From positions 4,058,785-4,122,784 of the forward strand of contig NW_026947502.1 in assembly GCF_034190915.1 (NCBI RefSeq): a stretch of DNA of 64,000 nt, given 5' to 3'. A program made the translations under genes and the position numbers. The notes beneath the pieces were generated by a model. It had not been told where the DNA came from and searched no databases. It saw only the letters and a list, made by a program, of their open reading frames with translations. Shown here piece after piece: positions 1 to 64,000 of this stretch; the stretch's first letter is position 1, and each line of letters starts with the position of its first letter. Origin of the DNA: Cavia porcellus. Taxonomy: Eukaryota > Chordata > Mammalia > Rodentia > Caviidae.

Positions 1-475
1 ACTTAATCACATTAGGACCATGCTGTTTGTGTCTCTTTCCCTGCCGAGATTCACAAGCATGGGATTCGGGGCCTTTTTGTTTACTTATCTACTGTTTCAC
101 AGGACAGTGATTGGAAGTTAGTAGGTGATCAGTAAACATTATTGGGATGAGTGCACCATCAGTTTTAAAAACCCTTCTTGGTGAGCTCCTCAAGGGCAGA
201 GTCTAAGGCAAGACACTGCTTACACTCAGCACTCAGTGCAGAAAAGGCAGCGGGAAGTTACAGCCACCCCCGGCGTCCGAGGCGCCTATCATCTACAGCC
301 CCGGGCTCTTTCCAGCTTCATTCAGCAGCACAGAAGGGGAACAGTTTTCTGCTGAGAGGGTGGTCACCTGTGTTGGCTTTGTCCTCCTCCGCGTGGGTCA
401 CTGCTGGCTGCCTGACTTGTCAATGCCTGAATCACAGCATGCATGGGGCATCTGCTTTTAAAAAGTAATGAAGTA

Positions 476-665
476 GCGGGCTGTGGTGGTGCAGACCTAC
501 CATACCAGCACTTTGGGAGGCTGAGGCAGGAGGATCACAAATCCAAGCCCAGTCTGGGTAACTTAGTCACGTAGAAAGACCTCATCTCAAAATAAAAAAA
601 TAAAAAGGGCTCAGTGGGTATTGTCAATCCCTAGGACCTTTCTCACACACAACGAAAGAAATAAA
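476..665 (+). mobile_element. B1 with ID-like second half (B1-dID type SINE)
   Basis: The left part matches B1 (CAGCACTTTGGGAGGCTGAG, CTCATCTCAAAATAAAAAAA). The right part has GCTCAGTGGGTATTGTCAAT-like ID remnants. Confidence 0.7.
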
Positions 666-684
666 GAATAAAAAGGAAATTGTT

Positions 685-778
685 GGGCTGGGGGTTTAGC
701 TCAGTGGCACAAGCACCAGCCTGGCATGTGGAAAGTCATGAATTTGATCCTCAGTACCAAAAATAAAATTAAAAAAAA
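685..778 (+). mobile_element. ID SINE (tRNA-derived)
   Basis: TTTAGCTCAGTGGCACAAGC is a box A-like start, AATTTGATCCTCAGTACC is a degenerate box B, and an A-rich tail follows. Confidence 0.75.
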
Positions 779-1340
779 GGTAATTGTTTTTTTCAGAACA
801 TTTTAATGGAGATATATCTTATACATAAACTCTATGCAGACTCCTGTCTAGCCCAGCGGATGTTTATGCACACTTGTATAAGCAACACTGAGATTGGGAG
901 CCAGGTCATTTCAAGGACCGCAGAAGGTTCCCTCATATTCTCTTATTCAATCTGCACTAAAACTAACCAGAAAAATGCTTAAAGGCCAGTAGTTTTGCTC
1001 ACGTACAAATTTAAAATGTCAGTGTGTAAAGTTCACTATTAACAAGAAAGTAGCTGGGTAGAGAAAATATCTCCTACAGATGTGATAAAAAAAATCTCAG
1101 AAAACTGATAACCTCAGTGGAAAAATACGCAAAGGACATGAACAAGGAAGCAAAGGAGGAAGGGTGGGGAGGGGAAACCAAGGAGGGGGCTGGAGGCGAG
1201 GGAGCGAAGGGTGACATTAGGGCACTCGTTCACCTGATACGCGTGCACGGTGGGCTTTCCACCCAGGCGCCATGAGTGGAATGAGACAGTCCTCACAGTG
1301 ACTATGAGGGACAAAGGCAAGGAAAGAAATGCAAAGTCCT

Positions 1341-1532
1341 GCCAGGTGTGGCGGTGCACGCTGTAATCCCAGCACTCTGAGGACCTGAGTCACGAGGATC
1401 ACAAATCTGAGCCCAATCCGGGCAATTTAACAAGTTAGCCACACTCAGTCACAAAGTAAGTTTTAAAATGTGCTGAGGAGGTGGCTCAGTGTGAAAGCCC
1501 TGGGTTCAGTGCTGCCAAAAAATAAAGAAATC
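1341..1532 (+). mobile_element. B1-dID type SINE
   Basis: B1 half GCCAGGTGTGGCGGTGCACG... followed by an ID half (GGTGGCTCAGTGTGAAAGCC, CTGGGTTCAGTGCTGCC) and an A-rich tail. Confidence 0.8.
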
Positions 1533-1563
1533 AATAAAAATGAATAAAGATAAAACCTTAAGC

Positions 1564-1704
1564 AGTGGCCATGGCAGTGCACTCCTATAATCCTACCATT
1601 TCAGAAGCTGAGGCAGGATTGCTGTGAGTTTTGAAGGCAGCCTGGGCTGCACTGTGCACTCAAGGCCATTCTGGATTACATGGTGAGACTGTCTAAAGAA
1701 ACAT
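1564..1704 (+). mobile_element. B1 SINE
   Basis: GTGGCCATGGCAGTGCACTC... AGGCAGCCTGGGCTGCAC ... TGGTGAGACTGTCTAAAGAA, a diverged B1. Confidence 0.65.
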
Positions 1705-3439
1705 TTTAAACCCATCTGTGGAAACCCAGACCAGGTGTCAGACCCAGGCACGGAAGCCTCCTCGGGGAGAAGGGGTGAGCAGGAGGCTGACCAGGAAGAG
1801 GGGCTGGGGAAGGTACGACTGGCAGCTGCAGGAGGCCTGAGGGGTGGTCCGGGCTGGGTGAACGGGCTGTGGGGCTCCGGGGCAGGGGCAGGGCAGGGAG
1901 AGGAGGCTGCCGGACAGAGGAGAAACCGACAGGGCAGCGCTGCAGGCTGGGAGCCTAGCAAGGGCTGCAGCAGGCTCCCAGGGAAAAACTGCGGATCGGC
2001 AAGGGCAGAGCCGGAGGGGTTTCCCTGTAGCCCTGAGGGGTGCAGAGGTGAGTGAGCAGGTAAGGAGGAGGTGAGGCTGGGGCGGTGAGTGTCCCAGTAG
2101 AGTGGTGGGTGAGACATGCTGCAGGGCCAGAAACTTCTGCTTGGGGACATCCAATTCAGGGTGTGGTGGGCTGGGTCCCCTTGGAGCTTCCAGGGTGCCA
2201 CTGACCTAGAGCTGACAGTGGAGTTGAGGGATGGGGGCTACCGTGGCCTAAGAAGTAGAGTCCCCAGGCTGTTTCGAGGGCAAGCAGGGCAGCAGAACAA
2301 GTTACAGAGCCCAGAAAGGGCTGTCCAGGTGACCTGGCTGCCGAGCCCTGGAGGGTAATGAGCAGCAGTGTCCCCGCGGTGACAGGAGAGGAATTCTGAG
2401 CTTGAGGTGAGCTCCCTGGAGTAGGCAGCTGCTCATGTTGGGTCCGCATGTGCTTCGGCTACAGCAAGGACCCAGAGCAGGGCTCCCTTCCCAGCAGCCT
2501 CCCTGGACAGGGTGGCCAGTGGCCTGCACTGGAGGACGGGAAAGGAGAGTCAGGGGAGAGCAGAGCTTCTGCCCAGACCCCAAGCTCCTCCTTGGCCTTT
2601 TGTGGTCTCTGGGCCCTGCTCCTTAATTCTTTCCTGACTTCCCAAGTGGAAAGAGAGAAGGCGTGATGGCTGCTGTGTGAAAGGAGAATGTTGTGTTTTC
2701 CTAGTAAATTTTGTTGTCCACAGACCCCCACCCATTCCCACAGCTGACACATGAGGTATCCAAGACTTCTGGGAAGGGATGTTATCTCAGAAACAGACAG
2801 GAAGCTTCTGAATTTGCAAAAGCCAGCCTCTTAAAGGACTCAGGTCACAGGGAATGGCTGCTAGATGATTTGGGACCCAACCTACTAATTTTCTGGGCTG
2901 GCGAAAGGGAATGCTCGAGGTGGGACCAGCGAGTAGAAAGCCAAGCGCCCAGAGAAAGCAGGGCCGAAGTCCTGCCCTTCCTTTGACCTGGCCAGAAGGA
3001 CTCACAGGATCGCAGTGCAGAGCACACCCTTGCTTCGTGTGGCTGAAAGTTAGTGAATTCCAGAATGGGCTGACAGACCGGAGGCCCCCCAGGGCTCCAG
3101 GGAGCTTCTGCAGGCAGCAGAGCTGGAGACAGAGTGTGTTTGTCTTCAGCGAAGGGCATCTGTGACCTGAGAGAAGGCCAGATGGCAGGAGCCCGGGTCA
3201 GGAACAGGGAAGGGTTTTGCTGTGAAGTACAAGTACAAAGACCGTGCCATCTGGCCAGCTAATCCACGATGTTCACCCCTGATGCTCCAAACCACCCAGA
3301 AGTTAGGTGCAGCCAAAGATGGGGGGAGCCCCCGATTAATGTATCAAGTATCACAGAGGCTGCAACCAAGAGTAAGTTTCGTCATAAAGAGAAATCAAAA
3401 GATTTCATTTCCAGAAACATGGTGGGCTAGGTTATTTAG
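1705..3439. other. G/C-richer unique sequence, nothing recognised
   Basis: Several overlapping open frames of 60-200 codons occur on both strands, but none shows a domain, signal peptide or splice-supported continuation. They look like chance openings in GC-rich sequence. The flanking stretches 1-470 and 780-1340 also hold nothing I recognise. Confidence 0.5.
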
Positions 3440-4010
3440 TTAACTCAGAAAAAACCCTGAAAAATAAGTCAGAGTATCGTACTCAGATGACAGCACAGAG
3501 AGAAAAGAGAAAAAGTGTGAAAACAAGTAGAATATACTGATGGCTAAATAGAAAGAACTAACGTACATTCAATCAGAATTCTAGATGAAGCAGAAAGAAT
3601 GAGGCAGAGGAAATAGTGAGAGACAAGACAGATTCCCACAAACTGTCACACTTAAGAGATGTTAAATCCCCAAAAGAATAAACACAAACCCACATGAAGA
3701 TGCGCTGTAACTTTACTGAAGATCATCAGCGACAAACGGAAACTCTTACACACCAGCCACAGAATGAAGACTCTGGCTTCAGAGGAACAAGAGCTTGATA
3801 CACAGGTGACTTTTCAAAGGCCATAATACAGCCCAGAGAAATGATAAAGAAAGAACAGAAAAGAACTCACAGCCGGTCTCAGGACCATCACTGCTGATGC
3901 TAGATTCTAAAAGGAGGAGCTCATATTTTGAAAAGCTACGTGCTGGTAAAAGCTTGAGAAAACTAATCAATTAGCCTCAAAGTGAATAATTCTATTACTG
4001 TAAAATAACA
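3440..4010 (+). mobile_element. Old L1/HAL1-like fragment
   Basis: A-rich plus strand with AGAATTCTAGATGAAGCAG..., CACTTAAGAGATG, ATTTTGAAAAGC and similar segments typical of ancient L1/HAL1 coding remnants. No intact frame. Confidence 0.4.
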
Positions 4011-4892
4011 GGATTCAGTGAGACAACTATGGCCCTCAGGTGGTTTCAGCAGAGAATTTTACTGAGCACTCAGGAAGATAGTTCCAACCTTACACGAAGT
4101 CTGGGGGCCACATGGAGAAAGAAAGCACCGCAGTGACCCCAGCACTGGGCAGCGATCACAGGAGAAGGCGGCGGCACAGCCACTGTCCAGAAGTGGCCAC
4201 GGACTTTATTGTCCAAGCCCAGGCGCTGATGGGAGGACAGGCCGGCTCACAATAATGACATATAACCGGTACACACTGGCGCTGCCCCTGGTGAGTCAGG
4301 ACAGAGTGTCACCTCAACCTCACTCATAAACACAGATGCAAACAAAAGTCCTAAAAGCATTAGGGTACATAAACGAGCAACATAAAAATGGTAATAACAT
4401 AGGACTGTGTTGGTTTCTCTACAATACGGATTATTTTAGAATTAGAAAATAAATTTATGCAATTCCTCATGCTGAAAGATGAAAGAAAAAATATATGATC
4501 ACCTCATTATGTGTGAAAAAGTTTTTGATAAAAATCAATATCCATTCATGACAAAAACTCTTAGCAATCTAGGAATTGGAGGGAACTTCCTTAATCTGAT
4601 AGCGAACATCTGCAGTATGCTAAGAGGAAACATCACACTTATTGGTAAAATGATAAAATCTTTTCCTTTGAGATATGTAACAAGATAAGGATGCCAGACT
4701 ACTTCTATTTAACATTGTATAGAGTATCCTAACCTGTATGGTAAGAAGAAATAAAAGCTATAAATATAAGAAAAGCAGAAGTAGCTTGTCGCTATTCAGA
4801 TGTGATATACTTGTTATACATGAAATCCAAAAATTTCTGTAGGCCAGCTCTGAGCACTGATAAGAAATTCATCAGCTTTCCCGGACATAAGA

Positions 4893-5155
4893 ATCAGTCG
4901 TACATGGGCGTAGAGGTGCGTGTCTGTAAGGCTGAGGAAGGAGGACGGAAAGTTTGAGGTCAGCTTGGACAACTTAGGGAGATCTTGTCTGAAAGAAGGA
5001 AAAAAAGAAAGAGAGTGGAAGGGAGGAGAAGGGAGGGGAGGGGAGAGGGGAGGAGAGGGGAGGGGAGGGGAGAGGAGAAGGGAGGGGAGAGGAGAGGAGA
5101 GGAAAAGAGAAGAGGAGAGGAGAGAGGAGGGGAGGGGAGGAGAGAAGAAGGTTTT
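4893..5155 (+). repeat. Degenerate B1 followed by a (GGGGA)n/GA purine tract
   Basis: 4893-5000 is a weak B1 (GTGCGTGTCTGTAAGGCTGA, AGGTCAGCTTGGACAACTTA). From about 4993 to 5153 the + strand is almost pure A/G, mostly GGGGA, GGAGA and GAGGA units. It probably grew from the SINE tail. Confidence 0.7.
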
Positions 5156-5221
5156 ATAAAATACCAAGATTTAAATCTAAAAAATTTTGCTATGGAGAAG
5201 AATTTAAACTCTATGGAGAGC

Positions 5222-5373
5222 TATTTTTTTTTTTCTTGAGACAGGGTCTTGCTATGTAATTCAGGCTGATCACAATCACTATATATCCCAGGCTGGCTTC
5301 AAACTCATGGCAATCCTCCTGCCTCAGCCTCCCAAGTTCTTGGATTATAGGCATGTACCACCATGCTTGGCCC
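5222..5373 (-). mobile_element. B1 SINE, antisense
   Basis: Poly-T followed by GAGACAGGGTCTTGCTATG ... CCTCCTGCCTCAGCCTCCCA ... ACCACCATGCTTGGCCC, a reverse-oriented B1 with its tail at the left. Confidence 0.85.
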
Positions 5374-6233
5374 TATTGATAGATATTAAAGAAATAAAAA
5401 CTGGATACAGCATGTTATGGAAGACTCAATATTCTAAAGAAACTATTTTAAGTGATTACAGAATTACTGCCATCCCAAAACTTCAGTGTTTTGAGGGATG
5501 AGAGGAGAGATTGACAAGTTAATTTAAAACTGATATGGATAAAGACTTACCAAGAACAAAAGACAAGGTGGGAAAATTTGCTCTAACAAGACAATATATT
5601 ATAAAGTTATAATATTGAAGGTGATACGACATAGTTCAAGCACAGACAAATAGAGCAGTGGAATACAACAGAGAGCCGAGAGAGACCCACACTCCGATAT
5701 ATGAACACTGGAAATACAACAGAAACAGCAATATAAATCTGCAACCTTCATAAAAATGCTGTTGTATAATATAAGCATTAACATGGAAACAATTCAATCT
5801 ATCTCATAAATCCTAGATCAATGAGAGATAGTACAGAAGAAGATCTCCTGCTGAGGCAGGGAAGAAATTCCTCAACAAGACACAGTAAGAACTGTTCACG
5901 AAGAAAAGATTTGACTACATTAAAGTTAAGAACTTTGGTTCCTCAAAAGATATCATGGAGTGAAAAGATAACAGAGTGGTAAGAGATATTTGTAATATAA
6001 GTACTTCACAGAGTATTAGTATCTGAAATATTTCAACAAACCTTAAAAATAAGAAAATTTCAGGGAATTTCATAGAAAACTGGGCAAAAGATTTAACCCC
6101 ATGGAGAGAAATCCAATTGGACAATACACATGTGGAGAGGAAAGATTCTTAACTTCACTGCTAATCAGGACATGGCAAACTAAAAACAGTAAGACATTAT
6201 TTAAGACTATTGACTGGTACATATAGACACGAT

Positions 6234-6386
6234 TCGAGCTGTGTGTGGTGGCGCATGCCTGTCATCCCAGCATGCAGGAGCCCGAGGCAAGAGGATTGCT
6301 CTGAGCTCAAGGCCAGCCCAGGCTACAAAGTGAGTTCATGACCAGCCTGAATTGCATAGTGAAACCCTGTCTCAAAAAGAAAACAA
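6234..6386 (+). mobile_element. B1 SINE with internal duplication
   Basis: GTGTGGTGGCGCATGCCTGT ... repeated GGCCAGCC/ACCAGCC segments with GTGAGTTCATG ... GTGAAACCCTGTCTCAAAAA. Confidence 0.85.
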
Positions 6387-6579
6387 AGAATTTGACAACT
6401 TCAGATAATTTTACATGCTGACAAGGATGTAGAACAAGAATTCTCAAATACTGCTAATGGTAGTACAAACTGTATAACTTTGTGAAATCATTTAACATTA
6501 TCCAATAAAATGGAATGTATTCCATGATTTAGCAACTCTACACTCCTGTGTGTATATGTGGGGCTCTGTGTGTGTCTGT

Positions 6580-7140
6580 GCATATGCAGAAATGTAACCA
6601 CATATTTAGCAGCTTAAGACAAAAGACTTCATTACCTTACGGTTCTAGAGGTGAAAAGTCCTAAAATTAAGATCCTTGTAGGGCTGCATTCCTTTTGGAA
6701 GTGTCTGTTTCTTTGACTTTTGGAAGCCTCCTTCTTCCTTTGGCTTGCGGCCCCTTCCTCCATCTTCAAGGCCAACACTCTGCTGGCCACCTGTCTCCCT
6801 CTTCACCCCCAGACCTTTCTCATTTCCAGGGCTGAAACTCTGACTCCACTAAGCATTCTCCATTTCCCTTCTTGCTGGCCCTGTGACCACCTTTCCATTT
6901 CTTTACTCCGTGTATTTGATTATTCTACGCATTTCTTATATGAGGACTCATACAATATTTGTCCTTCATGTTGCTTTTTATTCCACTTAGTGTAGTGTCT
7001 CCCAGGTCCATCCATTTGTGGTGAGAATTTCCTTCCCTTTGAGGTGGGATGATAGCCCCCTGCCTTGTTCATGCAGACTGCACTCGGTTAATCCACTCGC
7101 CTGCAGCCCACTTTTGTGTTCTCTCTCTGTCATAACGCTG
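6580..7140. repeat. Interspersed repeat fragments, family unassigned
   Basis: 6595-6910 resembles a widespread mammalian repeat (AGCAGCTTAAGACAAAAG..., GGGCTGCATTCCTTTTGG, CCCCTTCCTCCATCTTCAA). 6905-7050 resembles an antisense L1 3' fragment (CCACTTAGTGTAGTG, TCCATCCATTTGTG). I cannot name the first family with certainty. Confidence 0.4.
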
Positions 7141-7142
7141 CT

Positions 7143-7482
7143 GCCGTAGCCTGAATGTGTCTCCCAAAAGTCATCCGCTGGAATCTCATTTCCAATGTGA
7201 GGCACCTTTGTCAGTGCCTCACTCCATATCACTCCATACTGTGAGTATGGAGCACTTAAGATTGTGGTAAGTATGCCCATAAAAGACACCCCAAGACCTC
7301 CATGCCCCTTGTACCACTTGAGTTATTGAGAAAATGTGGTTATCTATAAGCTGCCCATTTTCTGATGCCTTGAGGTCAGACTTACTACTAGTCTCTAAAC
7401 CTGGGAAGTAAGTGCTTGTTTTGTATTAGCCACCTGCTCTACAGCATTTTGTTACCGCTGTCCCAAGAGACTAAGACAGTTG
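7143..7482 (+). mobile_element. MaLR-type LTR
   Basis: Starts with a CTGAATGTGTCTCCCAAAAG-like head and ends with GGGAAGTAAGTGCTTG... and CCAAGAGACTAAGACA, the usual outline of MST/MLT1 LTRs in sense orientation. Confidence 0.55.
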
Positions 7483-7489
7483 CTATGAA

Positions 7490-10335
7490 CCTTTAGTCCA
7501 AAGGTTTCAGTGCATGACTTCAGTAGAGAAGACAACCACTGTTGACACCAGGACAATTCCAACGACTGAGACCAGAAAGAGACCTACGGACTCTGAGTCC
7601 ACTTCCACCTCGCTGTTGGTGACCTCACGGCCCTGCTGACACTAGCATCTGCACAGACATGGGGTGTGTCATTCCAGACCTTGGGTCTTAACTGCAGCTG
7701 AAACCATAGTCCAGCCTCGAAGGAGAACTGGGGACACACCGAGTGGGGTGGCAGGATGTGACTTAGTAGCTACATCTGAAAAACTTCTGTGTTTGAAAAA
7801 TGTTTGCAAAACACAGTTTGAAAGTCAAGTGAGTGTTTTAAATGAAACTGAATAATGAAGATAAGTCTTAAGAATCCTGTGCAGAGAGGAGGACTCGCCA
7901 GTCAGGAACCCACAGAGCCTCCAGACAGAGACCAGCTTGCCCTAGTTTGCCTACAATAGTTCTCCTTTTTAAAGCAGAAAGACCTTCATACTGGGAACCC
8001 TCTCAGACCTGGCAAATCTTCTATGCACCAGTCCCTCCCAGCACCTGAAGCAGGAATGTCCCTGTGGAAAGGAGAAATATCTGCTAACTTTCTGTAACAC
8101 AGTACAATAACTATGGTTGATAACAACTGCATTTTAGTGAATAGGGTTTTTTAATGCTCCCAACACAAAGAAATGGTAAGTATGCAGGTGAGGAATATGG
8201 CAATTGCTCTGATTTGATATTACACATTGTACATTTGTATTGAAGTATAACATTATACTCCAGTTGTTATACATCAATAAAAAGAAATGTCATGCTGTAC
8301 TCAATGAACATATGCAATTATGTCAATTGAAATTTTCAAAGGCCTGCACTTTGGGTGTTTGCAGTGAGTACAGTTAACCCCCATAATTAGAGCCAGAAAA
8401 CAGCCAAGTAATCTGAAGGACAATGACAAGGGAAGCAAAGACGATCTCTTCTAGTCCATGAGGGGCCTTTGCATGATTAAGAAAAAGGTGCTGCTCTGGG
8501 TGGATGAATTTCAGAAAGACACTCTTTCCTCTGGCTGACCTACCCTTGGGCTTGGTCTGGATATATATCCTCTTACCTCCAAAGTGCGAAGTCCCTTTTG
8601 GAAGACACACTATTCACTGATGGGATGGAGTGTTGGGCAGTGCTTTCCAGAGAGCTTTCAGCGGAGACTCGGGGAGCCTTTCCTGGACCTCATGGGAAAC
8701 AAGGAACCCTGAAGCTGCTGCCTGGCCCCCTGATACAGGACAGGGACACAAGAGGCCCTAGGGAATTCTCATGAGTCTTCTCTTTTACCCCAGAGGCGTG
8801 CACTGTCAGAGGACACCAGGCCTGTAGAAAGCGGAGCTCTCACAAGGAGCACGGTGGGAGCCCACAGTTATTGCAAGCCATCCTGTGTGGTCACGGAGCA
8901 CTGCGTTCTTTATCTTTAGTCACACACAACTGCAGCTCCAGCCTGCTGGGATCAGACAGCACTTTCATGATGCAGGGCTCTGTTGCCCCTTCTTTCTCTG
9001 ATTGGTACTCAGAGCTCTTGGCAGTGCTGCCCCAGCTGGCTCATTACATTTTCCCAGCTGCTGCAACTGATAGCTACCCACACTATGCCTGGAAACCAAG
9101 GGGCAGAGGCAGTCCCCACAATGCCTGAGTCTTCTCTGCAGGCCTGAGCTGAGGACCTCCCTAGGGACCTGAAGAGGTGGATCTGCAACGGTGGACACTT
9201 CAAGCACCTCCTCGGATGCAGTCCTGTGAAGGAGCAGGTCTGGGAGAAGGGCTTGCTCTGAGTGAGCGTCTAGGAGCTGACTCTCCAAAGCATCATCCAA
9301 GAGGAAGATGACTATGAACAGACACTGAGCATCAGAAAGGCACGGAAATTTCCCTTTCTCAGAGTCAGGGCACTTCTACTGAACCAGGAACGGCATTTTA
9401 CTCACACCTATCTGGTGCATCTTCAAAATGTGTTAGGAAATTTCAATTGGGGGACAGGGTCTTCAAATACGATTAAAGATGGCAGCAGCAAAACAGAGCT
9501 CCCCAGGAACCTGGAACTGAGACACCTGAAAACAGAAACTTAGTGATGAGACAAAGTAGAACTCTAGGAATGAAGACAGAGCTGACAGGAAAGCTAGAAA
9601 CACCAGAGAGAATGGACAAACTGCAGACAAAACAGGGAAACGAAGGTGGTAGTCTGGAATGCTAACCCTGGCTGTGTCTCTGCTAAGGCAAAGTAAGATT
9701 GGCAGCCCAGGAAGAAACGACCGACAGGCAGCACTAGCTGCGAGAGTAGCCCACAGTTATTGCAAGCTGCGAAAATACTGAGGGGCTTTACCCTGATAGT
9801 GATTCCCTCTGCGTGGCGAGTCGAGCTGGAGAGGAAGCTCAGGGCAGTGTCTGCCATATTTGGGAATGATCTAATCAGAAATCATTTTGCGAAGGTGTTT
9901 GGTTTGCCTTTGTGTCTGCATTATTAGTGCAGGTTCCTTTTCTATTGTTAATGCTGATATAGTTACAGCTGTTATTGGTTTTAAGGCATGTTATTATTGA
10001 GTATGTCTTTGAACATGCTATTATTGCTGGTTTCTATTGTTAATGGCACACAGTTCTTGCTTTTAATTGGTTTTTACTGTATGCCAATAATGGTTTTGTC
10101 TTTGTGCCATCACCATGACTGTGATTTGTTTTCTCCTCTCTGAGTAGCGCTGGGATCCCAGAGGAGGATTGGACAGTAAAACTACTATGCTTAATAGGTT
10201 GAAGGTAAACATAAACACAAAAACATAACCAGCCCCAAGGACACATCACAGGGAGACAGAATCTACCTAAGAGACTTTCAGAGTAATGACAGAGTTCTTT
10301 ATCCTAACTGATCTTTACCACACAGAAACAACAGA
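7490..10335. other. Unique or old-repeat sequence, no gene recognised
   Basis: No homology is recognised. An exact 20-mer, AGCCCACAGTTATTGCAAGC, occurs at 8859-8878 and 9748-9767. 9890-10110 is T-rich with repeated TATTGTTAATG and TTATTG words and may be an unidentified repeat. Confidence 0.45.
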
Positions 10336-10339
10336 ATTA

Positions 10340-11260
10340 CAAAATAAGACAATGAGATGCCTTCAAACTAACCCTCAGATGCTAACCCCTGCAAGCTAAC
10401 CCTCAGATGCTGATCTCATGGGCACTGAAACAGAACAATTCAAAAACCAAATGGTCAAATTGTTTGAGGAGATAAGAAATGAAACATAGAAGTAAATGTA
10501 TAAGATGTTTAATAAGCTCAAGGAGGATTAAACAAATAAAGATTTTACATAAAAATGCTCAATTTTAGCTAGCCAGACATAAATGACTAGAATTAGAAAG
10601 AATTAGTAAAGTATGAAAAAGAGTAAGCAGAAAGGCATGGTATGGAAAATTCGGTGGAAGGCATACATAAGCAGACTTGACCAATGTGAGGACAAAGTGT
10701 CAGAAACAGAAGATAAGACTGACAAAATAAATCGTAGACTTATTGATACCCTAAAAAAAAACAAAAACCATGTATGCTGTATCCAACAGGTATCAGATGA
10801 CAACAACAACAACAAAAATCCTTCAGAATTATAAGGATAAGGGAATATTATTACGTAGCAGAAAAACCTCCAAATTTAGTGAAATAATTCAATATTCAAG
10901 TATAAGAGGCATAGAGAATGCAGAAAAAAACTTTTCCATAACACATCGTAATCAAAATTCCAGAAATCCAGCAAAAGGAGAGAACACTAAAAGCTGTTAG
11001 AGGAAAAATAGCAAGGAACTTATCAAGGGAAACCCATAACTGCAGATTTCTCAACATAAACCTTAAAGGCCAGGAGAATTTAGGGCCAAAATTTTTAAGC
11101 CCTAAAAGAAAACAATTGTCAACCCAGATTTTTATATCCCACAAAATTAGCCTTTGGAACTGACAGAGAGTTAAAGAATTTCCACAACAAAGAAATCCCA
11201 AAGAACTACATGACCACAGAACCAGTATTACAGAAAATCCTTGGTTTCTTTTATAATCCA
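10340..11260 (+). mobile_element. HAL1/L1 ORF1-like relic
   Basis: A-rich sense strand. Frames around 10613-11000 and the phrases AAATTCCAGAAATCCAGC, AAAGCTGTTAGAGGAAAAATAG and CTTAAAGGCCAGGAGAATT are typical of half-L1/L1 ORF1 and its flank. Stops in every frame. Confidence 0.55.
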
Positions 11261-11299
11261 TTAATTATTCAATAATGTATCATTTAATCTCCAAGTAGT

Positions 11300-11960
11300 T
11301 AACAGCTTTGCTCCTTCTTTCCTTTTGACTTTTGGCTTCCTTCCTTTGTGACCTGATAGTAGTCACTTGAGTGTCGAAATCCCCTTATATGTATTCAAGC
11401 ACACATTATGATTTTCATATGGTCTAACTTGGACAAGCTTTTGCACACTGGTAAGGACAATGTGTTAGGCGAAACACTCTGTACATATTTGTTAAGTCCA
11501 TCTGTTCAATGGCTTCACTCTGATGTATCTTTGTTAACCTTCTGTGAGACTGGGGTATTGAAGTCGCCCACCATGACTGTATTAGTGCCTCTCTCTCCTT
11601 TTAAGCCCAGTAGTTTTTTTTATGATGTTGAGTGTGCTGACATTTTTTGCGCAGGTATTTACAATTGTTATTTCTTCTTGTTAAATTGTTCCATTTAGCA
11701 GTAGGTAGTGTCCATCTTTGTCTCTTTTAACTACTTTCATCTCGAAATCTGCTGGGTCTGAAAGTCAGATAGCTATTCCCGCTTGTTTTCAAGCTCCAGA
11801 AGCCTGGATTATCCTTTCCATCGCTTTATGTTTAGCCTCTTTGTGCTTCCTTTTGTCTTCTGTAGGCAATGTACGATTGCATTTTTAATCCAATCTGCTA
11901 GTCCATCTTTCAATTACGTAGCTGAGACCCTGACAAAGTTATCGTTTTCATTTCTCTTCC
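11300..11960 (-). mobile_element. L1 ORF2 relic, antisense
   Basis: GGGGTATTGAAGTCGCCCAC and the following T-rich segments correspond to the L1 ORF2 5' half read backwards. It meets the sense HAL1/L1 fragment to its left, so the two are separate or inverted insertions. Confidence 0.5.
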
Positions 11961-11962
11961 TA

Positions 11963-12362
11963 TGTTAGTTAACTTTGTGTCACTGTGGTAAAAAACCAGA
12001 GAAAATAAACTCAAAACAAAACAAAACAAAACAAAAAGACTTATTTTGGCTCACAGTTTCAGAGGTGCCAGTTCGTGGTTAGTTGGTCCTACTGCTTTGA
12101 TGGGAAGTGTACATCACAGCAGCCAGCAAAGTGGTAGAGGAAGCTGTTCACCAGGTGACAGCCAGGAAGCAAAGAGAGAAAGAATGGATCAGGATGAAAG
12201 AATAGTCCCAATATTTTCTTCAAGGGCCCACCTCCAATGACATAACTTCCATCCACTAGTCCGCACCTTTTAAAGGTTCCACTGCCTCCCAACCGTGCCA
12301 TAGGCTGTGACTAAGCCTTTAAAACACAGGTCTCTGATGAACATTTAAGATTCAAACTATTA
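11963..12362 (-). mobile_element. MaLR-type LTR (MTE/ORR1-like outline)
   Basis: On the minus strand it reads TTGAATCTTAAATGTTCATC..., GGAGGTGGGCCC, GTGAGCCAAAATAAGTC, and ends near TTTTACCACAGTGACACAAA, the plan of rodent MaLR LTRs. A (CAAAA)n run at 12012-12040 interrupts its AATAAA-like region. Confidence 0.6.
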
Positions 12363-12364
12363 CA

Positions 12365-13105
12365 CTTCCTGACACTCATCCCAGACACTGGTCAACTTCT
12401 TGTGCAGATTCTTAACTCTTAAGTCACAGGCACACCTTAGAGCCTTAGTCTCTTTTTTTAACGTGACAGCTCTCTACTATCCCCTCCCCAAGACTGCCAG
12501 GCTCTGTGAGTGGAAGAGGCCATTCTGAGCCTTTCCTTTTCACCTCTCTCTTTGAGAACCATTCTTCTCTGTAACTGGGGTAGAGAGGAGGGTGGAAAGA
12601 GAACTACACTGCTTATATGACAGGCACTGTCACCCCCTCTTATCTGGCATTGCTTTGGGGGCTTGGCTTGTCTGGTATGAAGCTCTTATGGCCAGCAGTT
12701 TCCCAAGTCCCCGTGGGCCATGTGCATACATCCTTCAGGACCCCCCCAAAAAAAAATCAGGGAGGGATCTCTGTACCTCACGGTTCCCCACCGAGGGAAG
12801 CCCCTTACTCAGCCTCCTCTGAGCCCCCTGCTCCAGGGCCTGTGGTCATCTCTCAGCTTCTGATGAGGCCCTATGCCTGAAGTCAGGCTTCTTCATGGGT
12901 GGCTTAAGCCCTTGTAAGTCCAGCTGTCCACTTGGCCATGGGAGATCGTATGTCCTTTACCCACCATGCTTGGGAGGATACAGGCGCTGGGGCTTTCTGC
13001 CTCTGATGTTTTGGCTTACAGAGGCACAGGTTTGGGAGCTGCTTTTCTTTTCTGGGAGAATAACAGGTTGGGTCCCATGCAGCATCCTGTGAAAGCCAGC
13101 TGATC
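12365..13105. other. No gene recognised
   Basis: Mixed-composition sequence between a MaLR LTR and the ERVL-like LTR. 12592-12822 is open but featureless. Confidence 0.4.
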
Positions 13106-13109
13106 TCAA

Positions 13110-13634
13110 GGGGTTTATTTGACAGGTAACTAGGAAGAAGGCAACAGGGGAATTTCTATTAGAGTTGTTTTATATGGAATCTGCTGAGAGAATTTTAGAA
13201 TATGATAAAATGGGAGCGCAGTTCATGCCATGTGGTGTGGGGTCCCAGGAGATGGAGGAAGGCAGGAGGCATAAAAGAGGGTCAAAGTCTTGAAGAAGTG
13301 TGAGGAAGTTTTAAGGGGGCTCCAGGATCCTCAAATAAAATGACTTCTTAGGGGAGCTCTAGTGCTCACCTTGCCTTGGGCACCGTCTGGCTTCCAGCAC
13401 AGACCCTTCAGGCTCCCTTCGCGGACACTTTGGCCCCCGATACAGACTTGCATGGGACCCTGCGGGGAACTCCAGGCTTTTGACTGGACCCTTCGGATCT
13501 CCAGCACACAGACAGCCCTTTTGTACTTTTCCACACTGACTCTGTGGGTGGCCCTTGTGGGCCAATCTTGTAAATTCTTATATATTGTATATCTTGCAGT
13601 AAATCTGTTTCTTCAGTAAACACTGACTAATACA
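13110..13634 (+). mobile_element. ERVL-type (MLT2-like) LTR
   Basis: The sequence ends CTGACTAATACA and is followed directly by GATTTTGGGACCAGGAG. That junction is characteristic of ERVL elements, whose LTR is followed by a leucine-tRNA-like primer-binding region (TTTTGGTACCAGGAG type). Polyadenylation-like AATAAA occurs at about 13335. The 5' edge is uncertain. Confidence 0.6.
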
Positions 13635-15400
13635 GATTTTGGGACCAGGAGAGACTCTAGAGAAGCAGAATCATAGAGAGGAAATTCTTCAGTGGCTTTA
13701 GGTGTTCCTGTAGTGGGCTAATTCGATGAGCCCTAAGGGTGTCATGGTCTCTCCTTCTAATTCTGTAGGGAATTCTGATAATCCTTGGCGTGAACTGTTT
13801 CCAGTAATGTAGATTCGTCTGATTATCCAAATTTAACACTTAGGAGATGTAAGGAATTTAGCAACTCCATAGATGAAACCTTCATAGATGAATGTTTCTG
13901 ACAGAGTGAGTCATACAGGGGTGCTGGCGAGGTGCTCTTAGCATTTCTGGAGAAACTATTGAGGGAAAATAATGAAATCAAAATCGCCAGTCTAAAGTCT
14001 TCCAACTGTGAGAATAAATTAACAGAGGAAAATAAGGAATTCAAAGATTCAAGGTCTTGGGCCAGGGATTTGGCTCAGCAACACAAGTGCCTGTCTGCAT
14101 GTGCAAGGTCCTGAGTTCAATTCCCAGTAAAAATAAATAATAAAGATTTGAGCTCTCAGCTCCAGACACACATAAAAAGTTTAAAAGTTTCTAAGGGTGT
14201 CCTGAAAACGAATCTCCTCTCTTTACAGGGCTGAGATTACAGGAACCCAGGAACACAGGCCCTCAAAATTTGATTGAAATGCAGCGGAAGTTTAATGCTC
14301 AGCCTCAAAGGGTCTCTGAAGTAGGGTGAAAGCACTGATCAGAAAAGAATGGGGTTCCGACACTGGGATGTTTAGGAGGTGCCTAATGACCCTGAGGACA
14401 CTGAGTTCCTGGACTCTAATGAGATCATTTTGCCAGAGGAGGAGATTCCCCACCCACACTGTCCCCTGCCCCTGAGGTGTTGGCCTCTCCTAGTATAGTG
14501 AGGAAAGGAAACCTGTGGTGACCAGGAATGGTAACGCTGGCACTCTCAGTTAACCAGACAGTTAACCCTCACCACCCACTTTTCCCTCTGGCCAAGAAAC
14601 ACATTTCACAGTCAAACAAGTGAGGCAAAGGCTCACGCTCATGGAATTCATTGGTTTTACCCTGTTCTTCATCATTTAGAAGGTGCTGGGTTGATAGAAA
14701 GGTAAAATGGTCTTTTGAAGACACAATTACAGCACTAGCTAGGTGGCAATAGCTTGCAGGGCTGGGGAAAGGTTTTCCAGAAGGTCATGTGTGCTTTGAA
14801 CCAGTGTCCACTACATAACACTGTGTCTCCCACATCCAGGATTCACAGGTCCAGGAATCAAGTAGGAATGGTATCACTCGCTATTATTCCCAGTTATGAC
14901 TAGCAAGATTTTTGTTTCCTGCTCCCACAACTTTATGTTCTGCTGGCTTAGAAGTCTTAGTTCCTGAGTGGGGAAGGTTTGTACCAGGATACCATTGAAC
15001 TGGAAGCTAAGGCCTCCTCCTGGTCATTTCCGTCTTCTTATGTCTTATGTCGAGCTAAAAAGAAGTAACAGTGATGGAGGATTGATCAGACTGTTGAGGA
15101 GAAACTGGACTGCTACTCCACAAGGAAGGAAAGGAAGAAGGTACTTGAAGTTCAGGAGACCCCTAAGGGCTCCTCCTGCTGTGACCACGGCCTTTTATTG
15201 AATTCAGTGGGAAACGACCACAGCTCAACCCAGACAGGACGACAAATGGTCCACAACCTCCAGAAATTAAAGGAAGGGTCACCCCACTAGAGAAAGAACC
15301 AAGACCTCTGAGGTGCTTGCCAAAGGCCAAGAAATACAAAATGCATAGAGGAAGAAGAGTTGTAAGTATTGTTACAGGCAGCTGAGTTAGTTAGAAATAT
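13635..15400 (+). mobile_element. ERVL internal region relic (endogenous retrovirus, decayed)
   Basis: This continues from the LTR through the primer-binding-like site into sequence with short gag-like coiled stretches (LLRENNEIK around 13958) and later basic segments. All frames are broken by stops, and an ID SINE is inserted at 14059. No reverse transcriptase or envelope segment can be recognised. No function is expected. The 3' edge is not defined. Confidence 0.45.
14059..14147 (+). mobile_element. ID SINE
   Basis: GATTTGGCTCAGCAACACAA ... CCTGAGTTCAATTCCCAGTA plus an A-rich tail, inserted in ERVL-like sequence. Confidence 0.75.
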
Positions 15401-18400
15401 TATAGGCAGTCAGTCAGGGCTGGGCCCTCAAAGGAGGGATGAAGTGAGTCTACACAGTGCTGATTTCTCCTGGAGGAGAAGAAATCCTTTGAAATCTGAG
15501 GTACAGGGGAAAATGGCTTTCAGTCTTTACTAAAGAGTTAGAGGCTCCTGAGAGAACCTCATTAATAAAATAAATATCACAATAGGATGCATTGTGGGAG
15601 ACCGGTTAAGGAGAATTAAGGCCGAATTGACCTCCTCTGTGAACGTACAGGAGAAAGGCAGCGTGCAGGTGTGATAGCATGTTGCAGGTTGTAGGGAAAA
15701 TAAAACAGTGGAGACCTGGCCGCTTACCTGGACATATACTAAATAGATAACAGGCGGCAGATGACTCTTCTGCCACTCTAACTGCTGGTACCCAGGTGTC
15801 AGTGAATAAAGGCAAGGTGAGCCAGAGGCTCAGGGCTCTCTGTGTACTAGAGGCAGGAGTCCCCTGGCTGCCCGTGCTAAACTAGCTCTGCCTCAGTTTG
15901 CCTTTCACCCTTGTTCACCCCTGGGCAGAGTCAGGGAACAAACTAGCAAGACTAGGTTCCCTACAGGGAATAATAGACAAATAGACAAGATTGTGAGTAA
16001 CTCTGAGACTAAACTAGCGCCAGAGGCCGCTGGCTGAGGTCTCTAGCAGAGAGGGCATCTGCTCGGCAGACCTCAGGGAGGAGGACCAGCAGCTCAGCTC
16101 TTGGTTGCCAGCTCAAAGGCCTAGGCAAAGGCCCGGGCAGTTGGATCTGCAGCTCAGTAGGACTTCAGGAAGTAACCCAGGGATTTCAGGAAGATATTCC
16201 ACTTCCTCGAGAAGTGAAACAGTCTCTAGGGATGGGCAACTGCATGCCTTCCGTGGATACTGGAAAGCTGGGCTAGGGGTGCAGAAAGTCAAAGGGATGT
16301 GGCGGTGGTGTGTTCAGGCAGTGGGCAGCTCAGACAGTTAACAGCTTGCCTGGGGTGTGGTTGTTGTATATTTGATCCAAACACACATATACACACACCT
16401 AAGCAAATGATGAATGACACAATGGCAGTGGCCATAAAGGAGGCACTGAGCCCTAGGGCTGAGCTCTCCCCATGCAGAGGACAGGTCAGTTCTTGGATTC
16501 CATTTGCCTGCAAGGGAAAGGGCATGAACCCGTGAGTGCTGCTGGCTTGAGGCTAAGCTGGGGCCTTCCCACCTCCTGCCCCTCCTGGCCCAGCTACTCA
16601 GAAGGCATTGTTAGGTACTCAGCTCTCATGTTTTCAAGCATGAGATCTAAGCCATAGAAGGCATGAGACAAGGATATTTAGAGCAGGACGAGGACTGGGA
16701 AACAAGGATTTGTGTGGCAGGGAGGGTGTGGTCCTCCCTAACCATGTGCGAGACTGGAGGGGACCAGCCCACATCCTGTCTCATAGGCCTGGTGTAGGTA
16801 GCAGGCAGATGAGGTGATGGCAGGGGATGGGGTAAAGTCCTAGATGCCCTGATATCCTTCTGCGACAAGGAACCTTCACGGCAAGCCCAGAACTTATTCA
16901 TCATTTTCTGGAAGTTACCATAAAGCCTGAACAAATGTTTACAGAGGGTGCCTCCTCATCTCGTTGGAGAGGATAAGAGGTGACTGTCCACTAGAACAGA
17001 GTGGGGACAGAGGCAGGGGTGGCCTAGCTCTGTACTCACCTGGGCCTATTTGTGCCTGAGATTAGCTGGCTTCCGGTCCTGGGATCCATCCCTGCACAGC
17101 ACTGACCCTCTGCCGCTCACCCTAGCTGTCTCTTTACTCATGGCCTAAGAGCGTGACACAATCACCACACAGCATGAGCCACACTCCATGAGGCCTCACC
17201 CACTTAGAAGAGTGTTTTTGAGAACTAGGATGCATGGTTTTTGACACTGAAGGCCGAGTGTTGTCACCTCACGATTTGGGACGGGGGCAGCTTTGAGGAT
17301 GGGGAGTGTGATGCGGAGGGCTCTATATTTCCTGGGCTCTTGGATTTTGTTTGAGATAAATATGATTTTAAAAATAGGAAAAAACACAATAGGAACACAT
17401 CTTTCACATCTTTGTCTTCCAGGTGGGTGACAAGAGTGCTGAGCACAGGCATCTGTGTCAGCTACAGAAGCAATGACACGGCCACCCTCGCTTCCCCGAT
17501 AGTGGGGCAGCCGGGAGCAGCTTGGAGAGCTGTCACCGCAGCCCCAGGCGGACTCTGCAGGAGCACTTCCCATGTGATGTGCCTCGCTCTGGAGCATCCA
17601 GAGCAGTAGGTCGGGGTGGTCTTGTCTTGCCATCTCCCGTAGTCCAGGCTGGGTGAGCTGCGCCATTGCTGGGGTAAATGACAGCAAGCAGCAGGGACAG
17701 TGGGTCCTCAGGGCTTTGTATTCCCCGACGGGATCTACCACTCTTCCTGAATTCCATTTTCCTTCAAGGGAAGAGCAAAAACCCCAAGCCCAGAACCTGC
17801 CTGCCTGGGGTTACGGTGGGCTGTCTCTGTCCCTTCCCCACCAGCATGTTTCATTTTAAACTGTGACTGTGCATCTGTCTTCTCTGGTTCAGTGGGCTTG
17901 GGAAGGGGTCACTGGGCCTGGAGTGGGCCCTGAGAAGTCACGTCACCACGCCACTGGAGAGAGCTGAGGGTGTGCAGGGAAAGGGAGCCAGCCCCAGGGA
18001 GGGACTCACAGGACAGCAGGCCAGGCCCCTCTGCCGCAAGCCTCCTCCCCCTGTCGCTGAGCTTTCTGCTCAGGTGAGCCCCGCACCTGACGGTACTGCT
18101 GGGCCAGCATCCCCCACGCTGCCTCCAGGAGTGGCAAACCAGGCAGTGTGGTCACAGCAAGCAGCGGAAGCACCGCTGAGGTCATGGGCAGACGATATCA
18201 GGCATGTGATGCTGTGAAGAGGGACTGAGGTCTGTGTCCTTCCCAGTGGTGGGCAGCCCAGAAAATTCCGAGAGGCCTGTGGGAGTGGTGGCAAGAAGGA
18301 GCAGACATGAGCCCCAATCCACAGTCACCAGTGGAATCTGTCAGAAGAGAACCAGAGGTCCATTTCTGGGCTGACTGTCTCGTCCCAGCAGGGCCCCCTG

Positions 18401-18870
18401 CCTCCCGCCCCAGGAGGAGCATGAGCAGCTCCTCACCCCTCCTGATAGCAATCAGCTGCACAGCGGTTTGCCCTCCCTGGGCGTGGCTGATGCCAGGGTT
18501 CCGTGGAATCACTGCCTTGCAGGGCGGGGCTTCTGCTGGTGCCCAGGGTGTCGCGGGACTGTGTCCCACGGGGAAGGGAAGTGGGTTCTGGTGAGTGTGC
18601 CTCAAGTGGCTCCTGGAGAGTCCAGGCAGACTTCAAAAGCGATTCCCGGAGAAGGTGCCCCAGAAGTGGCAGGCACTCAGCCATGGCAGCTGGCGGCCCC
18701 CTCTTTAAGCACACATGATCTTGGAACAAGATTCCGTTTGCCTGCAATTAAGCAGCTGCAATTGTTAGGTTGAACTCAGAGGGCTTTGGGGGCTGCACCA
18801 CTTCCGGCCCACTACTCTTCTACTCTTTCTTTCTAAATTTTTCTTTCTTTCTTTCTTAATCTTTGTTTCT

Positions 18871-18875
<5 letters not shown>
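15400..18875. other. No gene recognised
   Basis: Upstream flank of IL3. The left part may still be ERVL internal sequence. Open frames such as 17196-17741 (minus) have no recognisable features. A short CA-rich run lies at 16379-16400. Confidence 0.4.
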
Positions 18876-18877
<2 letters not shown>

Positions 18878-18902
<25 letters not shown>

Positions 18903-19023
18903 TTTTTTTTGGCAGCCTGGCTTTGAACTCACTTTGTGGCCCACACTGGCCTTGAACTCATGCAATCCTCCTGCCTCAGCCTCCTGAGTGCTGGGTTTAC
19001 AGATGTGTACCGCTATGCCCAGC
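18878..19023 (-). mobile_element. B1 SINE, antisense
   Basis: Poly-T (about 18886-18910), then CAGCCTGGCTTTGAACTCAC ... ATCCTCCTGCCTCAGCCTCC ... GTACCGCTATGCCCAGCT. Confidence 0.85.
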
Positions 19024-19520
19024 TTGCCTACTGCCCTTCCCTCTGCTCCCTCCACGTCCTGGTGGCCTCCTTCCTGGCCTCAGGTCTTCTGGGAACCCTT
19101 CCATTCCATTTTCCTGAGCAGACCCAGGTTCTCCCCACCTCCTCACCCTCTGACATTAGGCTGTCTGCCCCTCAAGGTCACCTCAGGCAAGCAGTTCAAG
19201 ACACCAACCTGGACTGCCACCTCACAGGCCCCTGGACCACCTCCCAGCCCTCAGAGGCTGACCCGTCCTCCTCCTGCACAAGAAGCACAGAGCCATTGTC
19301 CACTCCTGCACCAAACCTGTCACTCCACCCTACTGCACATCCCCCAGGGGGACTGCGCCCTCAGGCAGCTCTCCCTGTCTCTGTGCAGAGGGACAGGCAC
19401 CTGACAGAGGCCCCTCCTGTGCATGCTCCTGTCAGATACCACTTGTCCTAGGCACCATCTAGCATTTTGCACCAAGTTGCTGCATCTCCAGTCTCTAGGA
19501 CTTCACTAAAAGCTCCAGGT

Positions 19521-19665
19521 TGTTTTGTTTTGTTATTTTGGAGACTTGGTCTTGCTTTGTAGTTCAGGCTGGCCTTAAACCCACTATGCAGCACAGGTTG
19601 GCCTCAAACTCTTGGTGATCCTTTGGCCTCTGGGATTACAATATATGGCACCATATTCAGCTCGA
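19521..19665 (-). mobile_element. B1 SINE, antisense
   Basis: GAGACTTGGTCTTGCTTTGT ... AGGCTGGCCTTAAACCCACT ... TCTGGGATTACAATATATGG, a diverged reverse B1. Confidence 0.75.
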
Positions 19666-21080
19666 CAGGCTTTGAAGAGAGGGACCAACCTGCTATTTGC
19701 AAGGTGCCTGTACACAATAAGCATCTACTCCTCCCAGCTTTACTCCAAACTTTAATAAAAGTTTGTTCAATGGGTATCCAAACTGACACCGACGCTCCAG
19801 TGCTTCCCTTTGAGACTCCCATTGTTTTGTGGGGGTGTGCTGGTCCAGATCCCAGGCACCTCATGGCATAGGGCCTTGTCCTCACTGAGCCAGACATGGA
19901 CACTGCACTATCAGCATCGCTTCAGGCCAAACTTCTTCACTGCTGGCTCTGCAGCCCAAAGCACCCAAATTCTCCTGACTCAGCAACCTGCTATGCTATC
20001 CTTTATCTTCCCACAATGGTCACATCACACCACACCCAGCTTCTCCATCCTGCCCCAGCCCCGTCATCTCAAAAAGCCCTTCTCCACCCCCCATGACACT
20101 CACCCATTCACCAAAACCCCGTGCCTGTGCCAGGGGCTGCCTGACACATTCATGGGAAAGGAGAGCCGCGGGCAGGGGCTGTCCCCTCCGCGGCCACCTT
20201 CCTAGCTTTCCCACTTCCTCTCTGGCTGTGGTTTCTCGGGTTCTCTGTAGATTCTCCATGGTGTGTTCCTAATCTGGTTCCACCTCTGCACACCCTGCCA
20301 CCACCACCCCACTGCACCCAGACCTGTGCCAGATCCAGACCCCTGCAAGTGACAGCCTGGGATCCAGACCCCTCCCTCCCATCACAGTCCTGGCATCTTC
20401 AGGCCCGTCCCGAAACCAGAGAGCTGCATAGCATTCCTTTCTCTTCCCTCGCTCTCGTCCCTCAGATCTTGCAGTTCTACCTCCTGACCCTCCCATGCCA
20501 GCCACCTCCCCCAGCTGCCAATGACAGCTTCCTCAAGGGCCACCTCTGTGCCCAGGTCCTTGAGCCCAGCTCTCTATGCTGCTAAAGGGGCAGCCTGGGG
20601 CCAGCGGCCGAGTCCTCAGCAGGGGCTAAGCCTCTATGACATAGGACACAGCCACGTTATGCTATCAGACTAACGAAGGAAGGGTTTCTTGGACCTGAGC
20701 CCCATCTGCAACCCACCAGGAGCAACAGCACAGGAAAAGGCCCTGGGCCTAGGGGAGACACCAGGGTTTGAGCTCCAGCAATCAGCCCTGGGAGGGGGTT
20801 GTGTTGGGACATGCACTTCTTGGAATATGAACCCACATGGGGATGGTGGCTGTGTCACAGGGCACTGAACAAACTCTTTCTATTCCAGCAGCCCTGGCCA
20901 GAACCAAATAGTGCCAGGCAGACTGGGCAGTGAAGGTCAGGCCTGTCCAGGGGTGACAGGTTAAGGTCCGCTGGGGCAGGAGGCCTGGACCAGCTCAGAA
21001 TCCAGCTGTCTGCATGGGTCAGAGGATCCTCTTGCCTGTCTCTACTCTGCCCTCCTCTATTCTCCTTGACAAGAAGTGGA
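19666..21080. other. No gene recognised; IL3 distal 5' flank
   Basis: Unique sequence without repeats that I can name. Distal IL3 control elements could lie here, but no convincing composite motif was seen. Confidence 0.35.
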
Positions 21081-21084
21081 CATA

Positions 21085-21161
21085 GGGCCGGCGATACAGC
21101 CTAGTGGCACAGAGCCTGGCAAGCATGAGGTCCTGAGTTCGATTCCTGATACCAAAAAAAA
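21085..21161 (+). mobile_element. ID SINE just upstream of the IL3 promoter
   Basis: GGGCCGGCGATACAGCCTAG ... CTGAGTTCGATTCCTGATAC and an A8 tail. Flanked by near-identical AAGTGGACATAG (21073-21084) and AAGTGGAAATAG (from about 21160), so probably a target-site duplication with one mismatch. Confidence 0.75.
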
Positions 21162-21218
21162 GTGGAAATAGCTTGAAATTATCTTTTCCCCATTTTGCTA
21201 TTCTTGAGCAGTAGAAAG

Positions 21219-21345
21219 TGATGAATAAGTCTGTGGTTTTCTAAGGAGGTTCCATGTGAGATAGAGATCCTTCCGATGCCCGCCTTCCACCAGCCCTCCC
21301 CTTTGGTGTGCCCCTCGGCACAATATAAGGCGGGTGGCTGCTGCA
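21219..21345 (+). promoter_or_regulatory. IL3: IL3 proximal promoter (RUNX, CK-1, GATA, TATA)
   Basis: Upstream of IL3 the order is: an AP-1-like TGAATAA (21222-21228), a RUNX core TGTGGT (21232-21237), the cytokine CK-1 box GAGGTTCCAT (21246-21255), a GATA core (21260-21263), and a TATA box TATAA (21324-21328). The start site is expected near 21355, leaving a 5'UTR of roughly 30 nt. The same element order is known for the human IL3 promoter. Compared with the human sequence as I remember it, about four bases are missing between TGAATAA and GTCTGTGG. Confidence 0.85.
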
Positions 21346-21384
21346 GGCTCTTGAGAACCCCACAGAGGACCCAGACCAGACAGA

Positions 21385-23209
21385 ATGTGTCCTGCCATCA
21401 GCAGCACAAGCAGCTTCCCCACCCTGCTCCTGGTCCTGCTCTCACTGCGCCCTGGTCTCCAGTATCCTACCCCCAGCCAGCACTGGAACACAGATATGTG
21501 CAATGACACCATCAGGGAACTTTTCCAAGAACTGGAACGTCTCACGGAGAAGTCGGTGAGTACTCAGGGTGGACTCTCCCTGGAGCAGTGGGGCTCCGGC
21601 AGGTGCCTTGGCCACAGTCCTCATGGCCCTCTCTCCCTGTCCCCGCAGGATTCTCCTGGCGTGGAAGTCCAGATGCTACTGTGTGTAAGTGTTCTACCTC
21701 ATACTTGGACATAGCTGGGTCTCGATCCGCCTCCGGCCTGGCAAACTTGGCCGTGTCTTTCCATCTCATATGCTTTTCAGAAAAGGGCCTGACTCAGTGG
21801 TGTTATGAGAATCAAATGATGCAAAGCACCTGGCACCTAACAGGTGTTCAGTGCAGAACCCTGCCCAGGACTGTCACAGTGGAGGCTGCCTTTAGATTAC
21901 AAAAAAGTGGATTTAGCCACACATCAGCCAGGGTCTTAGTCTCTGTTTTTAGTAGGGCAGCCCCTTCCAACAGACTCTACCCATTTCTTTCCTTCGCATT
22001 AAAAAACCTGAGCTTCTGTTTTTCACTTTCACCAGCCCTGGGCATGATTATTTGCAGTTATTTTTCAACTCCAGCTAGCTGCAATGTTTATCCATTGTTT
22101 ACTTGGCACATCTTGAATTGAACATGAAGTTTCAATTCAGGGAATCCTCCACTTCATTCCCTGAGTTTAGGGCCCTTCTGGGGCATTCATAGCCCGCAGG
22201 TGGCACCCATCTCCAAGCTGGGGTCCTTGGGATTTTCTTCTCCTGATATCCAGGAGCCCTGGCATTAACTTTGATATCTGGCTTCTTATAAACAAATACT
22301 GTCCTTGGCCAAACCTCTGCCATTTCCAGGCCTTCTCATGGGAGATGTTTTAGCTCCGAGAGCAGGAAGATCCATTCTGGTCCTTTATGAGCTTACGTGG
22401 AGCCGGGGGTTGGAGCTTGGTGTTTGGAGGTGCAGATCCTGCCTGGGAATACCTGGGCTCCTTGGGGGAGCTCAGGCACCCACTTGGGGGCAATGAGAAT
22501 ACCAAGGGAAGGTTGTTCAAAGATGCCCCAGCAGCAGGCTCAGGACGCTGGAGGGAGGAGTATAGCCTGGTCAGGAGAGGACACTGCCCAACTCTCCTGC
22601 TCTCTCCTGCATTCCTGCCCCTTAGAACAACAGTCTTTGGAGAAATAACTTGTGTGAGTTCCTGAGTGCTATAAAGACATTCCCAAACGCAACAGAAAAG
22701 CTGAAGAACAACCTTGAGGTATATGAAATCATCAAGGGTTTGGGGGACCCTGGTGTTGGGTCTGTCTGGGTTTTCAGGGTCTTACAGCCTACTTTGGTCT
22801 CTTCCCATAGTATCTGAGGGTGTTTGTACCTGCATCCTACACCCAAACCATGCGGCGGGTAAGCTGTCCCCTGGATGCCCCTGTGGGTGGGCACTGTGAC
22901 CTGACCCTCAGCCTATCCTTCCCCTTGCCACATGGGCTGCTGTCAGGCCTTGTGGCTAAGCAACTGGCCCAGGTCCGCAAAGCTCATGAGTGGTGCATCT
23001 AACGTCGTCCTCCTGGCTTTTCACAGAAAAAATCTGTCACCTTCCGCAACTGGAACGACTTCGGGAGGAAACTGCACTTCTTCCTTAGGTCCATCACCTG
23101 TACGGGGTCCAAGTCGGTGCAGAGCACCACCAGCCTGTCCCTGGAATGTGGTTTTGTCCCTGAGTATTCTTCAGAAAACTGGCAATGCTTAGCAGAGCAG
23201 ACCGTCTGA
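21385..23209 (+). CDS. IL3: Interleukin-3 precursor, five coding exons
   Basis: Secreted four-helix cytokine that acts on haematopoietic progenitors, mast cells and basophils through the IL-3 receptor alpha chain and beta-common. Coding exons: 21385-21555, 21649-21684, 22626-22718, 22811-22858 and 23027-23209. All introns are phase 0 with GT/AG ends, giving 176 aa. The five-exon layout with tiny exons 2 and 4 (36 and 48 bp) is typical of IL3. Residues 1-26 form a signal peptide ending RPGLQ, as in human IL-3. Helix A (CNDTIRELF) keeps the family glutamate at 45. Exon 3 contains NNSLWRNN...EFLSAIK, comparable to human ENNLRRPNLEAFNRAVK. Exon 5 contains NWNDFGRKLHFFL, comparable to human DWNEFRRKLTFYL. 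Sequons are N40, N70 and N90. Oddities: the exon 4 cysteine of human IL-3 (LPCLP) is absent, extra cysteines occur at 69, 79, 141, 157 and 170, and the C-terminus runs about 20 residues past the human end. The start was chosen for the signal peptide and its position after the TATA box. Identity is near certain; exact exon 4 boundaries slightly less so. Confidence 0.95.
21695..21850 (+). repeat. MIR element in IL3 intron 2
   Basis: GGTGTTATGAGAATCAAATG, GCAAAGCACCTGGCACCTAA and CAGGTGTTCAGT follow the MIR 3' plan. Confidence 0.6.
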
Positions 23210-23510
23210 AGAGGCCGGACACCTCACAGCTCGGCACCACAGGACTTCATTTTCCCCTGTGCTGGCAGCTAAATCATTAATTACCTAATTTCTGAAACGT
23301 GTGCCCCCTTAGGCACTATGTTCCCGTTTTTATCCCGTCTAGGCTATTTATTTATAAGTGTATTTATTTATTTATTACTTTCTGCCACGTCAGTGTATTT
23401 ATTTGCAGGAAAGGGACTGTGTCCTCTCCTTCTCCGACGGAGCTGGGCGGGAGGCATGCTCCTGTGCACCTCAGGTTTTGAACAGCCTTCTAGGCACGCG
23501 TGAAAATAAA
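23210..23510 (+). promoter_or_regulatory. IL3: IL3 3'UTR with AU-rich element and poly(A) signal
   Basis: After the IL3 stop, 23341-23406 holds a cluster of overlapping ATTTA pentamers. This is the class of AU-rich element that makes cytokine mRNAs short-lived until stabilised on activation. AATAAA follows at 23505-23510. Confidence 0.9.
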
Positions 23511-23724
23511 CCAGACTCTGAACTTCTGCATTGTGTCTCGTGTCTCAAATTTGGCTCAGGTCTTTGCGACCACTCTAGATGAGCCGCGAGTGCCCCACGC
23601 TGCAGCGAGGACGCAGTCCGAGCGCGCTCATCCTCACACTGCCCTGCCCATCGCGGGCGCTGGCACCACTGCACACCAGGCACGGTTCTGCGCCAGCTAC
23701 TTCGAGCGCTTGAATGCTGTGGGA

Positions 23725-23739
23725 CACTGCCCCTAGTGG
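23725..23739 (-). promoter_or_regulatory. CTCF-like motif downstream of IL3
   Basis: The minus strand reads CCACTAGGGGCAGTG, close to the CTCF core but one G short. It lies about 0.2 kb past the IL3 poly(A) signal, where an insulator between IL3 and CSF2 would be plausible. Confidence 0.4.
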
Positions 23740-25117
23740 TCATTTCAGAAACTGCAGTAGCATCTCCAATCCCTTCTAGGGGCGCGTAACTCAGCAACAA
23801 AGAGGCCACCAGATCCAGACCCAGCCATGCCACTCCTTCTGGGAGTCTCCTCCTTGCTCCCCACCTTGCTTGCCTGATGGTTTAGCAGCCCCCCTGCAGG
23901 CCTCTCTGTCACCAGACTGAGCCTGGCACAGGCATCTTGGCAATCTAATCTATCCAGGAACCAGACTGAGTTTTGGAAAATGCAAATTTAACGGTATCAC
24001 TCTCAAACTTAGTTCCTCAACCCTCAGGGTGTGTGAGCCTTTCCTGTGTGTACTCATCTTAGGCTCCCACACACAGGATCTACCTCCACCCGACTCACTG
24101 ATGCTGTAGCCCACTGAAGCACTGTGACCCCCTAGGCGAATGCACGTGTCTGCACACCTTGAAACCTTTATCCATTTTTGCCTGAGACCTCGGCATGCCG
24201 AGGTCCAGCTCCAGGGCTGCCCACCTCTGGATGGCCCACACTGAGCCATGAGAGGCTCTTCTCTGAGAGGAGAGCCAGCTGGGAGCCTCCAATACCACCA
24301 CTACATAGCCCTGGGGAGATGGTGGTGGCCAGGACATCACTGAGTATAGTTCAGTCTCAAGCCTGACCCTTCGTCAGCCATGTGGTTCTGGCCCTCTGCA
24401 CCCTGCCCTGTGTGTGTCTCTTCCAGTCTCTGTTCCAGGGGCAAACAGAGCCTTTCTCTGTCACCATGCTAGGGAGCAGGGCTCTGAAATCAGATACCAG
24501 CACCCTGTGGCCCTTTTCTCTTTTCGAACTTGATCCATTCCTCCCTAGAGGTTATAAGTAAGAAACATGCCAACTGTTTGAACAGGAGGCAGAAGATTCA
24601 TCTGCTACACGTGCTCCTCTGACTAATGAATCTTTACGTGTCTAAAAGAGTAACTCCCCCCTGTTGCTGTCTGCACCTCGCTCCTGCCTGACTCACTGAC
24701 AGCGGTGTGGGGCTCATAAGTCCACTGCTGGACTTGATTCCTGGAGGATGCTAGTGCTGTTTCTAACATGACCACCAGAGAGAGCTGTGCTACTGCCGGA
24801 GAAGAGTTTGGGAGCTAGGAACCAGGAATCCAGACTCAAGCCTGCTCCCTCTTGGTGACTGGTCCTATTTTCATCCTCATTGAGGCTGCAATTGTGTCCA
24901 CTCTCATGTTCCTAGGATGAGTCACTGCTTGTCACCTCTTCTGTCTCTGGAGAGAGGCCCAGCAGCCCTTTCCTCTGTGGTCTGGCTACCTGCTTCCCCA
25001 CTTTCCCCACACCTACCCTTCAGAGAGCCCAGAGCCAGTGATGCACCGGAAGCAACTCATATTGGCTCACAAAGCCAACTGTTAAATTAAAAACAAGCAA
25101 GCAAACACATAAGCCAC

Positions 25118-25300
25118 CTTGCAGGGTATGGTAACACACACCTGCAATCGCAGCACTCTGAGGCATGAGGATCACAAATTCAAACCCAGCTCGAGCAAGT
25201 TAGCAAATTACCAAGGTCTTGTTATAAAGCAAAAAGACGAATGGGGTTGTAGCCTTATTGCAAAGGTCCCTAGTACTAAGCGGGGGGGGGGGGTGAGTCA
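25118..25300 (+). mobile_element. Diverged B1-dID type SINE
   Basis: CAGGGTATGGTAACACACAC ... GCAGCACTCTGAGGCATGAG ... AAATTCAAACCCAGCTCGAG, then an ID-like half ending CCCTAGTACTAAG and a G-run at 25281-25292. Confidence 0.65.
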
Positions 25301-26292
25301 GCCAGCTATCAAACTATCTGTAGCTCAAAGTTGACCTGGCAGAGCATTTATACCACTGAAATTGGCAAACAGCTCAAAGCAGAGTCTTTCTCCTGGGAGT
25401 CTGCTGAATTCGGAGTGTGAGCAAGTGGCCAGAAGTCTGCCATTGGCTCTTGCCTGGCTGTCCTGCTACAGGGCCCTTTCTCAATCCTGCTGGTCCAGAA
25501 GCCACACTATCTCCACTGTGCGGACTGCAGGCTGCACAGCGCTGCATCCCTCAGAGCTGGGGAGTTCAGAGTCAGCACACGCTGGCCAAGTGCCTGTGCA
25601 GCAGGTCCTGCCGTGGATGCTGGGGACACATTGAGTGATGAACTATGTAAAAGGAGTGGCCTGGAAGGTTGCTTGAAAGTGGGTGGTCTGAGAAGGCCTG
25701 ACCGAGGAGGTGACACATAGGTTGAGCCCACATGACAAGAAAGTGCCACTCATAGGACAACCACGGAGAAAATAGATCTGGGTGGGAGAAACAACAGCTG
25801 GAGACTGAAATCAGCTGGGAGCATCCATAGAACAGAGAAAGACCTGCGAGGGTGGATTCCGGTAGGAAGCCTATGACTCTTCCTCAGTCTCTCCTTCCCT
25901 CCCAAGCCCAGCTCTGTGTTCACGATGTATGCTCACAGTAGGCAAAGGTAAGTGGCGGAGTCAGATAGAGCAGATGCAAGAAGATGAGCAGCTGGGGGAT
26001 CAGGTAGACAAGACCCACAGCAGCAGCAGGAGCAGCAGGTGGAGGTGACACGCTTGAGATGGGAATGGGCCTTTTAGGGGGTCCTGGGGTTCCTTATTTC
26101 TAGAGTTAACCAAGCCTACAGCCATATGGGGTCTAGGCTGGACAATGGCCCACGCAAGCTCATCCTTACCTAAACCTCAGACTCTGCCTGGACCAGCATA
26201 ACCTGCCCAAGCACAGCCAGTGCAGTGGTCTCCAACCAAGTGTGGTCAGTTCTGGGTCAGGCCACAGGAATGCCTGCATGCCACAGCTTTTG

Positions 26293-26703
26293 ATGGAATG
26301 TGGATGTATCCCTGCCACCTAACTCCAACACTGAAACCGAATCTCCCATGTGATGCTATCTGGAGGTGGGGTTTTCGGGAGGTGTTTAGGTCCTGAGTGT
26401 GGGGCCCTCATGAATGGGATTAGCGCCCTTGAACAAAGGACCCAAGTGAGATGCCTTGAAGGCTGCCCTGTATGAGGACACACTGAGACGAAAGTGTCTC
26501 ACCAGCAGTCAAACCTGCCATGGGAGGCAGGGGGCAGTAGTGGGTCAGAGGCAGACCTGAGGCAGGAACATGGGTCAAGGGACAAGGTCTTGTACCTCTC
26601 CCCTTGATCTTGTACTTCTCAGCCTGACCGAACATTTCTGTCATTTATGAGCTACTCATTTATGGAAATTTGTTGCAGCAGTCCGAATGCACTGACACTG
26701 TGC
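26293..26703 (+). mobile_element. MaLR-type (MLT1/MST-like) LTR
   Basis: Contains GGAATGTGGATGTATCCC, GGAGGTGGGG..., CCCTCATGAATGGGATTAG and a tail GCAGTCCGAATGCACTGACA. This head-to-tail order is shared by MaLR LTRs. It lies in the IL3-CSF2 spacer. Confidence 0.6.
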
Positions 26704-26824
26704 CATAGTCTGCCACCTGCAGGCAGAGGCTGATAAGTTCCTGCCCCAACAGAAGCCCAAACGGGTAAGGGCTCTGTCAGCCTCTTTTATTTCCTCAGCA
26801 TGCCAGACTGTCCTTAAGCCAAAC

Positions 26825-26845
26825 TGGCACCAGGGGGCAGCAGAG
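26825..26845 (+). promoter_or_regulatory. Strong CTCF-like motif in the IL3-CSF2 spacer
   Basis: GGCACCAGGGGGCAGCAGAG agrees well with the CTCF core (CCA..AGGGGGC). A weaker CCCACTAGAGGCC lies about 45 bp further on. Confidence 0.55.
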
Positions 26846-27940
26846 TCCTGTCATAAATCCCAGATGCCCACTAGAGGCCTCCCCCCCCCCACCTTCCCAC
26901 TACCTCCAGGGAAGTGGGTTACATCAGAAATTTAATTTTCTTTTAACTTTTAAAATTTAATTCTTCAGTAGGAAGACAGAAGATGGGAGACATATCTGCT
27001 CTTTCTGAAAACTTTGCAAATACACAATAGAGCAAAGAGAACTTTTCCACAAGGCCAAGCGCCTATCGAAGGCAGAACTCAAGAGAGGCCTGGCCAGAAT
27101 GCAAGCCTTCCTGCTCTTCTCATCCTGGCCTGCAGTCTCCATCTGACTCAGTGAAGAAAACGATCTGAGGACCCCGCTTTCCCATGCTGGGAGAAGGGAG
27201 ACCCGGGGCAGATCTTGGGGCCTCCTGGCTGCATCAGCCACGTGGCAGAGGCTCTTTCTGGTTGCAGGCTGGGCCCCTTGTCACTTCCCTTGCCCCTGGA
27301 GTCCATCCAGTTGGGCTTCAGAGCTCTTCTGGTCATACCAGTGTCCTCCCCCTTCCTCCTTCCCGGATCCCAGGCCAGGCCACTGTGAAGGTGGTCACGC
27401 TCCGGGACTAAGGCCTGAGGAGTGGTGGCAGGGGGGTGCAGGGCCATGACTGGCACTGTATCTCACAGCAACAGGAGGATCCAGGATGGAGGAAAGAGAG
27501 GTTGGCAGAAACATCCCAGCCCAGCAGATGAGGACCTGAGTCCAGGAGGACGAGGGTACGCGTGGCAGGGAGTGGGAGAGAGAAGGTGGTAGGGGCCAGG
27601 GAGTCAGCTGAGTCCTCACTGGATGGGTAAGACTCGGTTTTCCCTTTGAAAACCTCAGGTCAGGCTCATGGAGGTAAAGATGGACCAAGCACAGTTGCCA
27701 TTGCCCTCTGAGACTCCAAGTGACTCAGAATCCACCAGGGACCTAGTAAAGCCATGGAGAAATTAAGGAGATCTGATTCTAGGGCTCTGCTTAAGTAACA
27801 GTGCTCCAGCCAGTGCCTGGGGCACAAGAACCCTTTGGTCTGGCTAGGCTCTCCAGGCCTCCTCTTCACCTACCAGGCCTCTGCTGCTACCTGTGGCTCC
27901 ATAGCCCCCAGGGGGCTCTGTCCTCCACTCACCTGATGGT

Positions 27941-27958
27941 TCCAGCGCCCCCTGTCCC
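27941..27958 (-). promoter_or_regulatory. CTCF-like motif in the IL3-CSF2 spacer
   Basis: The minus strand reads GGGACAGGGGGCGCTGGA. The GGGGGCGCTGG core is good, but the first three bases deviate from CCA. Confidence 0.4.
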
Positions 27959-29964
27959 ACCTCCTCCCCAGCAGCAGCCCCAACACACAGCACAGCTCAG
28001 ACCCAGAGCAGTGGTCTTCGATGCCACTCTGCTTCCCGTCCTCATGTCATGGACAGGAGAGAGGGAGGGAGGGTCAAAGGGAGGCAGAGAGAGACCACAG
28101 CTCTTCCTGTCTCCCTCCAGCCTGGCTTGTGCCCTGATGCCTGTCTCTTGCCCTCCACAGGCCCTCCCTGTGCTCCAGGACCCACAGAATCCAGTGTGAG
28201 GCCTCCTTTCCTCCTGCTCCGATGGAGCCTCCACCTGGCTCCTGGGACTTTCTGTAGCAGACATGGCACTGGGCCATCCGGGGGACCTGTGGACTACAGT
28301 GGACCAGGCAGGGCCCTGTGGGTGGCTGGCTGTGACGAGAGAAAGACCAAGGCCCGTGGTGGGTACAGGAGGTGAGGACTGGGCAGTGGGCAAGGGTCCC
28401 CTTCCCCCTCTTCCCAGGAGCACGCTCTGTGCCATGCTGTGTCCTGGTCCCTGGGCAGGGCCAGGGCTCCCCTGACCATAGGGAGTGGAAACCACCTCCT
28501 CCCAGCCAGCACAGGGGAACAACGAGACAGTGTAGGCCCAGCCCGCTGTCCTAGCTGGCTCTGGGAAAATGGCTGCAGCTTGCTGCTTTGCAGTTGGGGC
28601 ACCCAGGCTGCCCTGCAGTCTCCCCTGGGGCTGCATGTGGGAGTTGCTGGAGCTCGGGGAGGGGTCTACACAGGACGTGGAATTGACAGCGGAGGTTCTG
28701 GGGATGGCGAGGCCCTCTAAGCGTCTTCTTCTCTGAGATAGGCGGCAAGGCCCTCAGGCACCCCAAACAGCAATCACACCACCCACAGCCCTGCTCTTGG
28801 CAATGCACATCTCCAGGGGTCTCCCTGGCAACCCCTCAAACCCCCATTCGTGCAGCTGAGCTGGCCAGGTTCAGCGGTAGACAAGTGATCTTCAGCAGGA
28901 GGCAGTGCCTCCCGGAGGTGACTGGTCTGTGAGTCTGCAGGACGCAGATACTCCTGGAAGCTCAGCAGTGCTGCTCTCAGATCCCCCCAGACCAAGGACT
29001 TGTCAGTGCTGGGGCCTGGGGACACTCAGGGAACAGGGCCTTGGCCAGGGAAGCTTGGCCTTTTTGAGGTTTTCCTTCAGGGACCAAGACAGGAGGTGCA
29101 GGAGGTCTCAGCCTGTTGTTACCAGGAAACATGACAACACTTGCTGGGTGGAACATGTCCCTGAGGGTGCTGTGCTATGCTGGGGTCTCCACAGAACCAT
29201 GCAGAAGCCCAGGAGCCCTCCTGAGGGTGGCAGCTGGCCTCTCTACCTCACCCTGTCTGACAGAAAGATGGTACAGGTGGGTGCATGACTGCTGTTCCAG
29301 AAAGTCCCAGAAAGGCTGGGCCCTCTGTTCAGTCTGGGCTTCAGAAAGCTTGCAGAGTGGGAGGAAACACCAGGGCATCGCCTCTCCCTGGGAAGTCTCC
29401 TGCGGGGGTTCCTGGGGTGGGCGGCCACTTCTGCCAAGAGGTGCAGGAGCTGACCCACTGCACAGATGAGGGTGTTGAGTCAGGGAGGAGGGGCTTTCCC
29501 GGGCTGTACAGGAGCCAGTGGTAGCTGAAGAAGGCCAGGAGCCCGAACCTGAGCATAAAGATGCCTGGGTGGCAGAGTCTGCAGGGGAAATTCTACCTTC
29601 TGCCCCTAGAGGTCCCTGGGCAGTCACTGGCTGCTCCAGCCTCCCTGTCAGTGCCTAGTAGGACTCTCCCTCGATGAACACTGCCTCAAAGGGAACCCAC
29701 GTGCTTGGTCCTGCCCGTGCTGGTCCGGCCGGGTGACCAGGATTTCCTGATATTGATGTTGTGGTAGTAGAAACCATCAAGGGAGCAGAAGCGGATGAAT
29801 CTTCAAATTCAATCCGGGTCCTGTGGTCATCTATTGTGGGGGCAAGGGCTTCACTGATCTCCTGGGCCCCCATGAACACAAGGACTCCCCGAGAGCTGGC
29901 AGACAGGAAGATGAATTGTCTGAGATGCCCATGACAACATCTCGAGGGATGTGAGGGACCCGGG

Positions 29965-30475
29965 ACCCTGTTTCCTTCCTCATGTGATAACTTCCTCTTT
30001 CGATAAGAATCCCGGAATGGCCACAAGCCCTCCCAGCAGATTTTCTCCTGGCCCCGTGTACAGAGTCCAGAGCTGGGACACACTGCCCACTGGGTCCCCA
30101 CCTCCGCCCTGCCGAGGCCCCACTGGGGCACCTGAGTCAGCACAGCTAGGTCTTGCCACTTCTTTCCATGCATGCAATCTAGGAATGCCTGCCTGTGTCA
30201 CGGCTCAGCCCTGATGTCATCTTTCCAGAGAGAGATGTGTGGCTGCCCACAAACCTCATCGGCAAACCCATGGATTGTGGTCCTGCAATGCTGCCTTTGG
30301 CACCGGAAGGCTGTGCTGCTGACCTGGATCTCTCCCTGTGGCCCCTGCTTCCCTCTCTTCCTGCCCCTCCCTGGGGCCCTTGGCTGCTGGCCTGTTGCTC
30401 GCTGGGTCCAGCAAGCATGACCCCACACCCCGGCCATTCTGGCCCTCAGCCCTTCGTCTTGAGTAATCCTTGCGA
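29965..30475 (+). promoter_or_regulatory. Candidate GM-CSF inducible enhancer
   Basis: About 3 kb upstream of the CSF2 start, a composite NFAT/AP-1 motif reads GGAAAGATGACATCA on the minus strand (30212-30226), matching the GM420 site of the human enhancer. About 80 bp away is GGGGCACCTGAGTCAGCA with a consensus AP-1 site (30133-30139), resembling GM330. Further motifs are a TTTCCTTCCTCATGTGATAA stretch (29971-29990) with Ets/NFAT and GATA cores, a second GATA core at 30002-30005, and TGAGTAA at 30460-30466. Position and the roughly 80 bp spacing both fit the known element. Boundaries are approximate. Confidence 0.72.
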
Positions 30476-30789
30476 CCTCAATCATCAGGTGAACTTGGAC
30501 CCCTCCCAGCACTGCGTCCTGACCCACGGCCTCTGAAGCCAAGCCTTCCTGTGGACCTGAGACCCTACAGACCTGCCCCTTGGTCCTCTGGGTCCACAGC
30601 TGATAACCTGTATGAGATTCTCTTACTTATGTTCAAAAGCACACTTAGGAAAGGCAGTCGAGGAGACTGACCTTGCTTCTCCATCAGTGTGGGCACAGAG
30701 GCCATGAAGGTAGGGTCCTGACTATTTCCCAGCATCCTAGTTCTGTCTTCCCTGAGAAGAACCTGGTAGGTGCTCCATAAAGGAATGAA

Positions 30790-30985
30790 GCTGTACAGAG
30801 AGGTACACACGTCCGTAATCCCAGCACATGGGGAGGCAGAGGCAAGAGGATCATGATTTCAAGTCCAGTTCAGGGAATTTAGTGACTCAATAAGACCCAG
30901 TCTCAAGATTTAAAAGGAAAGAAATGCAGGTAGGGTGGGACGTAGCTCAGTGTAAATGCGTGTTCAATCCCCAGTTCTGCATAAA
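30790..30985 (+). mobile_element. B1-dID type SINE
   Basis: B1 half (CCGTAATCCCAGCACATGGG) and ID half (GGGACGTAGCTCAGTGTAAA, TTCAATCCCCAGTTCTGC) with an A-rich end. Lies between the enhancer candidate and CSF2. Confidence 0.75.
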
Positions 30986-30989
30986 GAAA

Positions 30990-33130
30990 AGGGAAGGTAA
31001 AAAGCCTGTCCTCTCACTAGACTCGACCTCCCTCTGATGAACCTGCCTCTGAGACCCCCAGGCTTCTCTTTTGCCGTCTCCTCTTCCCTCTCCCACAGCC
31101 CCCCTCCCTTGCTCTTTCATTCTGCAGAGAGGCTGAGTGTCCCAGAAATCCATTTCCGGCCACCGAAGCCTGGAAAGCACTTCCTCGAGCTCTCTCAGGT
31201 CTGAACATTCCCCACCCTAGGCTGGACCACACCATGGAAAAGTCCGCTGCGGCCTCCTCACACAGATTGAGAAATTCAAGAGCCAGATGTAGGTGCCAGA
31301 GGCAGCGTTCCACCTGCCTCCTCCTGGTACAGGGTCTGGCGCAGAGTAGAAAGGTCTGCCCACTTCTGCTGACTCTTCTTCAGGAGCAAAAGGACCTCCA
31401 CCCCAGAGGGGCCACACCAGTTCTCGGCCTCCCTGGCTACCAGCTTAGCTACTACCTGTAGCTTTCCTCCCCACCTCAGGCCTCCAGACCTGTCTGACAC
31501 AGACCTCCACACCAGGTGGCTTCTGCAGCTAGTATCCTTGCTCCCTTGCATGTTCCCTGAGGTCCTGCAAAAAGGTAGAGGAAGAGTCATCCTCCCAGGC
31601 CCAGCCTGACCACCTATGTATGTCCAGTAGACTCAGAAAGGCAGGGCGGCTCTCAGGGCAGGTCACGGACCCTGCCAGGGAACTCCAGCGGGCTCTGGAG
31701 GACTGACACTTGGCTTTCCCAAGCAAGTGCAACAAAGCCCCACCTTGTGGTGAAGCTCTCCAGGGCCACATGGACCACAGCACTCAGGCCACGAGTTGTA
31801 CCTGCTGTCTGAGGGTGCAGCTAGGTGTCCTTACTCGTGGCTGACCTCATGGGGCTCCCAGAGTGGGGAGCATGTAACCTACCAGAGGGGCATCTCCAGA
31901 GCCTGGGAGCCTCTTTTGAGGCAACAGACAGGATTTCAGGATCACAGAAAGGCACCTTTACGTAAAGCATCCTCCCCTCCCAGATGCATCTGTGAGTATA
32001 GACTTAGCCACTCCCACCAACACGTGTGTACATGGAAATGGACATGTGTGGACCCACAGCCTCGTGGCCATGAAAGTTCTGGCCTGGGCAGCTTGAGCCA
32101 GGGCCCCTGTGCAAATACAAACTCGTGCTGTTTTCTCCAGAACCCATTGTGAAAACCAAACACTTGTTCTCTCCTCAAGAGCCTGTCATGGTTCCAGACG
32201 CAGTTCCTGCTTCCACAGAGAGGACTCCAAAGCTGCTGCACATCAGGGGCAGCTGGAACTGACCGTGCAGGATGCTGAACCTGGAGAAGCTTGCTAGGGA
32301 GGCCGCAGCGCCCTGCACTGGTATGGCCGCAGCAGCCCCTGCTGTTCCTGGTGCCTTGGGGGCGGCAGTGCGTCCACTCAAAGGGGCAGGCTGCCCTACA
32401 GAGGGCAGTGTAGCTCATGGAGCTCAGAGGAAGAGTCACTCAGCCAGGAGGCGTCACAGCCAGCAGTCCAACTTGGTGGGGGCTGACTTTGTGCAGCTTG
32501 CACAGGGCCATGGAAACCACAAGCGCTGCTGTCTGCTGTCAGACGGACCATCTCCGTGAAGGAATGCACTGCAGTCCTGCTGGCTGGGTGTGCGAGGGGC
32601 TGCCATGCCCTCTGCTCAGGGGGTAGTGGTCCTTGGCCGGGCTGAGCTCACTGGCTGCTCTGGCTCCTTGGAGGGGACCCATGTGAGTCACTGCAGGACT
32701 GTGTCATTTGGCTGGACTATGAGAACAGGGTGACAGGCCCGAGAAAGCTCTGCTCACGCTCAAATCTTACAGAGGCCAGACAAAGGCGGGAAGAGGAAGG
32801 GGAGGCTGGGACAGGAATGGCCACCATGGTGGGCACAACCTGCCCAAAGACCTCCTGGATAACAGGCAGGATGCAGAGCCAAGGCACAGCAGCCCCACCT
32901 AGTGTCTCCCAAGCCCCACCCTGGCTACTCCAGGCCAGGAAGTCCAAGTTGTGCCCAGAGGCACCTCAAAAGAAGGGGAGGCTAGGGCCAGATCAAACTG
33001 CCCAGGCAGGGCTGAAGAGCACTCGAGGAGGTGGACAGATGGCCTGTTGGTTCATGGAAGGGCTCATTAATGAAAACTCCCAAACCTGACCACCTGGGGA
33101 AAAGGCTTGTGGCTCCCATGCGCAGCTGAT
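30990..33130. other. IL3-CSF2 spacer, right part; no gene
   Basis: No coding signature is recognised. This is 5' flank of CSF2. Confidence 0.4.
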
Positions 33131-33139
33131 AAGGGCCAG

Positions 33140-33220
33140 GAGATTCCACAGTTCAGGTAGTTCCCCCGCCTCCCTGGCTTTTGTGGTCACCATTAATCAT
33201 TTCCTCTAACTGTGTATATA
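33140..33220 (+). promoter_or_regulatory. CSF2: CSF2 proximal promoter (CK-1, kB/CLE2, CLE0, TATA)
   Basis: CK-1 box GAGATTCCAC at 33140-33149, then the kB-like/CLE2 stretch AGGTAGTTCCCCCGCC (33155-33170), the CLE0 element around CACCATTAATCATTTCCTC (33188-33206; AP-1-like plus Ets/NFAT core), and TATATA at 33215-33220. This order and spacing match the inducible T-cell promoter known from human and mouse CSF2. Transcription should begin near 33245. Confidence 0.9.
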
Positions 33221-33278
33221 AGGGCTCTTTTGCAAGTGAGCCCAGTACTCAGAGAGAAAGGCTAAAGTCCTTAGGAGG

Positions 33279-35191
33279 ATGTGGCTGCAGAACCTGCTTC
33301 TCCTCGGCACTGTGGTTTGCAGCATCTGTGCACCCACTGACCTGCTCAGCCCTGTCACCCAGTCCTGGAAACACGTGGATGCCACCATCAATGAAGCCCT
33401 GAGCCTCCTGAACCACACTAGTGACCCGGCTGCTGTGATGGTGAGTGAGGGAGAGAGAATGTGGGCTGCCCTGGGCAGCCTGCCTGCTGGCCCCGTACTG
33501 GCCCCGCCTGACAGCTGGATAACATGATGTTTTCCTTTCCACAGAATGAAACAGTAGAAGTTGTCTATGACCAGTTTGAGCCCCAGGTAAGGTGCTTCTC
33601 TCTCAGGCACACTCTGTGTCCTGGGGGCTGGGTTCCAGATGGATCTTCACAGGGAATCTACTTCCTTGCCAGTCAACCGGCTGCCAAGGGGAGGGAGTAG
33701 CTTTTGGGTGCCACTCACCTGGCACCTGGTGGTCACATGAGCTCCTTTATCAACTGAGCAGCTGGGGGCAAGCCTCCAATTCAAAGGCAAAGGGTCACTG
33801 GGGGATGGAGGAAAAGCCAGGTCTTCCTGAGATGGGGTTGTGGGCCAGGGGCACTCTCTGTATCCTAAGTCCAAGCCTTGTGGAGACAGGGTTTTAGAAG
33901 CAGCCCTGGCTCACAGAGCAAGTCAGAGGCAATGCCCCGCCCCACCCCGCCCCTTCTCTTGAATGGTGAGGTGAGTGTGGGGGCTGGGACCTCCTGAGGC
34001 TTTGGGCTGAGGGAGGATCTGTGCTGGCTGAGGCTGGCCTGAGCCAGGGAGGAAGGGAGGACAGATGTGTGTCTGCAATGCACACAGCAGTGTGCAGGAC
34101 TGGCCCAGCCTGAGACTAGTCAGGAGTCATTCTGTGCCCCTCTGAGGCCCTGGGGCAGGGGTGACACGGGAATGAGTGATGAGGCAGGTGGCCACCGCTG
34201 GTGCTTGGCCTCTGCTCACTGTGAACCGGGCATGTTCGCAGGAGCCCACATGCCTGCAGACCCGCCTGGCGCTGTTCATGAAGGGCCTGAGAGGCAACCT
34301 CACCAGGCTCGAGGGCTCCTTGACCTTGATGGCCAACTTCTACAAGCAGCACTGCCCCCCGACCCCGGTGAGTGCCCTTGGCTGGCAGGGTGGGGACAGG
34401 TGGGGAGAGGCCTGCAGCAGAGGCTGCTCAGGACCCGGAAAGGTTTCCTGCTAACAGATGTATTATGAGGAGCCCTGAGAAAGGGAGCCACCGGCAGCGC
34501 ACCCTCTCAGCCCTAGGCGGCAAAGCCTGCAGCGCTCCCTACTGGCAGCTGCTGCCCCCTTGTTTCATCTTGGGCAGGAATGAGGTCAGAGGTGAGGCCA
34601 ACCCAGAAAAAAGCAGGGCATGTCCTAGGTCCACAGGAAGTGCCAGCCGCATGCTGCCTCCTAGTATTACTTTCCTGTGGGGTGCCAGATTGCACTGGAG
34701 CAAGGAGGAGAACTGTCTGGCAAAGATGAAGGCACCAAACACCCTTCTTCCTGCAAGAAGCCAGTAATGGGTGGGTGATGGGTGGCAGCCTCTGCCTGAC
34801 CTCTGGGCCCTGGCCGGGGATCAAGGGGCAGTGCGACAGCCTAGAGCAGCTCAGAGTAGCATGTTGTCAGGACGCTAGCCCCAGCCACCCTTGGTAGAGC
34901 TGCGGAGCTCTTGGGCAGCACATGGGTAGCAACAGAGTCACCTGACCAACCCTCCCCCGGCCCCAGGCCTGGGCCTTCAATGGCCTCCACATTTTCAGAG
35001 GCGGTACAGAAATGCACTGCTTTTCCCCATGTTACCCACTCACCTGGACTCAAGTGTTTCTTATTTTCATTTTTTTTCTTAAGGAAACTTCCTGTATGAC
35101 CCAGATTATAACCTTCAAAAGTTTCAAAGAGAACCTCAAGAGGTTTCTGTTTGCTGTCCCTTTTGACTGCTGGAAACCGGTGCAGGAATGA
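33279..35191 (+). CDS. CSF2: GM-CSF (colony-stimulating factor 2) precursor, four coding exons
   Basis: Secreted cytokine for granulocyte and macrophage growth and activation, signalling through the CSF2 receptor alpha chain and beta-common. Coding exons: 33279-33440, 33545-33586, 34242-34367 and 35084-35191, all phase 0 with GT/AG introns, giving 145 aa (human 144). Exon 2 is 42 bp and encodes [14 protein letters not shown]. The protein starts [15 protein letters not shown], nearly the human signal peptide, with cleavage expected after residue 17. Helix A (HVDATINEA) keeps the beta-contacting glutamate at 39. Four mature cysteines at 72, 106, 114 and 139 correspond to the two family disulfides (72-114 and 106-139). 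The end FDCWKPVQE matches human GM-CSF. Sequons are N45, N55 and N87. It lies about 12 kb downstream of IL3 in the same orientation, as in other mammals. The start codon has the conserved context AGGATGTGG. No defect is seen. Confidence 0.98.
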
Positions 35192-35491
35192 GGCAGCTCG
35201 GGTGGCTGGGCCAGCCCTTGGAGCTCAGTGCCCAGGCTGCGACTGTCTCACCGGGACAGAGGCGGAAACCCAGGACCTTCCCTGGAAGGGACCAAGAGGT
35301 GGCCACAGCCACAACGCAGGGAGCACGGACCTGCCATGGGCCACCTGGACCCTGATGTGGCTGTGGAAGAGGATATTTTATACTGTCAGAATCTGGAGTA
35401 TTTATTTATATATTTATATTTCTAAAATATTTATTTATTTATTTATTTAAGTTTATAGTCTGTATTTATTCCAGATGTATGCCATAATAAA
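35192..35491 (+). promoter_or_regulatory. CSF2: CSF2 3'UTR with strong AU-rich element and poly(A) signal
   Basis: About 50 bases at 35398-35450 consist largely of overlapping ATTTA pentamers, the prototype GM-CSF AU-rich instability element. AATAAA is at 35486-35491. Confidence 0.93.
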
Positions 35492-35529
35492 TTATTCAAA
35501 GTCTGATTTTATTTTGTGTCCTTTTCCAG

Positions 35530-36470
35530 TCTATTTTCAGAAGGGGGAAAAGGTGGGAGGTGGGGGTCCAGGCTGGGCTGAGTATGATGCTCCACACTCC
35601 TGGGTCTTCTTCTCGGGTGCCCAAGGCTCCCACCCAGAGAAGGAACATTCCAGGAGGTCTAACCTAGAGAAGGGTTGTCTTTCTGGGGAAGGCAGGGACT
35701 GTGGGGGGTCGGGTGGTCACTGCCCCTCAGAAACTGAGAACTCTGTGCTCCAGGCCCAGCTGTCACACTCAACCTCTCTAAAGGTAAATCAGCAAAGAAA
35801 CTAACTTTCAGAGAAAAAGAAACCACAGGGGTCAGAGCTCAGCATATTTACCCAACTTTCCCCCAAATGTGTGATCTTAATCTTTGAGAGTCAGAATGTA
35901 AGTTCATGGTGTGTAGGAACATGAGTCTAGTGCAGCATTTTTCTGAACTGCTTTTTATCTTTATATGGAGTTTTGGATCCATCAGATGCTTTCTCCTAAA
36001 ATCTATGACTTTCCAGCCAAGCAAGAAGCAGCCATCTTGCTTTGACAGCCAGGCTGAAGGCTCTTCCCTGGACCTTGAACTCTGTGTCCCTCCCGAGGAT
36101 GGGGAGGGAGGGACTATGTCCCCAAGGCTCGGGTGCAGACTGGGCCAGCCTTGTCCTTGCAGGTGGGTCTGGCAAAGCCATTTCTGGCAGCTTCAGGGCC
36201 TGCCAGCACCCAGCAGCTGAGTGCCCACTGTATCACTTGCGCCCTCTGCTCCATCCTACACCTACACATGGCACCAATCCCGGCCAGAGACCTTGCCCAC
36301 ACATGGGCAGGAAGGTCGAAACTCCACATATAGATTCCAAATAACCAGTCTTTGGGCAAGCCTGAATTTCGGCAAAAACAAGGATCCATAAAGTGTGCTG
36401 TGGTCACTAAAAGTGCATGAACAGCACTTCTTGCCCGGCGATAAGGTCCTTTCTGTCTTCCTCGGAAGCC
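35530..36470. other. CSF2-KK34 spacer; no gene
   Basis: About 1 kb of unique sequence from the CSF2 poly(A) signal to the KK34 promoter. No interspersed repeat is recognised, unlike most of the window. Confidence 0.5.
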
Positions 36471-36478
36471 ATCGATGA

Positions 36479-36520
36479 CTGATAAGAGGTTTGCATTTCC
36501 TTACACTCATATATATAGGT
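36479..36520 (+). promoter_or_regulatory. KK34: KK34 proximal promoter (GATA, CLE0-like, TATA)
   Basis: CTGATAAGAG at 36479-36488 is a good GATA site, followed by a CLE0-like TTGCATTTCC with an Ets core (36491-36500) and a TATA box TATATATAG (36510-36518). The order GATA, CLE0, TATA resembles the IL5 promoter. Transcription should start near 36540, which selects the ATG at 36588 and gives a 5'UTR of about 48 nt. Confidence 0.65.
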
Positions 36521-36587
36521 ACCCTTTCCCACAGAAATGCTGCCAAGCCTGGGCTCGAGCTGGCTGGAGCCTCCTTCAAAAGGCATC

Positions 36588-38262
36588 ATGCACCTTTACA
36601 TGCTCCTGGTTTGTGCGCTCTGGATGTCAGAAAGCCACTCGGCACCGATGACAGCAGTCACCACAACTTCTGAGAACAATCTCACGGCGCTCTGTGATGA
36701 GATTCGGCAGAATCTCGTTGATGACACGGAGATGTACCCGGTAAGCCCGGGTCTCCCTTGACCATTCTGTCCTGGTGGCCATTGTGTTTCTGACCAATTT
36801 CTCTTGCTGCCAGGGTTCCTTCACAAGGCCCCAGAACACCAGTGAGGTAAGCAACATCTACTCTTTGGGCTTTTGGGGCACATCTGAAGAGGGAGAGGGG
36901 ATGGCCTTGGTCAGCACACAGGGTAGAGAACAGAACAAGCAACACTGGAGACTTTGAAAGCTTAAGGACAGATCCTCCAGCTCTGCCAACAGACAGACCA
37001 GTGGCCAGGCCCTGGGCTTTAGCACCCTCTTCTGCCACCATCCCAGCACAGCTGAGGGCCACCTCCATGGGTCTCCTGCAGGTGGGTCACCAGCTCAGGG
37101 CCTGAGCTTAGGAACAGGGCTCATCAGGCTACAGCAGCCCAGGACGGAGGACCAGCTGTGCCCCCCAGTGCGCTCCCACTATTCAGTGCCCCCCAACCCT
37201 CTTTCAGGAGCTCTGCTATGCAGAGTTTACAGAGATCTTCACCTGCATCTTGAAGAACCTCACAGAAATGCTTATAAAGAATAAAAAACCCGACCAGCAC
37301 ATAAACAAAGTTTATAAAAACATGGTGAAGCTCCCTCGGATCTGCCCAAAGCTGGAGGTAAGTTACTATTCACTGTTAAGGGATGCTGGGACTTAATCTC
37401 CCTCTACCATGCCAGGGGCCCAGTAGGGCAGGCAAAGGCTTACCACTGGGCACCCTGAGGCTTTGGGTGCTATTCTTGGGCTGCACAGAGAGCTGCTCTT
37501 TGGGATTGTCTCAAACCCTGATTAAGTCCACTGTCTGACTGGCTGCTGGGCGGCGAGTGAAAAGCTGAACATGAAGAAGTGTAAACTCAAGGGGTGGTTC
37601 TGGGGGTTTCTGGCTACACCTCTGGCCAAGGCCCTGTCCCCGCCAAAGTCAGGGCAGGGCAGGCAGGTCTGAGATAAATAAGTTGGAGCTGGGCTCCCGT
37701 TTGCCCCATCCTTGGGTCTCTTCTGGGCTGAGGGGTCCCATGGGGAGCCCATGCCGGGGGAAAGAGCTATAGTTAAAGGGGGGCATCTGGAGAAATTGCT
37801 GAGTTGTTCTCTCTCTGCCAACTGCTTTCATGGTCCTTGGTGTGCTCCCCCGCTTCTGCTGTCCTCCTGCTCTCGTCCTGGGCAGCCCTGGGACCTGCCT
37901 ACCGCTGCTGGCTCCCTCACCGTGGCTGCTGCGGTCCTTGGACTCGGCCCCGACTGCCTTCACCCTGGCAGGTGGAGGGGGCCTCCCCGAGCTACCCCTG
38001 GGAATGGGGCTCACAAGACTCTCATGGCTGGGATGACCAGAGTCTGCTTTTATTTTATTGATTTGTGTTTCTCCTAAATCAATGACTTAATCATGTGTTT
38101 CTTATTTAGCCAACAGACTCACCCAAAAACTGTGCCACTGAGGAAAGTAATTTCTCCATGTTCAAGCAAGCCCTAGAGAGTGTGATCACATCCATAGAAG
38201 GATGGACATCATGTCAGAAGATCCAGGGCAGCCTCGGGGACCCTGTCCTCTTCCAGGTTTAG
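36588..38262 (+). CDS. KK34: KK34-type cytokine (fourth IL-3/IL-5/GM-CSF family member), four coding exons
   Basis: Predicted secreted four-helix cytokine of 162 aa. Coding exons: 36588-36740, 36814-36846, 37208-37357 and 38110-38262, all phase 0 with GT/AG ends and no internal stop. Residues 1-18 are a hydrophobic signal peptide ending SHS. The mature start APMT recalls human IL-3. Helix A (ALCDEIRQNL) has the family glutamate at 38. Exon 2 is exactly 33 bp, the IL5 size. Exon 3 begins ELCYAEF (compare IL-5 QLCTEEIF). Exon 4 reads NCATEESNFSMFKQALESV and then GWTSCQKIQ, comparable to GM-CSF SCxTQxxxFxxFKENL and FDCWxPVQ. Cysteines 65, 108, 120 and 147 fit the GM-CSF disulfide positions; 36 and 75 are extra. 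Sequons are N31, N59, N79 and N126. The gene lies just downstream of CSF2. KK34 is known from chicken and, as I recall, some mammals; function is little known. An in-frame ATG at 36537 would add 17 residues, but the TATA position argues against it. Alternative call: a divergent IL5 or CSF2 duplicate. Confidence 0.85.
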
Positions 38263-38409
38263 AGCCATAAGAAACAGGCTGGGGTTGCGGAGGGGAGTTC
38301 ACTGGCCTTGGGCGATGGGGTGATGTCCGACATGTGGGGGTGGCAGGGAGGGGTGTTTGCCCAAAGACACATTTGTAATGGACACATTACTGTTGTCAGC
38401 TTCAATAAA
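38263..38409 (+). promoter_or_regulatory. KK34: KK34 3'UTR and poly(A) signal
   Basis: AATAAA at 38404-38409 lies about 140 bases after the stop and is followed by a G/T-rich stretch from 38411. Unlike IL3 and CSF2, this short 3'UTR contains no ATTTA pentamer. Confidence 0.75.
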
Positions 38410-38627
38410 GTTGGGGTGTGGAGAGCTGGGGAGTGAGAATCACTCTCAAATAGCCTCACTGGGGATCGCACTGACTGGAGGGGCGAGAGGGTTCCGTCAC
38501 AGGGCTTTTGACCTGGAGGCCCAGAGGTCATGCAGGAAAAGCCTCCGGCCCTGGGTGGACAGGCAGAACCCACGCGAGCCTTCCCTCTCTGCATCTTTGT
38601 AACAGTGTGACCTGGGAAGGGCTCTGT

Positions 38628-38645
38628 CAGCGCCCCCTGCCCTTC
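38628..38645 (-). promoter_or_regulatory. CTCF-like motif downstream of KK34
   Basis: The minus strand reads GAAGGGCAGGGGGCGCTG. The core is good and the flank weaker. It lies about 0.2 kb after the KK34 poly(A) signal. Confidence 0.4.
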
Positions 38646-39894
38646 AGAAACTGACTCCTCCCTTCCCAGACCTCCTCTGTCTAGTCAGTGCCCATTCACT
38701 TCAGACCCAAGTACCAGGACTGAAGCTCAAACCATGCCTCCTTTCTTCCCTTGCTCTCAACTACAGGAAGCCTTAACTCTAATCAGCAACCCTCCAACCC
38801 CACCCCGCACCCCAGCCCAGCATAGTGGCACAGAAATATCAGCCCTGCTAAATGGTTCAGAAGAACCAGGGTCTCCAGCTACTCACGACTGGGCATGGTG
38901 TGGGACTCAGGAAGGGCGTCTGTGCACAGAGGCCCTGCATGGGCAAGGAATTGTCTCATCTAAATGGAGCTCTTACTCAGCCCCACGGAACCCCTCTCAA
39001 TGCCTCCTGGGGGCTCAGTGGCATTGTGCCCTTCCCCCACTAGTAACACCCTTCTGCTTCCAGAGCACTGTGTCCTGTTAGGGCGAACCCACCTGCTGCT
39101 CAGGTCCTAAAGTGCTTTAGATGGGGCTACCAAGTTATGAGCCTCCAGTTCTAACGGTAACACTGATCATTTGAACAGTTTATTGAGGGGAACCTGTAAT
39201 TACCCCACAGGCTAAACAACTTCCTACAATTCAAAATTCTTAGACCATGAGCTTCTTTCAGGAAACAGGACAGATAAAGATCTGTTTATCCTGGAATATT
39301 GTTAGATTTCATGCTGCAACCTCAACTTGGCCAAAACCAGACCTGCAGGAAGTTTGCAGAATCTGCTCACAGGCTCTAAAGCTTTGGGCTGTGCCAGTGA
39401 CAAGCCCATAAGCCAGCACACACCTGCCCAGCCCCATTCCTGGCCCGTGGGTCCCCAGGCCACCCCACTCATCTCTACCTTAGGGGGCCACATTAAGCTC
39501 CAGAAGTCAACAAGTATTACTGAAAAGCAGCCCAAGCCTCCCAGATGGGGGATCAGAGGTCAGGGACAGGTATAGGGCCAGCGCCAAAGGGTGGCTTCAG
39601 TCAGGAGAAAGCATCACCTAGGACTGTGGGCTCCTGGTCCTAGGGAGTACTACATAGGTTCCTAAAGCTACTTCTTTGTAAGAGGGCACACAGCCGCCAA
39701 GGTCTGCTGTGACATATCAGCAGGAAACCCTCCTGTTGCTCCCCAAGCTCCCAATCAGCTGGCACCAGGGCATCCAACTTGAGCTCCTGATGAGGCCTGA
39801 GGCCCTGAGAGTAGAGAGAGACCAGACTCACATGGAGGTCCTTGTCGGCCCATGGTCGTGCCGAGGTCCGGAGGGTGTGCGTGGGGCGTGTCTG

Positions 39895-40095
39895 CCACTA
39901 GCTTGCTGTGTGAGCTCAGACAGGTGCCTCAGTCTCCCCAGTACAGAGTCCACACACACAGCAGCTCCCAGCACCAGAAGCCAGGCCCCAGCCAGGTGCA
40001 GGGTGTCTGTCAGACTGAACGGCCTCAGAGCATCTGGCTCAACTCTGGAAAAGCTGAGGTCAGAGAGGTTGCTGGAAAGTTTCTGGAACCTCTGA
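39895..40095 (+). repeat. MIR-like fragment
   Basis: CTTGCTGTGTGAGCTCAGAC AGGTGCCTCAGTCTCCCC resembles the MIR core. Edges are vague. Confidence 0.4.
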
Positions 40096-42429
40096 TGGTA
40101 AAGAGGGATCTTGGAAAGACATGGTGGAGAGGGCAGGTGGCAGTCTCACATGAAGTGACAGCCTTCGTCCCCCTGACAGACTGAAGCCCTGATCAAGGTC
40201 CACAAAGAGCCACTCATGAAGGGACTGCAGTGAGGGCCACCAGGGTTTTCCACATGCCTCGTATTCCTCTTAGGAGGCTCAGATCTGTTCAATGGGCTGG
40301 GGAGCCTGCAGGAGGCTGGAAGCATGTGGGCGCTGCTCTGGAGAACACCGTTGCTCACGGGCAGGCCAGAGCCCACAGTCCCTGGCAGTCTGCTGGTGCT
40401 GCATCAAGATACTGCTGACACACCAGAAGGCTGGGGCTTGGGCTGAGAAACATGGCCTTGACCCCCAGGTTCTGAGGCTGAGCAGGAGCACCCCCTTCCT
40501 CTAGGATATTAGTGAGCATCCCCCAACTATGCCTTCTGTAGGAGGTAATCATGGGCAGGCTTAGACCTTAGGAAACACTCTTAGCTTTGCTGGGCCCATC
40601 TCTAGGCCAGGTAGCCTGAGGAGTCAGGACTAGGTACCTCAGCAAGACTTCCCAGGACAGTGGGATAGACCCTCCCTTCAAGGAGCTTCCCCAAGGACAG
40701 CTCCGACTCTACCACCGTCTGCCTGCCAGGTGCTGCCTCGTCACAGAGACAGCAGTGTGAGGTGGGAATGGAATCCAAGGGGCATAGGAAAGCGGCGGTG
40801 TAGCCCCCTACACTGGGCCTTGAAGGCTGAAACAACCCAAGCATCCCCACAGAGTTCCTGCCTGGGTCATGGTATGGCCATGTCCCCTGACTCAGCACTC
40901 ACACCCGGTAAGGTTACCCAGGAAGAAGGAAGCTCCCTCCACAGGAATGGCCCCTCTGTCAGGCCATGAGATGGAACAATGGCCACAAGGCTAGTGTGGT
41001 GACCTGGAGCCACGCCAGTGCTGGGATGACCTCTGTGGACCAAGAGCTTCTTTGCGATAGTGACCTGCGAGGTGGGATGATGGGTGAGATTTTTCCATGG
41101 CCTAGGAAGAGGGGCTGAGTCCAAGGTCATTGGACGTTGTAGGTTCTTTACTTAAAGGAAATTTACATCCTCCGTGTTCCCAGCCAAATAAGGTATTTGG
41201 AAGTGGCTTACATTGCTTTAACTGATTCCACATTGCACGTTTAGCCAAGGTGCTAATGATCAGCTTACAGAGCATTTCTGGCTGCCCCTTTTGCTGGACA
41301 GCAGAAGAAGTCTATCTGCTCCTCCCTGACAGACAGAACAGCTCTCAGCATGGGCCTAGAGGCTACAGGTGCTGCCCAGGCATCCTCATGTTTAACGTGC
41401 CCTGTGCGTGATAGGTCACCCCATCTGTGACCTATCGGGCTATCAGTCTGGCCTGTGCCATACAGGCCAAGTGGGCAGCACTGGCCCTGGAAACTAGGTA
41501 TGCTGTGCTCCGGAGGCCGTACTCCTTTGGCTCCTGGCTGCTGCTATGTGCTTGTCAGTTCAGGTCTGCACCATTAAAGTGGATGGCAGGGGCTTCAGGC
41601 ACCAAGCACACACTATACCGCTCTGGGTCTCTCAGCAAGCCACCGGTGTGTGCTAAGGGCCACGGCTGGCCATGCTAGATCCAGCAGCTCCAGCCCTGCA
41701 CTCTTCTGTATTGTTATATAGCTTTCAGACACGTAAAAACCTGGCACTTATGTTTCTCCTGGCCTCAGCTTTCTTATCTGTGAAGTGGGGTGTGGCAGGA
41801 ATAGAGTGGCCACCGCCCCAGACCAGTTCTCTGTGACCTACGTGCAGGTAGAAAAGGCAGTCAGTACCTAATGCGGCCAAGAGGTCAGCTGCTGGACACT
41901 TGGGAGCACGCAGGCCTGCAAAGTAGGTCAGAGCAGCAGCCCCCAAGGCAGGTGCTGAGCCGAGGCCGAGGCATCTGGCCTGCTGTCGGTGCTGGAAGCT
42001 CCCCACCCCCTCTGGGCCTTCCTCAGGGGAACTTCCTCAGGGCCACACAGGAGGTGAGCCAGACAAAGTCCTGGGGCTGCACCCCACAGAAGCCCCCTCT
42101 CTGAGCCCCGCCTCGCCCTCAACAACGGCTGACCAACTTCCCTCCCCTGAGGAGACCTGAACCCTGCTGCCAGGAAAGCTGCACCTTCACAGTTATTTTT
42201 CATTGTGGTTGGAGATAGGCAAAGCGAAACAGTTCCGCGTTGCTACCACTGATGTTATCGCCAGCCCAGGCTGCTCGCTCAACCTGAGAGTTGATTAACT
42301 AAAAACTTCTCTCCATCTCTCTCCCCTGACTTTAGGGGAAGATCTGCACAAACGTCCCAGGCCTTGCTCTTGACACACCACCGGGATCGCAGCATCTCTC
42401 TCCAGGGCCTGCTGTTCTGGGGTGGAGGA

Positions 42430-43390
42430 GAGAGCTTTTTAAAAATTGCTTAATTTTTATTGTGATCATACAATAAAGTACACAAATTGTCAGTGCACAG
42501 TTCAGAGAATTTTCATAAATGTTTACATTGAAACGGTACCCAGAGATAGACCTTTTCCAGCATCCCAAATGCTGCTTGGGGTCCTCCCTCCAAGGATAGC
42601 TACTATTCCAGTTTCTATTGCCATACTTAGTGTTTTCTGTTTGTGAACTTCATTTTTTTCCCAAATCCACTTTATTTCAAGAATAAAAATTTTTAAAAAA
42701 AGAAGAAAAGAAAAGAAACTACAACAAAATTTCAATACATGTCAATTAGGGGCAATAATGGTACACACTGCGCACTGTCATCCCCAAATCATTCACCCGG
42801 AGCACACGACATCTGCATTCAACTGTCCGAACAGGACCAGCACAAATCTTTCTCTTCAGTGAACCCAGAGAAATCAGTAGTACAACCACCTTCACTATTA
42901 TTTTTATACACATATAATACACATGTTTTTTCCTCAGTTTCTGCAAATTTCATTTAAGGGAGAGCATGTATCAGGCTGTCTTTCATGCTTGATGTCTTTC
43001 ACTGGTCATCGTGTCCGTGCGGGTTTTCCTGGTTGAGGCATGTGTGGTAGTTGTCATCTCCTTTTCACTGCGGTGCAGAATTCCGTTGTGTGACTACTCC
43101 ACAATTTATTTCCCCCTTCTACTGCTGATGGAAAGTAGTTGGGCTGTTTCTACTCTTCAGCTAATATTAATAAAGTTGTTTTGAATTTCTTTTTCTCATG
43201 TTTTGGTCAGTAATGTTTGCATTTCTTTTGGAAAAGCTAAGAATGGTAAGGAAGTGTTGGGTCACAGGACATACATATTTTGGCCTTAATAGGTACTGGC
43301 CAGATGATTTTCCAAGGAAGATGTTTACAGTCAACACTGTTGTTGTGAGCTTCCCTGCCTTGTATAGACATTGCAGGCACTGGGCCTCTC
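42430..43390. mobile_element. Old L1 3' fragment(s)
   Basis: Contains CAGAGAATTTTCATAAATG, CAAGGATAGCTACTATTCC, TTTGTGAACTTCA and, at about 43095-43165, CTACTCCACAATTTATTTC...CTACTGCTGATGG. These are known pieces of L1ME/L1MC 3' ends. It is interrupted around 42690-42930 by unrelated A-rich sequence. Confidence 0.5.
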
Positions 43391-44039
43391 TCCTCCCTTC
43401 ACGTGATCTGAGCCTGCTTCCCAAATGCACTCACCACTATTAGAAATTCTTCTCCATGCTGTTCACTCTTGCCCAATGGTCAGCATTCCAACAAACCAAA
43501 TGTTGGGAAACAAAACCCAGATCCAGCAGAGTCCTGGGTGGAGATGAGAGTCTGCTCACAGGGCCATGGGCCTCCCTCCGGCAGCTGGGCTTGCAGGCTG
43601 CATTACAGTGCACACACCAACAGCAGGAGAAGTCAGCCAGCTTCTCACTTGTTGGGCTCCCGTTCTGTCACAGTTATGGAGTGGATACCTCCACGTCCAG
43701 CATCTCCTTCTGGGAGGTGGCTCACAGGGTTTTGTGATGGGCCCTCTGACTGAACAGCACCGCTTCTGCCCACAGGACCTGGGCTCCAAAGCTAAGGGAG
43801 GCCTCAATAAACTGATGTGCCACTGCCCTATGTGGAAAGACCCAGTTGGCACAGCCCTGGGCACTGTTCGGAATTTCTCTCAGTCAGTCCCTTGCCCTAT
43901 CCTGGTGCATTCTCTTGCCCAGTCCCTTTCAAATCTGTCTCTTCCTGCCCCTGTCCCTATGGCCTTGCTCCAACCCACCTGAGGTGTACAGACGACCACC
44001 TTGACATCCCACAGGCCCCCTCTCTGCATAGCTCTGCTG

Positions 44040-44165
44040 CTCCCCTCCCCATGGCAGTCACCCATTCAGTCATTCCACAAGTGTTTGCTAAGTGCCTATG
44101 GAGAGTCAGGAATTGCACCAGGCTCTGGGAATTTAGGGGATTACTCTGGTTCCTGGCTCAAGGTG
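44040..44165. repeat. MIR/L2 fragment
   Basis: CATTCAGTCATTCCACAAGT ... GCTAAGTGCCTATGG ... ACCAGGCTCTGGGAATT follows the familiar L2/MIR 3' text. Confidence 0.55.
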
Positions 44166-44644
44166 AGCTCCTTGCCCTGTGTCCCAGTCTAAGACTCTGC
44201 CCTCCTGCTCTAGCCCCTGGAGACACCCTCAGCCTCACTGCTTACCACCCCAACTGCCTTACCTCAGCCCTAGGCGGCTGACTGCTTTGTGTTAGTCCTA
44301 GGCTCCAGGAATGCAAGTCAGTCACAGCTCTCTCAGTGTCCTCCGATTCCTCCTCCCCACTCCAACACCAGGAGTGCTAGCTGGTGTCTTTCCCCCAGGG
44401 AGGCAGGCCAGCATCCAATGGGAGGTGGGGAGGTCCTCCACTTCTTCTCAGCACCAACTCTGGAGCTTGTGTGCCCACCTCCTGGTCACACATGTACGCT
44501 GTCACCTGCTCTCCAGGTACTGTGGATCTCAACTCCAACTACTGCGCTATCCTCAGCGCTGGAAAGGGCCTCTCACTGCATATGTGACAACAATGGCTCT
44601 GCTCTAGCATCTAATGAAAGTGAACTTCTTTCTACTTTTGATTA

Positions 44645-45535
44645 AAAGAAACGCTAATAGATTTTACAGAAGTCAGGATAGAAAAGCAACACAATTCTTT
44701 CAAAGTTTAGAAATGCTCTTAGGCCACTGGTGTAGGCAAAGACTATGAACAAAACCCAAAATGCACAAGAACCTCACAGAGAATCAACAACTGGGTTCTC
44801 AACTTATTGAAAAGCTTTTTCACAGCAAGAGAAACTACCAACAGAGTGAAGAGACAGTGCACAGAGTGAGAAAAAACTTTTGTCAGCTGTTCTTCAGGCA
44901 AAGGGTTACTATCAAGAACACAGAATGCAAAGAAAGCAGATCCCCTAAATTTAAAGACCCAACCCAGAAATGGGCATCTGAGATGAATACATACTTCTAA
45001 GATGATAAAACAAAAATGGCAAACAAATATATGAAAAAATGTTCAATACTATTGGTCATTCATGAAGAGAAAATTAAAACAACACTGAGATTGCATCTCA
45101 CCTCAGAAAGAATGGCTATTAAGAAATCAAACAACAACAAAGGCTGGTGGGGCTGTGGGGAAAAGGAAGCCTTCTCCACTATTAGTGGAAATGCAGACTG
45201 GTGCAACCACTGTGGAAATCAGTGTGGAGATTCCTCAAAAAACTAGGACCAGAGGTTCATTCAACTCGGTTATTGTCCTTGGTATCTTCTTGAAAGAATT
45301 AAAAGCATCATATTGTAGTGATATATGCATATCCATGTTTATAGCAGAACAGTTTTAATAGCCAAATCTTGGAAACAGTACAGATGCCCATCAAGTAGTG
45401 AATGGATAAAGAAGATGCGATTTTTAAAAAATACAATGCAGCGGGGCTGGGGATTTAGCTCAGCGGCATAAGCGCCTGCCTTGTAAGCAGGCAGTCGTGG
45501 GTTCGATCCCCGGTACCGATAAAAAGGAAAAAGAC

Positions 45536-45576
<41 letters not shown>

Positions 45577-46005
45577 TGCAGTACTACTCTGCCATAACAA
45601 AGGATAAGCTTGAGACATTTCTAGGTAAATAAATGCACCTTGAGACCATATTCATAAGTGAAATAAACTGCACATGTAAGTAACTCCCAGTTTCTCTGGT
45701 GTGAGAAGATAAAAGTGTAAAAAGAAATGAAAGGCCAAAATATATAATGGGTATTTGGAAATAAGAAAATGTTCAAATGGGGAGGAGAACTAGGGAGGAG
45801 GGAAGGGGGAAGGAAAGAAGGAAAAGGTTAACAAAAATGAAAAAAGAGGGAAAAATGGAAACAAACCTTTTGTAAATGGGGAGAAGGGGGAGGGTTGAAG
45901 AGAGGGTAGAAACAAGTTAGATCATGTACAGGTATAAATTCTCTATGATGAATGTGATCATTATATATACCTGAAATGTGCCAATAAAATCTGATTAAAA
46001 AAAGA
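44645..46005 (+). mobile_element. L1 3' end (ORF2 C-terminus and 3'UTR), with ID insertion
   Basis: The C-terminal ORF2 remnant includes AACTACCAACAGAGTGAAGA, ATGGGCATCTGAGATGAATA and GATGCCCATCAAGTAGTGAA. A purine-rich 3'UTR follows (45775-45900), ending CCAATAAAATCTGATTAAAA. Truncated at its 5' side and crossed by stops. An ID SINE is inserted at 45442. Confidence 0.75.
45426..45581 (+). mobile_element. Young ID SINE with perfect 16-bp target-site duplication
   Basis: The ID body (45442 on) has an intact tRNA-like box A (TTTAGCTCAGCGGCATAAGC) and box B (GGGTTCGATCCCCGG), then a long A tail (about 45537-45570). The direct repeat AAAAAATACAATGCAG occurs at 45426-45441 and again at 45566-45581. 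Inserted in an L1 3' end. Confidence 0.92.
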
Positions 46006-48340
46006 AATACCCTTTGGGGCCCAGACTAGCAGCAGGCCATCACAGACGGTCAGTACACAGTCAGGGATGCTATTATTGCTGTCCTGACCGCCGACAGCAT
46101 CGGAGGGGTCAGCCAAGAAGATGCCTTCATGTCCCGCCAGGAGAGCCAGGAACTCAGCACCAGCACGGGAGCCTGCTCTTTTTCCCACATAATGGATCTG
46201 GGAACCATCTTAAAGGAAGCAGCAGGAGCGAAGGAGCCAGCGATTTGGCAATGTGTCACACTTCCTCCAGCTTGAAGCTGGGACAGCCCCACGTTCTCCT
46301 AGAGGAGATCTTGGCTCTTACCCAGGCCTTTTCCTCCAGCCCGACTGGATAAGGGTGAGATCATGTGCTGGGAGGGGAGACCAGGCAAACAGAAATTGCT
46401 GCTGCAGCCACAGCTCTGAGGCTGAAGTGACATAACCATAGGCATAGTTTCTCTTTTCTTCTCACATCCTGAGAGGCTCTCCTTGACTGACCTCTACAGC
46501 GCTTAGTTCCTTTCTCCAACTAGGACCGCTCTGGGGGCAGATCCTGTGGGTTTGTTTTCAGATTCTCAGCTGACACAGAAGCTCTGTCCTTCACCAGGTG
46601 TAGGGATGGGGACAGGCTGTGAATCAGAGAGGACCACTCCCCACCCAGTCTTACTATGGAAGTACACAGCAACCAGTGTTGGGACCTGGGTGGAAATACA
46701 GTGGACCCTGATTCGGGAACTCAATTCATACCGAGGGCTGACTCAGATTGTTAACTGAAGGCTCAGGCTCCTCTATACAGCCTTCACAGCCTGTCTCCTG
46801 TGCACAGGCAGATCTGTGTCTGAGGAGAGACGCTGTCCCTGGATTTCTCAATTAACCCCATTCAGGAAAGAATGCTGTACTGTTCCTTCCAGAACTCTTG
46901 AAGGGTTAACTCTGTACTTGAAACCATCTGGAAGCACAAGTGGCCGGCACGCAGGTCACAACTCAAGACTTTGGTTGCAAGTTAAAACAAAATTCCTGTT
47001 ATAACATAAATCATTTGTATGTGGTAACTCGAATGGGCTGGTGGTAACTCGAATGTCCACTGTAAAAGGAAGCTGCAGTCTCAGCCCATGCCCTTGGCCA
47101 TGGTCACACTAAAGAGTCTTGTGCCTTGGGGCTCATGGACAGAAAGACACAGATGGAGCTCTGTGGGCTAACAAAAACAGTCATAGGCTTAGGTCTCTCA
47201 GTTGCAAGGAACCTTGGTGGTAGGAAGGAACATCTTCCCTTACAGCCCACTTAGCTGAAGATTCAGGAGTCATAGGAAGACAGGAGCATGGATACTGTGG
47301 TCCATAATAGTGACAAGAAAAGCCTGAGGCTCTTTAGGAATAGAGAGATGGACAAACAGACAAGACAGGCTCAGCCAGAGCTTACAAGGAACATATGAAG
47401 AGACCCTCTTGAGTCATTGGCAGGTATCATGCTGAGGGACAAAGAGGCAGATGGACAAATTTAGAGCTCCTGGTGGGGCTCCAGAGGCAGTCCTGTCTCT
47501 CTGATCTCAGCCCTAGACTGCATGGCCAGGGACTTTCAAGTTCCCCACTGTGGCCTCTGGGATCAGAGGCTTTGAGAAACTCTTGGAATCTTTCTTTCCA
47601 GGGCTACCGTGCTCCCAGACCCATGATCCACATTAAGGCTAGGGCTTTCACTGTCCCTGTGTCAGACTCAAAAATCAACCTATTGCTTCTTCTCCTCTCC
47701 TTACAGAGAAGGAAAAGGCTCTCCCCAAACTTTCTCTAGGGCTACTCACTTATAACATAGTAACCGACATAGTAGCCATGTTTGTCCTGGAAAACATGTG
47801 ACCACTGGGGTCCACTATGAATTTAGACTCTATGGAGACCCTGTACAGTGCACAGCAGAGGTTGAAGCCTGACATTTCCATGGTTGTCAGAGGATTCTTA
47901 ATTCAAGTTGGCCAGCTTTTCTCTTTACCACCCCTACCAGGTGCTTCACAGCCCAGAAATTTCTGAGTCTGCAGAGTCTAGTGACTCCCCTACAAGGGTG
48001 AGATTTTTATATTCTGAGAGATCAGATTGTCTTTCTCAGACCGTGTCTAGAAACGACTGTGTGACAAAGATTAACATCCCAGACTGCTTATGGAAGACAC
48101 TGAAGTGGGAGAGAGCAGAGGGAGAATTTGGTTTGTAATAGATCACAGCAGAAGTCTCAGTTGACCCAAGGGAGAGTTCTAGAACTATGATGGCCTTCAG
48201 AGTTTTCCTAAGTTGGGGTGAGAATAAAAAGTCTTTATGTCTTCATGTTGATCATCAATCAGACTGAGCTGGCTTTAGAAACAGTAGTGACCTTAAGTGT
48301 GACAACTGTCTTTTGCCAAGGAGATTCCCAAAGATGGTTG
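46006..48340. other. No gene recognised
   Basis: 46030-46276 is open on the plus strand for about 80 codons and 45961-46188 on the minus strand. Neither resembles a protein I know. A tandem 20-bp unit beginning GTGGTAACTCGAATG starts at 47021 and 47041. Confidence 0.4.
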
Positions 48341-48343
48341 ACT

Positions 48344-48441
48344 AGGGCTGGGCATGCAGCTCAGTGGATAAGGGTTTGCCAGCATGCACAGACCCTAGGT
48401 TTAATTCCCAGCACTGAAAAAACAAACAAAAACAAACAAAG
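48344..48441 (+). mobile_element. ID SINE
   Basis: GGGCTGGGCATGCAGCTCAG ... AGGTTTAATTCCCAGCACTG and an A/C-rich tail. Confidence 0.75.
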
Positions 48442-48449
48442 AGGGCTGA

Positions 48450-51400
48450 CTGCTGAGAGCTGTCTTCCAGCAGTAAGCCTTTGATTTTGAATGATGTTCT
48501 GGGCAACACATCACAGAATTTACCCAGTCCAACCCTTGAGCTGCTGGGTCTGCTTCCTCACATAACACTTCCCTTGAGTTCTGGCCCCAGCTCCTCTAGG
48601 ATGTAAGTGCTGTGCAGTCAATCACTGGCTAAATCCTGATTCATAACATTTCCAAACTGTCCTGGTATAATTCTCCCATCACCACTGGTTTCAAGCTACC
48701 TACTAGTGGTTTAAAAACAGGCTGGCAAAAATTTAGCAATAGACTCTCACAAGCAAGTAGCCAGCCCCAGTACACAAATGATCCCAGTAGGGAAAATTTA
48801 GAACAGAAAGAGTAATAAAAAACTAGCCCCCTAGTGTTGTAACTGACCTCTGGGCTGCAGTTAACACTCATCATCATCCCCTCTGCTATCCATCCAGACT
48901 CCCCCTTACTCTCAGGACTTGTGCTCATCCTGGTACTTTGTATTGCAGCATCTCTGAAGAGTCTGATTCCTGGTCAGAGGTCACTGAACTTCCCCATTTA
49001 CAGTCAGATAGAAGGAGGAAGTATCACAGAAACACCCAGGAAGATCACCTGGGTAGTAAAAACTCCCACTGTGCAGCCTTACCTCTTTCTAATAATCAGA
49101 CTTATTTACCCCGCAAAAAGGGTACTGGCACCTTTTCTTTTCTGTTGATTCCTGGATAAAAGATGGCTAAGGTGCTCTCTGGAAGTAGTCTCAGCTTGTA
49201 GTCAAATAGTGACCCAGGATGGCTGAGAAACCAGGTCCTCTAAACCTACTGAGCCCAACTTTGTAGGCACAGAAAGCACATATTTTCCCAGTGTTACTGC
49301 AGATGACTGTAAAAGAGGTCACGCTCGCTTGTATCTCTTAGGTTCATGATTTTGTATCTATTGTAGCTATTTGTGTAACTTCTGGGACAGAACCTCAGAT
49401 AAGGGTCTTTGATTATTTATAGTGAGAACTGTATCTTGGAGGAGAGCTCATTCTCATGTATTTATTCTTTTTTTTTCTTTTAGTGGTACCAGGGATCGAA
49501 CTCATGACCATGCGCTTGCAAGGCAGGCGCTTATGTAGCTGAGCTAAATTCCCAACCCTATTTATTCTTATAAAAATGACTGATTGGCTTTTCCACGGAA
49601 TCAGAGGACCAAGAAAGTTAACTGGCCACCAGGTGGCCTGTTGACCTCAGGGCATAGTATTGTATCTGTCTCCATCATGAACCAAGGCTAAGCATTTATA
49701 TCCTCCATTAGTTAGTCCTGAGGGGTCATCCATATGCCCAGGGGTCTGACGTCATGGAGGCTGATTACATGGGGTTCTGGTTTCCTTCTTGGGGGCTCAC
49801 ATGTGTCCTCCCTTCCTGCTCAAGTTTGATCCAGATATATTACTTGCAACTCATGGTAAATTGTTGCTAGGCTCACCTCACCTATGGCTTCCAAAAACTT
49901 AGCCTGGGTCGCTCCTGCTGGATGATCATTCTATCAGGCCTTTTAGGTCTACCAAGGTTCAGAAACACGACAGAAGCTAGTTTTCAAAGTGTGTCTAAAT
50001 CTCCAGTAAGATGGTAAGGCCTTGTTCCAAGACCCTATGTACAAAGTCTATCTCCTACAACTGACACTTTTAAAACCACAGAATTTGGTGATTCATGCGG
50101 CCCACATGGCACGGCCACTTGTACTTCAGCTCAAACTGCCACAGAGCCCTTTCCTGCCTGGGGATCCACTCAGAGATGGCAGGATTTTACATTACTGCCA
50201 ATATGAGTCAGAGTAACATCCTCAGGTATGCAACAGGGTGCACCCCCAATCAGCGGTACCTGCCAAAGCTGTTTCCTTCCTCACGGTGGGATGAACGGGA
50301 TGTAGTAATTGATTCTGTATTTCAAGAAGAAATTTCCTGACATGCTCCAGATCACTGGACCCCTAAAAACTTTACAAATGTGGCAGGCTCTGAATATTCA
50401 CAGAGTTTATTTGCTGGAGCACGTGTGTCTTGCCACGGCCAGCAATTTTATCTGACTGGCTAACATTATTATTATTATTATGGGATGCTCTGTAGGATGT
50501 CCAGAAGGCCTGGACCTCTTGGGACTATATTATGAGAAGGCAGGAGTTAAACTGTCTAAACTGTTGTTTGTCACAAATGAATGCAAATTATTTCTGGTAG
50601 AGTAGAAAAGAATAGATCATACCCTAACCAGTTTAATCTACTCTGCCAAAAGCACCACAATGGTGGCAGCTGGAGCTATGATTTCTTAGTAATGGTCCAC
50701 TGTCATCTTCCAGGATCTACTGGATCTTCTGGTAAATTAAACAAAAATCTGAAGGACTCTCTTTAGCACCAATTCTGCTCTTACCACTAGAACATGATAT
50801 TGTTTTTGATTTACTACTTTGGCTGGGGTGGGGAGAAGTTTGAGAGGCTTCTACTTGGTTTTCTTCACTAAAAGCTCTTGAGAGGTGGTTCTAATTATTA
50901 ATTATGCTTGCCCAATTATACCCAGATGGTTTTCTGAGCACAGGATGTGGGCCAGATATTATTCATTACCTCTACTTATTTACTTATACTCGATTTGTTA
51001 CCATATACTCTAACCTGAGTCTTGGGGCGACTACAGGTCCTCAGGTAAGAACACTGATTGAAATTCAGTATTTAATAGTCCTCAAAATGGGTGTTCTCTT
51101 TTACTTAGCATGTGCACTTACTCAAGTAAACAGCCTTGGGGTGCCTTGGGGGAAGGGCGGGCTACATCATTAGGCACAGTAGCTGTGGAGGTGTGGCTCG
51201 AGCCTTCTAGGAGATCTGGCTACTTCTTCAGTCAAAAGATTTGGAGTCTTCAAACTGGTTCAGCTCTTGGTTTAGAAATCTGGCAAGGGACATTTTACTG
51301 AGATGACTGGACTCATCATCCATGAATGATTTCCAATCTACTTTGATCCTAAGGATGCTGTGTTCTATTAGCCATTTCTGGAACTGTAGATCAGGCCCTC

Positions 51401-52040
51401 TATGCTGTCATTCTAACCTTGCCGCTCATGATAAGTGAAATCACCCGGTGTCCAGGAGGCAGGGATGACAGTAGGCTGCTATTATTTCAGAGTCCTGTCA
51501 ACCCTCTTGCTAACAGTGAAGCCAGTTCTACAAAACGTACGCTGCTGTAAGTTCCGGCCTACAGAGGACTTCATTTCTTACTGATACTGGCATCCTTTTG
51601 GCAAATTCTTTATTGTTTTGATATCTTCTCTACTTTGGGTGGTTCCTGGCCTTGCTTGTTCTAACACCTACTTGTTCCAGTCTGTCACAGCAGCTCTGGC
51701 ATGTCTGTGTCTCTTAGTGTAGCGATCTTTTCTTCCATGCTTCCAAGGAGCCTTTCTAACAAGGCATCTGTATCGTGTCCTGGGGACTTGCCACTATTTT
51801 AAATATTGTTTCTGAGGAGAGTGCTCCCATTTCCATAAACATTTTGATCCAAATTTGCGTTCGTCCCTTGGATTCAGTATCCAGTACTAGGCATCCTCTC
51901 CTGACTCCTGCTAATATTTGCTAGCTGGATTCTGCATTACCTTTTCTCCACTCAGGCCCAGCATGTCGGGCTAGGAGACTTAGCCCAAGTTAGCTAACCA
52001 ATCTTGAGAGAATGAGAGAACAAGTCCCACCAGACAGGCC
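48450..52040 (-). other. Unassigned stretch, possibly MaLR/ERVL internal sequence in antisense
   Basis: No gene is recognised. The stretch lies directly left of a minus-strand MaLR LTR and reads like decayed coding sequence on the minus strand, with ILRIKVDWKSFMDDE-like pieces around 51310-51360. That is where internal retroviral sequence would lie if the LTR is a 5' LTR. The assignment is inference only. A minus-strand ID is inserted at 49470-49558. Confidence 0.3.
49459..49569 (-). mobile_element. ID SINE, antisense, with 11-bp target-site duplication
   Basis: T-rich left end, then GGTACCAGGGATCGAACTCA ... CTTATGTAGCTGAGCTAAAT. The direct repeat TATTTATTCTT is at 49459-49469 and 49559-49569. 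Confidence 0.88.
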
Positions 52041-52050
52041 TCTGCTGTAC

Positions 52051-52135
52051 TTTTTTTTTTATGTGCTGGGGATCAAATTCATGACCTTGCACTTGCCAGG
52101 CAGGTGTTCATGACACTGAGCTAAATCTCCACCCT
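52051..52135 (-). mobile_element. ID SINE, antisense
   Basis: T10 run, then GTGCTGGGGATCAAATTCAT ... CACTGAGCTAAATCTCCACC. Confidence 0.8.
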
Positions 52136-52154
52136 GTGCAGTACTCTTTTAAAT

Positions 52155-52298
52155 AAGAGGTGTGCCAGGCATAACAGTGCATGCTTGTAATTCCAGCAAT
52201 TGGGAGGCTGAGGCAGAAGCATTGCCACAAGTTTGATGCTGACCCGGGCTACATAATGAGTTCAAAGTCAGTCTGAACTAAACAGCAAGACCCTGTCT

Positions 52299-52335
<37 letters not shown>

Positions 52336-52337
52336 TG
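52155..52337 (+). mobile_element. B1 SINE with short target-site duplication
   Basis: GCCAGGCATAACAGTGCATG ... GGGAGGCTGAGGCAGAAGC ... AGACCCTGTCTC and an A tail to about 52329. Flanked by AAGAGGTG at 52155-52162 and 52330-52337. Confidence 0.85.
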
Positions 52338-52532
52338 AGTTTTAGCTTCTAATAGAGATGAACAGGTTACTTTGGAAGCCCCATAGTACTTAGGAGAGTA
52401 TGAGAAGTCAAGACAGGTACAAAAGAGGTTCCTATGTTACTTGTCAGGGTCTCATTCTTTCCTGGACAGTGCTCTGTGCGTGGTGTGGAAGATTTGCCTT
52501 TGTTGGGAGTTTAACTTTTGGAGCACAACTAC

Positions 52533-53010
52533 TGTATTAGTTCATCTTCTGCTGCTATCACAGAATATCTGAGGCTTGGTACTTTATAAAGAAAAGAAAT
52601 TTATTTAAATTACAGTTCTGGAATCTGAAAATCCAAATAGCGTCATGCTGATACTGGTGAGGGCCCTCCTAGGAACACATTATGGCACACTGCACCAAGT
52701 TATGGTGAATGACACCTCTGCTGAAGCATATGCAACAGACAGAGATCATGTGGCAAAAGAGGAAGCCAGAGAGATTCATGGACTGGGCTTGTTCTTTCTA
52801 CAATAGCTCTGGTCTGTGAGAACAAATGACTCACTCCATGACATCAGTGTCAATCCTTTCCAAGGGCAGTGGCCCTGCCCCCACCCCATGACCTAATTAC
52901 CTGGCACCCAGCCCTAATCTTAACGGTTCCACCATCTTGCCACACTGCCACACCAAGGAGCGGGGTTCCAACACGAACCCACAGGGGATACACTCAGATC
53001 ATAGCAATCA
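52533..53010 (-). mobile_element. MaLR-type (MST-like) LTR, antisense
   Basis: On the + strand it begins GTATTAGTTCATCTTCTGC... and continues CACAGAATATCTGAGGCTTG, TACTTTATAAAGAAAAG..., and later CCCCATGACCTAATTACC. This is the reverse complement of the common MST/THE-like LTR plan. Confidence 0.65.
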
Positions 53011-55084
53011 TCTGGACAAACAACGGCAGGATCTGGTTCTCAGCTGTTCCTTTGCTTGCCCTGTGAGAGGCAAGAGCTCTTCACATGCACCAAAGAGGCC
53101 CACAGCCATCACATTTCCCTGTCATCACCACTAAAACACTCAAAACCCTCCATGAGCTTTTACTGAGACTCAAAGAGTTTAACAAATTCATTATCCCTGT
53201 GGGTAATTCCCTTGGATTTCTCAAGTGCCCTACGTACTCCACCCGCTGATGCACTCTCTCACGATGAGGGCGAAAGTAGCAGCGCCATCCTGTGCCACAG
53301 GCTGTTCCTCATGCCCCTTGTGTTGGGGTCCTCCCTGGCAGCCAATGGCAAGTGATACAGTTGGGAAGCATCTCTGTCTTAGCATCTCCTCTTAAAGCCA
53401 CCCTGGAACCAGACGTGGTACTTTGGTATGGCGGAAAGCAGGCCTGCTTTGCAGGACCTTTACAGTGAAAAGCTCTCAGGATGAACACTGGGGTGTTCAC
53501 TGAGGGTCAGGCAGAAGAGAAAGCTCAGCTGCCAGCATTCTAGCTGAGCTCACAGGAGCTCTCCTTGGGATGGTCCTTTAGCCTTTTCCTAAAACAGGGA
53601 GTATGTAAGCCTGTGTGTGCTCACATTCATCAGTCAGTGGGAGTGGATTCTTCCGAAGCAGGTGTGGACTTACACAAAGCAACTTTTCAAAAGCAGAGGC
53701 CACCCCCAAGAGACTGCTGAGCCTGTTTTCTGGCAGCTCGCACAGCAGAACAAACCCTTTACTCATACGAGGGGGACCTGGGCTGTCCCAGCCTTGTGGG
53801 TATCCATGACTATCTTCAAACAGTATGTACAAACCTGGCCTTGTGCTTAGAAACTTGCCATTTAGATTGCACTGCAGGAGTGTAAGCTTCTTTCCTCTGG
53901 GGACATCAGCATCTAGGAAAGGTCATCTTCTCAGATACGCAAGTCCTCAAGAGAAGTCCCTCATACTGGGCACTCACCATGACAGTCCTTGTCCCTATTA
54001 ACTGTGAGCAAACTCAGCCCATCTGGGTTGGGCTAGGGGAGTCAAGTACAGTCTCTTGGGCAAGGAGCTCTAGAACAGGCTGTTCTAGAAGAAGGGGAGT
54101 CACCTGGGCTTCCGTACAGCTTTGGTATCTACTGGGCGGCAAGGGGGTGGTAAAGGGCTGCCATTGAGAGAGCCTCTCATCCATGCCACGTGGCCTTGAG
54201 AGAGGCATGGAAGGGACAGCCCAGTAGAGGGGCTCTGAGGTGACGGAGTGTCCACCCAAAGAAGGGCACACAGAAGCATGTCTGGGAATGGCACTGTTCT
54301 GAAGTGCTGTTCACAGCCTGGCAGGTTACTGAAAGGCAGAGGCCCTGACTAGGTCCTCAGATCCCAAGTCTGAGCCTCCAGAGACAAAGGTCTGAGCCCC
54401 AAGGAATCCTGAACCTCAAAGATGGGTAGAGGAGGGGGGAGCTGTGGAAGAGACCAGCCAGCCAGGGTCTGTCCTGGGAAGATGGGAATAGGAATGGTGG
54501 CATAGTGGAAGTGGGGAGGCTTCCATGAAAGCACCCCTGATCCTAGAGGGAGCAAATTGGTATAGGGGTGAGGCAGTGTCTGATTGCAAGGGTTTTGGGG
54601 CAGGCAGGAAGACCTGGCATGACGATGTGAGTAGAGGAGCCCTGAACAGGTCTGGCAGCTTGAGGTTGGTCCCACTGCACATGCTACATTCTGAGCAGAT
54701 TCAGAGGACAGCAGCCTCCACCACAGTTTGACTTAGCTGCTCTTTCTGAGTGTTTCACAAGGCTTGGATAGAGCAGGATGGACAGGAGCTGTATGGAAGC
54801 CCAGGTGACAGCTCACATCTGGGTTTCCCCAGGGGGGCAAGTTGGACCAGTCCACCGGTCCACTCTGGAAGCTCTCAGCTCTTCTTAGACAATGCTGCAT
54901 ACATTTGATTTTGGGGGCTTTTCCAGCAGGCTTCAATGTTTCCTACAGGGAAACCCCAACCCTGGCAAACAGGCCCCCCACCCCCTGACTAAGGCCTCCA
55001 GAATCTGGGCCAAAGGCCAGGATGAGACAGGCACTGAGTCAGGACAGTGGTTTTCTAGCTTCCTTAGCTTGTACCCATGACAAG

Positions 55085-55335
55085 GTCCTCGTTACCCTGG
55101 AAGATGACTGGTGGGAGTGCGGAGACGGAGCCTGTGGGCCTGGGATGACTTACGCTGCTTCTGTAACTCACCACGATCATGTGAGGAAGAGTTCACGAGT
55201 CCCCTTTCATGTGTGATGTAACTGAATCCAGGAGCAGAGGAATTCCTCGTCCAGGGTTACACAGCCAGAGAGTGGCAGTGATAAGCTCTGAACTCAGTCT
55301 CTGAAACTCCTTGTCAAGTGCTCTTCCATTCCCCT
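55085..55335 (+). repeat. MIR element
   Basis: CCAGGGTTACACAGCCAGAG, AGTGGCAGTGATAAGCTCTG AACTCAGTCTCTG and AAGTGCTCTTCC match the MIR core in order. Confidence 0.65.
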
Positions 55336-56029
55336 TCCTGTCACTGGGCATGAATCTGCTGAGGCCAGGGCTTTGGGACGCTGCACTGAAATGTTAGCAT
55401 GACCTTGAGCTCTGCCAGGCCCACGGGCCTCCTGCACTGCCTGTCACATCCTGCATCTCAGCCTTCCAGTTCCTGCCTCCTCCTCGTTGCTCCAGCGCTC
55501 AGGGTCTCCTAGACTTTCTGGTCTCCTCACAAACCACACCAGTGTGGTAGATTCTCATTTGCCAATGAAGACTGAAACACAGAGGCACGCAGGGAGGAGG
55601 GAGTGTCCACAAAGGTGGCTGCCTGAGAGAGGACTAGTGTGACTACTGGGGCAGCCCCAGCTCAAGGGCCTTCAGCGGGGATCTCCTCTCCTTGGTCCCT
55701 ACAGGAAGTATGTGGTGCTGCTAGGTGGCCACAGAGGTCTGGGCATCCCCGAGGAGCAGGAGTGGGGGGGGGGCTGGCAGCCCCCTACTCCTCCACCCTC
55801 TGGTCCTCTCCCCACACCTCATTGTCAAAGCCCAGCTTCCTGCTGTTTTTAAAAAGTCACGTGGCCCATTGGTTGGCTGCTACCAGGCTAAGAGGCCCTC
55901 AGCCCACATCTCTTGGAGTTATGGCAGGCTCAGACTTTGTTCATCACCAACGAAAGACTCTGTTCTTGGTCTGGCACCAGAGAACCTGAGAACTGTCCAG
56001 CACAGAGGCGGCTCCTCTGAAGAATGGGC

Positions 56030-56460
56030 CTGTCAACCTATTTATCCATAAATTCTTATTGAGTGGCTACTCACTGTGTATCAGGCAGTGTTCGGGGCAC
56101 TATGGCCAAGTAGGAAACAAATTCTTGTTCACATTTTAGTGAAAGGAGAAGGACAGAGGAAAGCAGTAAATAAATGAGCCCCAAAATAATATCAGATGAA
56201 AGCTATGGAGGTAATGAAACAGACATGGCATGGAATCTGTATAAGTGGGCGCCAGGAGCCTTTCTGAGATGGTGGCATTTGGCTGAGATCTAAATGACCA
56301 GGAGGTACGGGGCTTACTAGGGGTCAAAGGGTTACTTAGGCTGGTATGTTGACCAAAGAAAGTAAGGGGCTCAGCAACAGCCCTGCCAGGTGATGGCCTG
56401 GCTAGAGAGCAGAGAACAGAGTGAGGGGAGTGGTCCAATAGGGGATCAAAGGGGGAAGGA
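56030..56460 (+). repeat. L2 fragment
   Basis: CTTATTGAGTGGCTACTCAC TGTGTATCAGGCAGTG, GGAGCCTTTCTGAGATGGTG and GGCTGAGATCTAAATGACCA correspond to LINE-2 3' sequence. Confidence 0.6.
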
Positions 56461-58959
56461 CAGAAGTTGGAGTACAGGAAAGGGGGGACCCAGTGCTCAA
56501 GGCCCTGCAGGTAACGTCTGCTAACCTCTGCTCCTCAGTTGGCCTGGGGACAGAAATGGAAGCAAAGACAGCAAAAATTGGCGGCACCAGGGAAGAGGCC
56601 GGGCTGTGTGAGCGTGCAGGGCTGCCGGGCCAAAGGCGGCCCATTAAAGCCACTCTCTTCAGCAGATCTCAGGCTTGGGGAAGATGAGTGTCTGCGACTC
56701 ATGCAGTCATATCTCCCGAGCTGCTCTGCACCCCCAAGACTCAGAAAATATGAGAAATGTGCCATTTTCAAGAATTGTGCTGTTCTGGACTTTACGAAGA
56801 AGCACATGAAGGGTTTAAGTCAGGACGACACTAGGTCTTCCAATCTAGAGGCCACTACGGCTCAAAAGCAAGTACTCAAATGCTCTGCTTTCCTGAGAAA
56901 TCATTTGGGAGCTTGCCCTGACCCTTAAACTATCTTATACAGCAGTGACGGCAAGTGCCCGGCAACCAACACTCACTTATCTTTCACAAAGTGCCTCGCA
57001 GCGATTCAACAGATATACTGAGATTTCAGTTTAGAAAAACCACTGTTATCCAGGGCTCAGCTGCTGGGCTGCCAGTGGGTCTCTGCATGCCTGCTGCAGC
57101 ATGAGTGCCACAGGTTCTTTTACAGCCAAGGAAGCCTGCAGGGCTCAAATGCATTTGCTAATGCCCCCTCCTCGCTGTAAAGGCCAGGAACCAAATCTCC
57201 AGAATTTAACAGAATAGGATGAGAGCCCTTTCTTACGTATGCAGTTCTACATGAGGCCCTCAAGTACAGCACGACTTCTCAAATGAAAGCTTTGTTACCC
57301 TACAGCTATTGAAGAGGTCCCACACTTACCTGGAGCCCTCATGCTGCCCACCCAGTGCACACGAGGGCACGAGGGTGCCCCTCCAAGTGGGGCACCATCA
57401 CCTCACTGCCCTGCATGGCTGTCTCACTGCAGTTAGCGCAGGGCCAGGGGCCTGTCCTGCAGAAGGATCAGCATGTCTGCTGGGAACAGCTCCTCGCACA
57501 GGCTCACATGAAGCTCACTAGACTATTTCAAAAACAGCCTAAAAGTTAACTCCTTGTTTCAAGCATGATACAACTTTATGGTTAAACACATAAACAGCAT
57601 CTCCTATCTAGCGATGGCACCTTGCTTTCCGTCCACACAAAGTTGAGCACATTTTCATTCCCTTAATGGACTCGCTCCTAGACATGGGCTGTAATGCTTT
57701 TTCATTTTGTGCATTCAGTAACTGTAATATGTCATGGGCTGCAATATTATTTACAGGCAGGATTGAAAAAGCTCGGAGAATGCTAGAACCTAATGTCAAC
57801 TAAAAATCTTTTGATACTCAAAAGTACAGCTGCTAGAGAGACCCCTTCCTCCCTGTCATGGAAGAGGTAGAACACCTTGAGCTACCGATGAGGACACGGA
57901 CAGTGGCTGACACTCGCCAGCACACAAGTGCCTTGCACAGCGCTGCTAAGCCCTTTCCTGTGTTGTGACTCCTCAAGTCACAGGACACACTTCTCTGACC
58001 CTAATTCTTCACCTACAAATGGGAGCCACACGATAGCACCTACTTCACAGATGAGTAATTTGCCCCCAGGCCCGTGGAAACTCGAGGGGCTGAGAAAAGT
58101 CTGTGCATCTGTAGACCCAGCACGCACTGTGCTGTGACGAGGAGGCTGTGTATCCTGCGCACCTGAAACCTCAGTGACGGACAAGGAGAGGCTGAATCCA
58201 CCCAGGGGGGACGCTGCTGAGGCACAACCGCATCCTAACTGCGTGGGGCTTCCACGCTGCTGAGAAACCTCTCCAGATCTAAAGACCCTGTTCACGGCAG
58301 TGAAAGTTTCTTGGCGGGTGAGAAAACCACTGAGGGGGAGGCTGTTTGGGCATCTAATTGGCTCATTATTTTAGTCAGACTGTCCCAGGGACCCCCAGTT
58401 GCTCACGCTTCGCTCCCTTGTACAAAGCAGGAAAGAGAAAGTGACGTTTACCGACAGCCACTGGCTGTTGCTAATACCGAGCACTTTCACCTATTCTCCT
58501 AATCTGCACCACAGCTGTGAATTGGTGTCATTGTCAACAGGCTTTCAAGTGAACTCCTGATCTGCCCTGAGGGCTCCCCGCGTGGAGCTTCTTTATCACA
58601 GCAGGCAGGCTGATGTCAAGTCCTTCTCTCCAGCTGCTCACAGGGAACCCTCGGATCACCCTTGGCTCAGCCCTCTCTCATACTCCACCTCCAATCCATC
58701 AGCAGCTCCTTTCAAAACATAGCTAATATTCAGCATTTCTCACCACCTCCACCACTGTGCTGACAGCAGGGCTGCCTCTGTTCCCACCTGTCTCACGCAC
58801 AGCAGTGCATGGTGCGCTCATTTCTCTGCTCCTCTCTGTGCATGCTCTACGTTTCGTTTCGTTCTCAGTTTAGCAGCCAGCGCGATTGTGTTACCTACAA
58901 TCTAGGTCAGATCCTGCCACTACAATGGTTCTGGGTTTTACCAGCGCAAAAGCAACAGT

Positions 58960-59300
58960 TCCCACAGTGGCCTACAAGGTCCCCTACATCTTTCCATTAC
59001 ATCTCTGACTTCTTCACCCCTGTTACTCAACCACGCTGGCCTCCTTATTGTTCCTTAAATATCCCAGCCTTGGGGCCTTTGCACTGTCTTTTTCCTCTGC
59101 CTAGAATGTGCCAACTCTGTCCCACCCTCAAGTATCTGCTCAGATGTTATTTTTTTAAAGAGCATCCCTGTCTGTCCTATTAGATTGTATCCTTTTCCAC
59201 CACCCCAAGCACCCCAGATTCCCTTATCTTGCTCTGTATTTTCCTATAGCACTTACCATCTTTTAACACCTTGTTAATTGTGTAGTTTATTTTTATTTTG
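58960..59300. repeat. L2 fragment
   Basis: GGCCTTTGCACTGTCTTTTT CCTCTGCCTAGAATG, AGTATCTGCTCAGATGTTAT and CCTATAGCACTTACCATCTT are the usual L2 3' text. Immediately upstream of the XPA pseudogene. Confidence 0.65.
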
Positions 59301-59439
59301 GAACTGCCAGGCTGTGATACATACTTCTGAAAGTGGTAATACTGGCTCGCTACCTGAGGCCACAGACTGCACCAGTACCTAGGTCAAGTGCAAAGGGATA
59401 GGCTGGAGATGGTGGTGGCCACAGCATCGTCGCTGGAGT

Positions 59440-60410
59440 CCACAGTTCCAGGCAGCTGGTGGAGCTACCTACCTGCGTGCATACTGCTAGACCTTGCTTG
59501 GTGATCGGTGACAATGGCTGTGGTTACCAGAGGGGTGATGAATGTAAAAGCAGCCCCCAAAATATGACATGGGAGTGGACTTCATTCTGGAAGAGGAAGA
59601 ACAGCATAAAGTTGGAAACACTGTTCATCAACCAGGACCAGTTACGGAATTTGATGATACTATATGTGAAGAATGTGGGGAAGGGTTTGAGGATTCTAAT
59701 TTTATGAATCACTTTGATTTGGCAACTTATGATAATTTCAGGAATCCTGATGAGAAGCATAAACTTGAACACCTTCTAGAGGACTGTGATTTAGAAAAAA
59801 GAGAGAAGCAGCCTTCAAGTGTACTGTGAAGAATTCTCATGATTCGCAGTGGGTAGATAGATAGGAAACTCCATGTAACACAACAGGTTGTGAAGAGGTC
59901 TCCAAGTTTAGGGTGGTCAGGAAGACTACCAGAGGCAAAGGAAATGAGACAAGAAAACCGAGAAACAATGAAACAGAATTAGTTTGCTAAAAAAAAAAAA
60001 AAAAAGTAAAAGAGGTTGGTGCTGCCACAGAGGGCTGAGAGGGGAGGGCACGCAGAGACCAGAAGTGAGGAGCTGACGGTGCAGACGGCTCAGAACGGAG
60101 AGGAACACAAGCAAGGCTGAAGATTTCTTAGTTGAAAAGAAATTGGTGCTTGGTTCCTTCGGGTGTCTGACTGACAAAGTTTATGTCTCTGTGGGAGGAC
60201 TGCAGTCACGGTGAGCAGTGTGTGGCATGGAGGACAAGTGGCTTAGCAGCACGAGCCCTGACAAGAAGAAGACCTGGAAGACGACATAAACTGCAGGGCC
60301 TGTGCTGTGTGTGGCCATGAGCTGGCATATGACAAAATGCAACTTTACTTCACTTGAGACACATTTTACATTTAAATAGAGGAAATTTAGATTGGCCCTG
60401 TTCAAAATCT
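59440..60410 (+). pseudogene. XPA processed pseudogene
   Basis: An intronless, decayed copy of XPA, the nucleotide-excision-repair damage-verification protein. Readable segments in order: NVKAAPK-like (59541-59561), [12 protein letters not shown] (about 59580-59615), [19 protein letters not shown] (about 59624-59680), [12 protein letters not shown] (about 59704-59739), [10 protein letters not shown] (about 59780-59808), a VRQEN..K-like segment (about 59930-59980), and near the end a CGHEL-like segment (about 60309-60325). Segments from several XPA exons are contiguous without introns, which indicates retrotransposition. Reading is broken by frameshifts and stops. The third and fourth zinc-finger cysteines are replaced (LPTCDNC is now LATYDNF). 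A run of about 17 A (59990-60005) sits where the lysine-rich KFDKKVKE region should be. Not functional. Confidence 0.85.
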
Positions 60411-60414
60411 ACTA

Positions 60415-61395
60415 CCATGCAGTAATGCTTCAGTAATAACTGTGGGTATGCCTCGAGAGCAAATCTCAGTTACGGTCCTGCTGGCCTGGTGAGACAGAAC
60501 GTCAGGGGAGTCGTAGGGCAGCTGAATGGTAGGTAGATTCAAAAGTAGCAGAGCTGCAAATTAAGGAATAAGAGAGCAAAATAAATCCTAGATTGGGGCA
60601 GGAGGAAGAGCTTTCAATAAAGGTCAAAACTGACTAATTTGGAGTCAACCAAAGAAACAAACAGGGATGGTGATACATCACTGTATCAGAGTCTGGGCCA
60701 GATTTTTAGGGACTACTTTTATCTTCAAGACAGGAGGCAGTGGGGAGCTACTGCTAGAAAACACCCCAACACATGATAAGGATAAACAGTGACCTGTAGG
60801 AATTTGATGTTTTCTGTATTAATGGTTGGATAATTCTTCCCAAATGCTGAATCAAAATGGAAAACAGCATTTTTCAAGGTTGAATAACTATTGATCAAAG
60901 GTGACAAGTTTATCCTAACCGCTTCTAAATGTCGTACAGGTATTCTCATTTAATCCTGAAAGGGAAGAAAACGTGCTTCCATGTTACTTTAGGAGGGAAG
61001 TGGCACCCTAAACTTTACTATGTCCCAGGCCTAGGATCAGTTTTAGTTTGTCAAATTTTTCTTGACTCTTCTCAAAAGGATTACCAGTTATTCGACTACT
61101 GAGTCTTTCCAGCATTATTTTAATAAAAGTTCAGGTTGAGGCAAACAGCGTTTTCAACTTGTAGTTTGATATGTCTTTTTTCATACTACTACAAATAGAA
61201 CATAAAGTATATGTATTTTCACTTTTCCCTCTAAACTAGATTACACCAGGAGAAAGGTCAAAGTCAAAATAAGTCAAACCCAAGTAAGAGACTATAACTA
61301 ATTGTTATTTACACAAATACCCAACAGTTAAGTTTTCACTGTATTCAGGTCCTAACTTTTAAAACATACACTACACTAAATATTATACTTCAGTA
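60415..61395. other. No gene recognised
   Basis: AT-rich sequence between the XPA pseudogene and the second L1 3' end. It may include XPA 3'UTR remnants. Confidence 0.35.
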
Positions 61396-61399
61396 AAAA

Positions 61400-62800
61400 C
61401 TGATTCTGAATGGGCAGTCAGGTTTTAGCCTTCTGATAACAAATAATATGGGATCTGTATCTTGCCATGTACTAAAGTAAAATTGAATCATCAAATATCT
61501 AAATGTTAAAATGGAAACAATCTTCTGGAAAACAGAATAGGGAAAATTCTTGAAGACATAGGTACAGGCAGACTTTATAAACAAAACCCAAGTTGCCCAG
61601 GAAATATTACGAATAATCAACAACTTGGATCTTGTCATATTAAGCTTTTATACAGCAAAAGAAATCACCAACAGAGTGAAGAGATGACCCACAGAGCAGG
61701 TAAAAATGTTTTTTACTAGCTATCCCTCAAAGGACTAATATCTCGAATATATAAAAAGTTCAGACTCCCCAAATTTAAAGACCTAATCTAAAAATGAGCA
61801 CCTGAAATGAATAGACAGTTCCAAAATGATGTACAAACAGTAAATAAACATATGAAAAAGTGTACAACATCAGTGGCCATCTAAAAAATACCCATTAATA
61901 CAACAGTGAGATTCCATCTTGCTTCAGAAAGAATGGTTGTCATCAAGAAATCAACCAATAACAAGTGCTGGGAAGTAATAGGGGAAAAGGAACCTTTCTC
62001 CACTATTGAAGAAAGTATAAATTGGTATGAACAATATGGAAGTAAGTTTGGAGATTTCTCAAAAATAAAACTATAGCTTCCATTTCACCCAACTATTCCC
62101 CTTCTTGGCATCTTCTCAAAAGAGTTAAAGGAATCTTGGGGGCTTGGGATTTAGCTCAGCGGCATAAGCGCCTGCCTTGCAAGCAGGTAGTCGTGAGTTC
62201 AATCCCCAGTACCAATAAAAAGGAAAGAGACAAAAAATAAAAGAGTTAAAGGAATCTCACCATAGTAATATATACATACTCATGTTTGTAGGAGCACAAT
62301 ATTTAAAAGCTGAATCTTGGAAACACCCCATATGTCCATCAATGGATTAATAAAGAAAATGTGGTTTTTATATACAATGTACAGTACTACTCTCCCATAA
62401 AGGATAAACAAGACATTTTCAAGGAAATGAATGCACAACGTTGAGATCATAATTTTAAGTGAAATCAATCTGACACATCTTTAAACATCTCATTGTTTCT
62501 CTTGTGTAAGAAATGAAAAGGGCAAATAAGAATCGAATGATATAGGTATTTGGGAAATAGGGAAAATGTTCAGGGAAGGGAAATGGGGGATGGGGAGGTA
62601 AAACAAAAGAGAATAAAAGGAAAAAATGGAAACAAAGTTTTTATAAATAAGGAGGGGAAGAGGGCTTGAAAGAAGGTAAGAAGAATGTGGAAAAATGAAA
62701 TATCAAGATATAGTATGTACAGGTACAAATTCCCTATGATGAATGTGATCATATGTATAACAAGTATACCAATAAAATTAACATTTTAAAAACAGACAAA
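61400..62800 (+). mobile_element. Second L1 3' end of the same family, with ID insertion
   Basis: It parallels the copy at 44.6-46.0 kb: CACCAACAGAGTGAAGAGAT, ATGAGCACCTGAAATGAATA, CCATATGTCCATCAATGG, a purine-rich 3'UTR (62570-62690) and CCAATAAAATTAACATTTTA. 5'-truncated and decayed. An ID lies at 62137-62238. Confidence 0.75.
62118..62257 (+). mobile_element. Young ID SINE with perfect 19-bp target-site duplication
   Basis: The ID body starts at about 62137 with TTTAGCTCAGCGGCATAAGC and has box B AGTTCAATCCCCAG. AAAAGAGTTAAAGGAATCT occurs at 62118-62136 and 62239-62257. Inserted in the second L1 3' end. Confidence 0.92.
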
Positions 62801-62829
62801 GAAAGAAAGCAATAATACTTATCCATATC

Positions 62830-62935
62830 TCCTCTTAATCACCACTCAAGTGCATAAGCTAATATCTGGCACATAGGAGATGCTCAAGCAAAATACAACG
62901 AACGAATGAAGGAATGAATTTGACAAGGGTGAATC
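62830..62935. repeat. MIR/L2 tail
   Basis: AATATCTGGCACATAGGAGA TGCTCAAGC and GAACGAATGAAGGAATGAA follow the L2/MIR end. Confidence 0.5.
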
Positions 62936-62939
62936 AGGA

Positions 62940-64000
62940 GTCAGGCCTGGCACCTACTAGGCAGCAGAGTCAGGACTGGAGAGTCCTATCTCTTGGACTC
63001 CACACATCGGGCTATTAGTAGCAAATGCCTCTCCAAAGAAGTGAGAGGAAGGGTGTAAAGGGAGTTGATTTGTGAGCCTTTTATCTAAGTGATAGTTGCA
63101 GTCCTTTGGGTCAGTGCCTCTTTGAGGCTGATGATCTCTCCTCCAGGTACTCCTTCATCCTCAGCTACCTCTAGGAACAATGGCTAGCCTGAGAACTGCT
63201 CTTGAGTCACCAAGAATGGAATCAGTTGTGGTCAGCACTGTTAAGGTGGGGATGTGTGAGAAACCCGAAACTAAGTGTACCTAAGAAGGTTTCAGTAATG
63301 TCTGGGGCTTGCCCTGCTGTATAGAGTCACTTCCACACAAATGCAGACTCTTGCTTTTCTGCAGGAGAGTGGCCTTACTCAACTGTCCTCTTGATTTCTT
63401 GCCTGTGGGTGTATACCCTCTCCCTCTCCTGATGAGACTCGCCCTGTATGGCCCCAGCTGAAAAGCCTATGTGCTTGCTCCTCCTGCTTCCACGAGGCAG
63501 GCCATCTCTTCTGAACCCCCTGCCCTGGAAGACTGCACATCCTGGGATGAAGCTTTAAAGCTGAGTTGTTTCTTAGCCCGTGTCAGGCCCATCTTAGCAC
63601 CAGGTGCCTGGGGAGGGTAGGCAGGTAGCCTGCGTCACTCCAGAGGCATCAAAAGGATTTTGATGGCCCAGACATGTGTGACACAAGGCCACTCTCCCAA
63701 ATCAAGGCCATGTCTACAGACAAGATGGGGCTCCTTGCAGACAAGCAGCTGGAACACCCCCAGTGTTCTTAACAGGCATTGGAAAATGCTGCCAACTGCC
63801 CAGAGCTTTGGGAGCAGGACATGGGAGCCAGCTCTCTTTGTCCTCAGCTTGGGCAGTGCTTCACCAAGTCTGGGGGTAGCAACACTCTTCAGAGGTGCCT
63901 GACTGAGCCCAGCAGCTGGGGCAGCTCCCTCCAGGAGTCGGAAGGAAGAGCTAATCAGGCAAAATCCCATCGTGGGTGCACTTCTCCCCAAGGGAAGTCT
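62940..64000. other. No gene recognised at the right end
   Basis: Unique mixed-composition sequence. The open frames at 63635-63991 overlap each other on both strands and show no features. Confidence 0.4.

Follow-up and report, generated by a model that had tools for sequence, protein, structure and literature searches.

A probable KK34 gene, intact and adding to the IL-3/IL-5/GM-CSF group, next to CSF2 in a rodent

Introduction

A stretch of rodent DNA of 64,000 nucleotides (the window) contains a small four-exon gene downstream of CSF2, and the question is whether this gene is an intact KK34, i.e. a fourth member of the IL-3/IL-5/GM-CSF cytokine group. Responses of eosinophils, macrophages and basophils are driven by cytokines of the beta-common type, which also serve as drug targets. 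The job of KK34 is hardly known, because human and mouse are said, in a review, to carry a pseudogene only. From the analysis reported here it is well supported that another intact gene of the IL-3/IL-5/GM-CSF group lies next to CSF2. We consider it likely, at a probability of roughly 80%, that this gene is an intact KK34, a fourth group member that a rodent has retained.

Results

Gene model of the KK34 candidate

The initial annotation had described four phase-0 exons, GT-AG introns and 162 open codons, all of which we could re-derive at 36588-38262. The four coding exons lie on the plus strand and encode a product of 162 amino acids followed by a stop; their lengths of 153, 33, 150 and 153 nt are all multiples of 3, and every exon is in phase 0. 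The intron donors read GTAAGC, GTAAGC and GTAAGT, and the acceptors TGCCAG, TTTCAG and ATTTAG. The TATA promoter and the poly(A) signal that had been named together with the exons were likewise found, at 36510 and 38404. The gene thus comprises the following features, together with one further promoter element and an alternative start codon:

36494..36501, plus strand, CATTTCCT element, starting 16 bp upstream of the TATA box of the KK34 candidate
36510..36515, plus strand, TATA box (TATATA) 5' of the KK34 candidate
36537..36539, plus strand, upstream in-frame ATG, an alternative start codon that would add 17 residues (36537-36587)
36588..36740, plus strand, coding part of exon 1, 153 nt, covering the helix A region and the signal peptide, judged by eye to span about residues 1-18
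36814..36846, plus strand, exon 2, 33 nt
37208..37357, plus strand, exon 3, 150 nt, expected helix B and C region
38110..38262, plus strand, exon 4, 153 nt including the stop TAG, expected helix D region
38404..38409, plus strand, AATAAA poly(A) signal 3' of the KK34 candidate

Upstream of the assigned start codon the frame stays open as far back as a stop at 36516. The in-frame ATG at 36537 comes 27 bp after the TATA box begins and hence about where transcription should start, which makes 36588 a likely, not a certain, start codon. The signal peptide proposed earlier corresponds to a hydrophobic stretch followed by SHS-AP, a call that was made by eye. The protein contains four N-glycosylation motifs.

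Coding signal and simulated decay

When the bases of the spliced coding sequence were shuffled, 161 codons remained open in 10 of 20000 cases. The other frames of the spliced exons are interrupted by stops, 8 and 10 in the forward direction and 4, 5 and 9 in reverse. At the first, second and third codon positions the GC content is 0.46, 0.37 and 0.63, and none of 5000 shuffles equalled this spread; the introns have a GC content of 0.53-0.58.

Neutral decay of the gene was simulated in 4000 runs under assumed rates, with transitions making up two thirds of the changes, 0.1 indels per substitution and 80% of the indels shifting the frame. The gene was still fully intact in 49.6% of the runs at 0.01 substitutions per site, in 25.8% at 0.02, in 3.6% at 0.05 and in 0.125% at 0.1; at 0.15, 0.2 and 0.3 no run kept it whole. 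As long neutral decay breaks the simulated gene, a long-dead relic would be very unlikely under this model, which leaves room for a recent loss.

Genomic neighbourhood and repeats

The gene had been placed 3' of CSF2 and in the same orientation, and the positions of the neighbouring genes bear this out:

33279..35191, plus strand, coding exons of CSF2 (GM-CSF), 162, 42, 126 and 108 nt, with PDB matches that are GM-CSF chains
21385..23150, plus strand, IL3, a partial model with three recognised exons and approximate ends

The poly(A) signal of CSF2 is found at 35486, and the start codon of the KK34 candidate follows about 1.1 kb downstream on the same strand. The candidate gene is therefore located downstream of CSF2 in the cluster, a place that we take to be the KK34 position. 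P4HA2 and ACSL6 are the human neighbours of the cluster; in tblastn searches of the window with typed, unchecked queries neither P4HA2 nor part of ACSL6 was found (best E 2.1 and 1.6), and a typed IL5 query found no IL5 (best E 0.59). The neighbourhood is thus confirmed on the IL3-CSF2 side only. The IL3 of the window (21385-23150, partial model) is very divergent, and its signal peptide and C-terminus look, in our judgement, mouse-like.

Among the repeats of the window there are ID-type, tRNA-derived SINEs, for instance at 45443 and 62139, and B1-type SINEs, at least two of which, out of five copies inspected by eye, carry a 29-bp internal duplication. We take SINEs of the ID and B1 types to be rodent repeats. 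The tRNA-like copies at 45443 and 62139 have a squirrel-like look, but the 29-bp duplication in B1 presumably counts against a squirrel, dormouse or mountain beaver as host. Two longer repeats (44744-45990 and 61576-62778) are seemingly related, and each has an ID-type SINE inside it, by eye in different places. A purine-rich tandem array of the GGAGG type extends over about 130 bp at 5013-5145.

Control region and DNA comparison with CSF2

The 8-mer CATTTCCT, which we take to be a CLE0-like element, occurs identically in the CSF2 promoter, where it is located at 33198, 17 bp before TATATA. It is absent from the 300 nt scanned for IL3. When the promoter cores of the KK34 candidate and CSF2 were compared, 20 of 3000 shuffles reached their score, a figure that holds for a core picked after seeing it. 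The comparison of the whole promoters is not significant, as 226 of 2000 shuffles reach the score. At the other end of the gene, the 178 nt after the stop of the KK34 candidate (38263-38440) contain no ATTTA, whereas the 3' stretch of CSF2 (35192-35520, 329 nt) contains nine.

On the DNA level, the window compared with itself by BLAST gave no match between the KK34 candidate and CSF2 at E 1e-6. A direct comparison with the CSF2 locus yielded a best E of 0.063, which is not significant; one match at this level, 17 nt long, immediately precedes exon 4 of each gene. Judged from these comparisons, the KK34 candidate is not a recent copy of CSF2.

Protein and exon similarity within the group

A Pfam search with the 162-aa protein gave no match above the cut-off: IL4 appeared at E 0.028 and COX6B at E 0.21, and IL3, IL5 and GM_CSF were unmatched. 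With single exons as queries, exon 1 matched GLYCAM-1 below the cut-off (E 0.092), and exons 3 and 4 matched nothing. As far as we are aware, Pfam has no KK34 model. As controls, CSF2 of the window matched GM_CSF at 2.3e-66 and a typed human IL-5 sequence matched IL5 at 7.3e-64. Since these two proteins match their own models strongly and the KK34 candidate matches neither, it is neither CSF2 nor IL-5. The missing Pfam match does not exclude the candidate from the group, because the IL3 exons of the window also match the IL3 model weakly (two of three at E 0.058 each, below the cut-off, and the first exon not at all). The earlier claim that the protein is neither IL-3, GM-CSF nor IL-5 therefore stands for GM-CSF and IL-5; for IL-3 Pfam says little, and the window has a separate IL3 gene. 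A PDB sequence search with the 162-aa protein returned two chance-level matches alone, to the leptin receptor (E 0.72) and SipA (E 0.81). Scans of viral and prokaryote contigs with the same protein gave 7 and 11 pattern matches, none of which could be confirmed, in keeping with the gene being mammalian.

Pairwise similarity was then assessed for full-length proteins and for single exons by 2000 shuffles per pair. For the full-length KK34 candidate, the p values were 0.07 versus CSF2, 0.12 versus IL-5 and 0.03 versus IL-3. The accepted members gave 0.06 (CSF2-IL-5), 0.035 (CSF2-IL-3) and 0.87 (IL-5-IL-3) among themselves. On these sequence scores, the accepted members of the group, which evolves fast, are no closer to each other than the KK34 candidate is to them.

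The clearest likeness is found in exon 4, which reached p values of 0.002 versus CSF2 exon 4 and 0.024 versus IL-5 exon 4; exons 1-3 were no better than shuffles when compared with the exons of CSF2 or IL-5. As a control from the same DNA we used 1641 open segments of 40-50 amino acids, sampled every 25 residues. Exon 4 of the KK34 candidate scored highest among the 1641 segments against both the window and the human CSF2 exon 4, in a ranking that left out segments starting at 34901-35299, i.e. CSF2's own exon. The match to IL-5 exon 4 is without weight, because at least ten other segments of the window score above it. When exon 1 of human IL-3 was the reference, exon 1 including the signal came third among the 1641 segments, outscored by two that belong to the window's IL3 exon. 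For the mature part of exon 1 the comparison with IL-3 is no evidence, since 7 of the 1641 segments, the candidate's own included, reach the score. In tblastn searches with typed human queries, CSF2 hit exon 4 at E 1.6 and IL-3 hit exon 1 at E 1.3.

Exon architecture, cysteines and helix A

The coding exons of the KK34 candidate are short and of phase 0, with a very short exon 2, which is a trait of the group. IL3 has five exons, compared with four in the rest of the group, and exon 2 of IL5 is 33 nt long. The cysteines are located at positions 3, 13 and 46 of exon 3 and at positions 8 and 35 of exon 4. The first cysteine of exon 3 at position 3 compares with position 4 in both the window's CSF2 and human IL-5, and the first cysteine of exon 4 at position 8 compares with position 4 in the window's CSF2 and position 3 in human IL-5, with exon limits of human IL-5 that we assume. 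The last cysteine of exon 3 is 5 positions from the exon end, the same as in CSF2 (5), and the pair in exon 4 (8, 35) is 27 residues apart, close to the 25 residues of the CSF2 pair (4, 29). It follows from this register in exons 3 and 4 that all four GM-CSF cysteine places are filled. Two further cysteines, at positions 36 and 75 of the precursor, bring the mature protein to six, and this additional pair could form a third disulfide.

In helix A there is a DEI pattern with its glutamate at mature residue 20; the corresponding positions are 22 in the window's CSF2, 21 in human CSF2 and 22 in human IL-3. We take this helix-A glutamate to be the residue that contacts the beta-common chain, a role that the candidate's glutamate would match by position only.

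Structure prediction with AlphaFold2 from the single sequence reached a pLDDT of 39, for precursor and mature chain alike. In the mature model, four helices (11-26, 44-68, 72-84 and 105-124) stand in plausible places, and the precursor model breaks up into eight helical pieces. A Foldseek search with the precursor model yielded 76 matches at E 10 or below; none reached 0.001, and no cytokine was among the best 50 of the 76. Being of such low confidence, the fold models are no evidence either way.

Discussion

Placement of the gene in the IL-3/IL-5/GM-CSF group rests on several sequence features, i.e. the exon architecture, the four GM-CSF cysteine places, the glutamate in the presumed helix A and the match of exon 4 to CSF2. 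The name KK34 was assigned from the position and architecture of the gene and by exclusion. The gene probably encodes a secreted cytokine of the beta-common receptor. The proposal that a functional KK34 has been retained is borne out in so far as the sequence is intact and coding-like.

In the most likely course of events, KK34 would be made by T cells or innate lymphoid cells and secreted after cleavage of the signal peptide near residue 18. The mature protein would fold as a short four-helix cytokine with two GM-CSF-like disulfides and perhaps a third one between Cys36 and Cys75. It may bind an alpha chain together with the common beta chain, with the helix-A glutamate (mature residue 20) making the conserved beta-c contact, and signal through the beta-common receptor with JAK2/STAT5.

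Other origins of the locus have to be weighed against this reading. The likeness of exon 4 and of all four cysteine places to CSF2, the CATTTCCT and TATA elements that stand at near-equal spacing in both promoters, and the 17-nt match (E 0.063) just before exon 4 of both genes would also suit an old tandem duplicate of CSF2, special to this lineage, in place of an ancient KK34. Such a duplicate is nevertheless improbable, as exon 2 has 33 nt versus 42, exons 3 and 4 differ in length, exons 1-3 resemble those of CSF2 no better than shuffles do, and two further cysteines are present. In addition, the gene shows no significant likeness to the CSF2 locus at the DNA level, and KK34 has reportedly been found downstream of the cluster in chicken and other mammals.

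It is also conceivable that the gene is a KK34 that was lost recently, with expression and selection gone and the frame still open for lack of time. Loss of KK34 happens, since the human and mouse copies are called pseudogenes in a review, and simulated genes stay intact in 49.6% of runs at 0.01 and still in 3.6% at 0.05 substitutions per site. This scenario appears unlikely given that the splice sites, the TATA box and the poly(A) signal are intact too; with the assumed rates the simulation makes a long decay very unlikely. Finally, the absence of a significant Pfam or PDB match and of a confident fold might point to open segments and GT-AG sites that line up by chance, with no gene at all. 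This is scarcely credible, because an open frame arose in only 10 of 20000 shuffles and the codon-position GC spread in 0 of 5000, and the locus, which adjoins CSF2, has the exon layout and the spacing of cysteines seen in the group.

With an intact KK34 as the preferred reading, it should be considered that mammalian KK34 was published in 2016, so that the kind of gene is known and an intact retention here is less surprising. What is added is, apparently, an intact KK34 copy in a rodent. More tentatively, and with some doubt on our part, a functional KK34 may survive in part of Rodentia, mouse and its kin having lost a beta-common cytokine that other rodents use. With six mature cysteines and none of the ATTTA decay signals found in CSF2, this cytokine might be made from a more stable message and perhaps bind a receptor alpha chain of its own. 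If true, an intact rodent KK34 would offer a small animal for testing its function and help to date the loss in the mouse lineage.

Comparison with known cytokine systems

KK34 was reportedly described in chicken in 2004 (Avery et al.). Work from 2016 (Yamaguchi et al., Dev Comp Immunol 65:268) is said to have identified it as a fourth ancient member of the group that occurs in many mammals. The gene is reportedly intact in cattle and pig and present as remnants in human and mouse, and bovine KK34 reportedly induced STAT5 phosphorylation. The rodent gene resembles chicken and mammalian KK34 in its likely group membership and in its location downstream of the IL3-CSF2 pair.

With CSF2 the candidate shares the adjacent position on the same strand, the four phase-0 exons, the four cysteine places, the similarity in exon 4 and the promoter core. 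It differs from CSF2 in its 33-nt exon 2, its longer exons 3 and 4, the two further cysteines, the missing GM_CSF match in Pfam, and the complete lack of ATTTA in 178 nt after the stop, compared with nine in 329 nt. A 33-nt exon 2 and cysteines near the start of exon 3 and exon 4 are traits in common with IL-5, whereas the missing Pfam IL5 match, the extra cysteines and an exon 4 similarity that is not distinctive set the two apart. The IL-5 gene occupies another place in the Th2 region. Reminiscent of IL-3 are the APMT with which the mature chain begins and the DEI pattern in helix A; however, a separate IL3 is present in the window at about 21.4-23.1 kb, and the similarity of the mature part alone is not distinctive.

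In chicken, gamma-delta T cells are reported to contain KK34 RNA. Mouse KK34 is called a pseudogene in the review, unlike the candidate, which is intact in a rodent. A parallel history is seen in IL-15L, which belongs to another cytokine group and locus: this ancient cytokine is reported to be kept in some mammals and to be a pseudogene in rodents and higher primates (PMC7658486).
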